Assembly (NCBI GenBank): GCA_009784815.1
Contig: WQXN01000007.1
Location: 1-43,098, forward strand
Source: Alphaproteobacteria bacterium
GTDB lineage: Bacteria > Pseudomonadota > Alphaproteobacteria > Rs-D84
Reading direction: 5' to 3'
Length of the DNA stretch: 43,098 nucleotides
Shown here: in pieces, positions 1 to 43,098 of the stretch
Position numbering within the stretch: position 1 is the stretch's first letter
How the letters are laid out: each line of letters begins with the position of its first letter
Notes under the pieces: model-generated
Databases searched by the model: none
The model's input: only the letters and a program-made list of their open reading frames with translations
What the model was told of the DNA's origin: nothing
Position numbers and translations under genes: made by a program

Positions 1-93
1 CTTACAGGGACTTAGATGTCCACATTCCAGTCGGTTTTTCTAGGCATTGAATGATTTATCCTCGATTTGCGATATTTATAGAATTTTTTGAGA
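1..93. repeat. Palindromic repeat family, copy 1 (right half only)
   Basis: The first 44 bases match bases 13868-13911 of copy 2 with a single difference. They include the small hairpin GGGAC-TTAGAT-GTCC and the arm GTCGGTTTTTCTAGG. After about base 45 the sequence drifts from copy 2, although a T-rich segment near base 85 still aligns. The left half lies outside the window. It sits downstream of the 3' end of the FkbM-type gene. Bases 94-157 are AT-rich and hold nothing I can name. Confidence 0.8.
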
Positions 94-157
94 TTGTTAT
101 TTGTGATCGGGATGGGATTTTTTGGGTTGTTTAATAAGGAAAAATGAAGTTTGTGGG

Positions 158-943
158 TTATTTTGGTAGGAAGAGGAAGTTGTAGTCGGGGTATTTTACC
201 GGGGCTTGGTATCCCAGTTCCTTAAAAAACTTGATGACGAATTTCTGACCGTCTTCCGGAAAGCTTTCCACGAACACTAGCGGACGATGTTTTTTTATCG
301 TTTGCACGGCGCCTTTTAGGACGTTTTCCTCGACGCTTTCGACATCTATCTTGATCAGGTTTATCTTTGTTTCTTTTAGGTTCAAATCATCCAGGCGCTT
401 TAATAATATACCGCTGTTCCGATCATCGGTCGGCCGCACTTCTATCGTGCCTATGTCGCACGCATGAGGATGGTGCGCGTAGGCGTTACTTTCCTTGTCG
501 CTTAATCCGAAGTTATGAGGCGTTACGATTTTTTCCAGTTTATTCACCGCTATATTTTTTCGCAGTATCTCGTATGTATCCGGCACGGGCTCGAAAGCGT
601 GGACGCGTTTAACCCCGTCGATCAGACCCCAGCGGACCGAGTGGTTGCCTATATTCGCGCCGATGTCCAGGATCACCGAATTTTTATCAAGGTATCGCGA
701 CAGGTCTTGTAGTATTTTGTTTTCGTAAAAATTTTCGGTTAGCACGATATTGCGCTGAATCTCGTCCGTCGGAAAATTCGGGACGTACATTTTAAAATGC
801 TTGCCGTGGAATAGATCGTCCTTTAGGCCAGCCTTGATAAAAAGACAGTGGACTTGCCCCGCGATTTGGTTGATTTGGTTCCGCTGTTGCGAATCGCGTT
901 CGCTTTTTCCCGTATAGAAGATCGATTTTAATTTAGACAGCAT
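158..943 (-). CDS. FkbM-family SAM-dependent methyltransferase
   Basis: This 261-residue protein carries the Rossmann methyltransferase core of the FkbM family. Motif I is VILDIGANIGNHS (about residues 90-102), motif II is HAFEPVPDTYEILRKN, and the C-terminal part has LIKIDVESVEENVLKGA followed by PLVFVES, which is the typical FkbM metal-free methyltransferase signature. FkbM proteins O-methylate sugars or polyketides. In alphaproteobacteria they often sit in surface polysaccharide loci, but the acceptor here is unknown. The N-terminal 80 residues are less conserved. The ATG lies 11 nt inside the 3' end of lpxI, so the two are probably translated from one mRNA. The length is normal for the family. 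Confidence 0.85.
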   Translation of the reverse strand: MLSKLKSIFYTGKSERDSQQRNQINQIAGQVHCLFIKAGLKDDLFHGKHFKMYVPNFPTDEIQRNIVLTENFYENKILQDLSRYLDKNSVILDIGANIGNHSVRWGLIDGVKRVHAFEPVPDTYEILRKNIAVNKLEKIVTPHNFGLSDKESNAYAHHPHACDIGTIEVRPTDDRNSGILLKRLDDLNLKETKINLIKIDVESVEENVLKGAVQTIKKHRPLVFVESFPEDGQKFVIKFFKELGYQAPVKYPDYNFLFLPK

Positions 944-1742
944 ATATGAAAATCTTGTGCTTGTTGGCCAGAGCCAGGACTTGGTCGAGGTCGATCACAA
1001 GGCAGCTGCCCGCGTTCACTATGATTCCATTCAGGCCCGCTTTTGCAACGTTCGAGATCGTATCGGGGCCTATTGCCGGAAGTTCGATCTTTAGGCTTTG
1101 CCCCGGTTTCGTCATCTTGGCAAATACTCCGCTGCGTTTTTTGCCGTCCCTGATTTTTATTATGCGTTCCAGTAGCGCCGCCGTACCGTCCGCGCCTTCC
1201 ACGCCAAGCACCATTTTATCCACCACGACCGAATGGCCGATGTCCGCCTGGCCTATGATTTTTGAAACCTCGACCGCACGGTCGATATTCTTCTTGTCTG
1301 CCTTGCCGGGTTTTGTTTTTGTTTGCAGTCCCGGTTTGAACACAAGGTCGGGGCAAAGGTCCTGAGCCGCCAGAACTTTGACGCCGAACTTTTCGATTTC
1401 CTTGACAAGCACGGTAAGCATGCTGTCGTAGCCGCGGTCCGCCGACAATACCCGCGCCGCCAATTTCATCGACCAAAAATCCGGCCTGATGTCCGAGAAT
1501 TTTGGGTGGCCCAACGCTCCGACCAGTATCATTTGTCTGATGCCGCGTTTCTTCAATTCCTTCATAACCGTGCCGCCTTGGCCGATGCGCACGACAATGT
1601 CGGGTTTTAATTTCGCGTCGACGTAATTTTTAAGCCCGACTGTGAACACATTGTAGCCTTGATTTATCAGGCTGTCTTTCACCAGGAACGGAAGGCGGAG
1701 CGCGCCCGCTATGATTGCTATGTTTTTGTCTTTTATTCTCAT
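933..1742 (-). CDS. lpxI: UDP-2,3-diacylglucosamine pyrophosphatase LpxI
   Basis: LpxI hydrolyses UDP-2,3-diacylglucosamine to lipid X and UMP in lipid A synthesis. It replaces LpxH in alphaproteobacteria. The 269-residue product shows the N-terminal IAIIAGALRLPFLVKD segment, the IGQGGTVMKELKKRGIRQ region and the C-terminal catalytic domain with HSVVVDKMVLGVEGADGT and LPAIGPDTISN, followed by the AGSCLVIDLDQV tail, all in family order and at normal length. It has a near-consensus promoter (TTGACT-17-TAAAAT), and its ATG lies 10 nt from the end of the -10, so the leader is only about 3 nt. Its 3' end overlaps the FkbM-type gene by 11 nt. In most alphaproteobacteria lpxI sits next to lpxA/lpxB; here it is detached from them within this window. 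Its presence shows that the cell makes lipid A. Confidence 0.93.
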   Translation of the reverse strand: MRIKDKNIAIIAGALRLPFLVKDSLINQGYNVFTVGLKNYVDAKLKPDIVVRIGQGGTVMKELKKRGIRQMILVGALGHPKFSDIRPDFWSMKLAARVLSADRGYDSMLTVLVKEIEKFGVKVLAAQDLCPDLVFKPGLQTKTKPGKADKKNIDRAVEVSKIIGQADIGHSVVVDKMVLGVEGADGTAALLERIIKIRDGKKRSGVFAKMTKPGQSLKIELPAIGPDTISNVAKAGLNGIIVNAGSCLVIDLDQVLALANKHKIFIYAV

Positions 1743-1751
1743 GGTATGCGG

Positions 1752-1780
1752 ATTTTAGCACCGGTATTGTCAGAAGTCAA
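1752..1780 (-). promoter_or_regulatory. Promoter of lpxI
   Basis: On the minus strand TTGACT (1775-1780) and TAAAAT (1752-1757) are separated by 17 nt. The -10 ends 10 nt before the A of the lpxI ATG, so the transcript should have almost no leader. Confidence 0.7.
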
Positions 1781-1784
1781 ATGC

Positions 1785-1802
1785 AGGTTTGAATACAAAC
1801 CT
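1785..1802. promoter_or_regulatory. Small palindrome between lpxI and the autotransporter gene
   Basis: AGGTTTG-AATA-CAAACCT is a perfect 7-bp inverted repeat just upstream of the lpxI -35 and 50 bp before the autotransporter start. It could be an operator for either gene or a small RNA hairpin. I see no consensus promoter for the autotransporter gene. Confidence 0.3.
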
Positions 1803-1852
1803 ATATGTGAAAGTCACGGCATAAGTATCATGTGCGTAAGGAGGGGGTGCAA

Positions 1853-4084
1853 ATGAGGATATTGAAAATTTTTCCTGTAATCGCGGTTGCTTTTGCTGCT
1901 GTAGCGGCGCAGGCCGCGGTCAGGGTCGAAGTTAATTACGGCGAAACTGAAACAATTTCCGCGGGCGTGTCGGGATTGGAATACTATGGGCCCAACGGCG
2001 GAGGAATGCTTGCCAATTATTCCGGCGATGTAATTATCGCAAGCGGACTTATGTTTTCGGGAAACAAGGCCGACGCCGGCGGCGCGATTTACAACGCTCC
2101 GGACAGCACCATAATCAATCCTCCTTATCCTCCGGCCGGACTTTCCATCGGCGACAATGTGATATTCTCGCGCAATGTCGCGGTGGTTGACGCGGGCGGC
2201 GCGATCTACATGATGGGTTATGACGAGCCTTCAACGCTTGTCATGCAAAATCGCGTGTCGTTTTTGAACAACAGCTCGCTTTACGGGTGGGGCGGAGCGT
2301 TGTATCTGCAAGACGCCACGACCGTAATCGGAGACTTCGCCGCATTCCGCGGAAACACCGCCGGAACGCACGGAGGAGCGATATTCAATTGGAATTATCA
2401 GGCGGATCTTGGAAGCGCGACGCTTGGAACCAATTCTTCATTCATCAATAATTCCGCCGCAGTGAACGGCGGCGCGGTCGCGAATTACTACAGCCAAATG
2501 TCTTTCGGCGCGGGCGCAAATTTTTCAGGAAATTCGGCCAAGGGGTTGGGCGGCGCGATTTACAACAGCGAAAATTCCACCATGACGTTCGGGGGAAGCG
2601 CAGCGTTTTCGAACAACAGCGCGGGATTGGCGGCGAACGATATATACAACGCCGGGACTTTGATATTTTCAAGCGGCACCGTGACGCTTGACGGAGGAAT
2701 CGCCGGACCCGCGGGAAGCGTTTTGCAGTTCGGGAACAACGTCGTGTTGAATGCCAGGCTTGGCAGCGCTCCGACCATTCAGGCAGACAGCATACAGGTC
2801 GGAAGCGGAAGCGTTATAAACAATCTTACGATTGGGATCGGAGTTTTGGGAGACAATATAAAGTTGTTCGATGCCGGGACCATGACCGGAAGCTTTAATT
2901 ATACCGGCAGCAATTTTTTGTATGACGTAACGCAGAACTTGGACGGAAGTTTCAATGTAGCGCAGAGGACTTCTATAGCCGGAGTAGATCCAAACGAACT
3001 TGCCGTGCTGAACGGCATTACGACCGGCCTTTCAAGCAACGCCCAGTTCAATGCGATCGCGAACGGAATATCAGCATTGGCCCAGTCCGGAAAACCCATC
3101 GATATAGCCGCCGCTTTGGCCGCCGCCGGCGAGCTGGCCCCGTCGCCAGCTCCGCAATCGCAGGTAGTGTCAACGCAGACCGCGCTTGTGGTGATCGACG
3201 CGGTTGGAACTAGATTTTCCGGCGGGTCGGCGCCCGCGTTCGGAATGTCTTCGGGCGATTTGGACGTCGGAGGCGGAGCGGTGTGGGCGCAAGGAGTGGC
3301 CAGCAACGCAAGGCTTAGAGGCGAGGGCGGATTCGATTCCGAGTCGATCGGGGGAGCCGTCGGAGTCGAGGTGAACGTTACCTCGTCCTCGAAGATCGGA
3401 GCGGGGTACGCTTATACCAGCACGGACGTTAATCCTTCGGTCGGAAAGATCGACGTGCGGTCGAACACCGTATTCGCTTATGCGGAATACAAGCCTAGAT
3501 CGCTGTTTTTTAACGGCGTAGTCAGCTATACGTTCGGAGATTACAGTGACGAAAAAAACATTCTTGGCGTAGAGGTCACAAGCACGCACCGCGCGAACGC
3601 GATCGCCGCTCAGGGATTGTTCGGATACGAGGTCGACAATGCCAAGCTTATCGTAACCCCGCAGGCGGGAGTGAGGTACATAAACGCCAGGCGCGAGGCG
3701 TACAAGGATTCGGCCGGGTCCCAGATCGAGGCCGGGTCTTCGGAATTTCTGACCGGGATCGTCGGGATAAAGTTCGCGTATGACCAGCTTGGGAATTTTC
3801 ACAGGTACGGAGGATCGGTGCCGGGCGGATCCAGAGTAATACCCGAAGTTTATATCGGCGCGACTTATGACGCGGTAACAAGCAATTCAGACGCGGCTTT
3901 GGTCTTGGCGAACGGAAGCGTAGTCGATATAGCCGGAAGCGCTTTGCCGCGCACGGCTTTGGAGGCGGGCGTCGGGTTCAACGTGATTTCAGGCAGCATC
4001 GATCTTAACATAAGTTATATGGGGCGGTTTCGCGAGAACTATACCGACAATACAGGAATGCTGTCGTTTAAGTACAGGTTCTGA
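1853..4084 (+). CDS. Autotransporter with Pmp-like GGAIYN/FxxN repeats
   Basis: This is a type V secreted adhesin-like protein of 743 residues. A signal peptide (MRILKIF, then an Ala/Val-rich core ending AAQAA) is followed by a passenger with about seven repeats of the chlamydial Pmp type: FSGNKADAGGAIYN, FLNNSSLYGWGGALY, FRGNTAGTHGGAIFN, FINNSAAVNGGAV, FSGNSAKGLGGAIYN and others (about residues 60-270). From about residue 475 on there is a 12-strand-type autotransporter beta-barrel ending in FKYRF with the terminal aromatic needed by BAM. The ATG at 1853 was chosen because AGGAGG lies 8 nt upstream; an upstream GTG at 1832 would bury that site in the coding region. The stop overlaps the next start by one base. 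Pmp-repeat passengers fold as beta-helices; adhesion is known for chlamydial relatives, while the role here is inferred. Confidence 0.9.
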   Translation: MRILKIFPVIAVAFAAVAAQAAVRVEVNYGETETISAGVSGLEYYGPNGGGMLANYSGDVIIASGLMFSGNKADAGGAIYNAPDSTIINPPYPPAGLSIGDNVIFSRNVAVVDAGGAIYMMGYDEPSTLVMQNRVSFLNNSSLYGWGGALYLQDATTVIGDFAAFRGNTAGTHGGAIFNWNYQADLGSATLGTNSSFINNSAAVNGGAVANYYSQMSFGAGANFSGNSAKGLGGAIYNSENSTMTFGGSAAFSNNSAGLAANDIYNAGTLIFSSGTVTLDGGIAGPAGSVLQFGNNVVLNARLGSAPTIQADSIQVGSGSVINNLTIGIGVLGDNIKLFDAGTMTGSFNYTGSNFLYDVTQNLDGSFNVAQRTSIAGVDPNELAVLNGITTGLSSNAQFNAIANGISALAQSGKPIDIAAALAAAGELAPSPAPQSQVVSTQTALVVIDAVGTRFSGGSAPAFGMSSGDLDVGGGAVWAQGVASNARLRGEGGFDSESIGGAVGVEVNVTSSSKIGAGYAYTSTDVNPSVGKIDVRSNTVFAYAEYKPRSLFFNGVVSYTFGDYSDEKNILGVEVTSTHRANAIAAQGLFGYEVDNAKLIVTPQAGVRYINARREAYKDSAGSQIEAGSSEFLTGIVGIKFAYDQLGNFHRYGGSVPGGSRVIPEVYIGATYDAVTSNSDAALVLANGSVVDIAGSALPRTALEAGVGFNVISGSIDLNISYMGRFRENYTDNTGMLSFKYRF

Positions 4085-4788
4085 TGTTCCGGTATTTGAG
4101 TTTGATTTTTTTGGGTGCGTGCGTGAGCAGTCCTTATACGGATATACAGACATCCACGTTTGTTTTGCGAACTTATCAAAAGTTGGAATGCGCCGCCAGC
4201 GAGGTCGTAGTTTATATCGAGGGCGACGGACGCTCGTTTGATCGGCGCGGGCGGCCTACCGATGATCCGACTCCGCGTGGTGATTTTGTTCGGCGTTTGG
4301 CGTTCGACGATCCCCGACCAAATGTAGTTTATCTTGCGCGGCCGTGCCAGTATGTTAATGACGATGTTTGCGTCGTTGAAGATTGGACGGTTGCGCGGTT
4401 TTCTAAAAGGGCGGTGGACGCTTCGGCAGAGGCGATCGCGCGCGCGGCGGGCGGACGTCCGGTAGTCTTGATAGGGTTTTCCGGCGGCGCGCAGATAGCC
4501 GGATTAGTCGCCGTTCTGCATCCAGAATTGAACGTCCAAAAGATCGTAACGATAGCCGGAAACTTGGATCACGCCGAGTGGACGCGCGCAAAAAATCTTG
4601 CACCGCTGGACGGGTCTTTGGATTTAAACGATTATAAGGACGAGTTTATGCGGATTCCGCAGACGCATTATGTCGGCGATAAAGACACGGTCATTGCGAC
4701 CTGGATAACCGTGAATTTTTTAGGCGGTATGGAGGATGTGATCGTAGTCCCCGGCGCCGCGCATAATAAAGGCTTTACTTCCTTTTGA
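4084..4788 (+). CDS. Alpha/beta-hydrolase lipoprotein
   Basis: The 234-residue product begins with a short lipoprotein signal, MFRYLSLIFLGAC, whose lipobox LGAC predicts cleavage before Cys13 and lipid anchoring. The body has the features of an alpha/beta-hydrolase: the nucleophile elbow GFSGG (Ser near residue 142), a candidate acid in VGDKDTV and a candidate base in PGAAHNKGF near the C-terminus. An early GDGRSFDRRGR segment may form the oxyanion side. The start codon overlaps the autotransporter stop (TGATG), so translation is coupled. That pairing suggests a job in processing, anchoring or modifying the autotransporter or its ligand, but this is inference. The substrate is unknown. Residue count is somewhat below typical esterases. 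Confidence 0.7.
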   Translation: MFRYLSLIFLGACVSSPYTDIQTSTFVLRTYQKLECAASEVVVYIEGDGRSFDRRGRPTDDPTPRGDFVRRLAFDDPRPNVVYLARPCQYVNDDVCVVEDWTVARFSKRAVDASAEAIARAAGGRPVVLIGFSGGAQIAGLVAVLHPELNVQKIVTIAGNLDHAEWTRAKNLAPLDGSLDLNDYKDEFMRIPQTHYVGDKDTVIATWITVNFLGGMEDVIVVPGAAHNKGFTSF

Positions 4789-4823
4789 ATATATGCTTTT
4801 ATTGCGGCAGAAAAGGATTTGCC

Positions 4824-5858
4824 ATGAAAAAAATTATGATCGTGATCGCAAGCGCCGCCGCTTTGGGTCTTGGGTTTTGGTTCCTTAGCGGACCGAAGGA
4901 TCAGTCTGGGCTTGCCAATGTCAGGATTTCGCAGGTGGGTACGGAAAAGCACCTGATGTACCTGCCTTTGTATGTCGCAATGGAAGAGGGAATTTTCGAA
5001 AAGAATGGATTGAGAGTCAGGCTTAGTTTCGCCGGAAACGACAACCAGGTGGTCGCAGCCGTGATAGGAGGAAGCGCGGATTTCGGAATGGGCGATCCGG
5101 TATTTTCGGCTATCGCTCAGGAAAGAGGCGGGCGGGTCAAGACTGTTGCGCTGATGATCACAAAGCTTATTATTTTTGGATTCACGAACAATAACAATAT
5201 AGGAGAGATCGCAAGCCCGGTCGATTTGGACGGTCTTAGGATCGGATCATGGCCGGCTCCGTCGACCATGTACACGCAGCTTGCACAGATTAGAAAAGAT
5301 TACGGGTTGAATCTTGAAATCGTCGAGGGCGCTTTCAATGCGCAGCTGGCTTTGCTTGAAGCCCGGCGGGTGGACATAGCGCTTGGCCTTGAACCGTCCG
5401 TGTCGCTGTTGGAAGAAAAAGGGTACAGGGCTGTTCTTAATCTTGCGAATTTCACCGATCCGCAGGCGATCACTGGGCTTACCACTACGGAAAGGTTGAT
5501 AGAACGGAATCCAGAATTAGTACAGAAGGTCGTGAATTCCATGCAGCAGGCTCATACTCTTTTGCTTAGAGATCGCGAGGCCGGAATCAGGACCGCCAAA
5601 AAATTATTTCCAGATCTAAGCCATGAAATAATAAACAACGCCATAGACCGCATTTTGCAAAACGAAGCTTATCCCGTTTCGGTCGAAGTCAAAGGCACTT
5701 ACTGGCAGCGATCATTACAGTCGCGCCTGGATTCCGGAGAATTGAAAAATCCCCAGCCGACCGAGGTTGCCGTCGATAACTCGTTCGCCGAGCAAGCCTT
5801 TAAAAAGTACGTAGACAATTCTTTCGCAGAACGGGCCTTTGAACAGTATGGCCGTTAA
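4824..5858 (+). CDS. NMT1/SsuA-like ABC transporter substrate-binding protein
   Basis: This 344-residue periplasmic binding protein belongs to the NitT/TauT (NMT1/THI5-like) family. The diagnostic start of the mature part is YLPLYVAMEEGIFEKNGL, followed by GGSADFGMGDP and LRIGSWPAPSTMYTQLAQI, the usual order for this fold. The N-terminus (MKKIMIVIASAAALGLGFWFL) is either an uncleaved anchor or a signal peptide; no lipobox is visible. The ATG at 4824 follows AAAAGGA; an upstream TTG at 4785 has no such site. The last 30 residues contain a tandem duplication, DNSFAEQAFKKY then DNSFAERAFEQY. The ATPase gene starts 11 nt before its stop. Substrates of this family include sulfonates, nitrate, thiamine precursors and riboflavin, so the ligand cannot be assigned. 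Confidence 0.85.
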   Translation: MKKIMIVIASAAALGLGFWFLSGPKDQSGLANVRISQVGTEKHLMYLPLYVAMEEGIFEKNGLRVRLSFAGNDNQVVAAVIGGSADFGMGDPVFSAIAQERGGRVKTVALMITKLIIFGFTNNNNIGEIASPVDLDGLRIGSWPAPSTMYTQLAQIRKDYGLNLEIVEGAFNAQLALLEARRVDIALGLEPSVSLLEEKGYRAVLNLANFTDPQAITGLTTTERLIERNPELVQKVVNSMQQAHTLLLRDREAGIRTAKKLFPDLSHEIINNAIDRILQNEAYPVSVEVKGTYWQRSLQSRLDSGELKNPQPTEVAVDNSFAEQAFKKYVDNSFAERAFEQYGR

Positions 5859-6573
5859 GGAAAACATCATAACGCTTTCCAATGTGTCCAAAACTTTCGA
5901 CGATTTGGAAGTGATAGGAGACGTATCGTTGAAGATAGACGAGGGCGAGATAGTTTGCGTCTTCGGACCCAGCGGAAGCGGTAAGACCACTTTGATAAGA
6001 ATAATGGCGGGGCTTTTGAAACCAGATTCGGGAACCGTAAATTCCAAGTATAGATTTCCGGGAAGCAAACTGGGATACATGTCGCAGGGCAACAGTCTGC
6101 TGCCTTGGCGCACCGCGCATGAAAACGTCAAGCTGGCGCTTGAGCTTACGGGTAGGAAAAATTTCCATGACGCAGACCGCGCGCTTAAATCGGTGCGGGT
6201 GGAAAAATTTAAGGACTATTATCCCGCGACTTTGTCCGGCGGACAGTTACAAAGGGTCAACCTTGCGCGCACGCTTGTGCTTGAGCCCAAGCTGCTGTTG
6301 CTGGACGAGCCTTTGAGCGCTTTGGACTTGGTTGCGAAGGACGAGCTTTCCAAGATGATAAAAAATTATGTGAAGACGCAAAAAGCCGGGGCGCTGTTGA
6401 TCACTCATTCTCCGGAAGAGGCGGTCATTTTCGCAAGCAAGATTCATATTCTGACGCAGCCGCCGTCGCGGATATATAAAAGCTTTGACGTGGCCAAGCT
6501 TGGGAAGGACGCTTATGAAACTGTGTCAAAAGCTTTGTTCGAGGCGATGCGGGCGGGTAAAAATGAAGAATAA
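5848..6573 (+). CDS. NitT/TauT-type ABC transporter ATP-binding protein
   Basis: The 241-residue ATPase powers the importer made with its two neighbours. It has Walker A GPSGSGKTT (about residue 40), a Q-loop region MSQGNSLLPW, the signature LSGGQLQRVNLARTL, Walker B LLLLDEPLSALD and the H-loop LLITHSPEEA. The LLPWRTAHENV stretch after the Q-loop is typical of the SsuB/TauB branch. The ATG at 5848 lies 11 nt inside the binding-protein gene and has no clear ribosome-binding site, so reinitiation or coupling is likely. A TTG at 5839 would add three residues. The 3' end overlaps the permease gene by 11 nt, the same spacing as at the 5' end. Confidence 0.88.
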   Translation: MAVKENIITLSNVSKTFDDLEVIGDVSLKIDEGEIVCVFGPSGSGKTTLIRIMAGLLKPDSGTVNSKYRFPGSKLGYMSQGNSLLPWRTAHENVKLALELTGRKNFHDADRALKSVRVEKFKDYYPATLSGGQLQRVNLARTLVLEPKLLLLDEPLSALDLVAKDELSKMIKNYVKTQKAGALLITHSPEEAVIFASKIHILTQPPSRIYKSFDVAKLGKDAYETVSKALFEAMRAGKNEE

Positions 6574-7309
6574 AATAATGACGTTTATTCCAGGGGCCCT
6601 GTTCCTGCTTTTCTGGCAGCTGGCCGTGCATAACAACGAGGGCGCGAAATTTTTGTTCTCGTCGCCTGTGGACATCATGCGTGTTTTCGGAATGGAAATT
6701 CTGACTAAAAATTTATGGATCAACGCGTGGGCGACGTTCGAGGTGGTCATACTTGGTCTTGCCATAGGCAGCATTCTTGGGACCGTATTCGGATTGCTTA
6801 TGTGGGCAAGCCCCGCGGTCAAGCGCATATCGCAGCCTTATATCGCAATAATATCGGCCATACCGATATTCGCCATCGCGCCGATGCTGATCATTTGGTT
6901 CGGCACGGGATTGCTGTCCAAGGTAGTCATGGCTGCTTTCGCCGTGTTCCTGATCGCTTTGACGCAGGCTTTTGAAGGCGCGAAAACCGCCGCAAAAGAT
7001 TATATGTTCTTCGCTAACACAATAAAAGCATCGAATGTCGGCATAGTTAGAAAAATCATAGTTCCGGCAAGCGTCCAGTGGGTTTTGGTCGGATTCAAGA
7101 TGAACGTAGGCTTTGCTATTCTTGGCGCTTTTATCGCCGAATTCATCAGCTCGAAGGCGGGGCTTGGGTATTATATTCTGCGGTCAAGTTCGACCTTTGA
7201 CGTGCCGCGCGTGATGGTCGGGATAATAATGATAACGCTTTTGGCCGTTGCAATGAATTACGTGATAGGATTTATCGAACGCAGATTCATGCCATGGGCC
7301 AGAAAATAA
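6563..7309 (+). CDS. NitT/TauT-type ABC transporter permease
   Basis: This 248-residue membrane protein is the permease of the importer and belongs to the binding-protein-dependent permease family (SsuC/TauC branch). Hydrophobic segments alternate with short loops, consistent with about six helices, and the cytoplasmic EAA-type loop is visible at EGAKTAAKDYMFFANTIKAS followed by KIIVPASVQWVLVGFK. The start at 6563 (MKNKIMTFIPGALFLLFWQL) was preferred to a longer frame from 6485, because the extra residues are hydrophilic and are the ATPase gene read in another frame. The stop lies one base from the stop of the convergent ABC-F gene, leaving no room for a separate terminator. Confidence 0.87.
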   Translation: MKNKIMTFIPGALFLLFWQLAVHNNEGAKFLFSSPVDIMRVFGMEILTKNLWINAWATFEVVILGLAIGSILGTVFGLLMWASPAVKRISQPYIAIISAIPIFAIAPMLIIWFGTGLLSKVVMAAFAVFLIALTQAFEGAKTAAKDYMFFANTIKASNVGIVRKIIVPASVQWVLVGFKMNVGFAILGAFIAEFISSKAGLGYYILRSSSTFDVPRVMVGIIMITLLAVAMNYVIGFIERRFMPWARK

Positions 7310-7310
7310 A

Positions 7311-8807
7311 TCAAACCAAAAGCTTGTTGTAAAAAATATCCGGCGAGTCGATTTCGATTAGGCGGCCGCCTTCTATCATAATAAATCTTGACGCGACGTT
7401 CTGCACGAACCTTCGGTCGTGGGATACGAAGATGCAGGTGTTGTCGTTGTTTAGCAGTTCGGATTCCAGTTTTTCCTGGCCGTCTATGTCCAGGTGGTTT
7501 GTCGGCTCGTCCAGTATGAAAAAGTTTTTGTGCAGATTGTGCAGCAGCAGGAAGAAATAACGGGCGCGCTCGCCGAAGCTTAGGTCGCTTAGTTTCTTAT
7601 CCAATTCGTTGAACGGAAAGCCCGCTTTGATAAGTGCGCCGCGGACGCCAAAATCATCCAGATTAGTGGACGCGGACAGGTGTTCCGAGATAGATTTGTC
7701 ACCGGGCAAGGAATCCATATTCTGATCGAAGTATCCAAGATTCACCTGCGGATTAAATTTTGCGGACGCGTCAGTTTCCGAATCGTACGCCTGGACCAAG
7801 GCCGACAGGCACTGCGTTTTTCCAGTGCCGTTCGCCCCAAGCAGCACGATTTTATCGCCGCGCGAAACATACAGGTCGCTTATGCGAAACAGTTGTCTGC
7901 CGTCGGGAGTTTTTATGTCGCAGTCTTTGACGCGCAGGATAACGTTCGGTCTGATCGCCGTTTGCCGCAGGTTTATATCCCGGGTTTTTTCCTTGTGCCC
8001 TTCAATCAGATTTTCTTTGGCCCGGTTCACTCTGGTATGTATAGCTTTGGCTTTCGTAGTGTAGCGATCCCATATAATCAGGCGTTTCGCGACGGACTCA
8101 AGACGCTTGATTTCGTTGATATTGGCCGCGCGTTTTTCGGCGTCCAGGATATCCCGTTTTATTATGACTTTGCGGGATTCGGAATAGGACAGCTTGTGGT
8201 CTATGATTTTTCCGCCGCGCAAGGTTAGAGTGCGGTTGGTGGTGTTGTCCAAAAACTGCCTGTCGTGGCTGACCATAAGGTACGGACATTTAAGATTCGC
8301 GCGGAACCAATTTTCAAGATGCAGGATTTTTTCCAGGTCCAGATAGTTTGTCGGCTCGTCGAATATTATAAGATCAGGATCGCTTAGATTCGCGCGGGCT
8401 ATCAGCGCAAGGCGGCGCCATCCTCCGCTTAATTCTGAAATTTTTTTATCCGCAAGGCCGCTTGGCGCGCCTATATCTTCCAGCGCTGTTTCGACTTTCC
8501 ACGCGTTGTAATCGCGTTCATTGACCGGGATCGCGTCAAGCAGCGCTTGGCGAAGGGTTTTGTTTTCCAGGTCTTTAGGAACGTCTTGTTCTATGTAACC
8601 GATTTTATTAAGGCTTTTGCTTCGGATCACCAGGCCGTCGTCCAATTCAATTTTTCCCATCAGGATTTTCAGTAAGGTTGATTTGCCGCTGCCGTTGTCT
8701 CCGACCAGTCCGATTTTATCGCCCGGATTTATATTGAACGACGCCCCGTCAAGAATAACCTTGTCGCCGAATGAGAAGAATCCTTTGTCGACCGATATCA
8801 GGGACAT
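7311..8807 (-). CDS. ABC-F family ATPase (ribosome-associated type)
   Basis: The 498-residue product has two ABC ATPase domains in one chain and no membrane segments, the ABC-F arrangement (Uup/EttA/Ybit relatives) that acts on ribosomes. Domain 1 has GDNGSGKSTLLK, LSGGWRRLALIARAN and LIIFDEPTNYLD. Domain 2 has GANGTGKTQCL, the altered signature LSFGERARYFFLLL and FFILDEPTNHLD. Between them is a charged linker (about residues 215-275, rich in K/R/E), where ABC-F proteins carry the P-site tRNA interaction motif. The protein is shorter than Uup and lacks its C-terminal coiled-coil extension. Its ATG lies 10 nt inside the end of the dehydrogenase gene, so the two form an operon. Confidence 0.88.
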   Translation of the reverse strand: MSLISVDKGFFSFGDKVILDGASFNINPGDKIGLVGDNGSGKSTLLKILMGKIELDDGLVIRSKSLNKIGYIEQDVPKDLENKTLRQALLDAIPVNERDYNAWKVETALEDIGAPSGLADKKISELSGGWRRLALIARANLSDPDLIIFDEPTNYLDLEKILHLENWFRANLKCPYLMVSHDRQFLDNTTNRTLTLRGGKIIDHKLSYSESRKVIIKRDILDAEKRAANINEIKRLESVAKRLIIWDRYTTKAKAIHTRVNRAKENLIEGHKEKTRDINLRQTAIRPNVILRVKDCDIKTPDGRQLFRISDLYVSRGDKIVLLGANGTGKTQCLSALVQAYDSETDASAKFNPQVNLGYFDQNMDSLPGDKSISEHLSASTNLDDFGVRGALIKAGFPFNELDKKLSDLSFGERARYFFLLLHNLHKNFFILDEPTNHLDIDGQEKLESELLNNDNTCIFVSHDRRFVQNVASRFIMIEGGRLIEIDSPDIFYNKLLV

Positions 8808-9775
8808 GGAGAGTCGCTTTTGGCGAAGGCCTGCAGAGTGTCGTAAGTCATGTCCATGATGCGGATGTTGGCTTCGACGGAATTGAACGCAGTGTGCGGA
8901 GTGATCAGCACGTTGTCGAGCTGCATGATTTTTTTATTGTATAGGACTATTTCCATCTGGTCTTGGGTCAGAGTATCGATACGCTGAGCCAGTTTCATCG
9001 AGGCTTCGAGCTCGAGCGCGTCTTGGGCCACTCCGCCCACTTGGCCCGAGATCAAGGCGTCGTAGAGCGCGCCGCTTTTTATAAGTTCGCCACGAGCGAT
9101 GTTAAGCAGCACCACGCCGCGCTTCATTTTCGCGATCGCCTTTTCATCCACTATGTGGTAGTTTTCCGCATTAGCAGGTATGTTCAGCGCCACTATGTCG
9201 GATTCTTTGTAAAGCGTATCCAAGTCCACGAATTCCACCATGCCTTCCAGGTCCGGGTTGGGTTTGCGGTCGTATGCGATAACGCGCGTTCCGAATCCTT
9301 TGGCTAGGCGCGCAAAGTGCGAGCCGATGGTTCCGGTGCCGAAGACTCCCACCGTTTTTCCGTGGATGTCGCGCCCTTGATATTTGCTTAGATCTATTTT
9401 GCCGGTCATCATATCCTGATATGCCGTGAATATTTTCCGCATCAGCGAGATCATCAGGCCTATCGCAAATTCCGACACCGCAAATTCCCCGTATCCGTTG
9501 ACGTTATGCAGCTTGATGCCGCGTTCTTGGCAATAGTCCGTGTCTATGTGGTTGAATCCGGTCGAGCGGGTAGCGATAAGTTTCAAATTGGGAAATTTCT
9601 TCAGAGTCGCAGCATCAAGATTCGAATTCACAAACACCGAGATCGCGTCCGCGTCAAGGCCCGCGCCGGTGACGCCAGCGGGTTCGGAGATAAATTCCAT
9701 AGTCGCGCCTTGGATGGTCTTGTCTTTAAAATAATCGTTAAGCATTTGGTCCGAATTAAAAAACGCTATTTTCAT
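8798..9775 (-). CDS. D-lactate dehydrogenase-like D-2-hydroxyacid dehydrogenase
   Basis: This 325-residue NAD-dependent enzyme interconverts a 2-oxoacid and a D-2-hydroxyacid, most likely pyruvate and D-lactate. Visible landmarks are the substrate-binding ATRSTGFNHID (Arg), the NAD motif VGVFGTGTIGSHFARLAKGFG region, ALNIPANAENYHIVD, then LLNIARGELI, the catalytic Glu within AQDALELEAS and the catalytic His in ITPHTAFNS. The TGFNHID form and the YNKKIM insert near the C-terminus favour the LdhA-like subgroup over phosphoglycerate dehydrogenase. It has its own promoter (TTAACT-17-TACAAT) and a ribosome-binding site AGAGG. It leads a two-gene operon with the ABC-F gene. Confidence 0.82.
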   Translation of the reverse strand: MKIAFFNSDQMLNDYFKDKTIQGATMEFISEPAGVTGAGLDADAISVFVNSNLDAATLKKFPNLKLIATRSTGFNHIDTDYCQERGIKLHNVNGYGEFAVSEFAIGLMISLMRKIFTAYQDMMTGKIDLSKYQGRDIHGKTVGVFGTGTIGSHFARLAKGFGTRVIAYDRKPNPDLEGMVEFVDLDTLYKESDIVALNIPANAENYHIVDEKAIAKMKRGVVLLNIARGELIKSGALYDALISGQVGGVAQDALELEASMKLAQRIDTLTQDQMEIVLYNKKIMQLDNVLITPHTAFNSVEANIRIMDMTYDTLQAFAKSDSPCP

Positions 9776-9794
9776 GGCAAACCTCTTTGTGCTT

Positions 9795-9823
9795 ATTGTA
9801 CCACAGATTATGTTAAAAGTTAA
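9795..9823 (-). promoter_or_regulatory. Promoter of the D-hydroxyacid dehydrogenase/ABC-F operon
   Basis: On the minus strand TTAACT (9818-9823) and TACAAT (9795-9800) are 17 nt apart. The leader is about 13 nt and carries AGAGG before the ATG. It is back to back with the poly-G promoter at 9837. Confidence 0.6.
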
Positions 9824-9836
9824 GAAGTCAAATTGC

Positions 9837-9866
9837 TTGACAAAATTAAGCGGGGGGGGGTAGAAT
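9837..9866 (+). promoter_or_regulatory. Sigma70-like promoter with a G9 tract in its spacer
   Basis: TTGACA (9837-9842) and TAGAAT (9861-9866) are separated by 18 nt, and the last nine spacer bases (9852-9860) are all G. Gain or loss of one G would change the spacer to 19 or 17 nt. It drives the radical SAM gene starting at 9912. Confidence 0.75.
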
Positions 9867-9911
9867 GAATTCAGATAATAAACACTGGGCGGTGACCAAA
9901 GGGGGTTTTCT

Positions 9912-10904
9912 ATGTTATCCAGGCAGGATTATGAACTTCGCATAGCGGTTGCATCCGGCTGCAACTTGAATTGCAGTTATTGCAAACCTTCCTTGTGTTC
10001 GGACGAAATGGATTTCTTTGGTATCGCCAAAATTCTACGTTCCGGCGCGAAGAGCGGACTTTGTAAAATAAAGTGGACCGGAGGAGAGCCGACAGTTCGA
10101 AAAGACTTTCTTGAAATAGTAAGATTCGCGACCGAGATCGGATACTCTCAGCAGAGCATGACGTCCAACGGCGTTTTGCTTTACGATATGGCTTTTGATT
10201 TACGCGCCGCAGGCCTTCAAAAAATCAACGTCAGTTTGGACGCGACAAATGCCGAAAAGTTCAAAGAGATCACCGGCCATGACAAATTCGACGACGTTAT
10301 AAAATCTTTGAAGCATGTCGCGGATGTATTTAAGTATGTCGGTATCAACTCGGTCATATATTCCGAGAATAAAGACAATGTTGCGGGCATCGTAAATCTT
10401 GCCCAGCAGCTGGATTCAGATTGCGAAATCCGAGTAAAGTTTATCGAAATGATGCCCGACAATAACGACTATGAAAACGATGCCGCAAAATACGCCGGTC
10501 AGTTCGTTTCGGCGAAAGAAATCATAAGGTTGCTTGGCCAAAATGGAGAATTGATCGGCGGAAGATTCAACGCGAACAGAGAATTCAAGCACATAACTTA
10601 CAAATACGAAATCAAGGATAAAAACGGTTTCTATCTGGTCGTTCCGCTTAACACTGAAAACAGAGAATGCGTCAAAGGCGCGTGTCCCAAAATCCGCGTA
10701 AATCCCAAGGGAAAAATTTCGCCCTGCAGTTCCGAGATGAGCATGGTTCAGGACTTTAGCGGGTTATCCCAGGAAGAATGCGACGCTGCGATGGAGCAGC
10801 TTGTTTTCAATAAAGAAAACATGAGTTTTGAAGGCTTGTCCGATAATCGAAGATACTATCAATTTTGGAGATTCGGCAGGGAAGTTAAACGGGACGAAAG
10901 ATAA
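9912..10904 (+). CDS. MoaA-like radical SAM protein
   Basis: The 330-residue protein has the radical SAM cluster motif CNLNCSYC (CxxxCxxC, about residues 17-24), followed by KWTGGEPTVRKDF for SAM binding, SMTSNGVLL and KINVSLDA, the order seen in MoaA and related enzymes. The C-terminal part has a second cysteine set, C-x4-C-x13-C (within ECVKGAC...ISPC), resembling the auxiliary cluster of MoaA but with wider first spacing, and the GG tail of MoaA is absent. No other molybdopterin gene is nearby, so true MoaA function is doubtful. The ATG follows AAAGGGGG. The gene is behind a promoter with a G9 spacer. Its 3' end abuts, and in one frame overlaps, a decayed gene, so the last residues may be altered. 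Confidence 0.75.
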   Translation: MLSRQDYELRIAVASGCNLNCSYCKPSLCSDEMDFFGIAKILRSGAKSGLCKIKWTGGEPTVRKDFLEIVRFATEIGYSQQSMTSNGVLLYDMAFDLRAAGLQKINVSLDATNAEKFKEITGHDKFDDVIKSLKHVADVFKYVGINSVIYSENKDNVAGIVNLAQQLDSDCEIRVKFIEMMPDNNDYENDAAKYAGQFVSAKEIIRLLGQNGELIGGRFNANREFKHITYKYEIKDKNGFYLVVPLNTENRECVKGACPKIRVNPKGKISPCSSEMSMVQDFSGLSQEECDAAMEQLVFNKENMSFEGLSDNRRYYQFWRFGREVKRDER

Positions 10905-11195
10905 CCGCGACTATCCGCAGCCCGCATCCTGGCTATAAACGCTTCGCAAATCGAGTTTATAACAGAAGATGGAAAATTGCGGGCGGACATTACCGATAAT
11001 GATGGCAGGAAATATTGTTTAAAGGTGAGTTGTAAATATATCCGTGATATCTTCGAGGAAAATAAAAATGTTGACGCGTTGAATAAATCCTTGATAACGG
11101 CTGGGCGCGCACATTGTCGGATTGGATTGGCGCGACCTTTTATGATACAAGAAAATCATTGCTATCTCATGCTAAACGGCTTATTCTTATATTGA
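10905..11195 (+). pseudogene. Remnant of a dual-OB-domain-like protein gene
   Basis: An open stretch without a plausible start codon follows the radical SAM stop in the same frame. Its translation looks like a genuine protein C-terminus: INASQIEFITEDGKL, ITDNDGRKYCLKVS, and at the end GLARPF then HCYLMLNGLFLY. From memory this matches the C-terminal half of the dual-OB-domain family often found beside DUF488. Just upstream, the neighbouring frame reads DNRDYPQPASWL and then hits a stop at about 10933-10935, after which the match continues one frame over as INASQIEF. That is what a one-base indel would leave. The N-terminal half is missing altogether. The final stop overlaps the DUF488 start (TGATG), consistent with a former operon. 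Confidence 0.55.
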
Positions 11196-11620
11196 TGGCA
11201 AAGATGTTCACAATCGGTTTTTCGGGCAAAAAGGAAGTCGAGTTTTATGACTCACTAGCGGCGGCAGGCGTCAAGCAGTTGGTCGATATTCGCCTTTGGC
11301 GCACGGCACGATTTGTGCCGTGGGCTACTGGAGCGAATCTTGCGGAAAAACTCGGGAAACGCTATGCATATATACCCGAACTTGCACCAACGAAAGAATT
11401 GTTGTCCGGCTATAAGGAAGGCATTATCGATTGGGTAGGATATGAAAATATTTTTAATGTTTTGCTTGCCGAACGGCAAGTTGAAAAATTGCTCGCATTA
11501 AACAACCTGGACAGCATTTGTTTTCTATGTTCAGAAAAGGCTGCGGATAAGTGCCACCGCCGCCTTGTTGCGGAATACTTATCTGCCAAGTTCGGCAATG
11601 TGGAAATTATTCACTTATAA
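11195..11620 (+). CDS. DUF488 family protein
   Basis: The 141-residue product matches the DUF488 family, whose biochemical function is not established. Landmarks are the N-terminal FTIGFSGKKEVEFYDSL, VDIRLWRTARFVPW with the conserved Asp-Ile-Arg, and near the C-terminus CFLCSEKAADKCHRRLVAEYL, the family's Cys/His signature. The ATG at 11195 overlaps the stop of the upstream remnant; a second ATG at 11204 is possible. A longer frame from 11114 gives residues unrelated to the family. No good ribosome-binding site is seen, so expression may once have depended on coupling to the now broken upstream gene. The length is normal. Confidence 0.75.
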   Translation: MAKMFTIGFSGKKEVEFYDSLAAAGVKQLVDIRLWRTARFVPWATGANLAEKLGKRYAYIPELAPTKELLSGYKEGIIDWVGYENIFNVLLAERQVEKLLALNNLDSICFLCSEKAADKCHRRLVAEYLSAKFGNVEIIHL

Positions 11621-11738
11621 ACTTTCCAAATCCCTCTCCAACCCTGACATTACGCGACCCTGCGCTGAGGCAGTGACTATCGCTTTTCGGGCATAATATA
11701 GGTCGGCCTGAAATAGGCATATATATATGGGGCTTTTA

Positions 11739-11745
11739 GGGGGGG
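11739..11745 (+). promoter_or_regulatory. G7 tract followed by TATGCA
   Basis: Seven G precede TATGCAT in the 140-bp gap between DUF488 and the GIY-YIG gene. No -35 can be seen at the right distance. It resembles the three longer G tracts of the window. The rest of the gap holds nothing I can name. Confidence 0.3.
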
Positions 11746-11760
11746 TATGCATAGTCAGAG

Positions 11761-12000
11761 TTAAAAATGTTTCTTTGTAAATGCCCTCCCTGAATGCGAC
11801 TTAAGATAGTTTTCAAAAGACTCTGCTTTTAACCTATCTTTAAATCCAAAAATGTTTTTGAAGGACCAAGGTTTGAATTTATTCGTATGAATAGATTTGC
11901 CTGAATTGTGCTCGTTTAAGCGTCTTTCTAGGTCATCTGTCAGGCTGATATAATATGTGTCAGGATTTGATTGGCTTTCAAGAATATAGACATAAATCAT
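11761..12000 (-). CDS. Small GIY-YIG nuclease-domain protein
   Basis: This 79-residue single-domain protein shows the GIY-YIG layout: VYILESQS in place of the GIY strand, TYYISLTDDLERRLNEHNSGKS with the conserved Tyr, Arg and His, and the tail FENYLKSHSGRAF. The usual Gly of the second motif (YIG) is Ser here (YIS). The PW and HT residues (IHTNKFKPW) mark a common subgroup of stand-alone proteins related to the YhbQ/UPF0213 type. The final Glu expected for metal binding is present at AESFENYL. It lies 11 bp from a long hairpin element that touches the 3' end of tRNA-Ser. Nuclease activity is inferred from the fold only. Confidence 0.8.
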   Translation of the reverse strand: MIYVYILESQSNPDTYYISLTDDLERRLNEHNSGKSIHTNKFKPWSFKNIFGFKDRLKAESFENYLKSHSGRAFTKKHF

Positions 12001-12011
12001 GATTTATTAGT

Positions 12012-12102
12012 CCGGCTTCGCCCAAAGGGCTACGCCGCGACACTCCGGTTCGTTGCTTCTTTGTACGCCGCTTTACCGCGGCGTAGTCGAAGACGAAGCC
12101 GG
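12012..12102. repeat. Nested hairpin element next to tRNA-Ser 3' end
   Basis: The outer arms CCGGCTTCG (12012-12020) and CGAAGCCGG (12094-12102) enclose GCCC-AAA-GGGC (12020-12030) and a perfect 8-bp hairpin TACGCCGC/GCGGCGTA (12064-12085). It begins one base after the tRNA CCA end on the minus strand. It may end the tRNA transcript or be a mobile palindromic repeat. Confidence 0.6.
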
Positions 12103-12103
12103 G

Positions 12104-12193
12104 TGGCGGACAGAGAGGGATTTGAACCCCCGAAACCCTTGCGAGTTTGCCTGATTTCAAGTCAGGTGCATTCAACCGCTCTGCCATCTGTCC
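12104..12193 (-). tRNA. tRNA-Ser (anticodon UGA)
   Basis: The minus strand folds into a class II tRNA. The acceptor stem is GGACAGA/TCTGTCC, the discriminator is G, and CCA is encoded. The anticodon stem CCTGA/TCAGG encloses CTTGAAA, giving anticodon TGA. A long variable arm follows, then the T arm with GGTTCAAATCC. The total is 90 nt including CCA, as expected for serine tRNAs. Confidence 0.96.
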
Positions 12194-12240
12194 GGTAGTT
12201 GCGAGGTTATCATTAGGATTGGAAAAAATCAAGGTTATGT

Positions 12241-12269
12241 TTGTTTATATGTCTGATTTATGGTATAAT
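12241..12269 (+). promoter_or_regulatory. Promoter of the outer-membrane protein gene
   Basis: TTGTTT (12241-12246) and TATAAT (12264-12269) are 17 nt apart. The leader of about 16 nt carries AGAAGGTGGG before the TTG start at 12292. Confidence 0.65.
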
Positions 12270-12291
12270 AGCGGTTAGAGAAGGTGGGTAT

Positions 12292-13800
12292 TTGAGAAGA
12301 ATATCACTAATTTTGGCCGCTGTATTGGCGCCTGTCTGTGCATCGAATGCGCGGGAGGGTACTCCGTTTTATTATCAAAATTTCGGACAAGGCCAGCAAT
12401 TTACGGTCCGCCAGAACCCAGCCGGGCCGCAGGGACAGCCAATAATAGTCGGTAACCAGCCGGGCCGCAGCGTAGTAGGACAGAACGTGACTTCCGAAGT
12501 TTTCACAGTGCCGCGCGCCGGAAGCGGAGGCGGTATCGGAGTTCCTGGCGGCGATCATTTTACTCCGTTCGGAGTCGCGTTTCCGCCGCCAAACGACTGG
12601 ACCGTTTACGGTATCGCGGGACGCCGTTTTGCGGACTTCTCGTTCAAGACCGGCGTGAATTCCATATTGAAGTGGGACGACATGGTGTTCAATGATCTTG
12701 GAATCGGACTTAGGCGCGATTTTTCCGTGGGCGAGTACGACATGTTTCTGTTCGGAGAGTATACCCGCGGAAGCTATGTTTCCGGCGCTTTATCGTACGA
12801 TTATGACTTGAAGCCTTATGACGAACGATTCCCGCAGTACGGACTTTTCACCATATCCGTCGGAGAGCAGACAGGAACCACAAACCGCATAAAGTTCGGG
12901 CTTGGAGCCAGGCATATTTGGGATGTGTTGGGTTGGAAAATTTCTCCGGTCGTCGGGTATGAAATTCTGCGCCACGATTTGCGAATGTTCAATCACATGT
13001 ATCCGAATCCAGCAACTTATATTCCATTGCTGACCGAGCTTGGCGATTATGTCGTCGGAGATATTTACGGAAACTATTTCTCGTTGGGCATGGGACTGCC
13101 AATACCAGACGGATTATATCAAGTTTGCGTCGGGCCCGAGGACGTATTAATGGTTCAGGTCGGATCGAACGGAGCGCCATTGGTCGACGGATCCGGCAAC
13201 CTTATTATGACTTCGTGGGAACTTATAATGGGCGATCTGCCTTGGGGAGTTCCGGGAGGAAGCTGCATCATAATCGGCGGAGACGGCCCGATCATGATCC
13301 CAGGCACCACGCATATATACAACACAAGCTGGGCCGGAATTTACTTGGGGATCGAACTTGAGAAGCAGATGACCTTTAACGACAAGTTGCGCTTTTACGG
13401 CCAGGTTTCCGCCCCGCGTTATTCAGCCGAAGGGATTTGGCCGAACCGCCACGATTGGCAGCAGAATCCGTCGTTCATCGACGAGGGAAGCAATGGAGCG
13501 TTCTCGTACAGGTTCGAAATGGAGTATACTTACAACTTGAACGAAAACCTGCAGATCAGCATCAAGGCCGATCACGAGCATTTCCGCGTAGGAAACATAT
13601 CGGGCAGGTTGTTCGTAAGCGAATACACCGCTTATGTAATAGATCAGGACGGACAGTATGTGTTGGTTCAACTGCCCGACGGAAACTGGATACCAAAGAT
13701 CGAGACGATCCCCGCGCACGAGCAGTTTATTCAGGATTCTCTTAAATGGGCCAAGTGGCAGTCGTTCGGTCTTAATCTTGGCTTGAAATATTTGTTCTAA
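12292..13800 (+). CDS. Outer-membrane beta-barrel protein
   Basis: This 502-residue exported protein starts with a signal peptide, LRRISLILAAVLAPVCASNA (TTG start read as Met), followed by a Gly/Pro/Gln-rich stretch up to about residue 100. The remainder alternates hydrophobic and polar residues in strands rich in Tyr, Gly and Phe and ends with LGLKYLF, whose terminal Phe is the BAM recognition residue. Large loops occur around residues 270-355. The design recalls omptin-like barrels (VYGIAGRRFADFSFKTG, FGEYTRGSYVSGALSYDYD), but I do not see enough to name the family or to predict protease activity. The TTG at 12292 is placed 16 nt after the expected transcript start and follows AGAAGG. A palindromic repeat copy follows the stop. 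Confidence 0.75.
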   Translation: MRRISLILAAVLAPVCASNAREGTPFYYQNFGQGQQFTVRQNPAGPQGQPIIVGNQPGRSVVGQNVTSEVFTVPRAGSGGGIGVPGGDHFTPFGVAFPPPNDWTVYGIAGRRFADFSFKTGVNSILKWDDMVFNDLGIGLRRDFSVGEYDMFLFGEYTRGSYVSGALSYDYDLKPYDERFPQYGLFTISVGEQTGTTNRIKFGLGARHIWDVLGWKISPVVGYEILRHDLRMFNHMYPNPATYIPLLTELGDYVVGDIYGNYFSLGMGLPIPDGLYQVCVGPEDVLMVQVGSNGAPLVDGSGNLIMTSWELIMGDLPWGVPGGSCIIIGGDGPIMIPGTTHIYNTSWAGIYLGIELEKQMTFNDKLRFYGQVSAPRYSAEGIWPNRHDWQQNPSFIDEGSNGAFSYRFEMEYTYNLNENLQISIKADHEHFRVGNISGRLFVSEYTAYVIDQDGQYVLVQLPDGNWIPKIETIPAHEQFIQDSLKWAKWQSFGLNLGLKYLF

Positions 13801-13803
13801 TTA

Positions 13804-13962
13804 TGACAAAAACCGCAAGCAATTTGCAGTCGCCTTGCCAAATCGTTGATTACCGTCGAAAAACCTCCTTACAGGGACTTAGGTGTCCACATTCCAGTCG
13901 GTTTTTCTAGGTTCTGAACGATTTGTCATAGGCTCTGATTGCTAGGCAGTTTTTGGGATTAT
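13804..13962. repeat. Palindromic repeat family, copy 2
   Basis: A long imperfect palindrome fills most of the gap between the outer-membrane gene and tyrS. Paired arms include CAAATCGTT with AACGATTTG, AGCAAT with ATTGCT, and GAAAAACC with GGTTTTTC. The centre holds GGGACTTAGGTGTCC, as in copy 1. The outer flanks align base by base with copy 4 (GCAAGCAA on the left, TTGCTAG-CA-TTTTTGG on the right). Confidence 0.85.
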
Positions 13963-13966
13963 TTAA

Positions 13967-13994
13967 TTGAAATAAAGGCGAGGGCGAGTATAAT
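13967..13994 (+). promoter_or_regulatory. Promoter of tyrS
   Basis: TTGAAA (13967-13972) and TATAAT (13989-13994) are 16 nt apart. The leader of about 17 nt contains GCGGAGA, a weak ribosome-binding site, before the ATG at 14018. Confidence 0.6.
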
Positions 13995-14017
13995 AAGGGT
14001 TGCGGAGAAAATGACAA

Positions 14018-15241
14018 ATGGCAAAATACAAATCAGAATTTTTAAACGAGATAGATGCGCGGGGAATGCTGTATCAATGCACCGATATAGAGGGGCTTGA
14101 CGCGCGGCTGTCCGGTAAAAAGCAGGCGATCGCTTATTGGGGGACGGATCCCACCGCGGACGCTTTGCACGCCGGGCATCTTGCTTCGTTCTATCTTATG
14201 CGGGTTTTCGCAAAGTTCGGCGGCAGCCCCGTTATACTTGTCGGAGGGGCAACCGGAATGATCGGGGACAACGATCAGATGACCGAACGCCCGCCAATGG
14301 ACGAAGAGACTTTGGCCAAAAACGTCGCCGGGATTAAGCGCGATTTGTCGCGGTTCTTTGATTTTAAAAAATCCGCCAAGCTGGTAAATAACTATGATTG
14401 GTTCAAAAACGTAAAGTACATGGAGTTTTTGCGCGACGTCGGACGGCACTTCACCATCAACGAGATGTTGTCCAAAGATTCCGTGAAGGCGCGGCTTGAG
14501 GCCGGATTGCCCATGACGTACAAAGAGTTCAGCTATTCGCTGTTCCAGGCTTATGATTTCGTGCATTTGTACCGCGAGCTTGGGTGCGATATTCAGTTCT
14601 TTGGCAGCGATCAGTGGGGCAATGTCGTAGCGGGCACCAGCCTGGGCCGCAAGCTTGGCATGAAACTTTTCGGATTATCCAATCCTTTGGTTTTGGATTC
14701 TAAAGGTCAAAAGCTGGGCAAGAGCGCGGGCAACGCCGTGTGGCTTGACCCCGCGCGCACCAGCGATTTCGATTACTATCAGTATTTCAGAAACGTCGAT
14801 GACGCCGATGTTGGCAAGATGCTGAAGATCTATACCGACTTGCCGATCGACGAGATCAGGCGATTGGAAAAATTGCAGGGTAGCGAAATCAATGACGCGA
14901 AAAAAACCCTAGCTTTCGAGGCCACAAAAATTTGCCGCGGAGAAAAGTCCGCCGTTGCGGCCGCGGAAACCGCGAGCTCGATATTTTCGGGCGGGGCGGA
15001 CATGGCTGCGATTCCGGTTGCAAGAATCAGGATGTCCGCGGCTATGAATGTCGTGGAATTCGTCATGTTGGCCGGGATGTTTCCTTCCAAGAGCGAAGCG
15101 CGGCGAACCATAGAGCAGGGCGGGTTGCAGATTGACGGCCGAAAGGTTGAAAGCATCGACGAGGTAGTCGGTCAGGCGGACGAAATTATGGTTCAGAAGG
15201 GAAAAAAGGTTTTCTTGAAAGTCAGGTTGGCGGCATCATGA
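14018..15241 (+). CDS. tyrS: Tyrosyl-tRNA synthetase
   Basis: TyrRS charges tRNA-Tyr. The 407-residue class I enzyme has GTDPTADALHAGHLASF (HIGH-like motif HAGH), the tyrosine/tRNA region SYSLFQAYDFVHLYRELGCD, then FFGSDQWGN and the KMSKS-like KLGKSAGNAVWL. The C-terminal 70 residues form an S4-like RNA-binding domain (SKSEARRTIEQGGLQIDGRKV). The length and order are those of bacterial TyrRS. The stop codon overlaps the start of a 52-codon basic ORF by 4 nt (ATGA), so that ORF is probably co-translated. Confidence 0.96.
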   Translation: MAKYKSEFLNEIDARGMLYQCTDIEGLDARLSGKKQAIAYWGTDPTADALHAGHLASFYLMRVFAKFGGSPVILVGGATGMIGDNDQMTERPPMDEETLAKNVAGIKRDLSRFFDFKKSAKLVNNYDWFKNVKYMEFLRDVGRHFTINEMLSKDSVKARLEAGLPMTYKEFSYSLFQAYDFVHLYRELGCDIQFFGSDQWGNVVAGTSLGRKLGMKLFGLSNPLVLDSKGQKLGKSAGNAVWLDPARTSDFDYYQYFRNVDDADVGKMLKIYTDLPIDEIRRLEKLQGSEINDAKKTLAFEATKICRGEKSAVAAAETASSIFSGGADMAAIPVARIRMSAAMNVVEFVMLAGMFPSKSEARRTIEQGGLQIDGRKVESIDEVVGQADEIMVQKGKKVFLKVRLAAS

Positions 15242-15396
15242 GCAAGCCAAAGAAAAAGCGCAAGTCCAACCCGGTTGCAAAGATGATGTTGCTTTGCGGA
15301 CGCTTCGCGCCAAAGGTCGTTCCAGACAGAAAAAAGGAAGATTCAAGAAAAACCGCGCGGAGAAAAGTCTTTATAGACAGAGAGCGCGGCGAATGA
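15238..15396 (+). CDS. Small basic protein of the NPVAK kind, coupled to tyrS
   Basis: A 52-residue ORF begins at an ATG that overlaps the tyrS stop (ATGA). The product is strongly basic: MSKPKKKRKSNPVAKMM, then FAPKVVPDRKK and RKTARRK. The combination NPVAK ... VVPDRKK recalls short conserved proteins of unknown function in alphaproteobacteria, as far as I can remember; no function is known to me. The 4-nt overlap and full use of the intervening sequence argue that it is translated. The stop overlaps the -10 of the next promoter. It may bind RNA or the ribosome, but that rests only on its charge. Confidence 0.6.
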   Translation: MSKPKKKRKSNPVAKMMLLCGRFAPKVVPDRKKEDSRKTARRKVFIDRERGE

Positions 15397-15402
15397 TATA
15401 AT
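15374..15402 (+). promoter_or_regulatory. Promoter of the small membrane protein gene
   Basis: TAGACA (15374-15379) and TATAAT (15397-15402) are 17 nt apart. The resulting leader of about 60 nt contains the hairpin at 15423-15442. Confidence 0.6.
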
Positions 15403-15422
15403 AAGGACAACAGCAATCTGAG

Positions 15423-15442
15423 ATTCCGGCCTTCGCCGGAAT
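15423..15442. repeat. REP-like hairpin in a 5' leader
   Basis: ATTCCGGC-CTTC-GCCGGAAT is a perfect 8-bp hairpin. Read on the minus strand, it and its flanks (GTCATTCCGGCGAAGGCC) match the common proteobacterial REP-type sequence. It lies between the promoter and the ribosome-binding site of the next gene and could also act as an mRNA structure. Confidence 0.55.
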
Positions 15443-15467
15443 GACAATTGCCAAAAAGGAGCAAAAT

Positions 15468-15725
15468 ATGTACAACATAGGCATAACTTTGGTAGTGATA
15501 ATAGCGGCCGCGGCGATATTGGTTTCAGTGCTGCGCCCAAGCAAGTATTCCCAGGCGGTAGTCGCGATCGGCGTAGTAGGCATGGTTCAGGCAAGCTTCA
15601 CGCTGGCCATGACCGCGTTCGTTTGGGCCGTGCTTGGCTTTGTTTGGCCGAATAAGGATCGCATTTTGAAGATGATCGAGCTTGGCGACGAAATCGTCAA
15701 AAAGAAGAAAAAGGCAAAAAATTAA
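15468..15725 (+). CDS. Small two-helix membrane protein, function unknown
   Basis: The 85-residue product has two hydrophobic segments, one near residues 5-22 (ITLVVIIAAAAILVSVL) and one near 33-62, joined by RPSKYSQ and followed by a lysine-rich cytoplasmic tail (IVKKKKKAKN). I do not recognise the family. The ATG at 15468 is preceded by AAGGAG 6 nt upstream. A longer frame from 15441 lacks this site. It has its own promoter and a hairpin in the leader. The stop is directly followed by palindromic repeat copy 3, which probably ends the transcript. Confidence 0.6.
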   Translation: MYNIGITLVVIIAAAAILVSVLRPSKYSQAVVAIGVVGMVQASFTLAMTAFVWAVLGFVWPNKDRILKMIELGDEIVKKKKKAKN

Positions 15726-15861
15726 AACCGCGTTTTTCACTTTCGCGCCTAATCGTCCAATACACTTCGAAAGACCGACACGCCATGGCAGCCTATTAGG
15801 CCTATGTCGGTCGGTCTTTCTTGGTATTGGACGATTATTCATCGAAAGTGCGATGCGGTTA
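15726..15861. repeat. Palindromic repeat family, copy 3
   Basis: The element pairs almost end to end: CACTTTCG with CGAAAGTG, AATCGTCCAATA with TATTGGACGATT (perfect 12 bp), and GAAAGACCGAC with GTCGGTCTTTC (perfect 11 bp). The centre has the hairpin GCCTA-T-TAGGC. The outermost arms differ from copies 2 and 4 but remain complementary. It separates the small membrane protein gene from the winged-helix-like gene. Confidence 0.9.
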
Positions 15862-15887
15862 AAATTTTTTGAAATTTATTTTAAGCT

Positions 15888-15893
15888 TATAAT
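15888..15893 (+). promoter_or_regulatory. -10 element placing the transcript start at an ATG
   Basis: TATAAT ends 7 nt before the A of the ATG at 15900. The -35 region is only T-rich (about 15865-15870). Transcription should begin at the start codon. Confidence 0.5.
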
Positions 15894-15899
15894 AAAATT

Positions 15900-16349
15900 A
15901 TGATGAAACAGGGCGGGTTGCTTGTATATTGTGATAACGAGGCTTTGCGGGAAATCCTGCAAAGCTTGGGTATCGGCGCAGTTGATGAGTTAAATCCGAC
16001 GGTGGATGTTGTAATTATAAATAAAAAGGAAGATGCCGATCGACATCGGCATAACAGTTATTTAATAATTGACAGGATGATGGATGGGCGGGAGTTGATG
16101 GGAGAAATCATCAGGACCGTAGATAAGTTAGAATTTGACGTTCTGAATAAGCTTGGCGTGAGGGACGTTTCGAATTCGGGACGCCGTATTCTGGTATGGC
16201 TTGATCAGGCCGGCTTGACCGGAATCAGTCCCGCCGAGTTGGAAGGTCGCGTCGGAGGCAGAAACAATTTGCGCACGGCCATTCATGCGCTTAGGAAATC
16301 GGTAGATATAATTTTCGCGGACGGAGTTTATCGACTTGCAAAAATATAA
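15900..16349 (+). CDS. Winged-helix-like protein upstream of birA
   Basis: This 149-residue protein is not one I can name. The C-terminal third (ISPAELEGRVGGRNN, LRTAIHALRKSVDII, FADGVYRLAKI) resembles the winged-helix output domain of OmpR-type regulators, including the final strand ending in YRL. The N-terminal half (LLVYCDNEALREILQSLG, DVVIINKK) could be a degenerate receiver, but the acidic pocket and phosphorylated Asp are not obvious. The gene appears leaderless: TATAAT ends 7 nt before the ATG. A second ATG follows at 15903. It overlaps birA by 14 nt. Since class II BirA proteins carry an N-terminal winged helix, this neighbour could supply the DNA-binding part separately; that is a guess from context. 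Confidence 0.5.
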   Translation: MMKQGGLLVYCDNEALREILQSLGIGAVDELNPTVDVVIINKKEDADRHRHNSYLIIDRMMDGRELMGEIIRTVDKLEFDVLNKLGVRDVSNSGRRILVWLDQAGLTGISPAELEGRVGGRNNLRTAIHALRKSVDIIFADGVYRLAKI

Positions 16350-17010
16350 AATAATTCTCTTTGACAGTTTGCCCAGCACTCAGGTCTATGCGCGAGAGCT
16401 TATCGCAGCCGGCAAGGCGATGGATAAAATTGCGATAGTTGCGGATGTTCAGACCAAAGGCGTAGGCCGCCGCGGAAACAAATGGGAATCCGCGCACGGA
16501 AATTTATATCTTAGCTGCATTATTCCGGGCAATGACGATCCGCGGGTTTCGTATTGCGCCGGGCTGGCCGTCAGCGACGCTTTGAAAAAATTCGGCGTAG
16601 AGACCAAAGTCAAATGGCCCAACGACGTGTATGCCGGCGGCGGTAAAATATCAGGGTCATTGGTCGAGATCGTAGGCGGATTCATGATAATCGGAATCGG
16701 TATCAACCTTGGGGCCAAGCCGGACGTCGCGGGTTATCCGACCGCTTGCGCCGCTGATTTCGGCAAAGTAATTTCGCGCGACGCTGTATTAAAGGTTCTA
16801 TTAAAAAGATTGGATCATTGGATTGCGATTCCATTCGAACAGGTTCGCGACGAGTGGATGCGCCGGGCCATGTATGTCGGAGATGAAGTCGAGTTTAAGG
16901 GCCGCGCGTTGAAATTCATGGGCATAGATTCGGACGGTGCGTTGGTGCTGGGCGAAAACGTTAGGGTGCTGGGCATGGATGAGGGTATTGTGTGGGGAAG
17001 GAAGAGGTAG
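16336..17010 (+). CDS. birA: Biotin-[acetyl-CoA carboxylase] ligase
   Basis: BirA activates biotin to biotinyl-AMP and transfers it to the carboxylase carrier protein. The 224-residue protein has the substrate segment LPSTQVYARELI, the biotinyl-AMP loop TKGVGRRGNKW, KWPNDVYAGGGKISGSLVE with the Lys of the active site, and IGIGINLG, followed by a small C-terminal SH3-like domain (YVGDEVEFKGRALKFMG, then VLGMDEGIVWG). It lacks the N-terminal winged helix of E. coli BirA and so is the non-repressor class. The start is a TTG at 16336, 13 residues before the conserved Ser-Thr, inside the 3' end of the upstream gene. Repeat copy 4 follows the stop. Confidence 0.92.
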   Translation: MQKYKIILFDSLPSTQVYARELIAAGKAMDKIAIVADVQTKGVGRRGNKWESAHGNLYLSCIIPGNDDPRVSYCAGLAVSDALKKFGVETKVKWPNDVYAGGGKISGSLVEIVGGFMIIGIGINLGAKPDVAGYPTACAADFGKVISRDAVLKVLLKRLDHWIAIPFEQVRDEWMRRAMYVGDEVEFKGRALKFMGIDSDGALVLGENVRVLGMDEGIVWGRKR

Positions 17011-17017
17011 GAAGGAC

Positions 17018-17166
17018 AAAAATGCAAGCAACTTCAATCGTCTTGTCTAATCGCCCACTACGCTTCGAAAGACCGACACGCCGCGGCAGCCTAAAGGCCT
17101 ATGGCGGTCGGTCTTTCTTGGTATTGGACGATTTTCATAGACTCTGGTTGCTAGACATTTTTGGAA
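17018..17166. repeat. Palindromic repeat family, copy 4 (overlaps olsA 3' end)
   Basis: It aligns with copy 2 over its outer flanks and with copy 3 over its core. Paired arms include AAAAATG with CATTTTT, AGCAAC with GTTGCT, and GAAAGACCG with CGGTCTTTC; the centre hairpin is GCCT-AA-AGGC. Its right end enters the reading frame of the minus-strand acyltransferase gene and encodes its last ten or so residues. Confidence 0.9.
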
Positions 17167-17980
17167 TTATTACCCGATTATCGCGAAGTTCGGAGTATTT
17201 GTCGGCGATGATTTTTTGAAGTTTTTTCGCAAGCTCTTTCCGGTCTTTTATTCCGTTTAGGTCTATCGGTTTAAGAAAATAATAATCCACCAGCAATCCG
17301 CCCCGGCCCATTATATCAAGCGCAAGCGCGACCCCGCTGCGGTCGTTTATATCGGCTTTGGGACCGTATTCCACCGCGTCGTTATTAAAATACGCGTAAT
17401 GATTGGCCAGAGTTTTGTCGTCTATCAATTTTCCGTTTCTGTATTTCCATACTTGCACCACCGGTTGGATCGTTATGTTCGGATTATCGAAATTCACTAT
17501 GCTGAACAATGAAGATTTGAATTCCTTGACGTATGAACCGTTGCTTGTCGTGCCTTCGGGAAAAAGCGCGACCGGATAATTCGCCCGCTTCATAGTTGCG
17601 TTCACGTTCGCCACCGCAGTCATAGCCTGCGACGGACGGCGATCCACAAACACCACTCCCAGAGATTTAACCGCCCAGCCCACTAAGGGCCATTTCGCAA
17701 TTTCGGCCTTGCCGAAAAACGATAATTTCATCACCATTGGAAATGCGAACAGCTCCACCCAGCCGATATGATTGCAGGTCAGCATAAGCGGCCTATCCTT
17801 GGACACTTGGCCGATTTTTCGCGCGCGGATTCCTATTATGCCGCCAAGGGTTATCATTATGTATCTAAGTACGTAGGGTCTTAGGTTTTGCGGCAGCACG
17901 GAAGATACGATAAACGTTGGAATGTTAAGCGTGATCCATGTGCAGAATAATGTGAATTTTATGTATGCGGCGAGTTTCAT
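17135..17980 (-). CDS. olsA: OlsA-like 1-acyl transferase (lyso-ornithine lipid acyltransferase)
   Basis: The 281-residue membrane-associated protein is of the PlsC family. An N-terminal hydrophobic stretch precedes the acyltransferase motifs NHIGWVE (block I), FGKAEIAKWPLVGW, FVDRR (block II) and FPEGTTSNGS (block III). Block I has Glu where HX4D enzymes have Asp. Because it overlaps olsB by one codon-sharing junction (TAATG), it is most likely OlsA, which adds the second acyl chain to lyso-ornithine lipid. The reading frame runs into palindromic repeat copy 4, which supplies the tail IPKMSSNQSL. The original C-terminus was probably different. If the pair is read wrongly, the alternative is a general PlsC. 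Confidence 0.75.
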   Translation of the reverse strand: MKLAAYIKFTLFCTWITLNIPTFIVSSVLPQNLRPYVLRYIMITLGGIIGIRARKIGQVSKDRPLMLTCNHIGWVELFAFPMVMKLSFFGKAEIAKWPLVGWAVKSLGVVFVDRRPSQAMTAVANVNATMKRANYPVALFPEGTTSNGSYVKEFKSSLFSIVNFDNPNITIQPVVQVWKYRNGKLIDDKTLANHYAYFNNDAVEYGPKADINDRSGVALALDIMGRGGLLVDYYFLKPIDLNGIKDRKELAKKLQKIIADKYSELRDNRVIIPKMSSNQSL

Positions 17981-18858
17981 TAGATTTCCTTTTGTTCTCC
18001 AAGCATCAGATTCGCCATAAGCGCAAGGCCTACGAACGGAAGCTTTAATATTTTAGCCGTAGATCTGATCAGACCGTCTTCGATCACCAGGTGGTCGAAC
18101 GCATTCTCTTTACCCATGAAGCGTTTCTGATAGACTTTGCTGATTTTGCGAGTTTGCATGATCGTAAATATGTCATAGCTGTTGAACGGATAGTCCATAA
18201 AGACTCCCTGTCCGAATTCCGCGCCAAGACGCAGGTAGCCCTTGGTCAGAGGAGTCATTTCTTCGAACGCCTGCTTTTCGTCCACGTATTCTTTGGGCAG
18301 TATGTTCATGCGGGCAAGAGGCCCCGGCAGCACTGTCGCACGGATAGATTTCGGCGCAAGGTGGTTATAATAAAGGTACGATAGCGCGTGCGAGGATTTC
18401 ACAGGCTGGAGGCCGTTGAACGAGATCACTCCGAACACTGCGGTGACTTTATTTCTAAGCACGTAGTTGCCCAGACCCAGCCAAAGCATACTGATGGCAA
18501 GCGGGTTGTCGCGGTATTTTTTCGCAACGCAGGCGCGCGACATTTCGATTATATTTCCGCGGATTTTCTTAATTTTTGATATGTCGAATTCCGTCGCAGT
18601 GTAAAAGCCGCCGTTTTCTTCCGCCGCTTTGCGGCTTATGATTCTGTATCCGCCGATGACTTTCTTTTTATGGAATACAAGCATGTATTCCGAGTATGCG
18701 TCGAATTCAGTGACTTCTTCTCGGCTTTGTTTTTCTTCTTCGCTGGGGGTTTTTCCTTCCTCTTCCACGAATATTTTATATCTTAATTTTAGAAACGCTT
18801 TCCGTTCGGCTTTGGTTTTCGCAAGCCTTACGCTAAATTCACCAACTGTTGTCGGCAT
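17980..18858 (-). CDS. olsB: OlsB-like ornithine acyl-ACP N-acyltransferase
   Basis: The 292-residue protein belongs to the OlsB/autoinducer-synthase-like GNAT group. It shows FLKLRYKIFVEEEGK near the N-terminus, EFDAYSEYMLV, VIGGYRIISR, the characteristic IIEMSRACVAKKYRDN and FGVISFNGLQPV. OlsB transfers a 3-hydroxyacyl chain from ACP to ornithine, the first step of ornithine lipid synthesis. The ATG at 18858 follows AAAGGA at good distance, and TACAAT (18885-18890) is a likely -10. The downstream gene is the matching PlsC-like enzyme, which supports the call. Ornithine lipids are phosphorus-free membrane lipids common in alphaproteobacteria. Confidence 0.82.
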   Translation of the reverse strand: MPTTVGEFSVRLAKTKAERKAFLKLRYKIFVEEEGKTPSEEEKQSREEVTEFDAYSEYMLVFHKKKVIGGYRIISRKAAEENGGFYTATEFDISKIKKIRGNIIEMSRACVAKKYRDNPLAISMLWLGLGNYVLRNKVTAVFGVISFNGLQPVKSSHALSYLYYNHLAPKSIRATVLPGPLARMNILPKEYVDEKQAFEEMTPLTKGYLRLGAEFGQGVFMDYPFNSYDIFTIMQTRKISKVYQKRFMGKENAFDHLVIEDGLIRSTAKILKLPFVGLALMANLMLGEQKEI

Positions 18859-18884
18859 AGTTATATCCTTTCGTTAGTGTATGA

Positions 18885-18890
18885 ATTGTA
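18885..18890 (-). promoter_or_regulatory. Likely -10 of the olsB-olsA operon
   Basis: TACAAT on the minus strand lies 26 nt before the olsB ATG. A -35 would fall inside the 3' end of the transglycosylase gene and is poorly matched. Confidence 0.4.
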
Positions 18891-18895
18891 TCTTA

Positions 18896-19849
18896 TTATT
18901 TCAGATTGTCCATTAAAATCGCAACCGCCAAAGCATAGTTGTTCGAGTTGTTCCAGCGCTTGATCCGGTCGAAATTATCGTAGGTCAGCCAGGCGCGGCC
19001 GCTGTCCCCGGTAGCGCGGAAAACGCCCGCCCTCATGTCGGTTTTCGGAAGCGCGGAACCGTCCGGGTTGCGCACTCCTAGTCTTGCCCATTCATTCACG
19101 GTGCGTTTGCCCGAGACGTCCAGATTAGCCGGAAGACGGACTTCGCGCACTATTCTTTCGTCTTTGTTAAACCTTAGGCGGTTCAGATAATTCGCCGCCG
19201 ACATAATCGCGTCCGCTTTGTTGTTTATTATGTCGATTTTGCCGTCGCCGTCGCCGTCGACTCCGTATTGTTCCAGAGTGGTCGGTATGAATTGAAAGTG
19301 GCCCATAGCGCCCGCCCAGGATCCCCGCATTTGCGTTATATCAAGATTCGATCGGTCCGCCGTTTTCATAAGGCTGATCAGCTGGGATTGAAAGAACGCC
19401 CCGCGGCGGCCATCGTAGATAAGCGTTAAAAACGCGTCCGGCAGGTCAAAGCTTGCCTTGAAGGTGCCATAGTTGCTTTCAAGACCCCAGAAAGCCACCA
19501 GCAGGCGCGGCGGGATGTTATATCTGCGTTCGGCTTCGGCCAGAAGCGCGCTTTGTTCCCTTAGCATGCGGCGGCCGCCTTGTATGCGCTGGTCGTTGAT
19601 CATGCGCATCAAATATTCTTCAGTAGTGAACCGGGTTTCGGGTTGATTCCTATCAAGATGTATCACGCGCGGAACAAACGTGGCGTTCTGTATCACCGCG
19701 TTCGTAGTTTCAGGAGATATTTTTGCCTGGACCGCGGCGTTCTGCACTTGGTGCAGCATTTTGTTCCAGCGGTTGACGTCTTTTTCTTCGGCGTTGGCCG
19801 CGAACGGAATAAGTGCGAACAGTAAAAGCTTTATTGCGGTTTTGCGCAT
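18896..19849 (-). CDS. MltB-like lytic murein transglycosylase
   Basis: Lytic transglycosylases cleave peptidoglycan glycan strands, leaving 1,6-anhydro ends. The 317-residue protein has a signal peptide (MRKTAIKLLLFALIPFAANA) without a lipobox, then the SLT fold with LLVAFWGLESNYGTFK (the catalytic Glu is in GLESNYG), MRGSWAGAMGHFQFIPTTLEQYG and GKIDIINNKADAIMSAANYL, all diagnostic for the MltB/SLT_2 family. A C-terminal WARLGVRNPDGSALP and LAVAILMDNL complete the usual ending. The gene has a TTGACT-17-CATTAT promoter whose -10 ends 6 nt before the ATG. It acts in the periplasm, probably soluble. Confidence 0.9.
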   Translation of the reverse strand: MRKTAIKLLLFALIPFAANAEEKDVNRWNKMLHQVQNAAVQAKISPETTNAVIQNATFVPRVIHLDRNQPETRFTTEEYLMRMINDQRIQGGRRMLREQSALLAEAERRYNIPPRLLVAFWGLESNYGTFKASFDLPDAFLTLIYDGRRGAFFQSQLISLMKTADRSNLDITQMRGSWAGAMGHFQFIPTTLEQYGVDGDGDGKIDIINNKADAIMSAANYLNRLRFNKDERIVREVRLPANLDVSGKRTVNEWARLGVRNPDGSALPKTDMRAGVFRATGDSGRAWLTYDNFDRIKRWNNSNNYALAVAILMDNLK

Positions 19850-19854
19850 ACCTT

Positions 19855-19883
19855 ATAATGGATCAAATCGGGAAAAAAGTCAA
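19855..19883 (-). promoter_or_regulatory. Promoter of the MltB-like gene
   Basis: On the minus strand TTGACT (19878-19883) and CATTAT (19855-19860) are 17 nt apart. The -10 ends 6 nt before the A of the ATG, so the leader is nil or nearly so. Confidence 0.55.
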
Positions 19884-19898
19884 ATTATCTGAATAGGA

Positions 19899-20387
19899 TT
19901 ATGAACAGTCTTCGTCCGGCCAGCAGGCGTATTGGGTTGCGAAGATCACGCTCCAGCGATTATTCCTTTCGCGCTTCATGTAAACCGAAAAGTTACGGTT
20001 GTCACGCATAACCATATCCACCCGGGTTAGTTCACCCGTGTCAAGGTTCGTGACGCAGGATTGGCCGTCTTCGATCGAGCAGACGTTGTTCCTGCGGTTT
20101 ATATGAAGGTCCACGATCGCGTATCTGTAATCGTGTCCCGCAAGATGCCCAAGCGCGTTGTGCATTCTGGAGGAATATTTTACGCCGACTTTTTCGCATA
20201 GCCCCCGTTCCTGCCTTATGACGCAGGCCACCACAGTGTCAAACACGCACATCGGGTCGTCGTTTCTGCCGACGCATTCGCCTTCGCGCGGTATAACGTG
20301 CACCGTGCGTTCCAGAAAATAGCTTTGCGGGTTGGCGTGCGCGCCGGTTAGCGCAAGCGCAAACAATAACACAAGTAATTTTCTCAT
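19899..20387 (-). CDS. Secreted cysteine-rich protein, function unknown
   Basis: This 162-residue protein starts with a signal peptide (MRKLLVLLFALALTGAHA). The mature part contains many cysteines (ECVGRNDDPMC, VACVIRQERGLC, NVCSIEDGQSC, YACWPDEDC), which could form disulfides in the periplasm. I do not recognise a family. The start at 20387 was chosen over a longer frame from 20435 because a hydrophobic signal follows it directly and the extension would overlap the M23 gene. It is the last of three minus-strand genes (unknown, M23 peptidase, this one), suggesting a cell-envelope role. Confidence 0.65.
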   Translation of the reverse strand: MRKLLVLLFALALTGAHANPQSYFLERTVHVIPREGECVGRNDDPMCVFDTVVACVIRQERGLCEKVGVKYSSRMHNALGHLAGHDYRYAIVDLHINRRNNVCSIEDGQSCVTNLDTGELTRVDMVMRDNRNFSVYMKRERNNRWSVIFATQYACWPDEDCS

Positions 20388-20409
20388 TATATTCTCCCTT
20401 GTGGCATTA

Positions 20410-21438
20410 TCATTCAAACAGGGTTTCGATGTCAATAAGATTTCCGCGGTAGTGCAATTCGAAATGCACGTGTTGGGCCGTGCCTACTCCGTACGCGCGG
20501 CGTATGTCCTGCGTCACGCCTACCGTATCTCCGGCGCGCACGCGGGTGCCGCGCGCTATGCCTTGGGCCGGACTGACGTAAAGCATGCGCGATCTGCTGC
20601 CGTTGTCGTTCTGAATAACTATCATCATAAGATTCCGGTCGCGGCCGCTTAGGTTCGATATTTGTATCACTTCGCCGTCGAACAAAGCCGGAAAGGCCGT
20701 GCCCGGCGCGGGCGGCCTGCCGCCAGGAAGAAGGTCCGTTCCCGCGTGGTCGCGCGCCCCGCGGTCGCGCCGCGCACCAAGGCGCCCGTCACCGCCGCCC
20801 CAGTGGGCTTCGCGTATCGCTATGTTGTATCTTTGTATGACGTCCCTTGCCGTTCCCATTTGCGCCCTAAGCGGAGTGTTTTCGATCTGCACGATATTGC
20901 GTCTGCCGCCGCCGGTTCGGACCGAGTTCGGAGCGATCCTTCGGCCGCGCCATACGTTTTGTATCTGCTGCCGCGGAGTTTCCCTTACCACTTCGACATT
21001 TATATTCGGCGCCGCCGCGCCGCCGCGGACCGCGCCTTCGACAAAGCCGTCGGTAAGGCGCGCGTTCATGGATTGTTCAAGCAATCTGCGCACTTCTTCC
21101 GCCGATACTTTGACCGTTCGGCAGGCCACGCTGTCAAAATCCCGCGACGAGCCGTACATAACAGCCATGACCGGCCTTATAAGCGACAGGATCACGAACA
21201 TTATGCAAAGGTTCCGCATATTGTTCATAATGTTGATCTTGGCGCCGACTATCAGAGAAATGGCCCAGCCGGCAAGCAGAAAGCCCGCCAGGATATAAAG
21301 CAATATTTGAAATTCGCCAAGGAAGTGAAACACGCTGCTTATGAAGCAGCCGGTTTCCGTCATGTAGAACGAGTCGCCGATTATATGCGCTTGGATTCCG
21401 CCGTCTTGTAGATGTTGTAAAATTTGATCATTAGTCAT
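20410..21438 (-). CDS. M23 family metallopeptidase with N-terminal membrane anchor
   Basis: The 342-residue protein has two hydrophobic segments near residues 35-90 (FQILLYILAGFLLAGWAISL, and LCIMFVILSLIRPVMAVMY) and a C-terminal LytM-type domain. The zinc ligands of that domain appear as DHAGTD (His and Asp) and HVHFEL, the HxH motif, so it should be an active peptidoglycan endopeptidase rather than a degenerate EnvC/NlpD type. The middle (residues 120-230) is Arg-rich and low in complexity. The ATG at 21438 is used here; a GTG three codons upstream (21445-21447) is equally possible. The upstream unknown gene ends just before it. The two-helix anchor is unusual for the family. Confidence 0.8.
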   Translation of the reverse strand: MTNDQILQHLQDGGIQAHIIGDSFYMTETGCFISSVFHFLGEFQILLYILAGFLLAGWAISLIVGAKINIMNNMRNLCIMFVILSLIRPVMAVMYGSSRDFDSVACRTVKVSAEEVRRLLEQSMNARLTDGFVEGAVRGGAAAPNINVEVVRETPRQQIQNVWRGRRIAPNSVRTGGGRRNIVQIENTPLRAQMGTARDVIQRYNIAIREAHWGGGDGRLGARRDRGARDHAGTDLLPGGRPPAPGTAFPALFDGEVIQISNLSGRDRNLMMIVIQNDNGSRSRMLYVSPAQGIARGTRVRAGDTVGVTQDIRRAYGVGTAQHVHFELHYRGNLIDIETLFE

Positions 21439-21455
21439 GTCTTGCACCCGGCGGG

Positions 21456-22091
21456 TTAGACAAGGCTTTTCAGAGAGTCCGGAAAGCCGAATTCTTCGTC
21501 CGCGTTGTTCGCCGCGCCCACCGCCCAGTCAAACAGACCGGGGCCGCTGTATTCGGGACGGGATTTGCCGCGGCGGGTTTTCGGGAAAGATATTATGTTC
21601 CTTAGGCCCGATATGCCGCGCGCCGTTTTGGAAAGCAGGCCGTCGTTGATAGCGCGAAAGTCTTCGTCGCTTAGCGCGCTCATCTCTTCGGCCAGTTCAT
21701 GCACCGAAGGCGGAAAATCCGAAGTTTGAGCAACAAAAGTCGGATGATCAAGCGGAGTTATGTCGCCAAGTATGTCTTCAATCGAGAGGTCGGATTCAGC
21801 GATCGAAATCCCTGGCCGGGATTCATGTTCTGCACTTCGTTGCGCTTGTTCGGGCACGGAAACCCGGGGTTCTGCGTCTTCGACTCTTGCCTGGGATGAC
21901 AGTTTAAGGGTCCCTAGGATAGGTTTGGGCGATTCGGGAATAACCGAAACCGGGGCGGCGTCATCCACCGAAATTCCGAATAAAATCACATTATCCGGCA
22001 GCCTTAGCTGCGCGCGAACGTCGTCCAGGGCTTTTTTTATTTCCCCGGGATCAAAGGATTCTGCGCATGATATATAGACCGTATGATACAT
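21456..22091 (-). CDS. Protein of unknown function upstream of the M23 peptidase
   Basis: The 211-residue product has no family I recognise. Residues 1-50 look folded (HTVYISCAESF, GEIKKALDDVRAQLRLPDNV). The centre is acidic and low in complexity, and the end (FDWAVGAANNADEEFGF) is acidic. Part of the centre (translated from about 21800-21905) may derive from an inserted REP-like element, since its DNA contains GAATCCCGGCCAGGGATTTC-type dyads and a GTCATCCC start. The ATG at 22091 is preferred. An ATG three codons upstream (22100) overlaps the TATAAT hexamer and could not be in the transcript. Confidence 0.5.
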   Translation of the reverse strand: MYHTVYISCAESFDPGEIKKALDDVRAQLRLPDNVILFGISVDDAAPVSVIPESPKPILGTLKLSSQARVEDAEPRVSVPEQAQRSAEHESRPGISIAESDLSIEDILGDITPLDHPTFVAQTSDFPPSVHELAEEMSALSDEDFRAINDGLLSKTARGISGLRNIISFPKTRRGKSRPEYSGPGLFDWAVGAANNADEEFGFPDSLKSLV

Positions 22092-22098
22092 TTCGTAC

Positions 22099-22127
22099 AT
22101 TATATCATATTTCGGTTGACTTCTAAA
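22099..22127 (-). promoter_or_regulatory. Promoter of the unknown/M23/secreted-protein operon
   Basis: On the minus strand TTTAGA (22122-22127) and TATAAT (22099-22104) are 17 nt apart. The -10 ends 8 nt before the ATG at 22091, predicting a leaderless transcript. It overlaps the divergent promoter at 22116-22145. Confidence 0.5.
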
Positions 22128-22145
22128 TTCTTTTTTTTGTAAATA
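22116..22145 (+). promoter_or_regulatory. Promoter of the zapA-acpS operon
   Basis: TTGACT (22116-22121) and TAAATA (22140-22145) are 18 nt apart. The -10 ends 7 nt before the ATG at 22152, and no ribosome-binding site precedes it. Confidence 0.5.
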
Positions 22146-22151
22146 TGGGGC

Positions 22152-22373
22152 ATGAGCGAGATAAAATTAGAAATCTTTAAAGAGCTGGATAAACTTGAAG
22201 ACGCGGCCGCGAACGTAATTTCCGCCAAAAAGAATTCAGGAAAGCAGGTAGATCTTGAGACCGCTATCCTAACCCGACAGGTTCAAGCTTTGAAGGCCGC
22301 CAATGTTCGCGCCAACACTTACATCAATGAAACGGTTGCGATATTGAAAAAGCTTAAAAAGGTGCCAAAATGA
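22152..22373 (+). CDS. Small coiled-coil protein preceding zapA
   Basis: This 73-residue protein is helical and highly charged (EIFKELDKLEDAAANVI, then LTRQVQALKAANVRANTYI and AILKKLKKV), consistent with a short coiled coil. In many alphaproteobacteria a small coiled-coil protein (DUF4164-like) sits directly before zapA, and this gene has that position; assignment to that family is inferred from context. The last codons overlap zapA by 4 nt (ATGA). It may work with ZapA at the division site. The transcript appears leaderless. Confidence 0.6.
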   Translation: MSEIKLEIFKELDKLEDAAANVISAKKNSGKQVDLETAILTRQVQALKAANVRANTYINETVAILKKLKKVPK

Positions 22374-22657
22374 GCACGGTTGCATTAAAGATCGTAAATC
22401 AAAATTATGTCATCGGATGCGAGGACGGGCAAGAGACGCGGCTTCACGGTTTGGCCAAAATCGTCGACGAGAAGGCGCGCGAAATCCTGAAGCAGATCGG
22501 GCCTATACCCGAAGATACTCTGTTGGCTACCACCTGCATAGTATTGGCCGACGAATTGTCCGGCCGATGCGCCTGCCCGGCTTCCGACGCCGAGTTAGAG
22601 CAGATTTTAAAACGCATAAGACAGATCACGAAAAAGCTTAACGCAGGAGACAAGTGA
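22370..22657 (+). CDS. zapA: Cell division protein ZapA
   Basis: ZapA binds FtsZ and bundles its protofilaments at the division site. The 95-residue protein has the N-terminal strand pattern VALKIVNQNYVIGCEDGQE, then LHGLAKIVDEKAREIL and the mid-segment ATTCIVLADELS, followed by a C-terminal coiled coil (AELEQILKRIRQITKKLN). These match the family in order and length. It overlaps the upstream coiled-coil gene by 4 nt and the acpS start by 1 nt, so the three are one operon. Confidence 0.85.
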   Translation: MSTVALKIVNQNYVIGCEDGQETRLHGLAKIVDEKAREILKQIGPIPEDTLLATTCIVLADELSGRCACPASDAELEQILKRIRQITKKLNAGDK

Positions 22658-23028
22658 TGATCATAGGCATAGGTATAGACATAGCCGTCAGCAGTCGTTT
22701 TCTGGAATGGACGGAATTTAAGAAAAGCCGCATTTTTACAAAGAAGGAAATGGCTTATGCCGCCGAAGACAATTGCCACGAGGAGAAGCACCTTGCGAAA
22801 TCTTGGGCCGCGCGAGAAGCTTTTGTAAAGGCGATCGGGACCGGATTCGACAAGGGCGTATCTTATACCGACGTATCCGTACTTCATGACGAGCTGGGCG
22901 CGCCCGAGTTGTTGATCGCGGGCGAGGCTAAAAAAATACTGGCCGCTAAATCAAAAGACGCAAAGGTTCACGTGTCGCTATCCGATGATGGAGAGTATTG
23001 CGTCGCCATGGTAATCATTGAAGGCTGA
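22657..23028 (+). CDS. acpS: Holo-[acyl-carrier-protein] synthase
   Basis: AcpS moves 4'-phosphopantetheine from CoA to a serine of acyl carrier protein. The 123-residue product has the family motifs IIGIGIDIA near the N-terminus (Mg-binding Asp), FTKKEMAYA, and SWAAREAFVKAIGTGF with the catalytic Glu. VHVSLSDDGEYCVAMVII ends the protein. The ATG at 22657 lies 7 nt after AGGAGA; a GTG at 22654 is too close to it. The stop is adjacent to that of the convergent MFS gene, leaving no spacer. Confidence 0.93.
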   Translation: MIIGIGIDIAVSSRFLEWTEFKKSRIFTKKEMAYAAEDNCHEEKHLAKSWAAREAFVKAIGTGFDKGVSYTDVSVLHDELGAPELLIAGEAKKILAAKSKDAKVHVSLSDDGEYCVAMVIIEG

Positions 23029-24225
23029 TTATTTTATATGCTGGTTGATTTTTATCGACCAATAGCCCATTAAAAGCACAACCGCGACAAGGACCGCAAG
23101 GTACCATTTCAACCATTCCAGCCCCCCGATTATTCCTATCAGTAAAAGCGTCGCGAACGACAGCATTCGGCCCAGGCCAAGCGCGGCTTCGCGAAACACA
23201 AAATATTCCGTTTTATGATCCTTGGAAACGCACGAAGATTTCGAGAGGCAATACATGTTGACTCCGACTATTTGGCTTAGAAGGCCCATGCCGGACACTT
23301 GCACGAAGTTGTACGCAAGGAACGTGACTTCGGAAGTATAGAACAGGAACAGCGGCAGTGTGCATAAAGTCGCCAGGAATGTTGCGAAGAATATTTTGGG
23401 AAACACCGATTTCTTGCCGAATTTGCCGAACCAGAACGAGGTGATGATCGCAACGATCGAAAAGGCCGTCGTAAAGATTCCAAGCATGAGGTCCGTTTTG
23501 AACATATAGACGACGTGCATCGTTATGATCGTGCCGATCGCGCCGGCCCATGAGAAGCCCTGTAGAATTTCTATGGAAAATAATTTCCTTATGATCGGAA
23601 AGCGCGTCGTGCAGCGGAAGAATCCTTTTAGGTCCACCTTGTTCTTGGATCTGTGCATGGACGGCTTTATGAAAAACGTCAGAGCAAGCTCGACAAGACA
23701 TATAACGATCAACGCACGGGCCATTTCCTCGTACGAGCCGACCGTGATGAACAGGCCCAAGATTATAGGCGAGATCACCTGAGTCAGACCCATAACCATA
23801 GAATTATAGCCGATATATTTCGTCATAGCGCCGCTTGCAACTTTTTCGCCAACCATGCAGTGCATCGGAGACCAGTACAGCGCGGTAGCGAGACCATATA
23901 TCACCCCCATATGAATCACGTAGTCTATAACCCGGTCCTTTAGGAATATTATCGCCAAAAGGCACGCTATTTTCGGAATCACGTTCATTCTAAAGACCGC
24001 GACCTTGTCTTTTCTTTTAACGAAGCCGGCCAGCGCGAAAAATCCCGCAAGTATGACGATGAACACAAAAAGCTTGTACAGGGACACCGACACAATCTCG
24101 TTGATGGAATTATGCATAATGAACGAGATGAAGAAGGTTCCAAGGAACAAATCCGTGACCCGATTCAGCGAGTTCGCCGCAAGAAGCAGTTTGGCGTCAT
24201 TATTAAGTTTTGTGTTGGCGGCCAT
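23029..24225 (-). CDS. MFS-type transporter
   Basis: The 398-residue protein is very hydrophobic, with about 12 membrane segments and the central cytoplasmic loop (KPSMHRSKNKVDLKGFF) that splits MFS carriers into two halves. Short charged loops (GFVKRKDK, GKFGKKS) alternate with helices. I see no motif that reveals the substrate. The gene seems leaderless: TATTAT ends 7 nt before the ATG, with a TTGTCG -35 17 nt away. It is divergent from the exporter gene at 24284. Their promoters overlap in the 58-bp gap, so they may be co-regulated. Confidence 0.75.
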   Translation of the reverse strand: MAANTKLNNDAKLLLAANSLNRVTDLFLGTFFISFIMHNSINEIVSVSLYKLFVFIVILAGFFALAGFVKRKDKVAVFRMNVIPKIACLLAIIFLKDRVIDYVIHMGVIYGLATALYWSPMHCMVGEKVASGAMTKYIGYNSMVMGLTQVISPIILGLFITVGSYEEMARALIVICLVELALTFFIKPSMHRSKNKVDLKGFFRCTTRFPIIRKLFSIEILQGFSWAGAIGTIITMHVVYMFKTDLMLGIFTTAFSIVAIITSFWFGKFGKKSVFPKIFFATFLATLCTLPLFLFYTSEVTFLAYNFVQVSGMGLLSQIVGVNMYCLSKSSCVSKDHKTEYFVFREAALGLGRMLSFATLLLIGIIGGLEWLKWYLAVLVAVVLLMGYWSIKINQHIK

Positions 24226-24231
24226 GGGACC

Positions 24232-24260
24232 ATAATATCACAAATCATTTGTTTCGACAA
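24232..24260 (-). promoter_or_regulatory. Promoter of the MFS gene
   Basis: On the minus strand TTGTCG (24255-24260) and TATTAT (24232-24237) are 17 nt apart. The -10 ends 7 nt before the ATG at 24225. Confidence 0.6.
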
Positions 24261-24277
24261 TATCTTTATGATACAAT
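24249..24277 (+). promoter_or_regulatory. Promoter of the MsbA-like exporter gene
   Basis: TTGTTT (24249-24254) and TACAAT (24272-24277) are 17 nt apart. The -10 ends 7 nt before the ATG at 24284. It overlaps the divergent MFS promoter by 12 bp. Confidence 0.6.
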
Positions 24278-24283
24278 TCCTGT

Positions 24284-26056
24284 ATGAAGAATGTGTTTCC
24301 GAAGACAATTTTTGGTTTTTATAGACAGCTTGCCTCTAAATTCTGGCTGTTCCTTTCAAGTATTCTAGTCTTTCAAATAACGCATAGCGTTTTGTTCTAT
24401 ACCCTGCCTTCTCTGTCGGTTAAATGGCTTGCGGACGGAGTAGAGAACGCGATTCCAAATATTTCGCTTGTGTCTCAGATGGTTCCGATTCTTACTGTAA
24501 TCGCCGCCGCCGCTTTGGTCATGCTGCTTACCGACATATTCGGAGACTGGATTCTTGGACGCTACGAGCCGCTTGTCCGCGCGAAAGTCACCGAGATGGT
24601 GTATTCGCGGTTGTCCATGCAGTCGGTCGCTTTCTTTAAGGACAATTCCGCCGGCTTTCTGGTCGAACAGTCCGGCTATATAATAAACAGGTTCCGAAAG
24701 ATAGTGGTCGATCACGTCGGAGAAGTTCTTATACTTGTATTCTCGATCGCCGTCAACGTCAGCATTCTATTTCAGATACACTGGGTCATAGCGGCCGTGT
24801 TCCTGGTTTGCGCCGCGTTCCGCCTTGGTTGGTGCTCGTTCTTTGTCGGCCGAATTTGGGATACAAGCCGCAGGGCTTCCAGGCTTAGTTCCGAGCTGGG
24901 CGCGAAGCACGTCGACTCGCTTTCAAATTTCATGAAGCTGAAGCTGTTCGCGCGACGCAACAACGAACAGATATATCTTAACAAGGCAAGGATGATGCGC
25001 GCAAAGGCCCAACAGGAACGCAACTATGTTCAGCGAGTGTTCTGGATTCTGCCTTATACGATCGAGCAAATCTGTTATGTCGGAACGATAGTGTTGGCGC
25101 TGTGGCTTTTCCAAAGCGGCAGCATTCACGTCGGAGACATAGCGTTTTCGATCATATCGTTCGCCACCATGATGAAGCTTGTGCGGTCCATGACTTGGAA
25201 GCTGCCCGAGATAACCGACGATTTGTCTTCGGTTACGCAGGCTTATAAAGACATCGCGAAACCCATTTCCGTTACCGAGGCGCCGCGCGCGAAAAACCTT
25301 AAGCCCAAAAAATGCCAGATCAACTTCGACAACATATCCTTCAGGTACGGAGAAAATCCATGGATATTCAAAGACATGAACCTGTGCATAAAAGCCGGAG
25401 AAAAGGTCGGATTGGTCGGACTTTCCGGAAGTGGCAAAAGCACTTTGCTTTATCTTTTGATGCGGCTGTACGACGTCAATAAAGGCGCTATCAAAATCGA
25501 TGGAAAGGACTTGCGAATGGTCACCATGGATTCGCTTCGAGGCGTAGTGTCGTTCGTGCCGCAGGACTGCACTTTGTTCAATCGAACTTTGGCCGAGAAT
25601 ATATCGTACGGAGCATGCGGCGCGAAAAAGAACGATATAGTCGGAGCCGCGAAAAAGGCCGAAGCGCACGATTTTATCATGAGAACTGAAAAAGGATATG
25701 ATTCGTGTCCCGGTGACCGAGGAGTGCAATTGTCCGGCGGTCAACGCCAAAGGGTTGGCATAGCTCACGCAATTTGCAAAAACGCACCCATCATAGTCAT
25801 GGACGAGGCTACCAGTGCGCTGGATTCCGAGACCGAGATGGCCGTGCAGGAAGCTCTTGGACGCATGCTTAAAGACCGTACCGCGATTGTGGTTGCGCAC
25901 CGCTTGTCGACGCTTCGCCAGATGGATCGGATTATTGTCTTGGATAAGGGCAAGATAGTCGAAGAGGGTACTCACGCCCAGTTGTTGAAGATTAAGAATG
26001 GGATCTATGCGCGCCTGTGGTCCATGCAGTCCAGCGGATTTATACATCAGGATTAG
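24284..26056 (+). CDS. MsbA-like ABC exporter (fused permease and ATPase)
   Basis: The 590-residue half-transporter has a six-helix membrane domain (about residues 15-320) and a nucleotide-binding domain from about residue 345. Its motifs are SFRYGENPWIF (A-loop), GLSGSGKSTLLY (Walker A), FVPQDCTLFNRTL (Q-loop), QLSGGQRQRVGIAHA (signature), IIVMDEATSALD (Walker B) and VVAHRLSTL (H-loop). It should act as a homodimer. Lipid or drug export is the family's usual role; the substrate is unknown. No ribosome-binding site precedes the ATG and the -10 ends 7 nt before it, so the transcript is probably leaderless. tRNA-Val follows on the other strand. Confidence 0.88.
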   Translation: MKNVFPKTIFGFYRQLASKFWLFLSSILVFQITHSVLFYTLPSLSVKWLADGVENAIPNISLVSQMVPILTVIAAAALVMLLTDIFGDWILGRYEPLVRAKVTEMVYSRLSMQSVAFFKDNSAGFLVEQSGYIINRFRKIVVDHVGEVLILVFSIAVNVSILFQIHWVIAAVFLVCAAFRLGWCSFFVGRIWDTSRRASRLSSELGAKHVDSLSNFMKLKLFARRNNEQIYLNKARMMRAKAQQERNYVQRVFWILPYTIEQICYVGTIVLALWLFQSGSIHVGDIAFSIISFATMMKLVRSMTWKLPEITDDLSSVTQAYKDIAKPISVTEAPRAKNLKPKKCQINFDNISFRYGENPWIFKDMNLCIKAGEKVGLVGLSGSGKSTLLYLLMRLYDVNKGAIKIDGKDLRMVTMDSLRGVVSFVPQDCTLFNRTLAENISYGACGAKKNDIVGAAKKAEAHDFIMRTEKGYDSCPGDRGVQLSGGQRQRVGIAHAICKNAPIIVMDEATSALDSETEMAVQEALGRMLKDRTAIVVAHRLSTLRQMDRIIVLDKGKIVEEGTHAQLLKIKNGIYARLWSMQSSGFIHQD

Positions 26057-26073
26057 AATTAAGGATTGGATTT

Positions 26074-26149
26074 TGGTGGATGGTGAGGGACTCGAACCCC
26101 CGACCCTCTCCGTGTAAAGGAGACGCTCTACCAACTGAGCTAACCATCC
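26074..26149 (-). tRNA. tRNA-Val (anticodon UAC)
   Basis: The minus strand folds as a class I tRNA of 76 nt including encoded CCA. The acceptor is GGATGGT/ACCATCC with discriminator A. The D-arm region is AGCTCAGTTGGTAGAGC, the anticodon stem CTCC/GGAG encloses TTTACAC (anticodon TAC), and the T arm contains GGTTCGAGTCC. Confidence 0.96.
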
Positions 26150-26202
26150 ATGCCGCTTATTCTGCACTTTTTTATTTGGAAGTCAACTTTCAAAATTTTT
26201 TC

Positions 26203-26231
26203 TTGAAAAATGCCGAAGGGGGGGGTAGGAT
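26203..26231 (+). promoter_or_regulatory. Promoter-like element with a G8 tract in its spacer, no gene downstream
   Basis: TTGAAA (26203-26208) and TAGGAT (26226-26231) are 17 nt apart, and the last eight spacer bases (26218-26225) are G. Downstream on the same strand lies about 180 bp of AT-rich DNA without an ORF above 7 codons. That stretch contains the inverted repeat AAGTTAAAT/ATTTAACTT (26301-26330) and then the 3' end of the opposite-strand rhodanese gene. Confidence 0.5.
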
Positions 26232-26410
26232 TGCAAAAAGCATCCTTAATATCCAGTTTTTAATATAAAAATTTATAATTAGCCTATAAAAATAATGCGT
26301 AAGTTAAATTTTTATTAATTTATTTAACTTAAATGGTATACTTGGGCTGTTAAGTGTAAAAAAATATATTTATCGACGTTATATTGATATTATAGAGGCT
26401 GGGTTATAGT

Positions 26411-26920
26411 TTATTTGCTTTGATTCCAGGGCATGTATTGCAAAATTTTAGCCATGCCGCACCAGTCCGTGATGCCCGCGAAGACCAACATTATTCCCAC
26501 GAAAAAGGGTATGATATAGAATCCGTTGTGGACGAGTGCGCCCAGGGTTGCGCCTATTACGATAAGGCTTCCGGCACTTATTCTGACTTGGCGTTCAAGC
26601 GACATTCGGTCGGATTTTATCACAGGTAGAAAGTTTTTGGCGTTGTCTATTCCGCCTTGGATCACGGCGACGTTTTCAAATCCCGCCTTTTGAAACATAG
26701 CGCAGGCTAAGGCCGCGCGGCGGCCCGTGCGACACAGTATATTAAGACATTTTTTGCCGTCCAGTTTATGATCCCGGATGAATTTTTTGCAGTCAAGATC
26801 GCTTAATTCGACCGCAAAAAACGGAATGTCCAAATGTATCTCGGCGCGTTCCGCGGGCATGCGCACGTCCAGGATCAGATCGCCGGGTTTAATATTTTGC
26901 GGGTGGATTTGTTTTATCAT
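26411..26920 (-). CDS. Rhodanese-like protein with DUF2892 membrane tail
   Basis: The 169-residue protein joins a rhodanese domain (about residues 1-100), with DLILDVRMPAERAEIH and the catalytic-loop sequence LCRTGRRAALAC, to two membrane helices of the DUF2892 type (ISAGSLIVIGATLGALVH, then YIIPFFVGIMLVFAGITDWC). The same layout occurs in E. coli YgaP, an inner-membrane sulfurtransferase. The predicted catalytic Cys is in LCRTGRR. The ATG at 26920 is chosen since TATAAT ends 7 nt upstream; a TTG at 26947 lies before the -10. The role is probably sulfur transfer or persulfide handling. Confidence 0.85.
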   Translation of the reverse strand: MIKQIHPQNIKPGDLILDVRMPAERAEIHLDIPFFAVELSDLDCKKFIRDHKLDGKKCLNILCRTGRRAALACAMFQKAGFENVAVIQGGIDNAKNFLPVIKSDRMSLERQVRISAGSLIVIGATLGALVHNGFYIIPFFVGIMLVFAGITDWCGMAKILQYMPWNQSK

Positions 26921-26926
26921 AGGCGG

Positions 26927-26955
26927 ATTATATCCTTTTTTGATCAAAAGGACAA
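26927..26955 (-). promoter_or_regulatory. Promoter of the rhodanese/DUF2892 gene
   Basis: On the minus strand TTGTCC (26950-26955) and TATAAT (26927-26932) are 17 nt apart, and the -10 ends 7 nt before the ATG. This is the clearest leaderless arrangement in the window. Confidence 0.7.
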
Positions 26956-26984
26956 TAGGTTGAAACTCTTATCCGGGTTTGTTT

Positions 26985-27863
26985 TTACAGGTAAACAGCG
27001 GCGCGTTTGCAGATGTCCTTCATGGCGTTTTCGCGGATCGGTGAAAGATGGTCGCACTTGTTCAGGTAATAAGCGCATTCGACGGTTTGGATCAACCACT
27101 GATCGGATACCGCCGATTTTTTTATTTTCCTTCCGGTCAGTGAATTATATTCGGCAAGCACCTGGTTAAAAATCGACGGCATCGGGCCGTAGATTCTCAT
27201 CATGTCGTATTCGGGAATAAAGAACCTTCCGTTGCACCAATCGAATACTCCGCATAATTCGTTGCGCTTGTTCAGGACCGAGTTTCCACCACTGAAATCA
27301 CCGTGACAAAAAACCCGGCCTTTAAGCTTTTTAGATCTTTCGATCGCGGCTGCGTATTTTTCGATCAGTTCCTTTATCTTGGGCGCGGGCATAAGGCCTT
27401 TGAACGCCGCCGAGCATTTCTTCAGGCTTTTGGCGCGGATGGTTTTTTCGGGGCGTAGGCAGGGTATAGAGCAAAGCATATCCGCGCAGTCGATCGAGTG
27501 CAGTTCGGCCAGAAATTTAGCAGCGTCCCAGGCGATCTTATTCCTAGTTGCTTTGCTTAGTGAAAGCAGGTACGTATTGTCGAATTTCCTGCCTTTTAAT
27601 TCGCGGTGGAGCGCGTAGGGAATTTTGCCGCGGACGATTTTTGTTTTAGGCACGGGCAAGCTTAGAAACGGCTTTACGAATTTGCATATTTGGGATTCGC
27701 GTTCGTAAGTTTCCACAGTATCGGTTTTGCGCGGGACGCGGATTATATTCGGACCGCTGCGGAAGGCAAAGCTGGACCAGCCTTCGCCTATGTATTCGGG
27801 TTTTGTATCGGGAAATTTTTTGGCAAAAAACTTGTCTATTTGTTTGCGATTTATTTCAGTCAT
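26985..27863 (-). CDS. APH/choline-kinase-like phosphotransferase
   Basis: The 292-residue protein has the aminoglycoside-phosphotransferase fold. It shows an N-lobe with GEGWSSFAFRSG and NIIRVPRK (Lys of the ATP site), FLAELHSID, the catalytic loop FCHGDFSGGN and the metal-binding VFDWCNG. Family members phosphorylate antibiotics, choline, sugars or amino acids, and nothing here shows resistance. The substrate is unknown. It has TTGACA-18-TACAAT with the -10 ending 7 nt before the ATG. The upstream DNA also carries the divergent serS promoter. Confidence 0.8.
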   Translation of the reverse strand: MTEINRKQIDKFFAKKFPDTKPEYIGEGWSSFAFRSGPNIIRVPRKTDTVETYERESQICKFVKPFLSLPVPKTKIVRGKIPYALHRELKGRKFDNTYLLSLSKATRNKIAWDAAKFLAELHSIDCADMLCSIPCLRPEKTIRAKSLKKCSAAFKGLMPAPKIKELIEKYAAAIERSKKLKGRVFCHGDFSGGNSVLNKRNELCGVFDWCNGRFFIPEYDMMRIYGPMPSIFNQVLAEYNSLTGRKIKKSAVSDQWLIQTVECAYYLNKCDHLSPIRENAMKDICKRAAVYL

Positions 27864-27869
27864 GTGGGA

Positions 27870-27899
27870 ATTGTATCATATTTGCAGGTATTTTGTCAA
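27870..27899 (-). promoter_or_regulatory. Promoter of the APH-like kinase gene
   Basis: On the minus strand TTGACA (27894-27899) and TACAAT (27870-27875) are 18 nt apart. The -10 ends 7 nt before the ATG at 27863. Confidence 0.65.
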
Positions 27900-27915
27900 T
27901 CGTGTTTGATTTGGC

Positions 27916-27944
27916 TTGAAAGTTGGCGTATTTCTTGCTAGGAT
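27916..27944 (+). promoter_or_regulatory. Promoter of the serS operon
   Basis: TTGAAA (27916-27921) and TAGGAT (27939-27944) are 17 nt apart. The hexamers are identical to those of the G8-tract element at 26203, but the spacer is ordinary. The leader is about 18 nt. Confidence 0.6.
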
Positions 27945-27968
27945 CCGCTTAACTATGAGAAATTTTTA

Positions 27969-29249
27969 ATGATAGACTTGAAGATAATCAAAACCGATCC
28001 GGAAATGGTCAAAAAGAACGCCGCCAACAAGGGCATGGCTGTGGACGTCGACGCGATTTTGGCTTTGGATGAAAAAATCCGCAAGCTGAAGACCGAGACC
28101 GAAGGCCTGGTCGCGCGTAAAAACGAATTGTCGCGCCAAGTGGCTTCGGCTGCGGACAAGGCTTTGATAATAGCCGAGTCGAAGTCGCTGGGAGAAAAGA
28201 TCGGGGGATTGCAGACAGATCTTGATAAGGCCGAGGCCGAGCTGCATAATCTTATGCTTTCGGTTCCGCAGATAGCTTCGGAGGATACTCCGATCGGCAA
28301 AGACGATTCCGAAAATGTCGTGGTTAAAAAGGTTGGAAAGATACGCGAATTCAATTTTGCCGTACGTTCGCAGACTGAAATTCTTGATTTGAACAACTGG
28401 TGGGCGCCCGAGGCCATAAGCCAGGTTTGCGGTTCGCGCGCGTATTGCCTTATGGGCGAGGCCGCCGAACTGGAATTGGCCGTGCAGACTTATGTGATTC
28501 AAAAGATGATCTCTAAAGGTTTTATATTCATAAACGTTCCCGCGATCGTTAAGCGCCAGGCCATATTTGATGCGGGGCATTTTCCCGGTAGCGACACTTC
28601 GGTAATGGACAACGACGTATTCATGCTTAACGTTCCCGACAAGTGTTTGGCAGGCACGGCCGAGATAGTGCTGAATTCGCTACATCGCGATCAGATTCTT
28701 AATGAAAATCAACTGCCGATAAAGTACGCCGGGTATTCTCCTTGCTTTCGCAAAGAAGCGGGCGCCGCCGGCAAAGACACCAAGGGGCTTATTCGCGTTC
28801 ACCAGTTCCACAAGGTTGAACAGTTCATATATTGCAAGATTGAAGAATCAGACGCCATGCACGTTTTGCTGCGAGGTATTTTGGAAGAGATTATGACGGA
28901 TCTGGAAATCCCGTATCATCTTTTGTCAGTATGCACGGGCGACCTTAGCATAAACAAAGTTAGGCAGGACGATATAGAGGCTTGGGTTCCATCCGAGAAG
29001 ATTTACCGCGAGCTTGGCAGCTGTTCCACCATAGGCGAGTTTCAGGCGCGACGCACAAACACCCGCTATCGCGAGAACGCCACCGGAAAAGTCCGCTTTT
29101 GCGCGACGCTGAACAACACCGCCATAGCTTTGCCAAGGTCTTTGGCCGCCGTGATCGAAAATCATCAGAACGAAGACGGCAGCGTCAACGTGCCGAAAGC
29201 TTTGCAGCCTTTGATGGGCGGGAGAAAAGTCATAGGAGGGAGGAAGTAA
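27969..29249 (+). CDS. serS: Seryl-tRNA synthetase
   Basis: SerRS charges tRNA-Ser. The 426-residue class II enzyme has an N-terminal coiled-coil arm (about residues 27-100, K/E-rich), which grips the long variable arm of tRNA-Ser. The catalytic core shows AGTAEIVLNSLHRDQ in the active-site region, motif 2 at FRKEAGAAGKDTKGLIRVHQF, and motif 3 near LNNTAIALPRSLAAVIENHQ. The length is normal. It heads a run of four same-strand genes (serS, a secreted protein, a YbhN-like protein, fabI), separated by 0-10 nt, that ends at the terminator after fabI. Confidence 0.96.
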   Translation: MIDLKIIKTDPEMVKKNAANKGMAVDVDAILALDEKIRKLKTETEGLVARKNELSRQVASAADKALIIAESKSLGEKIGGLQTDLDKAEAELHNLMLSVPQIASEDTPIGKDDSENVVVKKVGKIREFNFAVRSQTEILDLNNWWAPEAISQVCGSRAYCLMGEAAELELAVQTYVIQKMISKGFIFINVPAIVKRQAIFDAGHFPGSDTSVMDNDVFMLNVPDKCLAGTAEIVLNSLHRDQILNENQLPIKYAGYSPCFRKEAGAAGKDTKGLIRVHQFHKVEQFIYCKIEESDAMHVLLRGILEEIMTDLEIPYHLLSVCTGDLSINKVRQDDIEAWVPSEKIYRELGSCSTIGEFQARRTNTRYRENATGKVRFCATLNNTAIALPRSLAAVIENHQNEDGSVNVPKALQPLMGGRKVIGGRK

Positions 29250-29623
29250 TGAAAAAATTTATAATTATTGGTTTGGTTTTTGTTGGAATTTTGGGCGCGG
29301 GCAATGTGCGTGCCGTTGAATTTCTTCCGAACTTCGAAGACGTTCCCATGATGTCCGGTTTGCAGGCAGTTGACGCCGGAGGATTTTTGTTTTCGGTTCC
29401 CGAGGGTAAAATCGTCGAGACAATCGCGGTATCCGATTCCGTAACGCGCCGCCAGTTCCAGCGGTTCTATCGCGACGCTTTGCGCGGGCTTGGATGGGTT
29501 GTAGTAAAGGAAGATTCAAAAGTTCAGGAATTTTCCCGAAGCGGAGACAGGCTTAGCGTCGAGGTTTTGTCCGCTTCGCCGCTTGAGGTCAGGTTTTCTT
29601 TAATTCCTGTCGGCGAGGAGTAA
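29249..29623 (+). CDS. Small exported protein, function unknown
   Basis: This 124-residue protein has a signal peptide (MKKFIIIGLVFVGILGAGNVRA) and a short periplasmic domain containing VPMMSGLQAVDAGGFLFSVPEGKIVE, RRQFQRFYRDALRGLGW and EVRFSLIPVG. The pattern, a short helix with FYRDALRGLGW followed by strands, resembles small periplasmic folds that occur after serS or near lipid genes, but I cannot name it. The ATG at 29249 overlaps the serS stop (TAATG) and follows AGGAGGGAGG, a strong ribosome-binding site. Longer frames have no such support. Confidence 0.7.
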   Translation: MKKFIIIGLVFVGILGAGNVRAVEFLPNFEDVPMMSGLQAVDAGGFLFSVPEGKIVETIAVSDSVTRRQFQRFYRDALRGLGWVVVKEDSKVQEFSRSGDRLSVEVLSASPLEVRFSLIPVGEE

Positions 29624-29629
29624 CAGTAA

Positions 29630-30694
29630 ATGTCCGTACAAGTCAAACGAATTATGAAGCGCATGTTTATGTGGGCGGGGTTAGCGTTCTTCGCGCTTGC
29701 CGCCGTCATGCTTTACTGGCAGCTGTCCAAATTTTCGCTAAGCGATATTTGGGCAAGCCTGTCCAATATTCCGATGCATAATCTGGTACTTGCCTGCGTG
29801 GCGACTTTTGGAAGCTATATAGCCTTGTCATGCTATGATTATCTTGCTTTGCGCTATGTCGGGCGCATGGTTTCGTGGTGGCGGTGGCTGCTGGCCGGTA
29901 TGGTCGGATTCGCCGTAAGCAACAACGCCGGGCACGCCATGATTTCCGGCGGAAGCATCCGGTACCGCCTTTACACGCGCTGGCGGATCAAAGCTTCCGA
30001 GATAGTGAAGATGATCACGTTTTCCGGGTTCACGTATCTTATGGGTTGCGTGTCCACCGTCACCGTCAGTTATTTTCTTGTGCCGAAAGACGCTTTCGGC
30101 GGAGACGTGATCGCCGGTTACGGCATAGATTTATTAATGCTGTTCTGCGCCGGGTTTCTGCTGTTGTATTTCGGCGCCGCGTTCTTCTATCGCAAGACGA
30201 TCAAGATCAAAGGATTGCGTTTCAAAGTTCCAACTCCGGGCACGGCACTTCGCCAGTCTTTAATCGGCATGACCGACAGCGTGTTCGCGGGCCTTGCTTT
30301 GTACGCGCTGTTGTCATCATTCGTTGAAATCCCGTTCATAACATTCATCGGCATATTCGTCATGGCACAAGTCGTCGGAGTATTCAGCCCGGTGCCCGGA
30401 GGCATCGGAGTGTTCGAGACCATATTCATGCTTGCCATGTCGAATTTCGGAAATCCTTCGGCCATATTCGCCGCTTTGATCGCTTACCGCATAATTTACT
30501 TTCTTATACCTTTGGTCGGGATTGGCGGAATGTTCGTATTGTACGAGCATAACTTGCGGCAGCGGGTCAAAGGGTGGGTTAGCGAGGCCAAGGCAAGGGC
30601 CGCGCGCGTGTCCACAAGGATTCACAATGTTCATATTCCGCGGCCGCATCTTCCGACCTTTAAAAGACGCGGCGTGCGGCGCGGCAGAAAATAG
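29630..30694 (+). CDS. YbhN/UPF0104-like integral membrane protein
   Basis: The 354-residue protein has about eight to nine membrane helices and matches the LPG_synthase_TM/UPF0104 (YbhN) family. Landmarks are VGFAVSNNAGHAMISGGSIRYRLY, RWRIKASEIVKMI and FSPVPGGIGVFETIF, a strongly conserved family signature. In MprF this domain flips lysyl-phosphatidylglycerol, but here the soluble synthase half is absent. The C-terminus is a basic tail (RRGVRRGRK). The function is probably lipid or lipid-linked substrate handling in the inner membrane. The ATG follows GAGGAGTAA and is 6 nt after the previous stop. Confidence 0.82.
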   Translation: MSVQVKRIMKRMFMWAGLAFFALAAVMLYWQLSKFSLSDIWASLSNIPMHNLVLACVATFGSYIALSCYDYLALRYVGRMVSWWRWLLAGMVGFAVSNNAGHAMISGGSIRYRLYTRWRIKASEIVKMITFSGFTYLMGCVSTVTVSYFLVPKDAFGGDVIAGYGIDLLMLFCAGFLLLYFGAAFFYRKTIKIKGLRFKVPTPGTALRQSLIGMTDSVFAGLALYALLSSFVEIPFITFIGIFVMAQVVGVFSPVPGGIGVFETIFMLAMSNFGNPSAIFAALIAYRIIYFLIPLVGIGGMFVLYEHNLRQRVKGWVSEAKARAARVSTRIHNVHIPRPHLPTFKRRGVRRGRK

Positions 30695-30703
30695 GAGCAA
30701 AAA

Positions 30704-31510
30704 ATGTCTGATTTGTTGAAAGGAAAACGCGGGCTTATAATGGGCGTTGCCAACGATATGTCCATGGCTTGGAGCATTGCGAAGTTGTGCGCAGAAAACG
30801 GCGCCGAAATCGCCATGCCGTACGGTATACCTCAGCTTGAAAAGCGCGTAGTACCTTTGGCCGAATCGATCGGCGCAAAGTTTGTTATGGAAACCAACGT
30901 GCAGAACGACGCGCAGATGGACGCGTTGTTCGCAAGAATAGAAAAAGAGTGGGGCGGGTTGGATTTCGTGCTTCACGCCGTTGCGTTTTCGGACAAGAAC
31001 GAATTGGTCGGACGATTTGTCGACACTTCGCGCGACAACTTCAAGAACACCATGGACATATCCGTGTATTCTTTTGCGGATGTCGCGCGCCGCGCCGCGC
31101 CTTTGATGAAAAACGGTGGAAGTATTTTAACGCTTACGTATTTGGGCGGCGAAAAATCCGTGCCGAACTATAACGTTATGGGCGTCGCGAAGGCCGCTTT
31201 GGATTCGGCCACGCGTTATCTTGCGGCGGATTTAGGCAAGGATAATATTCGAGTGAACGCGATTTCCGCAGGGCCGATAAGGACGCTTGCGGCCAGCGGT
31301 ATCGGAGGGTTCCGCGATATGCTTGACCTTAACGCCATGCTGACGCCGATGCGCCGCAATATGACTTTGGAAGACGTGTCTGGCGCCGCGCTTTATATGT
31401 TCAGCGAGTTGTCCAGCGGAGTTACCGGCGAGATTCACCACGTGGACTGCGGATACAGTTCCACGGCTTTGGTCCCCGCCGAAGTGCAGAGTATGATTTT
31501 GAAAAAATAA
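30704..31510 (+). CDS. fabI: Enoyl-[acyl-carrier-protein] reductase (NADH), FabI type
   Basis: FabI carries out the last reduction of each fatty-acid elongation round. The 268-residue SDR-family protein has the FabI-specific nucleotide site GLIMGVANDMSMAWSIAK, LDFVLHAVAFSDK, the active-site SILTLTYLGGEKSVPNYN (Tyr-x6-Lys completed by MGVAKAALD) and ISAGPIRTLAASGI. These features separate FabI from other SDRs. The ATG is preceded by AGGAG. The gene closes the serS operon, and a hairpin terminator begins one base after the stop. Confidence 0.95.
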   Translation: MSDLLKGKRGLIMGVANDMSMAWSIAKLCAENGAEIAMPYGIPQLEKRVVPLAESIGAKFVMETNVQNDAQMDALFARIEKEWGGLDFVLHAVAFSDKNELVGRFVDTSRDNFKNTMDISVYSFADVARRAAPLMKNGGSILTLTYLGGEKSVPNYNVMGVAKAALDSATRYLAADLGKDNIRVNAISAGPIRTLAASGIGGFRDMLDLNAMLTPMRRNMTLEDVSGAALYMFSELSSGVTGEIHHVDCGYSSTALVPAEVQSMILKK

Positions 31511-31542
31511 AAATCGCCCGCGGAAGCGGGCGATTTGTTTTT
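31511..31542. terminator. Bidirectional intrinsic terminator
   Basis: AAATCGCCCGC-GGAA-GCGGGCGATTT is an 11-bp perfect stem with a tetraloop, followed by GTTTTT on the plus strand; the minus strand also reads into a U-rich run. It ends fabI and the convergent gene 31552-32487. Confidence 0.92.
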
Positions 31543-31551
31543 GCGCGGCTA

Positions 31552-32487
31552 TTATGCGCCGCGGTTGCTTATACGGCTGCGGGCCGCTGCCAGCTGGATC
31601 TTTTTGGACTGATTGTTCGCTAACTTTAATTTGGCTGCGCCCTTATTATAATTCTTGGCATCTAGCTTCGTATCGTCATTATTTTTGCGTTTAGATAAAA
31701 AGTCTTTGATGGATTCCTGGCTTTCTTTATTTTGAAGATCTTTAATCAGATATTGAAGCAATTTTTTCATTTCTTCTGTATTGTGATATTCGTTCTTCAA
31801 ACGTTCAAAATGTTTGAGAGCCGAAGAAAAAGACGAAGAAGCATTGATTCTCCACCCATCCTGCAAATAATGTAATCCAGCCAGCATTTCTGCTTCAGCA
31901 TAGACTCTATTTAAGACGTCTTCCCATCGTTCTGTCCAGTTCAAAACTTGGGCCGAATCTTCCGAGGAAATTGGATGGCCGTCGTTTCGTTTTATAAAGT
32001 CGAAATATGACCGTAGATTTTCTAAATTTTCACGATAATTTCCTAAAATTTCAAGCGCTTCCGTAGGATTTCTTAACTGAACATACATCCATGCAAAATC
32101 AATCTTTTGCTCGAAAGAAAGGGTTGAATCGGGGTGTGTTTTTCGCAAAGCTTCCAGTGCAAGCAATTTTTGACCGTCGGTTTTTGCAGTGCCAGCGATA
32201 AATTTGTAATCGTTAATACTATATTTTCCAGGATTAGGAAATGCTAAATTAATTTTTTGCATATCTGAAATTTTTTTATATAGTTCTTTTGTATCTTTTT
32301 TAAATTCTCTTTTTTTGGTATGGTTAGTCTTGGCCGCTATGTATTGTGCTTTTAAGTCTTCTATGGATTCTTTTACAGCAGGATTTTCAAGTATTTGAGC
32401 TGTAATGATTGCGCCTGGAATTAAAAGAGCAGCGAGACCGTATTCAATTATTTTTGAGGTTTTATTTTTGGTTTTATCTTGCGCCAT
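31552..32487 (-). CDS. Helix-rich orphan protein, AT-rich gene
   Basis: The 311-residue protein has one N-terminal hydrophobic segment (YGLAALLIPGAIITAQILE), then is almost entirely helical and charged. Segments such as FAWMYVQLRNPTEALEILGNYREN and AEAEMLAGLHYLQDGWRIN suggest TPR-like helix pairs. The end (AKLKLANNQSKKIQLAAARSR) is basic. No family is recognised. The gene is visibly richer in A and T than its neighbours, and it stands alone between two convergent or divergent housekeeping blocks, as a recent acquisition would. The ATG follows AAAAAGGAG. Confidence 0.55.
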   Translation of the reverse strand: MAQDKTKNKTSKIIEYGLAALLIPGAIITAQILENPAVKESIEDLKAQYIAAKTNHTKKREFKKDTKELYKKISDMQKINLAFPNPGKYSINDYKFIAGTAKTDGQKLLALEALRKTHPDSTLSFEQKIDFAWMYVQLRNPTEALEILGNYRENLENLRSYFDFIKRNDGHPISSEDSAQVLNWTERWEDVLNRVYAEAEMLAGLHYLQDGWRINASSSFSSALKHFERLKNEYHNTEEMKKLLQYLIKDLQNKESQESIKDFLSKRKNNDDTKLDAKNYNKGAAKLKLANNQSKKIQLAAARSRISNRGA

Positions 32488-32594
32488 TTTGGGCTCCTTT
32501 TTAGTTAGGGTGTGAGGGTTATGGTCGCGAAAGCGGCCGGGTAAAATTTATGTATGAATGGGTGTTTATTACGCAGAAATCCGCAGAAATCCAC

Positions 32595-32609
32595 GGGGGG
32601 GGGTAAGAT
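32595..32609 (+). promoter_or_regulatory. G9 tract followed by TAAGAT
   Basis: Nine G (32595-32603) precede TAAGAT (32604-32609) in the gap before ligA. No -35 is seen at 16-19 nt; instead the region holds a tandem repeat of CGCAGAAATC (32572-32591). It has the same polarity as the other G tracts. Confidence 0.35.
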
Positions 32610-32668
32610 TGAAGGACTTGTAATTCATGATGGTATTCTATCAAAAAATTTAGCGTTTGTCAAGCGGC

Positions 32669-35507
<2,839 letters not shown>

Positions 35508-35535
35508 TTGAAATTTTATAAAAATGGTATAGAAT
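35508..35535 (+). promoter_or_regulatory. Promoter of valS
   Basis: TTGAAA (35508-35513) and TAGAAT (35530-35535) are 16 nt apart. The leader is about 18 nt and carries AAAGGGA, so this gene has a conventional start. Confidence 0.5.
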
Positions 35536-35559
35536 TGCCGCACATAAAGGGATTTGAAA

Positions 35560-38061
35560 ATGGCATATAAGGCAGAACAAAAATTAGACGATAAATACGA
35601 TCATAAGACAATCGAAAACCGATGCATGGAATTTTGGGAGCGCGAACAGGTTTACAAATTCGATCCGTCAAAAACACGCGCGGAAACTTTTGCTATCGAT
35701 ACTCCGCCCCCGACCATTTCCGGTTCTTTGCATATCGGGCATATTTACGGTTACAGCCAGGCAGACATAGGAGTTCGATATCAGCGCATGCAGGGAAAAA
35801 ACATATTCTTCCCGATAGGCTGGGACGACAACGGGCTTCCGACCGAGCGCCGCGTGCAGATCAATTACAACATCAAGTGCGATCCGTCTTTGCCTTATGA
35901 TCCCGCGTTCAAACCCGCGCTTGAATTCGACAAGCCGATGCAGCCAGTGTCGCGCCAGAACTTCATAGAAATATGCCGCGAGATGATCGCAAAAGATTCA
36001 AAAGTGTTCGAAGGCATAATGCGCAACGTAGGGTTTTCGTACGACTGGTCGCTTATGTATTCCACAATATCATTGGACGCCGTGCGTTTGGCGCAAGAGT
36101 CGTTTATCAAACTGTATAAAAGCGGAAACGTTAAGTCGGTCGAGGCTCCGACCATGTGGGATACGCAGTTCCAGACCGCGGTGGCGCAGGCCGAGCTTGA
36201 AGACCGGGAAACCCTAGGCAACTTTCACGATATAAAATTTAAATGCGGCGGAGACGAATTCGTAATCGCTACCACGCGCCCCGAGCTACTGCCCGCGTGC
36301 ATTGCGGTAGTCGCGCATCCAGACGACGAACGGTATAAAAAGTTTTTTGGAAAAACCGCCAAGACTCCGCTGTTCAATATGGAAGTTCCGGTTATGCCAT
36401 CCATTCATGCAAATCCCGAAAAAGGCACCGGTATACTTATGGTATGCACTTTCGGAGATCAGGACGACGTAAATTTTTGGAAGGCAAATCAACAGCAGCT
36501 ACCGCTGAGGCAGATCATAGGCAAAGACGGCCGCATATTCGGCGTCGACGGATTCGACGGATTGTCCGTCAAACAGGCCCGGAAGAAAATCGTCGAAATG
36601 CTGCGCGAGTCCGGTGACTTGGCGGGCGAGCCCAAGCCGATCATGCATGCGGTAAAATTTTACGAGAAAGGAGATCTTCCGATCGAGTTCGTATCTTCGC
36701 GTCAGTGGTTCGTATCAATGCTTGATAAAAAACAGATGATGATAGACTCCGCGCATAAAATAAAATGGACGCCCGAGCATATGAAAACGAGATTCATAAA
36801 TTGGGCCGAAGGGATAAACCAAGACTGGCTTATATCGCGCCAGCGTTTCTTCGGCGTGCCGTTCCCGGTTTGGTACAAATTGGACAACGACGGCAACCCG
36901 GTTTATGACGAGCCGATTTTTGCCGCAGAACTTCCGTGTGATCCGGCGTTTCAGGTTCCGTCCGGTTATGACGAATCCCAACGCGGAAAGCCGAATGGAT
37001 TTATGGGTGAACCGGACGTAGTGGACACTTGGGCTACTTCGGCTTTGACTCCGGCGATTGCGATGGCCAAAACCGATGCGAAGAATTTAGGCCTGCCGTT
37101 CGACGCTCGTTGGAGCGGGCATGATATTATACGCACTTGGGATTTTTACACCGTGCTTGTGACCATGATGAACGACGGCGGCAAGCTGCCTTGGAACGAA
37201 CTTTGGATAAACGGATTCGTGCTTGATCCTGATCGTAAAAAAATGTCCAAGTCCAAAGGCAACGTCGTAGTGCCCCAGCATTTGGTCGACAAGTTCGGCG
37301 CGGACGCTATCCGCATTTGGGCCGCAAGCGCCAAGTGGGGAACCGATGGAATAGCCGATGAAAACGTCATGGATCAAAAGCGCAAGCTTGTTATGAAGTT
37401 CTTTAACGCGGCCAAGTTCGTATACGGCTTCGCGGGCGAAACGAAAGACATAAAAATGTCGGCGAGCGATAATCCGGTCGATCTTGCTTATTTGGCGCAG
37501 CTGGAAAAATCAATAAAAGAAGCAGACAGATATTTCAAACAGAACGATCATACGGGCGCGCTTATCGCGACCGAGCAGGCGTTCTGGGATTTTTGCGACA
37601 ACTATCTTGAGATAGTCAAGGGCAGGGCTTATGCCGGGGACGAATCCGCGCTTAAATCATTGAGGTTCGCGATAGATATTTTCTGCGCGATGTTTGCGCC
37701 CTTTATGCCTTTCATAACGGAAGAAGTTTGGCAGGCGCATCCCAATAAAGAAAAATTCGGAAGCCTTAGCATTCATAAATACCGTTATCCGACAATGTGG
37801 ATAGATTTTGCGGACGATAATTTAAGGGTTTGGAAAAATGCGGAGGGATTTGAAGATCTGTGCGAGTTGGTGTCGTATGTTCGCGGAGAGAAATCCAAGA
37901 ATAATTTTTCGATGAAAAAGGGAATCGCAAAGCTGGTCGTAAAGCAGAGCGCGTTTTTGAAATCGGCCGAGGCTGATATAAAGAATGTTTTGAATGTATC
38001 CTATCTTAATTTCGAGGGCGAGGAATTAGTCGGCAAATTAATTTGGGCGGAGGATCAGTAA
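35560..38061 (+). CDS. valS: Valyl-tRNA synthetase, archaeal-like type
   Basis: ValRS charges tRNA-Val. The 833-residue class I enzyme has TPPPTISGSLHIGHIYGY (HIGH), then GWDDNGLPTERRV, the editing-domain segment IATTRPELLPACIAVVAHP, a WFVSMLDKKQMM region, DVVDTWATSALTPAIA and the KKMSKSKGNVV motif, followed by the anticodon-binding helices. The wording of the first blocks (PPPTISG, DDNGLPTERR) resembles the archaeal-type ValRS known from Rickettsia rather than the standard bacterial PPPNVTG form, and the long C-terminal coiled coil of bacterial ValRS is missing. The ATG at 35560 follows AAGGGA. A TTG six nt upstream is less likely. Confidence 0.93.
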   Translation: MAYKAEQKLDDKYDHKTIENRCMEFWEREQVYKFDPSKTRAETFAIDTPPPTISGSLHIGHIYGYSQADIGVRYQRMQGKNIFFPIGWDDNGLPTERRVQINYNIKCDPSLPYDPAFKPALEFDKPMQPVSRQNFIEICREMIAKDSKVFEGIMRNVGFSYDWSLMYSTISLDAVRLAQESFIKLYKSGNVKSVEAPTMWDTQFQTAVAQAELEDRETLGNFHDIKFKCGGDEFVIATTRPELLPACIAVVAHPDDERYKKFFGKTAKTPLFNMEVPVMPSIHANPEKGTGILMVCTFGDQDDVNFWKANQQQLPLRQIIGKDGRIFGVDGFDGLSVKQARKKIVEMLRESGDLAGEPKPIMHAVKFYEKGDLPIEFVSSRQWFVSMLDKKQMMIDSAHKIKWTPEHMKTRFINWAEGINQDWLISRQRFFGVPFPVWYKLDNDGNPVYDEPIFAAELPCDPAFQVPSGYDESQRGKPNGFMGEPDVVDTWATSALTPAIAMAKTDAKNLGLPFDARWSGHDIIRTWDFYTVLVTMMNDGGKLPWNELWINGFVLDPDRKKMSKSKGNVVVPQHLVDKFGADAIRIWAASAKWGTDGIADENVMDQKRKLVMKFFNAAKFVYGFAGETKDIKMSASDNPVDLAYLAQLEKSIKEADRYFKQNDHTGALIATEQAFWDFCDNYLEIVKGRAYAGDESALKSLRFAIDIFCAMFAPFMPFITEEVWQAHPNKEKFGSLSIHKYRYPTMWIDFADDNLRVWKNAEGFEDLCELVSYVRGEKSKNNFSMKKGIAKLVVKQSAFLKSAEADIKNVLNVSYLNFEGEELVGKLIWAEDQ

Positions 38062-38285
38062 TGGATAAAATGGAAATAGTCGGAATCATTGCGTCCGCGT
38101 TTATACTGGCTTCGTTCGTATTCAACACCAAACTGAAAATACGCGCAGTCAACAGCGTAGGCGCGGCAATATTCGTGGCTTATGGGTTGATCCTGAACCT
38201 GCCTTCCATTTGGCTTATGAACGCCGCGCTGATAATGGTTAACGGTTTTTATATCGTTAAAGAGATAAAGAAAAGAAAAGCTTAA
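38061..38285 (+). CDS. Small YgjV-like membrane protein
   Basis: The 74-residue protein has two hydrophobic segments, VGIIASAFILASFVF and GAAIFVAYGLILNLPSIW with LMNAALIMVNGFYIVKE. The sequence RAVNSVGAAIFVAYGL resembles the repeat unit of YgjV-type inner membrane proteins. I do not know a function. The ATG overlaps the valS stop (TAATG) and follows GGAGG by 7 nt, so it is co-translated with valS. Its stop and that of the convergent leucine-rich-repeat gene share the palindrome TTAA. Confidence 0.65.
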   Translation: MDKMEIVGIIASAFILASFVFNTKLKIRAVNSVGAAIFVAYGLILNLPSIWLMNAALIMVNGFYIVKEIKKRKA

Positions 38286-39733
38286 CGGCCGTTTTTATAG
38301 AACGCAAACGGATTGATTATTCCGCCCGGCGCCGTTATTATGTCTTTCTTTTCCAGCTTAGGATTGCTGCATACCGACAAGAAGTCTATATTGGCATTTC
38401 CTATGTTAAGCTCTTCCAGGTACGCGTTTTCTTCGATAGAATTCTGCGCCGCATGCTGCAGATTAGGAAGATTAAGTTCGGTCGCTCCGGTTTGCCAGAA
38501 TGCACGGCTGGACGCGTATATTAGGCGCGAAAGATCAAACATAGTTCCCGGGGCGTTAGATCCCGCGCCGTTGAAGGCGTCCGCTTGCGCGGTATGCGCG
38601 TTTGGAAAACTCACGGTTCCTAATTCAGAAGCGCAATAGAAGGCGTGGTCCCCGATGACCAGGTCTTCGCCATCACCGCGTATGAGTTTCAATTCATAGC
38701 ATTGTGAGAAGCAATATTCAGGAATAGTGACTATGTAGGACGGAAGATGTATGGTAATCAGGTCTTGGAACTTTGACAGCTCGGTTTTTGTATTTCCCGC
38801 AGGAAGCGGAAGATGGTTTTCAAAAATATTACACAGTGCTTCCATGGTCGTCTTATAGCGATAGATGCACTGCCATCCATTCCCTAAATGGACTTTAGTT
38901 TCCGTGTCAATAATGATGGCCGGCGCGGCAGGTTTGTCTTCCGCGGTCAGTTCCGGTATGTGGTATTCGTCGGGCTTGGTCGCTGAGCCGCTGCCGAATT
39001 CCACGACTAGATTATGAGCCATGTTTTCGCAGAGTATAGTTTGCAATTCGTTCGGCGCGATGTATCGCCCGAATGCACGGTGAGATTTCGGCGATACGAC
39101 TAATGTTTCCAGATTGGGACATTTTTGTATCGTCGTTATGTCAAAGCGGTTTTTTTCTTCGCCGTTATCGTATTCGTATCCGTTGTCACCGCCGATATTC
39201 ATGGTTTTCATATTCTGGCAGTCGTAGATAAGTTTCTCGAATTTATGCAGGCGCGGCGCGTATACGGTTTCCAGATTTTTGCATCGTCCGATGCTGCGAG
39301 TTTTTGCGGTTTGTAAACTTGGCATATACAGATCGGTCAGGTTGTCGCAGTGCCAAAAGCAGAACTTGTCGATTTGAAACACTTTCGATATGTCGACCTG
39401 TTCGACGTTCGATCCGTTGAAACAATCCTGGCCAAGGCGCGCGTATCCGAGCACTTCCACATGCTGCAAATCCTTGTTCTTTGCGAAAGCGCAGCCGCCT
39501 ATGTCTGTTATGTGCGCGGGTATGGACAAGTACGAAATGCCTTTGAAGTCGGAATGGTTTATAGTTCCGAAGTTCGCACTTTCCGGAATCGCGTGCGGAT
39601 TTTTCGACGCAGCGATTTTATCGATCAGAGCCATAAGGTCGCGTCCCGCCTGTTCAGTTTTTGCGATAAACTTCCATCCTTTGTATTCTTGCTGTCTATC
39701 CGGCTCGTTGCGGTTGAAAAACGGGCTTGGCAT
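38282..39733 (-). CDS. BspA-type leucine-rich-repeat protein
   Basis: The 483-residue protein is built from LRR_5 (BspA-like) repeats. Recurrent units of about 22-23 residues appear as YLSIPAHITDIGGCAFAKNKD, LHHVEVL-type strands, KFCFWHCDNLTDLYMPSL, IGDHAFYCASELGTVSFP and LNLPNLQHAAQNSI. There is no signal peptide, unlike most surface BspA proteins, so it may act in the cytoplasm or leave the cell by another route. A non-repeat insert with GNGWQCIYRYKT lies near residues 275-300. The start follows AAAAGGAG. It is the last gene of a three-gene operon with two unknown proteins. Confidence 0.75.
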   Translation of the reverse strand: MPSPFFNRNEPDRQQEYKGWKFIAKTEQAGRDLMALIDKIAASKNPHAIPESANFGTINHSDFKGISYLSIPAHITDIGGCAFAKNKDLQHVEVLGYARLGQDCFNGSNVEQVDISKVFQIDKFCFWHCDNLTDLYMPSLQTAKTRSIGRCKNLETVYAPRLHKFEKLIYDCQNMKTMNIGGDNGYEYDNGEEKNRFDITTIQKCPNLETLVVSPKSHRAFGRYIAPNELQTILCENMAHNLVVEFGSGSATKPDEYHIPELTAEDKPAAPAIIIDTETKVHLGNGWQCIYRYKTTMEALCNIFENHLPLPAGNTKTELSKFQDLITIHLPSYIVTIPEYCFSQCYELKLIRGDGEDLVIGDHAFYCASELGTVSFPNAHTAQADAFNGAGSNAPGTMFDLSRLIYASSRAFWQTGATELNLPNLQHAAQNSIEENAYLEELNIGNANIDFLSVCSNPKLEKKDIITAPGGIINPFAFYKNGR

Positions 39734-39752
39734 TTTATTCTCCTTTTGTTTT

Positions 39753-40829
39753 TTATAAAGTAACTTCCTTTAACATATTGCCGGCCAAAACGCAGATCTT
39801 GTCTTTGGAAACGATTTGTATTTTATCGTAGTAATCCGACAGGCGCCGCCCGTTGCTATCGATTATATAGTTGCCTTTTTTCGTCGTACATTCGAAGATG
39901 TCGCGAGTTTGCAATGCAGATATGCTTTTTGCGTCACCTGGATTTTTTATTTCAACAGGATTTTCGGCGGATGGATTGTGATAATCCGGCAGGATAACCT
40001 TGTCTTTTCTATATAGTACGATAGTGCTGGCATGTATGCCGTCATTGTCAGAGGATCTAATCCCGCGGATCGAATAGTTTACGATATTGTCGAAAGATTG
40101 GCGCACCGTCATGTCGCCAGATACATATATTTTACAATTTTTTCCTTTATCAAAGCACAACACATTAAAGCCGTCGTCTTTGCGGCCTGTGACTTCGATG
40201 TTTATATTCGATCGGACAACGCTATAATCGTCCAGGCTAACAATGCGATCATCGAAGTTTCCGTTAAGATTTTCTTTGTGGCATAGATATCCAAAACTTG
40301 GCGATAGATACAGCCATGCGTCGCGGTCGCTGGACAGCGAGTTTATTTTGCAGCCTGTCGGATATTCCAACGTTGTTGTGTAGTCGACCGTCACGACTTT
40401 TTTATCCGGGCTTGCCCGCTCGACCTTTGTCGAGTAACTATTTGAAACATTTTCTATTATAGTTTTTCCAGTTTTAACGTCGATGATGTCGTGTCTTGTC
40501 TGGTGCGCACAATAGTCGTCCAAAGCTATCCAATTTGTGTCTTTTATGAAGGTGTGCTTCCCATTCTTGGTTTCTTTTGTATCAATGTTATAAATCGCAT
40601 TGTCCATAGTGACAAACCGGCCTAAAAAAGAGTATAGGCCTTTATCGCCGAACGGTATTAAGAAATCTTTGGAAGTCCAATCCATCAGGGCGTATTTCCA
40701 TGATTGTCCCTTATGCGCACAAAGTATATAAACGTTTCCGTCTTCTGACGGAGTTACTCTGTTCATAGCGTATCCATCGGGCAGGATTTTTGAAAAATCG
40801 TATACGGTGTCGTTGGTGTAGTTAGCCAT
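39753..40829 (-). CDS. Unknown protein with propeller-like strand repeats
   Basis: The 358-residue protein has no signal peptide. Regularly spaced segments such as GNVYILCAHKGQSWKYALMD, GKHTFIKDTNWIALDD, DGFNVLCFDKGKNCKIYVSG and KKGNYIIDSNGRRLSDYYDK look like beta-propeller blades or WG-type repeats. I do not recognise the family, and the fold is a guess from the repeat spacing. It starts 8 nt inside the 3' end of the upstream gene and is followed after 19 nt by the leucine-rich-repeat gene, so the three are transcribed together. It may recognise a polymer or a partner protein. Confidence 0.5.
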   Translation of the reverse strand: MANYTNDTVYDFSKILPDGYAMNRVTPSEDGNVYILCAHKGQSWKYALMDWTSKDFLIPFGDKGLYSFLGRFVTMDNAIYNIDTKETKNGKHTFIKDTNWIALDDYCAHQTRHDIIDVKTGKTIIENVSNSYSTKVERASPDKKVVTVDYTTTLEYPTGCKINSLSSDRDAWLYLSPSFGYLCHKENLNGNFDDRIVSLDDYSVVRSNINIEVTGRKDDGFNVLCFDKGKNCKIYVSGDMTVRQSFDNIVNYSIRGIRSSDNDGIHASTIVLYRKDKVILPDYHNPSAENPVEIKNPGDAKSISALQTRDIFECTTKKGNYIIDSNGRRLSDYYDKIQIVSKDKICVLAGNMLKEVTL

Positions 40830-41550
40830 TTTGGACCTCTTTGAGTTTATTTATTATGTTGTTTTTTTGAGCAATCTCCAAGAGTTGCATGGCTTGGTCG
40901 TCCGAAATTTCCTTTGCGGGTTCGGCCAGCGCCCATTCCGGGTGATCAGCGAAAGTATATTCCATAACGGCGTCCGACATTTCGTATCCGTCCAGGACGA
41001 ATTTCGCCGCGACGCGCGCTATTATTTCGCGCTCGGATTCATAGTTGCACCAGCAGCTTTCGTCGTCGCCGTAATTGTATGAAACGGTTTTGTGTAGGTC
41101 GAACACTATGCTTGCTCCCTTATGATTCACGATCAGGTTTTTGATGTTGTAAGAATTCATGAATTGTCTTGGAGTTTTGTCCAGGGCTTTCAGGCTATTG
41201 ACGTCCGTCGACACTACAAGAGCGCCGTGGTTCGGTATCAGGCCAAGCGATTGTATCGAGTTAATCGGCTGGCCGTCGAGTTTCAGATCTACCATGACAG
41301 GGACAAATTCGTTGGTGTCAGCAAGGATTTTGGGCAAAACGTTGCCTTGTTCGTTTTCGCAGATCACGATCAGGTCTTTTGTAGTAGGCTTGAATCCTTT
41401 TGTGGGTATCGATTTGTTGACTTGGGCTGGATCGATTCCCGGGATATTAGTTATATAGTTTGCGACTAGGTCTTTCATGGTTTCTCTACCCGCAAGCTTT
41501 TCTTGGGCTTCTTTGAATCTATTCAAGTTGTCTGTTACGTATATTGCCAT
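40822..41550 (-). CDS. Unknown protein, first gene of the leucine-rich-repeat operon
   Basis: The 242-residue protein has no signal peptide or membrane segment and I do not recognise it. Segments of note are RETMKDLVANYITNIPG, TTKDLIVICENEQGNVLPKI, LGLIPNHGALVVSTDVNSL and DDESCWCNYESEREIIARVA. The ATG at 41550 was chosen because AAAAGGGAG lies upstream; a longer frame from 41625 would run through the promoter. A strong promoter (TTGACA-17-TATTAT) precedes it. The gene is divergent from the helix-turn-helix/Rossmann gene at 41744, which is a candidate regulator or partner. Confidence 0.55.
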   Translation of the reverse strand: MAIYVTDNLNRFKEAQEKLAGRETMKDLVANYITNIPGIDPAQVNKSIPTKGFKPTTKDLIVICENEQGNVLPKILADTNEFVPVMVDLKLDGQPINSIQSLGLIPNHGALVVSTDVNSLKALDKTPRQFMNSYNIKNLIVNHKGASIVFDLHKTVSYNYGDDESCWCNYESEREIIARVAAKFVLDGYEMSDAVMEYTFADHPEWALAEPAKEISDDQAMQLLEIAQKNNIINKLKEVQNG

Positions 41551-41583
41551 TTTTATCTCCCTTTTGTGGTTATTTCTAAGCTG

Positions 41584-41612
41584 ATAATAGGGCTGGAGGA
41601 GGCGTTTGTCAA
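41584..41612 (-). promoter_or_regulatory. Promoter of the leucine-rich-repeat operon
   Basis: On the minus strand TTGACA (41607-41612) and TATTAT (41584-41589) are exactly 17 nt apart, the best match to the sigma70 consensus in the window. Confidence 0.78.
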
Positions 41613-41636
41613 TAATATTTGGCAATAATATTCTTA

Positions 41637-41711
41637 TATAGGAATAATTAATTACTTTAATTGGGATAATTTTATAAAAATTGCTTGAAATTTTGTAGTA
41701 TTATTCCTATA
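41637..41711. promoter_or_regulatory. Paired 12-bp inverted repeat, candidate operator
   Basis: TATAGGAATAAT (41637-41648) and its exact reverse complement ATTATTCCTATA (41700-41711) lie 63 bp apart, close to six helical turns. The right half covers the end of the spacer and most of the -10 of the gene at 41744. The left half lies between the two divergent promoters. Confidence 0.55.
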
Positions 41712-41713
41712 AT
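41685..41713 (+). promoter_or_regulatory. Promoter of the helix-turn-helix/Rossmann gene
   Basis: TTGAAA (41685-41690) and TATAAT (41708-41713) are 17 nt apart. The leader is about 24 nt and carries AAGGA before the ATG at 41744. Confidence 0.72.
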
Positions 41714-41743
41714 TTATTCGTAATGGCAAAATAAGGACTAAAA

Positions 41744-42979
41744 ATGCAATTTATGACTGTGAGCGAGGCAGCCACGCGGTGGGGGATTACCGGGCGAAGG
41801 GTAATCGCTTTGCTGAACGCAGGCCGCGTGAATGGCGGAGTAAAGAGTGGCAAGTCGTGGTTGATTCCGGTCGATACGGCGCGCCCTTATGACGGGCGGT
41901 CGCATTATGCAAAGGTTGCGCCGCGAGCGAAGCGCATAGCGGTAGTCGGAGCAAATACTTCGCTTGGCGCGGCGGTTTCGGATCTTCTTGGCGGCAACGG
42001 ATATGAAGTAATCGGGTTTTCGTCCGATTTTGATCATGCCGGCAGCGTTTATTTGAACTATAACAATTTGGAATCCATGCGCGCGGTTTTCGATTCTATG
42101 GACGGGTACTTGGACGGTTTGCTTGTCGTGGATGATTTCGCGCGGGCGGATAACGGACTTGGTTTTGATTACTTAGATTTCGAGCGCGAGTTCCGCGAAA
42201 AAATTCTTCCGATGAATTTTATCGTCCGCGAGCTGGTCAAAAAAATGAACTATCAGTCCGGCGTCGTATTAGTAAATCCAAGCGATGAAAATTTCGTTTC
42301 GCGCACTGCGCCGCAGCTGTCCGAGCTTTACGGAATTCGCATAAATTCCATCACCGCAAAAGTCGACGAACATTATATTTCCGATCTTGCCGACGACGCT
42401 TATCTTTTGCTGACGCGGCACAAGTATATTACCGGCATTAATATAAAACCGGATATGGATTCGCTTGATCTGGATTCGCGCAAGCGGAGTTCGGATATGA
42501 ATTCCACGCGTTATTATGCCTGGCTGCACAGGCTTTATTCCAAGGCCAAGCCGGGAGACCATATATGGGTTGCTACCAAATTATCCAACAAGGTCGAATG
42601 GGTCGACAACGCTATGGAGCGCCAGTTCAAGCAGGACAATATGGACGCCGCGGGGCGCGGAGTCAAGATCACGCGCATATTCATGTTCCAGGGAAAAACC
42701 GAGCGAAAAAATAAAAAGAATCAAAACATCCGAGATTATGCGGCGAATCCGCGAATGAATATTTTGTGGGTGGATACGGACGCTTTGAAAAAACAGGCGC
42801 CCGGTTTATTGCAAAAAATCGGCGACGGATGGGGAGGAATAAACGACGATATTCTTATGGTGGATCTTCCAAGCGGAGAGCAGGGCGAGGCCTATGGGTA
42901 TGTGATCATGAATCAGAAAGACATAGCAGACGCCAAGCGCGCATTCAACGAATTGAAAAAGTTTGCAATGGCTATATGA
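41744..42979 (+). CDS. Helix-turn-helix, Rossmann (SDR-like) and unknown C-terminal domain fusion
   Basis: The 411-residue protein seems to have three parts. Residues 1-50 are an excisionase/MerR-like DNA-binding domain (MTVSEAATRWGITGRRV, ending SGKSWLIPVDTARPYDGR), a form common in Firmicutes. Residues 62-235 resemble an SDR Rossmann fold: a nucleotide site IAVVGANTSLGAAVSDLL, a GLLVVDDFARAD strand and VVLVNPSD before SELYGIRINSITAKVD; the Tyr-x3-Lys catalytic pair is not evident. Residues 255-411 (AKPGDHIWVATKLSNKVEW, RGVKITRIFMFQGKTERK) are unknown and recall PLD-like sensor domains. The right half of an inverted repeat covers its -10, suggesting autoregulation. Palindromic repeat copy 5 follows. 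The function is unknown. Confidence 0.6.
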   Translation: MQFMTVSEAATRWGITGRRVIALLNAGRVNGGVKSGKSWLIPVDTARPYDGRSHYAKVAPRAKRIAVVGANTSLGAAVSDLLGGNGYEVIGFSSDFDHAGSVYLNYNNLESMRAVFDSMDGYLDGLLVVDDFARADNGLGFDYLDFEREFREKILPMNFIVRELVKKMNYQSGVVLVNPSDENFVSRTAPQLSELYGIRINSITAKVDEHYISDLADDAYLLLTRHKYITGINIKPDMDSLDLDSRKRSSDMNSTRYYAWLHRLYSKAKPGDHIWVATKLSNKVEWVDNAMERQFKQDNMDAAGRGVKITRIFMFQGKTERKNKKNQNIRDYAANPRMNILWVDTDALKKQAPGLLQKIGDGWGGINDDILMVDLPSGEQGEAYGYVIMNQKDIADAKRAFNELKKFAMAI

Positions 42980-43098
42980 CAAAAAATCCTGAAATGTTTT
43001 ACAAATCGGTCTATATCGCCGATTAGCTTCGAAAAACCAACACGTCGCGGCAGCCTATTAGGCCTACGCCGGTTGGTTTTTCTTGCTTCTGGGCGATC
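42980..43098. repeat. Palindromic repeat family, copy 5 (right end cut by the window)
   Basis: The core matches copies 3 and 4 (CGCGGCAGCCTATTAGGCC). The stem reads GAAAAACCAAC with GTTGGTTTTTC, so two G-C pairs of copies 3 and 4 are replaced by A-T pairs on both sides. ATCGCC pairs with GGCGAT further out. The window ends inside the right arm. Confidence 0.88.

Follow-up and report, generated by a model that had tools for sequence, protein, structure and literature searches.

What kind of element are the long palindromes that recur along this contig, and how do their arms stay paired while their sequences drift? The window, that is, the whole stretch of 43,098 nucleotides that was analysed, is one entire contig (G000:C7) of an 828-kb genome. 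G000 denotes this source genome, and G001, G002 and G003 denote three sister species (congeners) that also carry the elements. All five palindromic copies that a preliminary description had listed are present in the window sequence, on the forward strand. However, only copies 2, 3 and 4 are complete elements; copies 1 and 5 are fragments cut by the contig ends. About 12 contig ends of the G000 assembly lie in palindromic elements.

The complete window copies run from the C of CAAAAA to the G of TTTTTG and measure 147-157 bp. Copy 1 (positions 1-90) retains only the core and right arms and matches positions 66-160 of covariance model R1 with 59 bits; immediately 3' of it, at 91-124, lies a decayed right-end unit (GATTGTTATTTGTGATCGGGATGGGATTTTTTG), recognised by comparison with intact units. 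Copy 2 (13807-13955, 149 bp, 125.5 bits) starts 7 bp past the stop codon of the ORF at 12241-13800, and the orthologous gene tail in G001:C2 also has an element, with unrelated ring sequences. Copy 3 (15715-15871, 157 bp, 150.6 bits) contains the TAA at which the ORF at 15441-15725 terminates. Copy 4 (17017-17163, 147 bp, 128.9 bits) starts 7 bp past the TAG of the ORF at 16336-17010, which is BirA-like by eye, and copy 5 (42980-43098, 109.6 bits) begins directly past the TGA of the ORF at 41744-42979. An Rfam search of the window returned two tRNAs only and no match to the elements.

Every element consists of a core surrounded by at least four concentric rings, each with two arms. In the predicted fold of copy 3, the left arm of the outermost ring L0 (CAAAAAATTAAAACCGCG, 15715-15732) pairs with 15854-15871 (TGCGGTTAAAATTTTTTG), the left arm of L1 (15733-15751) with 15836-15853, that of L2 (ATCGTCCAATACACTTC, 15752-15768) with 15821-15835 and that of L3 (GAAAGACCGAC, 15769-15779) with 15810-15820 (GTCGGTCTTTC); the core with its terminal hairpin (AGCCTATTAGGCC) occupies 15780-15809. 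The earlier bounds, which did locate the copies, omitted the outermost ring of copy 3 by placing it at 15726-15861, and the two core types distinguished there have become more than two. Nearly all copies have the terminal inverted repeats CAAAAA...TTTTTG, and the only other invariant columns are scattered positions; L0, for example, occurs as 96 distinct modules among 113 copies. At the 3' end the hairpin is followed by TTTTTTG.

The suggested covariance-model search of the genome and its relatives found 44 copies in G000; the counts in the three sister species range from 39 to at least 49, and nothing convincing turned up in 56 other genomes. Full and partial loci together number about 49 in G000, with E-values down to 7e-33. 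In a scan for symmetric dyads, 29 palindromes scored at least 16, versus one in Markov-resampled sequence. Plasmid and phage collections contained no match, and no relative was present in viral contigs that carry the neighbouring TyrS protein. Weak matches in other genera (n=3) pointed to a larger related family. In sister genera, a homologous larger element lies within the genes for RNase P RNA and 23S rRNA, and essential RNAs are thus also touched by the wider family; Rfam searches of seven loci carrying this larger relative found no family for the element itself.

Pairing is indeed kept while the sequence drifts. The covariation score of 29 G000 copies is 0.399, versus 0.157 +/- 0.008 after shuffling (0/500) and 0.07-0.11 when the pairing partners are slid, and the score for 42 copies of one sister species is 0.379 versus 0.130. 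The pairwise replacement of outer arms, first described for a few copies, turned out to be correct and general. Opposite arms of one ring co-vary across copies (rho 0.69/0.69/0.77), and touching rings on one arm show rho values of only 0.06/0.02/0.16. All seven L1 modules shared within G000 were found with more than one L0, the interiors of the copies at C8:4614 and C4:17475 are near-identical with L0 different on both arms, and there are double transversions, AU21/CG8 among them, that lack intermediates; a four-gamete test gave one full quartet only. Judging from the extant copies, rings appear to have been swapped between elements, and the fact that both arms swap together suggests spread and recombination as folded single-stranded DNA.

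Stepwise compensatory mutation is inadequate as the sole source of this covariation, because whole rings exchange on two arms simultaneously, leaving near-identical copies with wholly different L0 rings. Nested insertion, in which each inner unit would be a younger insertion, was rejected as a general rule because shared middle rings are combined with different inner and outer rings. A third possibility is that the palindromes are passive: without any dedicated enzyme, they would spread by ectopic recombination or break repair at hairpins, and pairing would be kept purely by replication template switching that copies one arm onto the other. According to published reports, template switching can give rise to RNA hairpins and preserve them (PMC8794818) and can make the arms of inverted repeats alike (PMC8604942), and both the double transversions and the simultaneous change of both arms would agree with it. 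However, this explanation has to be weighed against the ends of the elements and their preferred strand, described below.

The elements are probably mobile, as one of the two earlier suppositions held. Recent, near-identical copies lie between unrelated flanks (G000:C4:31314 and C8:31134, with two differences; G003:C4:85677 and 91670, with four) and define both ends, and among orthologous gene tails in the sister species some have an element and many do not. The part of the supposition that fails is the classical MITE: the terminal inverted repeats are MITE-like, but there is no target-site duplication, direct repeats of 2-5 bp being no commoner than in shuffled pairings, and no parent transposon was identified among the selected transposase families searched. 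The left flank has G at -2 in 98% of cases, A at -4 in 83% and A at -5 in 75%. At gene ends, copies are preceded by an AA[G/T]G[A/C] motif, so that the stop codon is often kept or re-formed; at one junction the TGA consists of a T plus the element's GA where a congener has TAA. Left ends adjoin the stop codon of a gene that runs in the element's own direction: 78% lie at the stop of an ORF of at least 50 codons, versus 26% of random intergenic positions, and ORFs extend only about 10-12 nt into elements. Younger elements are also nested within the left arms of older ones, after TAAG. Neither the exact unit ends between unrelated flanks nor the nearly invariant G at -2 is explained by passive palindromes.

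The orientation of the elements follows the contig. All copies on a contig are co-oriented, except for one partly inverted block, and the probability of such uniformity given the gene strands is 2.5e-9 in G000 and 2.6e-11 in G001. The bottom strand folds better than the top strand, both with RNA parameters (28/36, 41/42 and 31/34) and with DNA parameters (34/36, 40/42 and 33/34), and its stability excess is 6.7 versus -0.1 +/- 4.5 kcal/mol in the shuffled control. Less favourably for a reading as folded DNA, G.T asymmetry falls mainly in ring L2 and a few columns rather than everywhere. Copying of arms onto each other treats both strands alike, and so the excess on one strand is also left unexplained by passive palindromes, which we consider a rather unlikely account overall.

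The best-folding strand is antisense to the adjacent gene, and this bears on the other option of the preliminary description, a structured RNA. By this explanation the element would be a large intrinsic terminator or an mRNA-stabilising 3'-end hairpin kept for its function. The covariation and the position of the left ends agree with it, as do the sense-strand hairpin and U-run (TTTTTTG) past the stop codon, the form expected of a terminator, and the excess of convergent neighbours (63 of 116 versus about 37% expected from gene-pair counts). However, it is the sense strand that folds less stably, so selection on it is not supported, and on each contig the elements follow genes of one strand only, although genes on both strands need terminators. 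Many orthologous tails do without an element, the rings assort independently, and Rfam offers no match to the window elements. The antisense fold, the orientation bound to contig or replichore and the exchange of whole rings on two arms therefore make a structured RNA less likely than mobile DNA, and we regard it as improbable.

Fourfold-site skew was used as the replication proxy in place of plain GC skew, which failed in G000. In 6/6 G001 and 3/3 G003 contigs that were examined, the fourfold-site G skew, averaged over both gene strands, is negative on the element top strand. This makes the bottom strand G-rich and the expected lagging-strand template in these two species. As predicted from this, the 16S gene (C15) and rplN (C3) of G003 run opposite to the elements. 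However, rpoB in G001:C4 is co-directional with the elements, contrary to the prediction, and in G000 the sign of the total skew is opposite relative to the elements and the fourfold skew is near zero. The folded strand may be exposed on the lagging-strand template, a suggestion that the skew fits in G001 and G003 only.

REPINs are the closest known kind of element. Like REPs and REPINs (PMC3116915, PMC8266576), the elements are extragenic palindromes that form long hairpins and are mobile without a gene of their own, and compensatory changes are also known from REPIN spacers (PMC3116915). However, they lack the two inverted, invariant REP motifs of about 16 bp, and instead pair variably over almost their whole length in independent concentric rings. 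The IS200/IS605 family and PATEs (PMC6006769, PMC3119063) share the lack of target duplication, a short 5' target motif and, if our reading of the skew is right, targeting of the lagging-strand template, which is documented for IS608 and ISDra2 (PMC6006769); they have subterminal hairpins rather than one nested palindrome. The elements could then be ordinary REPIN or IS200/IS605-derived miniatures mobilised by RAYT or TnpA, novel in sequence only. The single orientation per contig would agree, and G003 does encode a Y1 protein (167 aa, supported by Pfam). However, neither PF01797 (Y1_Tnp) nor a direct protein search found a homologue, whether RAYT (Y1 HUH) or TnpA, in the other three carriers, no element lies within about 1.5 kb either side of the G003 gene, and the variety of L0 modules is hard to reconcile with an invariant motif. 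There is perhaps a small chance that this explanation is correct.

Other enzymes do no better. Reverse transcriptase was found only in G000 and G002 and an IS110-type recombinase in none of the four carriers, and tyrosine recombinases (PF00589, not subtyped) number only 1-3 per genome, leaving no candidate from these searches common to all four. These absences are soft because the genomes are 87-96% complete. The low number of integrase-family matches also counts against attC-like sites of an integron-like tyrosine recombinase. Integron attC sites conserve structure over sequence, are folded and active as the bottom strand and span 57-142 nt (PMC2727003), all of which resembles the elements. 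However, the conserved heptanucleotide boxes (R'/R'') are absent at the boundaries (alignments A2, A6 and A7), no integron integrase was identified, and housekeeping genes, not cassette arrays, separate the elements. This explanation is disfavoured and very unlikely.

Two more comparisons are by description. Rickettsia palindromic elements are also about 150 bp, palindromic and present in many copies in small-genome Alphaproteobacteria (PMC10969869), but the parallel drawn earlier is one of design only: they insert in frame within ORFs and encode peptides, whereas the elements here lie at stop codons and in one orientation per contig. SMR-A of Haloquadratum (PMC3119063) is likened by description, not sequence, and belongs to other organisms; it is about 110 bp long, has terminal inverted repeats without target duplication or a related transposon and inserts into the palindromes of other elements, and its mobilisation is called enigmatic, while covariation and ring exchange do not figure in the sections of that paper drawn on here.

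Our best explanation, to which we give about even credence as a whole, is that the palindromes form one family of mobile DNA elements, non-autonomous and about 147-158 bp long, with the exact unit CAAAAA...TTTTTG, that act as folded single strands and spread within one genus of small-genome alphaproteobacteria. The folded strand would become exposed on the lagging-strand template, and a hairpin-recognising enzyme, possibly HUH/Y1-like, would cut and paste it. Recombination between two folded elements would exchange the rings; alternatively, the exchange would come from polymerase template switching between hairpins, with one arm serving as the template for the other. Arm-to-arm copying, together with selection for foldability, would then preserve pairing despite drift. 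More tentatively, this could be mobile DNA inherited by base-paired ring rather than by linear segment, in which folded single-stranded hairpins exchange both arms of a ring at replication forks and so give combinatorial palindromes by a not-yet-described enzyme or replication mechanism.

Covariation of paired bases normally counts as a strong argument for a functional RNA. In these elements it is a property of apparent mobile DNA, and linkage tracks the fold and not the sequence. The ring-wise inheritance, the contig-wide orientation, the left ends that adjoin stop codons, the antisense fold and the exact ends without target duplication are the new results. Covariation in such DNA calls for caution in RNA-discovery pipelines that score it, and raises the testable questions of whether compensatory change can occur in one step by hairpin recombination or template switching and of how palindromes without a transposase spread.

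The five palindromic copies noted in the preliminary description are all present in the window, which corresponds to C7, one of the 12 contigs in a metagenome-assembled genome (G000; 828 kb, 87% complete). The first and fifth copies are cut off by the contig ends, and the remaining three are complete. Recent duplicates define the exact unit, which runs from the C of CAAAAA to the G of TTTTTG, and by this unit the complete copies lie at 13807-13955, 15715-15871 and 17017-17163. A small, membrane-protein-like ORF at 15441-15725 has its last codons and stop inside the third copy, and therefore its C-terminus is supplied by the insertion.

The family extends well past these copies. A palindrome scan of G000 gave 29 hits at a score of at least 16, versus one in Markov-resampled sequence. 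A covariance model built from 29 G000 copies, a search that had been called for at the outset, found 44 matches in G000; one congener has 39 and two others have at least 49 each (a lower bound, since 49 candidates were scored per genome). E-values reach 7e-33. Fifty-six genomes from other genera, families and orders gave just three weak matches, and plasmid and phage collections gave none. The adjacent TyrS protein (76% identity) points to a MAG with the label Rickettsiales bacterium Coa324_bin6 as the nearest named relative, and the 13 kb of it that were examined contain no element.

Each element is a single long imperfect hairpin of concentric rings, L0 (outermost, with the CAAAAA ends), L1, L2 and L3, around a core that has a small terminal hairpin. 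The claim that paired arms change together is borne out by strong covariation in two independently made alignments, one of 29 G000 copies and one of 42 copies of a congener, with 88-89% of the cells paired in both. The covariation scores are 0.399 (0.157 shuffled) and 0.379 (0.130 shuffled), respectively; none of 500 shuffles reached the observed score, and sliding the partners out of register gave 0.11 or less. Arm changes are mostly two-sided, including double transversions without intermediates. In two elements of the congener G001 (L239:10983 and L242:6810), extra inserted hairpins enlarge the cores, as though the loop had received a further palindrome.

Several observations bear on mobility. 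Near-identical copies sit between unrelated flanks and, in the pair at G003:C4 85677/91670 of a second congener, identity begins exactly at CAAAAA and stops exactly at TTTTTTG. Many orthologous gene tails carry the element in one species only, and four carry it in both G000 and G001, versus 1.1 expected; median protein identity between the species compared is about 60-63%. At C8:31288, the G000 stop codon TGA consists of a T plus the GA of the element; the congener lacks an element at this site and has TAA. The left flank motif is AA[G/T]G[A/C], and target-site duplications, another suggested check, are absent at the element ends. The left arms of older elements contain younger elements, again after a TAAG motif. 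Some elements are followed by tandem right-end units of 44-46 bp. In G000, such units, each of a different type, lie downstream of complete elements (C3 43557-43710, C4 31216-31369, C8 31034-31189 and C5 14-169), and the arrays are partly common to several loci. There are also 42-bp L0-only hairpins, which are outer rings with a TCGCGG or TCGCGA centre (G000:C3:4744-4785 and 16301-16342). Both forms look like remnants, and the 42-bp hairpins resemble deletion products or empty forms.

Of 110 left ends, 86 lie at a stop codon that closes an ORF of 50 codons or more, versus 26% for random intergenic positions from the same contig and strand. A convergent gene comes next in 63 of 116 cases, versus about 37% as calculated from gene-pair counts. 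In G000 and G001, every element on a contig is oriented alike, and the chance of this, given the gene strands, is 2.5e-9 and 2.6e-11, respectively. The sole exception seen is in G003:C4, part of which is a reversed-skew block with four elements, two of them inverted.

The bottom strand, antisense to the upstream gene, is the better folder in nearly all copies with both RNA and DNA parameters. Mismatches in the L2 ring are G.T in about 83 cells on the bottom strand versus one on the top strand, and this asymmetry is uneven along the element. G skew at fourfold-degenerate sites, averaged over both gene strands, is negative along the top strand in every G001 and G003 contig examined; therefore, the folding strand is the G-rich strand, and it is expected to be the lagging-strand template in these two genomes. 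In G003, the 16S gene and rplN fit this inference; in G001, rpoB does not. In G000, the fourfold skew is near zero and the total skew has the opposite sign. Relative to element direction, fourfold skew is strong in G001 and G003 and lacking in G000; congeners also differ in the sign of the total skew.

Sequence comparisons also indicate that the rings assort INDEPENDENTLY. When distances between arm segments were compared for every pair of copies within each genome of three species, the two arms of the same ring had mean rho values of 0.69, 0.69 and 0.77; outer-ring arms are about 120 nt apart, yet this correlation is strong. Touching neighbour rings on one arm are nearly uncorrelated (0.06, 0.02 and 0.16). 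All seven shared L1 modules in G000 are found with more than one L0. Two G000 copies, C8:4614 and C4:17475, hardly differ between L1 and the core, yet L0 is unrelated on both arms, with sharp borders; G003:C8 18126 and 10309 have a similar pattern. Module sharing and such unrelated outer rings would therefore mean that rings are exchanged with both arms together. Saturation under a pairing constraint was rejected as the sole cause, because exactly identical two-arm modules occur in copies otherwise wholly different in their rings. The copies yielded a single exact four-gamete quartet, and so the case for exchange is made by module sharing and the correlation pattern.

The three weak hits in other genera are part of a larger, branched element, about 195-220 nt long, with a 3' domain that is similar and homologous to the window family. 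It has three hairpins with covarying tips and is present, with up to 12 matches per genome, in one congener and in 11 genomes from other genera within the same taxonomic family (loci L213-L215 and L282-L310; genomes G003-G006, G008-G010, G013-G016 and G018). One copy interrupts an RNase P RNA gene in locus L284, where RNase P model positions 1-367 span 590 nt, and another is within a 23S rRNA gene in locus L288. G000 also has an unrelated second family of palindromes, about 133 bp long, with paired-arm differences (C3:59773-59905, C4:42062-42196 and C6:20143-20275). Separately, G-runs, mostly of 9, lie between a TTGACA-like -35 box and a TAnnnT -10 box at 30 sites in G000 (30 of its 55 runs of at least 7, versus just 2-3 in each congener), with 9842-9866, 26207-26231 and 32585-32609 in the window; these may act, on a large scale, as phase-variable promoters.

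The known systems nearest in kind are REPINs, likewise palindromic, extragenic and mobile, whose spacers also show compensatory changes (PMC3116915). However, their defining invariant REP motif is missing here, and a RAYT-type gene was found in just one of the four carrier genomes. IS200/IS605 elements serve as a working analogy for transposition of a single strand at the lagging strand (PMC6006769), and attC sites for conservation of structure instead of sequence and for a bottom-strand fold (PMC2727003), although attC boundary boxes are absent from this family. The SMR-A repeats of Haloquadratum (PMC3119063) have a similar size, similar ends and likewise no duplication, and how they are mobilised is also unexplained. 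The family would work in a similar way to all four, as an analogue and not as a demonstrated member of any. Searches for a Y1 transposase, reverse transcriptase, tyrosine recombinase or IS110-type enzyme found none common to the four carriers. Two of the four congeners have reverse transcriptase genes (G000:C9:23650-24231 and G002:C39:37961-38539), and no element lies within about 1.5 kb on either side of them.

Sequence comparison shows the family to have an exact mobile unit, a motif in the flank, no duplication, a single orientation on each contig, preferential folding of one strand and rings inherited with both arms. Template switching is a documented route by which paired hairpin arms are created and maintained (PMC8794818), but by itself it does not explain everything, leaving the strand asymmetry and the exact ends unaccounted for. 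On the most economical reading, the family would be a mobile palindrome that has no transposase and acts at the fork as folded single-stranded DNA: the folded strand would be exposed on the lagging-strand template, a putative enzyme would cut the element, and rings may be exchanged between folded hairpins or via template switching.

Follow-up and report, generated by a model that had tools for sequence, protein, structure and literature searches.

A predicted autoregulated transcription regulator with two pseudoenzyme domains and the divergent gene it may control in Alphaproteobacteria

The general plan of a DNA-binding domain joined to a dinucleotide-fold domain is known from Rex, in which a helix-turn-helix (HTH) domain is combined with a Rossmann domain that senses NADH, and in the SDR oxidoreductases the NNAG, YxxxK and glycine-rich motifs all have established roles in catalysis. 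In the archaeal regulators TrmB and TrmBL an HTH at the N-terminus is combined with a C-terminal effector domain of phospholipase-D (PLD)-like fold. TrmB is described (PMC4158304) as an HTH and an effector domain, with palindromic sites, autoregulation and action as repressor or activator, and the sugar-binding residues of its C-terminal subdomain are named.

Here we describe P0001, a protein that resembles each of these only in part. At the level of fold, it shares with TrmB/TrmBL the N-terminal HTH and the C-terminal PLD-like domain, but the HTH is of another type, an SDR domain lies in between and identity is 9–17% over the aligned part. With Rex it shares the general plan, although both the HTH and the Rossmann family are different and the cofactor motifs have been lost in P0001. 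SDR oxidoreductases (FabG, YmfI-like) have the same fold as its middle part and are the best sequence matches to it, but in P0001 NNAG and YxxxK are lost and the domain is fused with HTH and PLD-like domains. Finally, its N-terminal 60 residues are like the HTH_17/excisionase-type regulators of Firmicutes, of which a related one next to bcrR on an enterococcal plasmid is a stand-alone gene of 65 aa and another forms a Fic-type fusion in a phage, in both cases with no SDR or PLD part. No description of an HTH-SDR-PLD fusion was found in the literature searched, which mostly did not extend to subscription journals. We regard P0001, with a probability of about 0.72, as an autoregulated one-component transcription regulator with two pseudoenzyme domains that controls a divergent gene, C2.

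The stretch of DNA analysed (the window, 43,098 nucleotides) makes up the whole of contig C7 in an assembly of 828 kb and 86.8% completeness. P0001 (41744..42979, + strand, 411 aa) is a complete open reading frame with an ATG start and exact coordinates, and the three parts that the first-pass annotation had proposed for it, HTH, SDR-like Rossmann domain and C-terminal part, are all real. Relatives along the full length reach 65% identity in genome G025 and 43% in G001, and comparison with the relative at L013 gave dN 0.26 and dS 1.87, a pattern that points to purifying selection on the coding sequence although dS is close to saturation; because of both the relatives and this pattern P0001 is not taken for a chance ORF. 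Homologues with the same domain order were found in metagenome-assembled genomes (MAGs) of Alphaproteobacteria and Bacilli, and the family was named at 11 loci in MAGs of Alphaproteobacteria/Rickettsiales, Bacilli, Erysipelotrichaceae, Tenericutes and Clostridia. Among 100 genomes near that of the window (its own included), six carry the fusion, in 3 of 45 genera. A phage or plasmid origin was considered and rejected; no relative was encoded on viral contigs, phage matches were limited to the HTH plus a little more, and plasmid matches were HTH or SDR-like stretches.

The DNA-binding domain occupies residues 1–60 (41744..41923, + strand). P0001 itself matches HTH_17 below the Pfam cut-off (E=0.017), and its assignment comes from the relatives, 11 of 13 family members (alignment A1) matching HTH_17 with a best E of 7.6e-8, in line with the Firmicutes-type excisionase-like HTH recognised at first sight. 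In the same scan PF01978, the TrmB-type winged HTH, had no match in the 13 members, a missing match being no proof. Enterococcal plasmids carry stand-alone relatives of the HTH, which share 58% identity with L016 over 62 aa, and a Streptococcus phage (Javan422) encodes a fusion of a related HTH with a protein annotated as Huntingtin interacting protein E-like, which we take to be Fic-type. One 65-aa HTH gene akin to the P0001 N-terminus, on an Enterococcus plasmid (L110:3001-3198), immediately precedes bcrR, one of the bacitracin-resistance genes.

Residues 61–248 (41924..42487, + strand) form an SDR-fold domain in which NNAG and the segment with S..YxxxK are missing. The sequence match to SDRs is weak in P0001, while among its relatives adh_short_C2 is matched with E=4.5e-27 at best; in the predicted model, of moderate pLDDT here, residues 61–240 align to SDRs with Z about 18 and 2.6 Å over 165 residues, so that the Rossmann SDR fold is present. 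The state of the active site was read from an alignment of 20 proteins, 17 rows of the HTH family (including L023, an ORF without the HTH) and three SDR-PLD proteins that have no HTH. The latter have TGASRGIG, LNAG and YSISK, and a fourth such protein outside the alignment (L039) has LNAG and YSISK too. None of the 17 HTH-family rows has NNAG, and this holds for L023 as well. The active-site segment is retained in 12 of them, and in each of these 12 NNAG has become F(M/L)EI and the catalytic Lys has become Gln (YxxxQ) with the Tyr retained. The remaining five, from the window, L013 and L003 (Alphaproteobacteria) and L077 and L072 (Bacilli), have the segment deleted, so P0001 has no Ser-Tyr-xxx-Lys active site at all. 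The classical TGxxxGxG cofactor motif is incomplete as well, the outer glycines (G69, G75) being invariant and the middle one variable, Ser in P0001. An ordinary enzyme, the outcome of structure prediction that would have spoken against anything unusual here, was thus rejected as an identity for P0001, the active-site residues being lost. For the 12 YxxxQ members, which keep Ser and Tyr, some catalysis may still be conceivable judging from their residues. In a tree built from the C-terminal domain, where two GNAT rows are long branches of unsure placement, rows without the segment fall in three separate places. Parsimony among the HTH rows requires two changes for this segment, but three losses are likelier, because regain of a deleted segment is implausible.

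These residues also bear on a reading of P0001 as a Rex-like sensor of NAD(P)(H) or redox state, in which the SDR domain would bind the dinucleotide and pass the redox state to the HTH. Sensing of a nucleotide cofactor had been suggested by the first-pass annotation, and the predicted SDR fold together with the two invariant outer glycines is what such a sensor would have. The variable middle glycine, the F(M/L)EI replacement, the Lys to Gln change and the five deletions argue the other way, NNAG and YxxxK being lost in every HTH-linked member, and we now find a redox sensor unlikely. Under the regulator reading given above, the SDR domain would be a pseudoenzyme retained for ligand binding or as a structural element.

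The C-terminal domain, left unplaced at first, could be placed by structure prediction. A Foldseek search with the full P0001 model had returned both SDRs and TrmBL2, for which reason residues 249–411 (42488..42976, + strand) were folded alone. The AlphaFold2 model (pLDDT 91.6, pTM 0.86) has the phospholipase-D fold, and structure comparison matched it to NucT (Z 15.7, 2.5 Å over 140 residues), Nuc (Z 14.6, 2.9 Å over 140 residues), TrmBL2 (5box; Z 14.0, 2.6 Å over 132 residues) and TrmB (2f5t; Z 12.3, 3.1 Å over 130 residues). No convincing Pfam family was found for this part in any of 13 family members, and the HxK of HxK(x)4D is absent from the last 165 residues in all 17 HTH-family rows. 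A PLD fold shared with known proteins shows no function by itself; by analogy with TrmB, such a domain without the catalytic motif could serve effector binding and/or dimerisation.

The same module also ends GNAT acetyltransferases (L064/L025, L068/L040) and SDRs without the HTH (L037/L069, L038, L039, L073). Each of the four genomes found to encode an HTH-less SDR-PLD protein (G103, G104, G107 and G592, all Bacilli) also encodes an HTH-SDR(YxxxQ)-PLD protein. A much diverged PLD-like end is seen in proteins of about 319 aa at L066, L067 and L070 (the last cut by the contig end), each adjoining a FabG-like SDR. The module is rare: it was detected in 2/392 genomes in the phylum of G103 (G103 itself and a weak match with stops), in 9/241 genomes in the order of G103 (a figure that takes in G103 and G104 and contains at least one false match, G645), in 2/398 in the phylum of G110 and in 2/398 in that of the window, these last two each comprising the seed and one weak match. 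The G645 match looks by eye like a RecG-type helicase. Along with G161, G783, G1143 and a match of G001 in L010 that holds a stop, it was among the weak matches (stops or other genes) that we left unused.

A palindrome, approximately ATTATTCCGAATTCGGAATAAT, is common to the upstream regions of the P0001 family in Alphaproteobacteria and Bacilli. In Bacilli it overlaps a TTGACA...-10 promoter, mostly 18–20 bp ahead of the start, and in Alphaproteobacteria it lies mostly between the divergent genes. In the window, the predicted operator is AATATTCTTATATAGGAATAAT (41627..41648), which scores 14.9 under a matrix derived from upstream regions of Bacilli, the best of all 43,098 bases (next 12.9). 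When each group was searched with the matrix from the other, the predicted operator was found upstream of 6/6 Alphaproteobacteria and 11/11 Bacilli/Clostridia genes, the training being not fully independent because the matrix seed had been picked by eye from all sequences. For the six Alphaproteobacteria upstream regions 0, 0, 0, 0, 1 and 1 of 500 shuffles reached the observed score, and for the 11 Bacilli/Clostridia regions 0/300 did in ten and 1/300 in L017. Over eight Alphaproteobacteria sequences, each of the seven best sites of the Bacilli matrix (14.8 or more; next 13.7) is upstream of either the HTH gene or C2. The promoter of a related stand-alone HTH gene of an Enterococcus plasmid contains a similar site (score 14.1); upstream of the HTH-Fic-type gene of phage Javan422 no site scoring 9 or more was found, only repeated half-sites, noticed by eye. 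The Clostridia member of the family (genome G110; L104:6418 and 3614-3635) is an ORF without the HTH, yet has retained the operator 19 bp upstream.

Elsewhere such sites are scarce. The window's own genome has four at up to one mismatch, against two for the reversed control, with little beyond the one at 41628, and because of this scarcity no regulon beyond C2 is supported. In 10 Bacilli/Clostridia genomes, searched with up to two mismatches, a site was found at the promoter of the family gene itself in eight, and the extra operator-like sites in G103, G104 and G110 were in coding or unclear regions. Further operator-like sites occur in G110 (contigs C5, C16 and C22), one of them a perfect palindrome within a 529-aa ORF. 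In the Bacilli loci, the genes next to the operator included no common target. With the operator nearly confined to the family's own promoter in Bacilli and Clostridia, and with few sites in the window's genome, this looks like a local regulator.

The gene that faces P0001, C2 (40822..41550, − strand), encodes a 242-aa protein of no assigned family. Its start is most likely at 41550 and not at the TTG at 41625, going by a ribosome-binding-like stretch that precedes 41550 and by homologues that also open with MAI(F/Y). C2 had no match in Pfam or NCBIfam, nothing convincing among PDB profiles (best E=0.46), and in PHROGs only a family of no known function (E=0.016). Over the 100 genomes, own included, it is present in all six with the fusion and in one (G028) of the 94 without, and its co-occurrence with P0001 is significant by Fisher's test both by genomes (p 5.9e-9) and by genera (7e-5, at three of 45 genera versus none); kinship is uncorrected, and in the count by genera g11 is entered as having both genes on the strength of G025, though G028, also in g11, carries only C2. 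In G028, which has no P0001 relative, no listed operator site stands upstream of C2. C2 is the divergent neighbour, with the operator in between, in five of the six fusion genomes (G000, G001, G002, G003 and G025), a short ORF, read by eye, lying between promoter and C2 in G001.

The sixth, G072, has the HTH gene on contig C31 and C2 on contig C1, so that the two are not neighbours. Here (L064:10667-15125) C2 is the first of several genes on the same strand, followed by an APH-type kinase, a FabG-like SDR, a GNAT-PLD protein and an alpha/beta hydrolase, and this run is itself headed by an operator 3 bp from TTGACA, whose score of 18.9 is the best of the 15.4-kb stretch (next 11.7). The run looks like a small-molecule pathway, and it is likely that this C2-headed operon is a target of the HTH-SDR-PLD protein.

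The proposal that P0001 controls the divergent operon therefore remains likely for the first gene, C2, and falls for the operon as a block. Downstream of C2, P0002 (39753..40829, − strand) is an orphan present in 1/60 genomes, its own, and in 0/59 others, and neither it nor P0003 (38282..39733, − strand), a BspA-type leucine-rich-repeat protein, is claimed here as part of the system. Leaving aside L017 and L020, which are syntenic in general, the only recurrent neighbour of the P0001 family is C2, and none of the Bacilli and Clostridia loci, as stretches around the family gene and not whole genomes, contained a match to it.

The 193-bp intergenic region of the window accommodates two predicted promoters. 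That of C2 (41584..41612, − strand) has TTGACA (41612-41607) and TATTAT (41589-41584) separated by 17 nt, and that of P0001 (41685..41713, + strand) has TTGAAA, 17 nt and TATAAT, with an operator half-site, ATTATTCC (41700-41707), within the spacer. The gap from operator to the TTGACA of C2 measures 14, 14, 4, 3, 4 and 3 bp (window, L013, L003, L018, L014 and G072, respectively), i.e. two classes (3–4 or 14 bp) that are one helical turn apart, and the gap to the −35 of the HTH gene itself is 36 bp in 4/5 (window, L013, L018 and L014) and 24 bp in L003. This geometry would suit a protein that contacts RNA polymerase at C2 from one constant face, or one that binds two sites jointly.

The computations show the domain architecture, the lost catalytic residues, a conserved operator and the co-occurrence with C2. 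We infer that a dimer of P0001 would bind the palindrome through its HTH and control C2, probably in response to a ligand, and that through the half-site in its own promoter it would also restrain its own gene. As to the direction of control, the operator stands just upstream of the C2 −35, where the regulator could touch RNA polymerase, and the one-turn gap classes, which suggest contact from one face, slightly favour activation over repression. The C2 promoters are near consensus (9–11 of 12), which disfavours a need for an activator.

It might be argued that P0001 is mainly an effector or enzyme, its HTH regulating only its own gene while the SDR and PLD domains together work on a metabolite. 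The self-directed operator in most of the Bacilli/Clostridia genomes, where a second shared target was not found, would agree with this, as would the HTH-less SDR-PLD paralogues that keep LNAG and YxxxK. Against it, all HTH-linked members have lost the active-site residues, the PLD domain is without HxK, and in Alphaproteobacteria a second gene, C2, bears the operator; we give this reading little credence. That P0001 belongs to a conflict or defence system as HTH sensor with effector C-terminus, an early suggestion for which little more was found than a weak similarity of L016 to the mad1 HTH (E=0.016) and the fusion in the Streptococcus phage, is highly improbable given that among the four proteins of the window PADLOC (E up to 0.1) matched only P0003 (E=0.042), and not P0001, C2 or P0002, and that there is no HxK nuclease motif, no relative on viral contigs and no recurrent neighbour beyond C2 save for the L017/L020 synteny.

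Returning to the regulator reading, a more tentative and on balance doubtful extension of it is that the regulator arose as an inactivated copy of a pathway enzyme, one that would have gained an HTH, lost catalysis and had its active site deleted two or three times. The pathway would be an undescribed one for a small molecule, with one PLD-like module in both its enzymes and its sensor, and the regulator and its operator would be common to Bacillota and Alphaproteobacteria.

If true, this would be a traceable case in which two enzyme folds were made into a transcription factor while living paralogues retain the active site, and one predicted operator would be common to two phyla. A use would also have been found for a rare PLD-like module without a Pfam match, and for the C2 family there would now be a promoter and a regulator to test, together with its genomic context.
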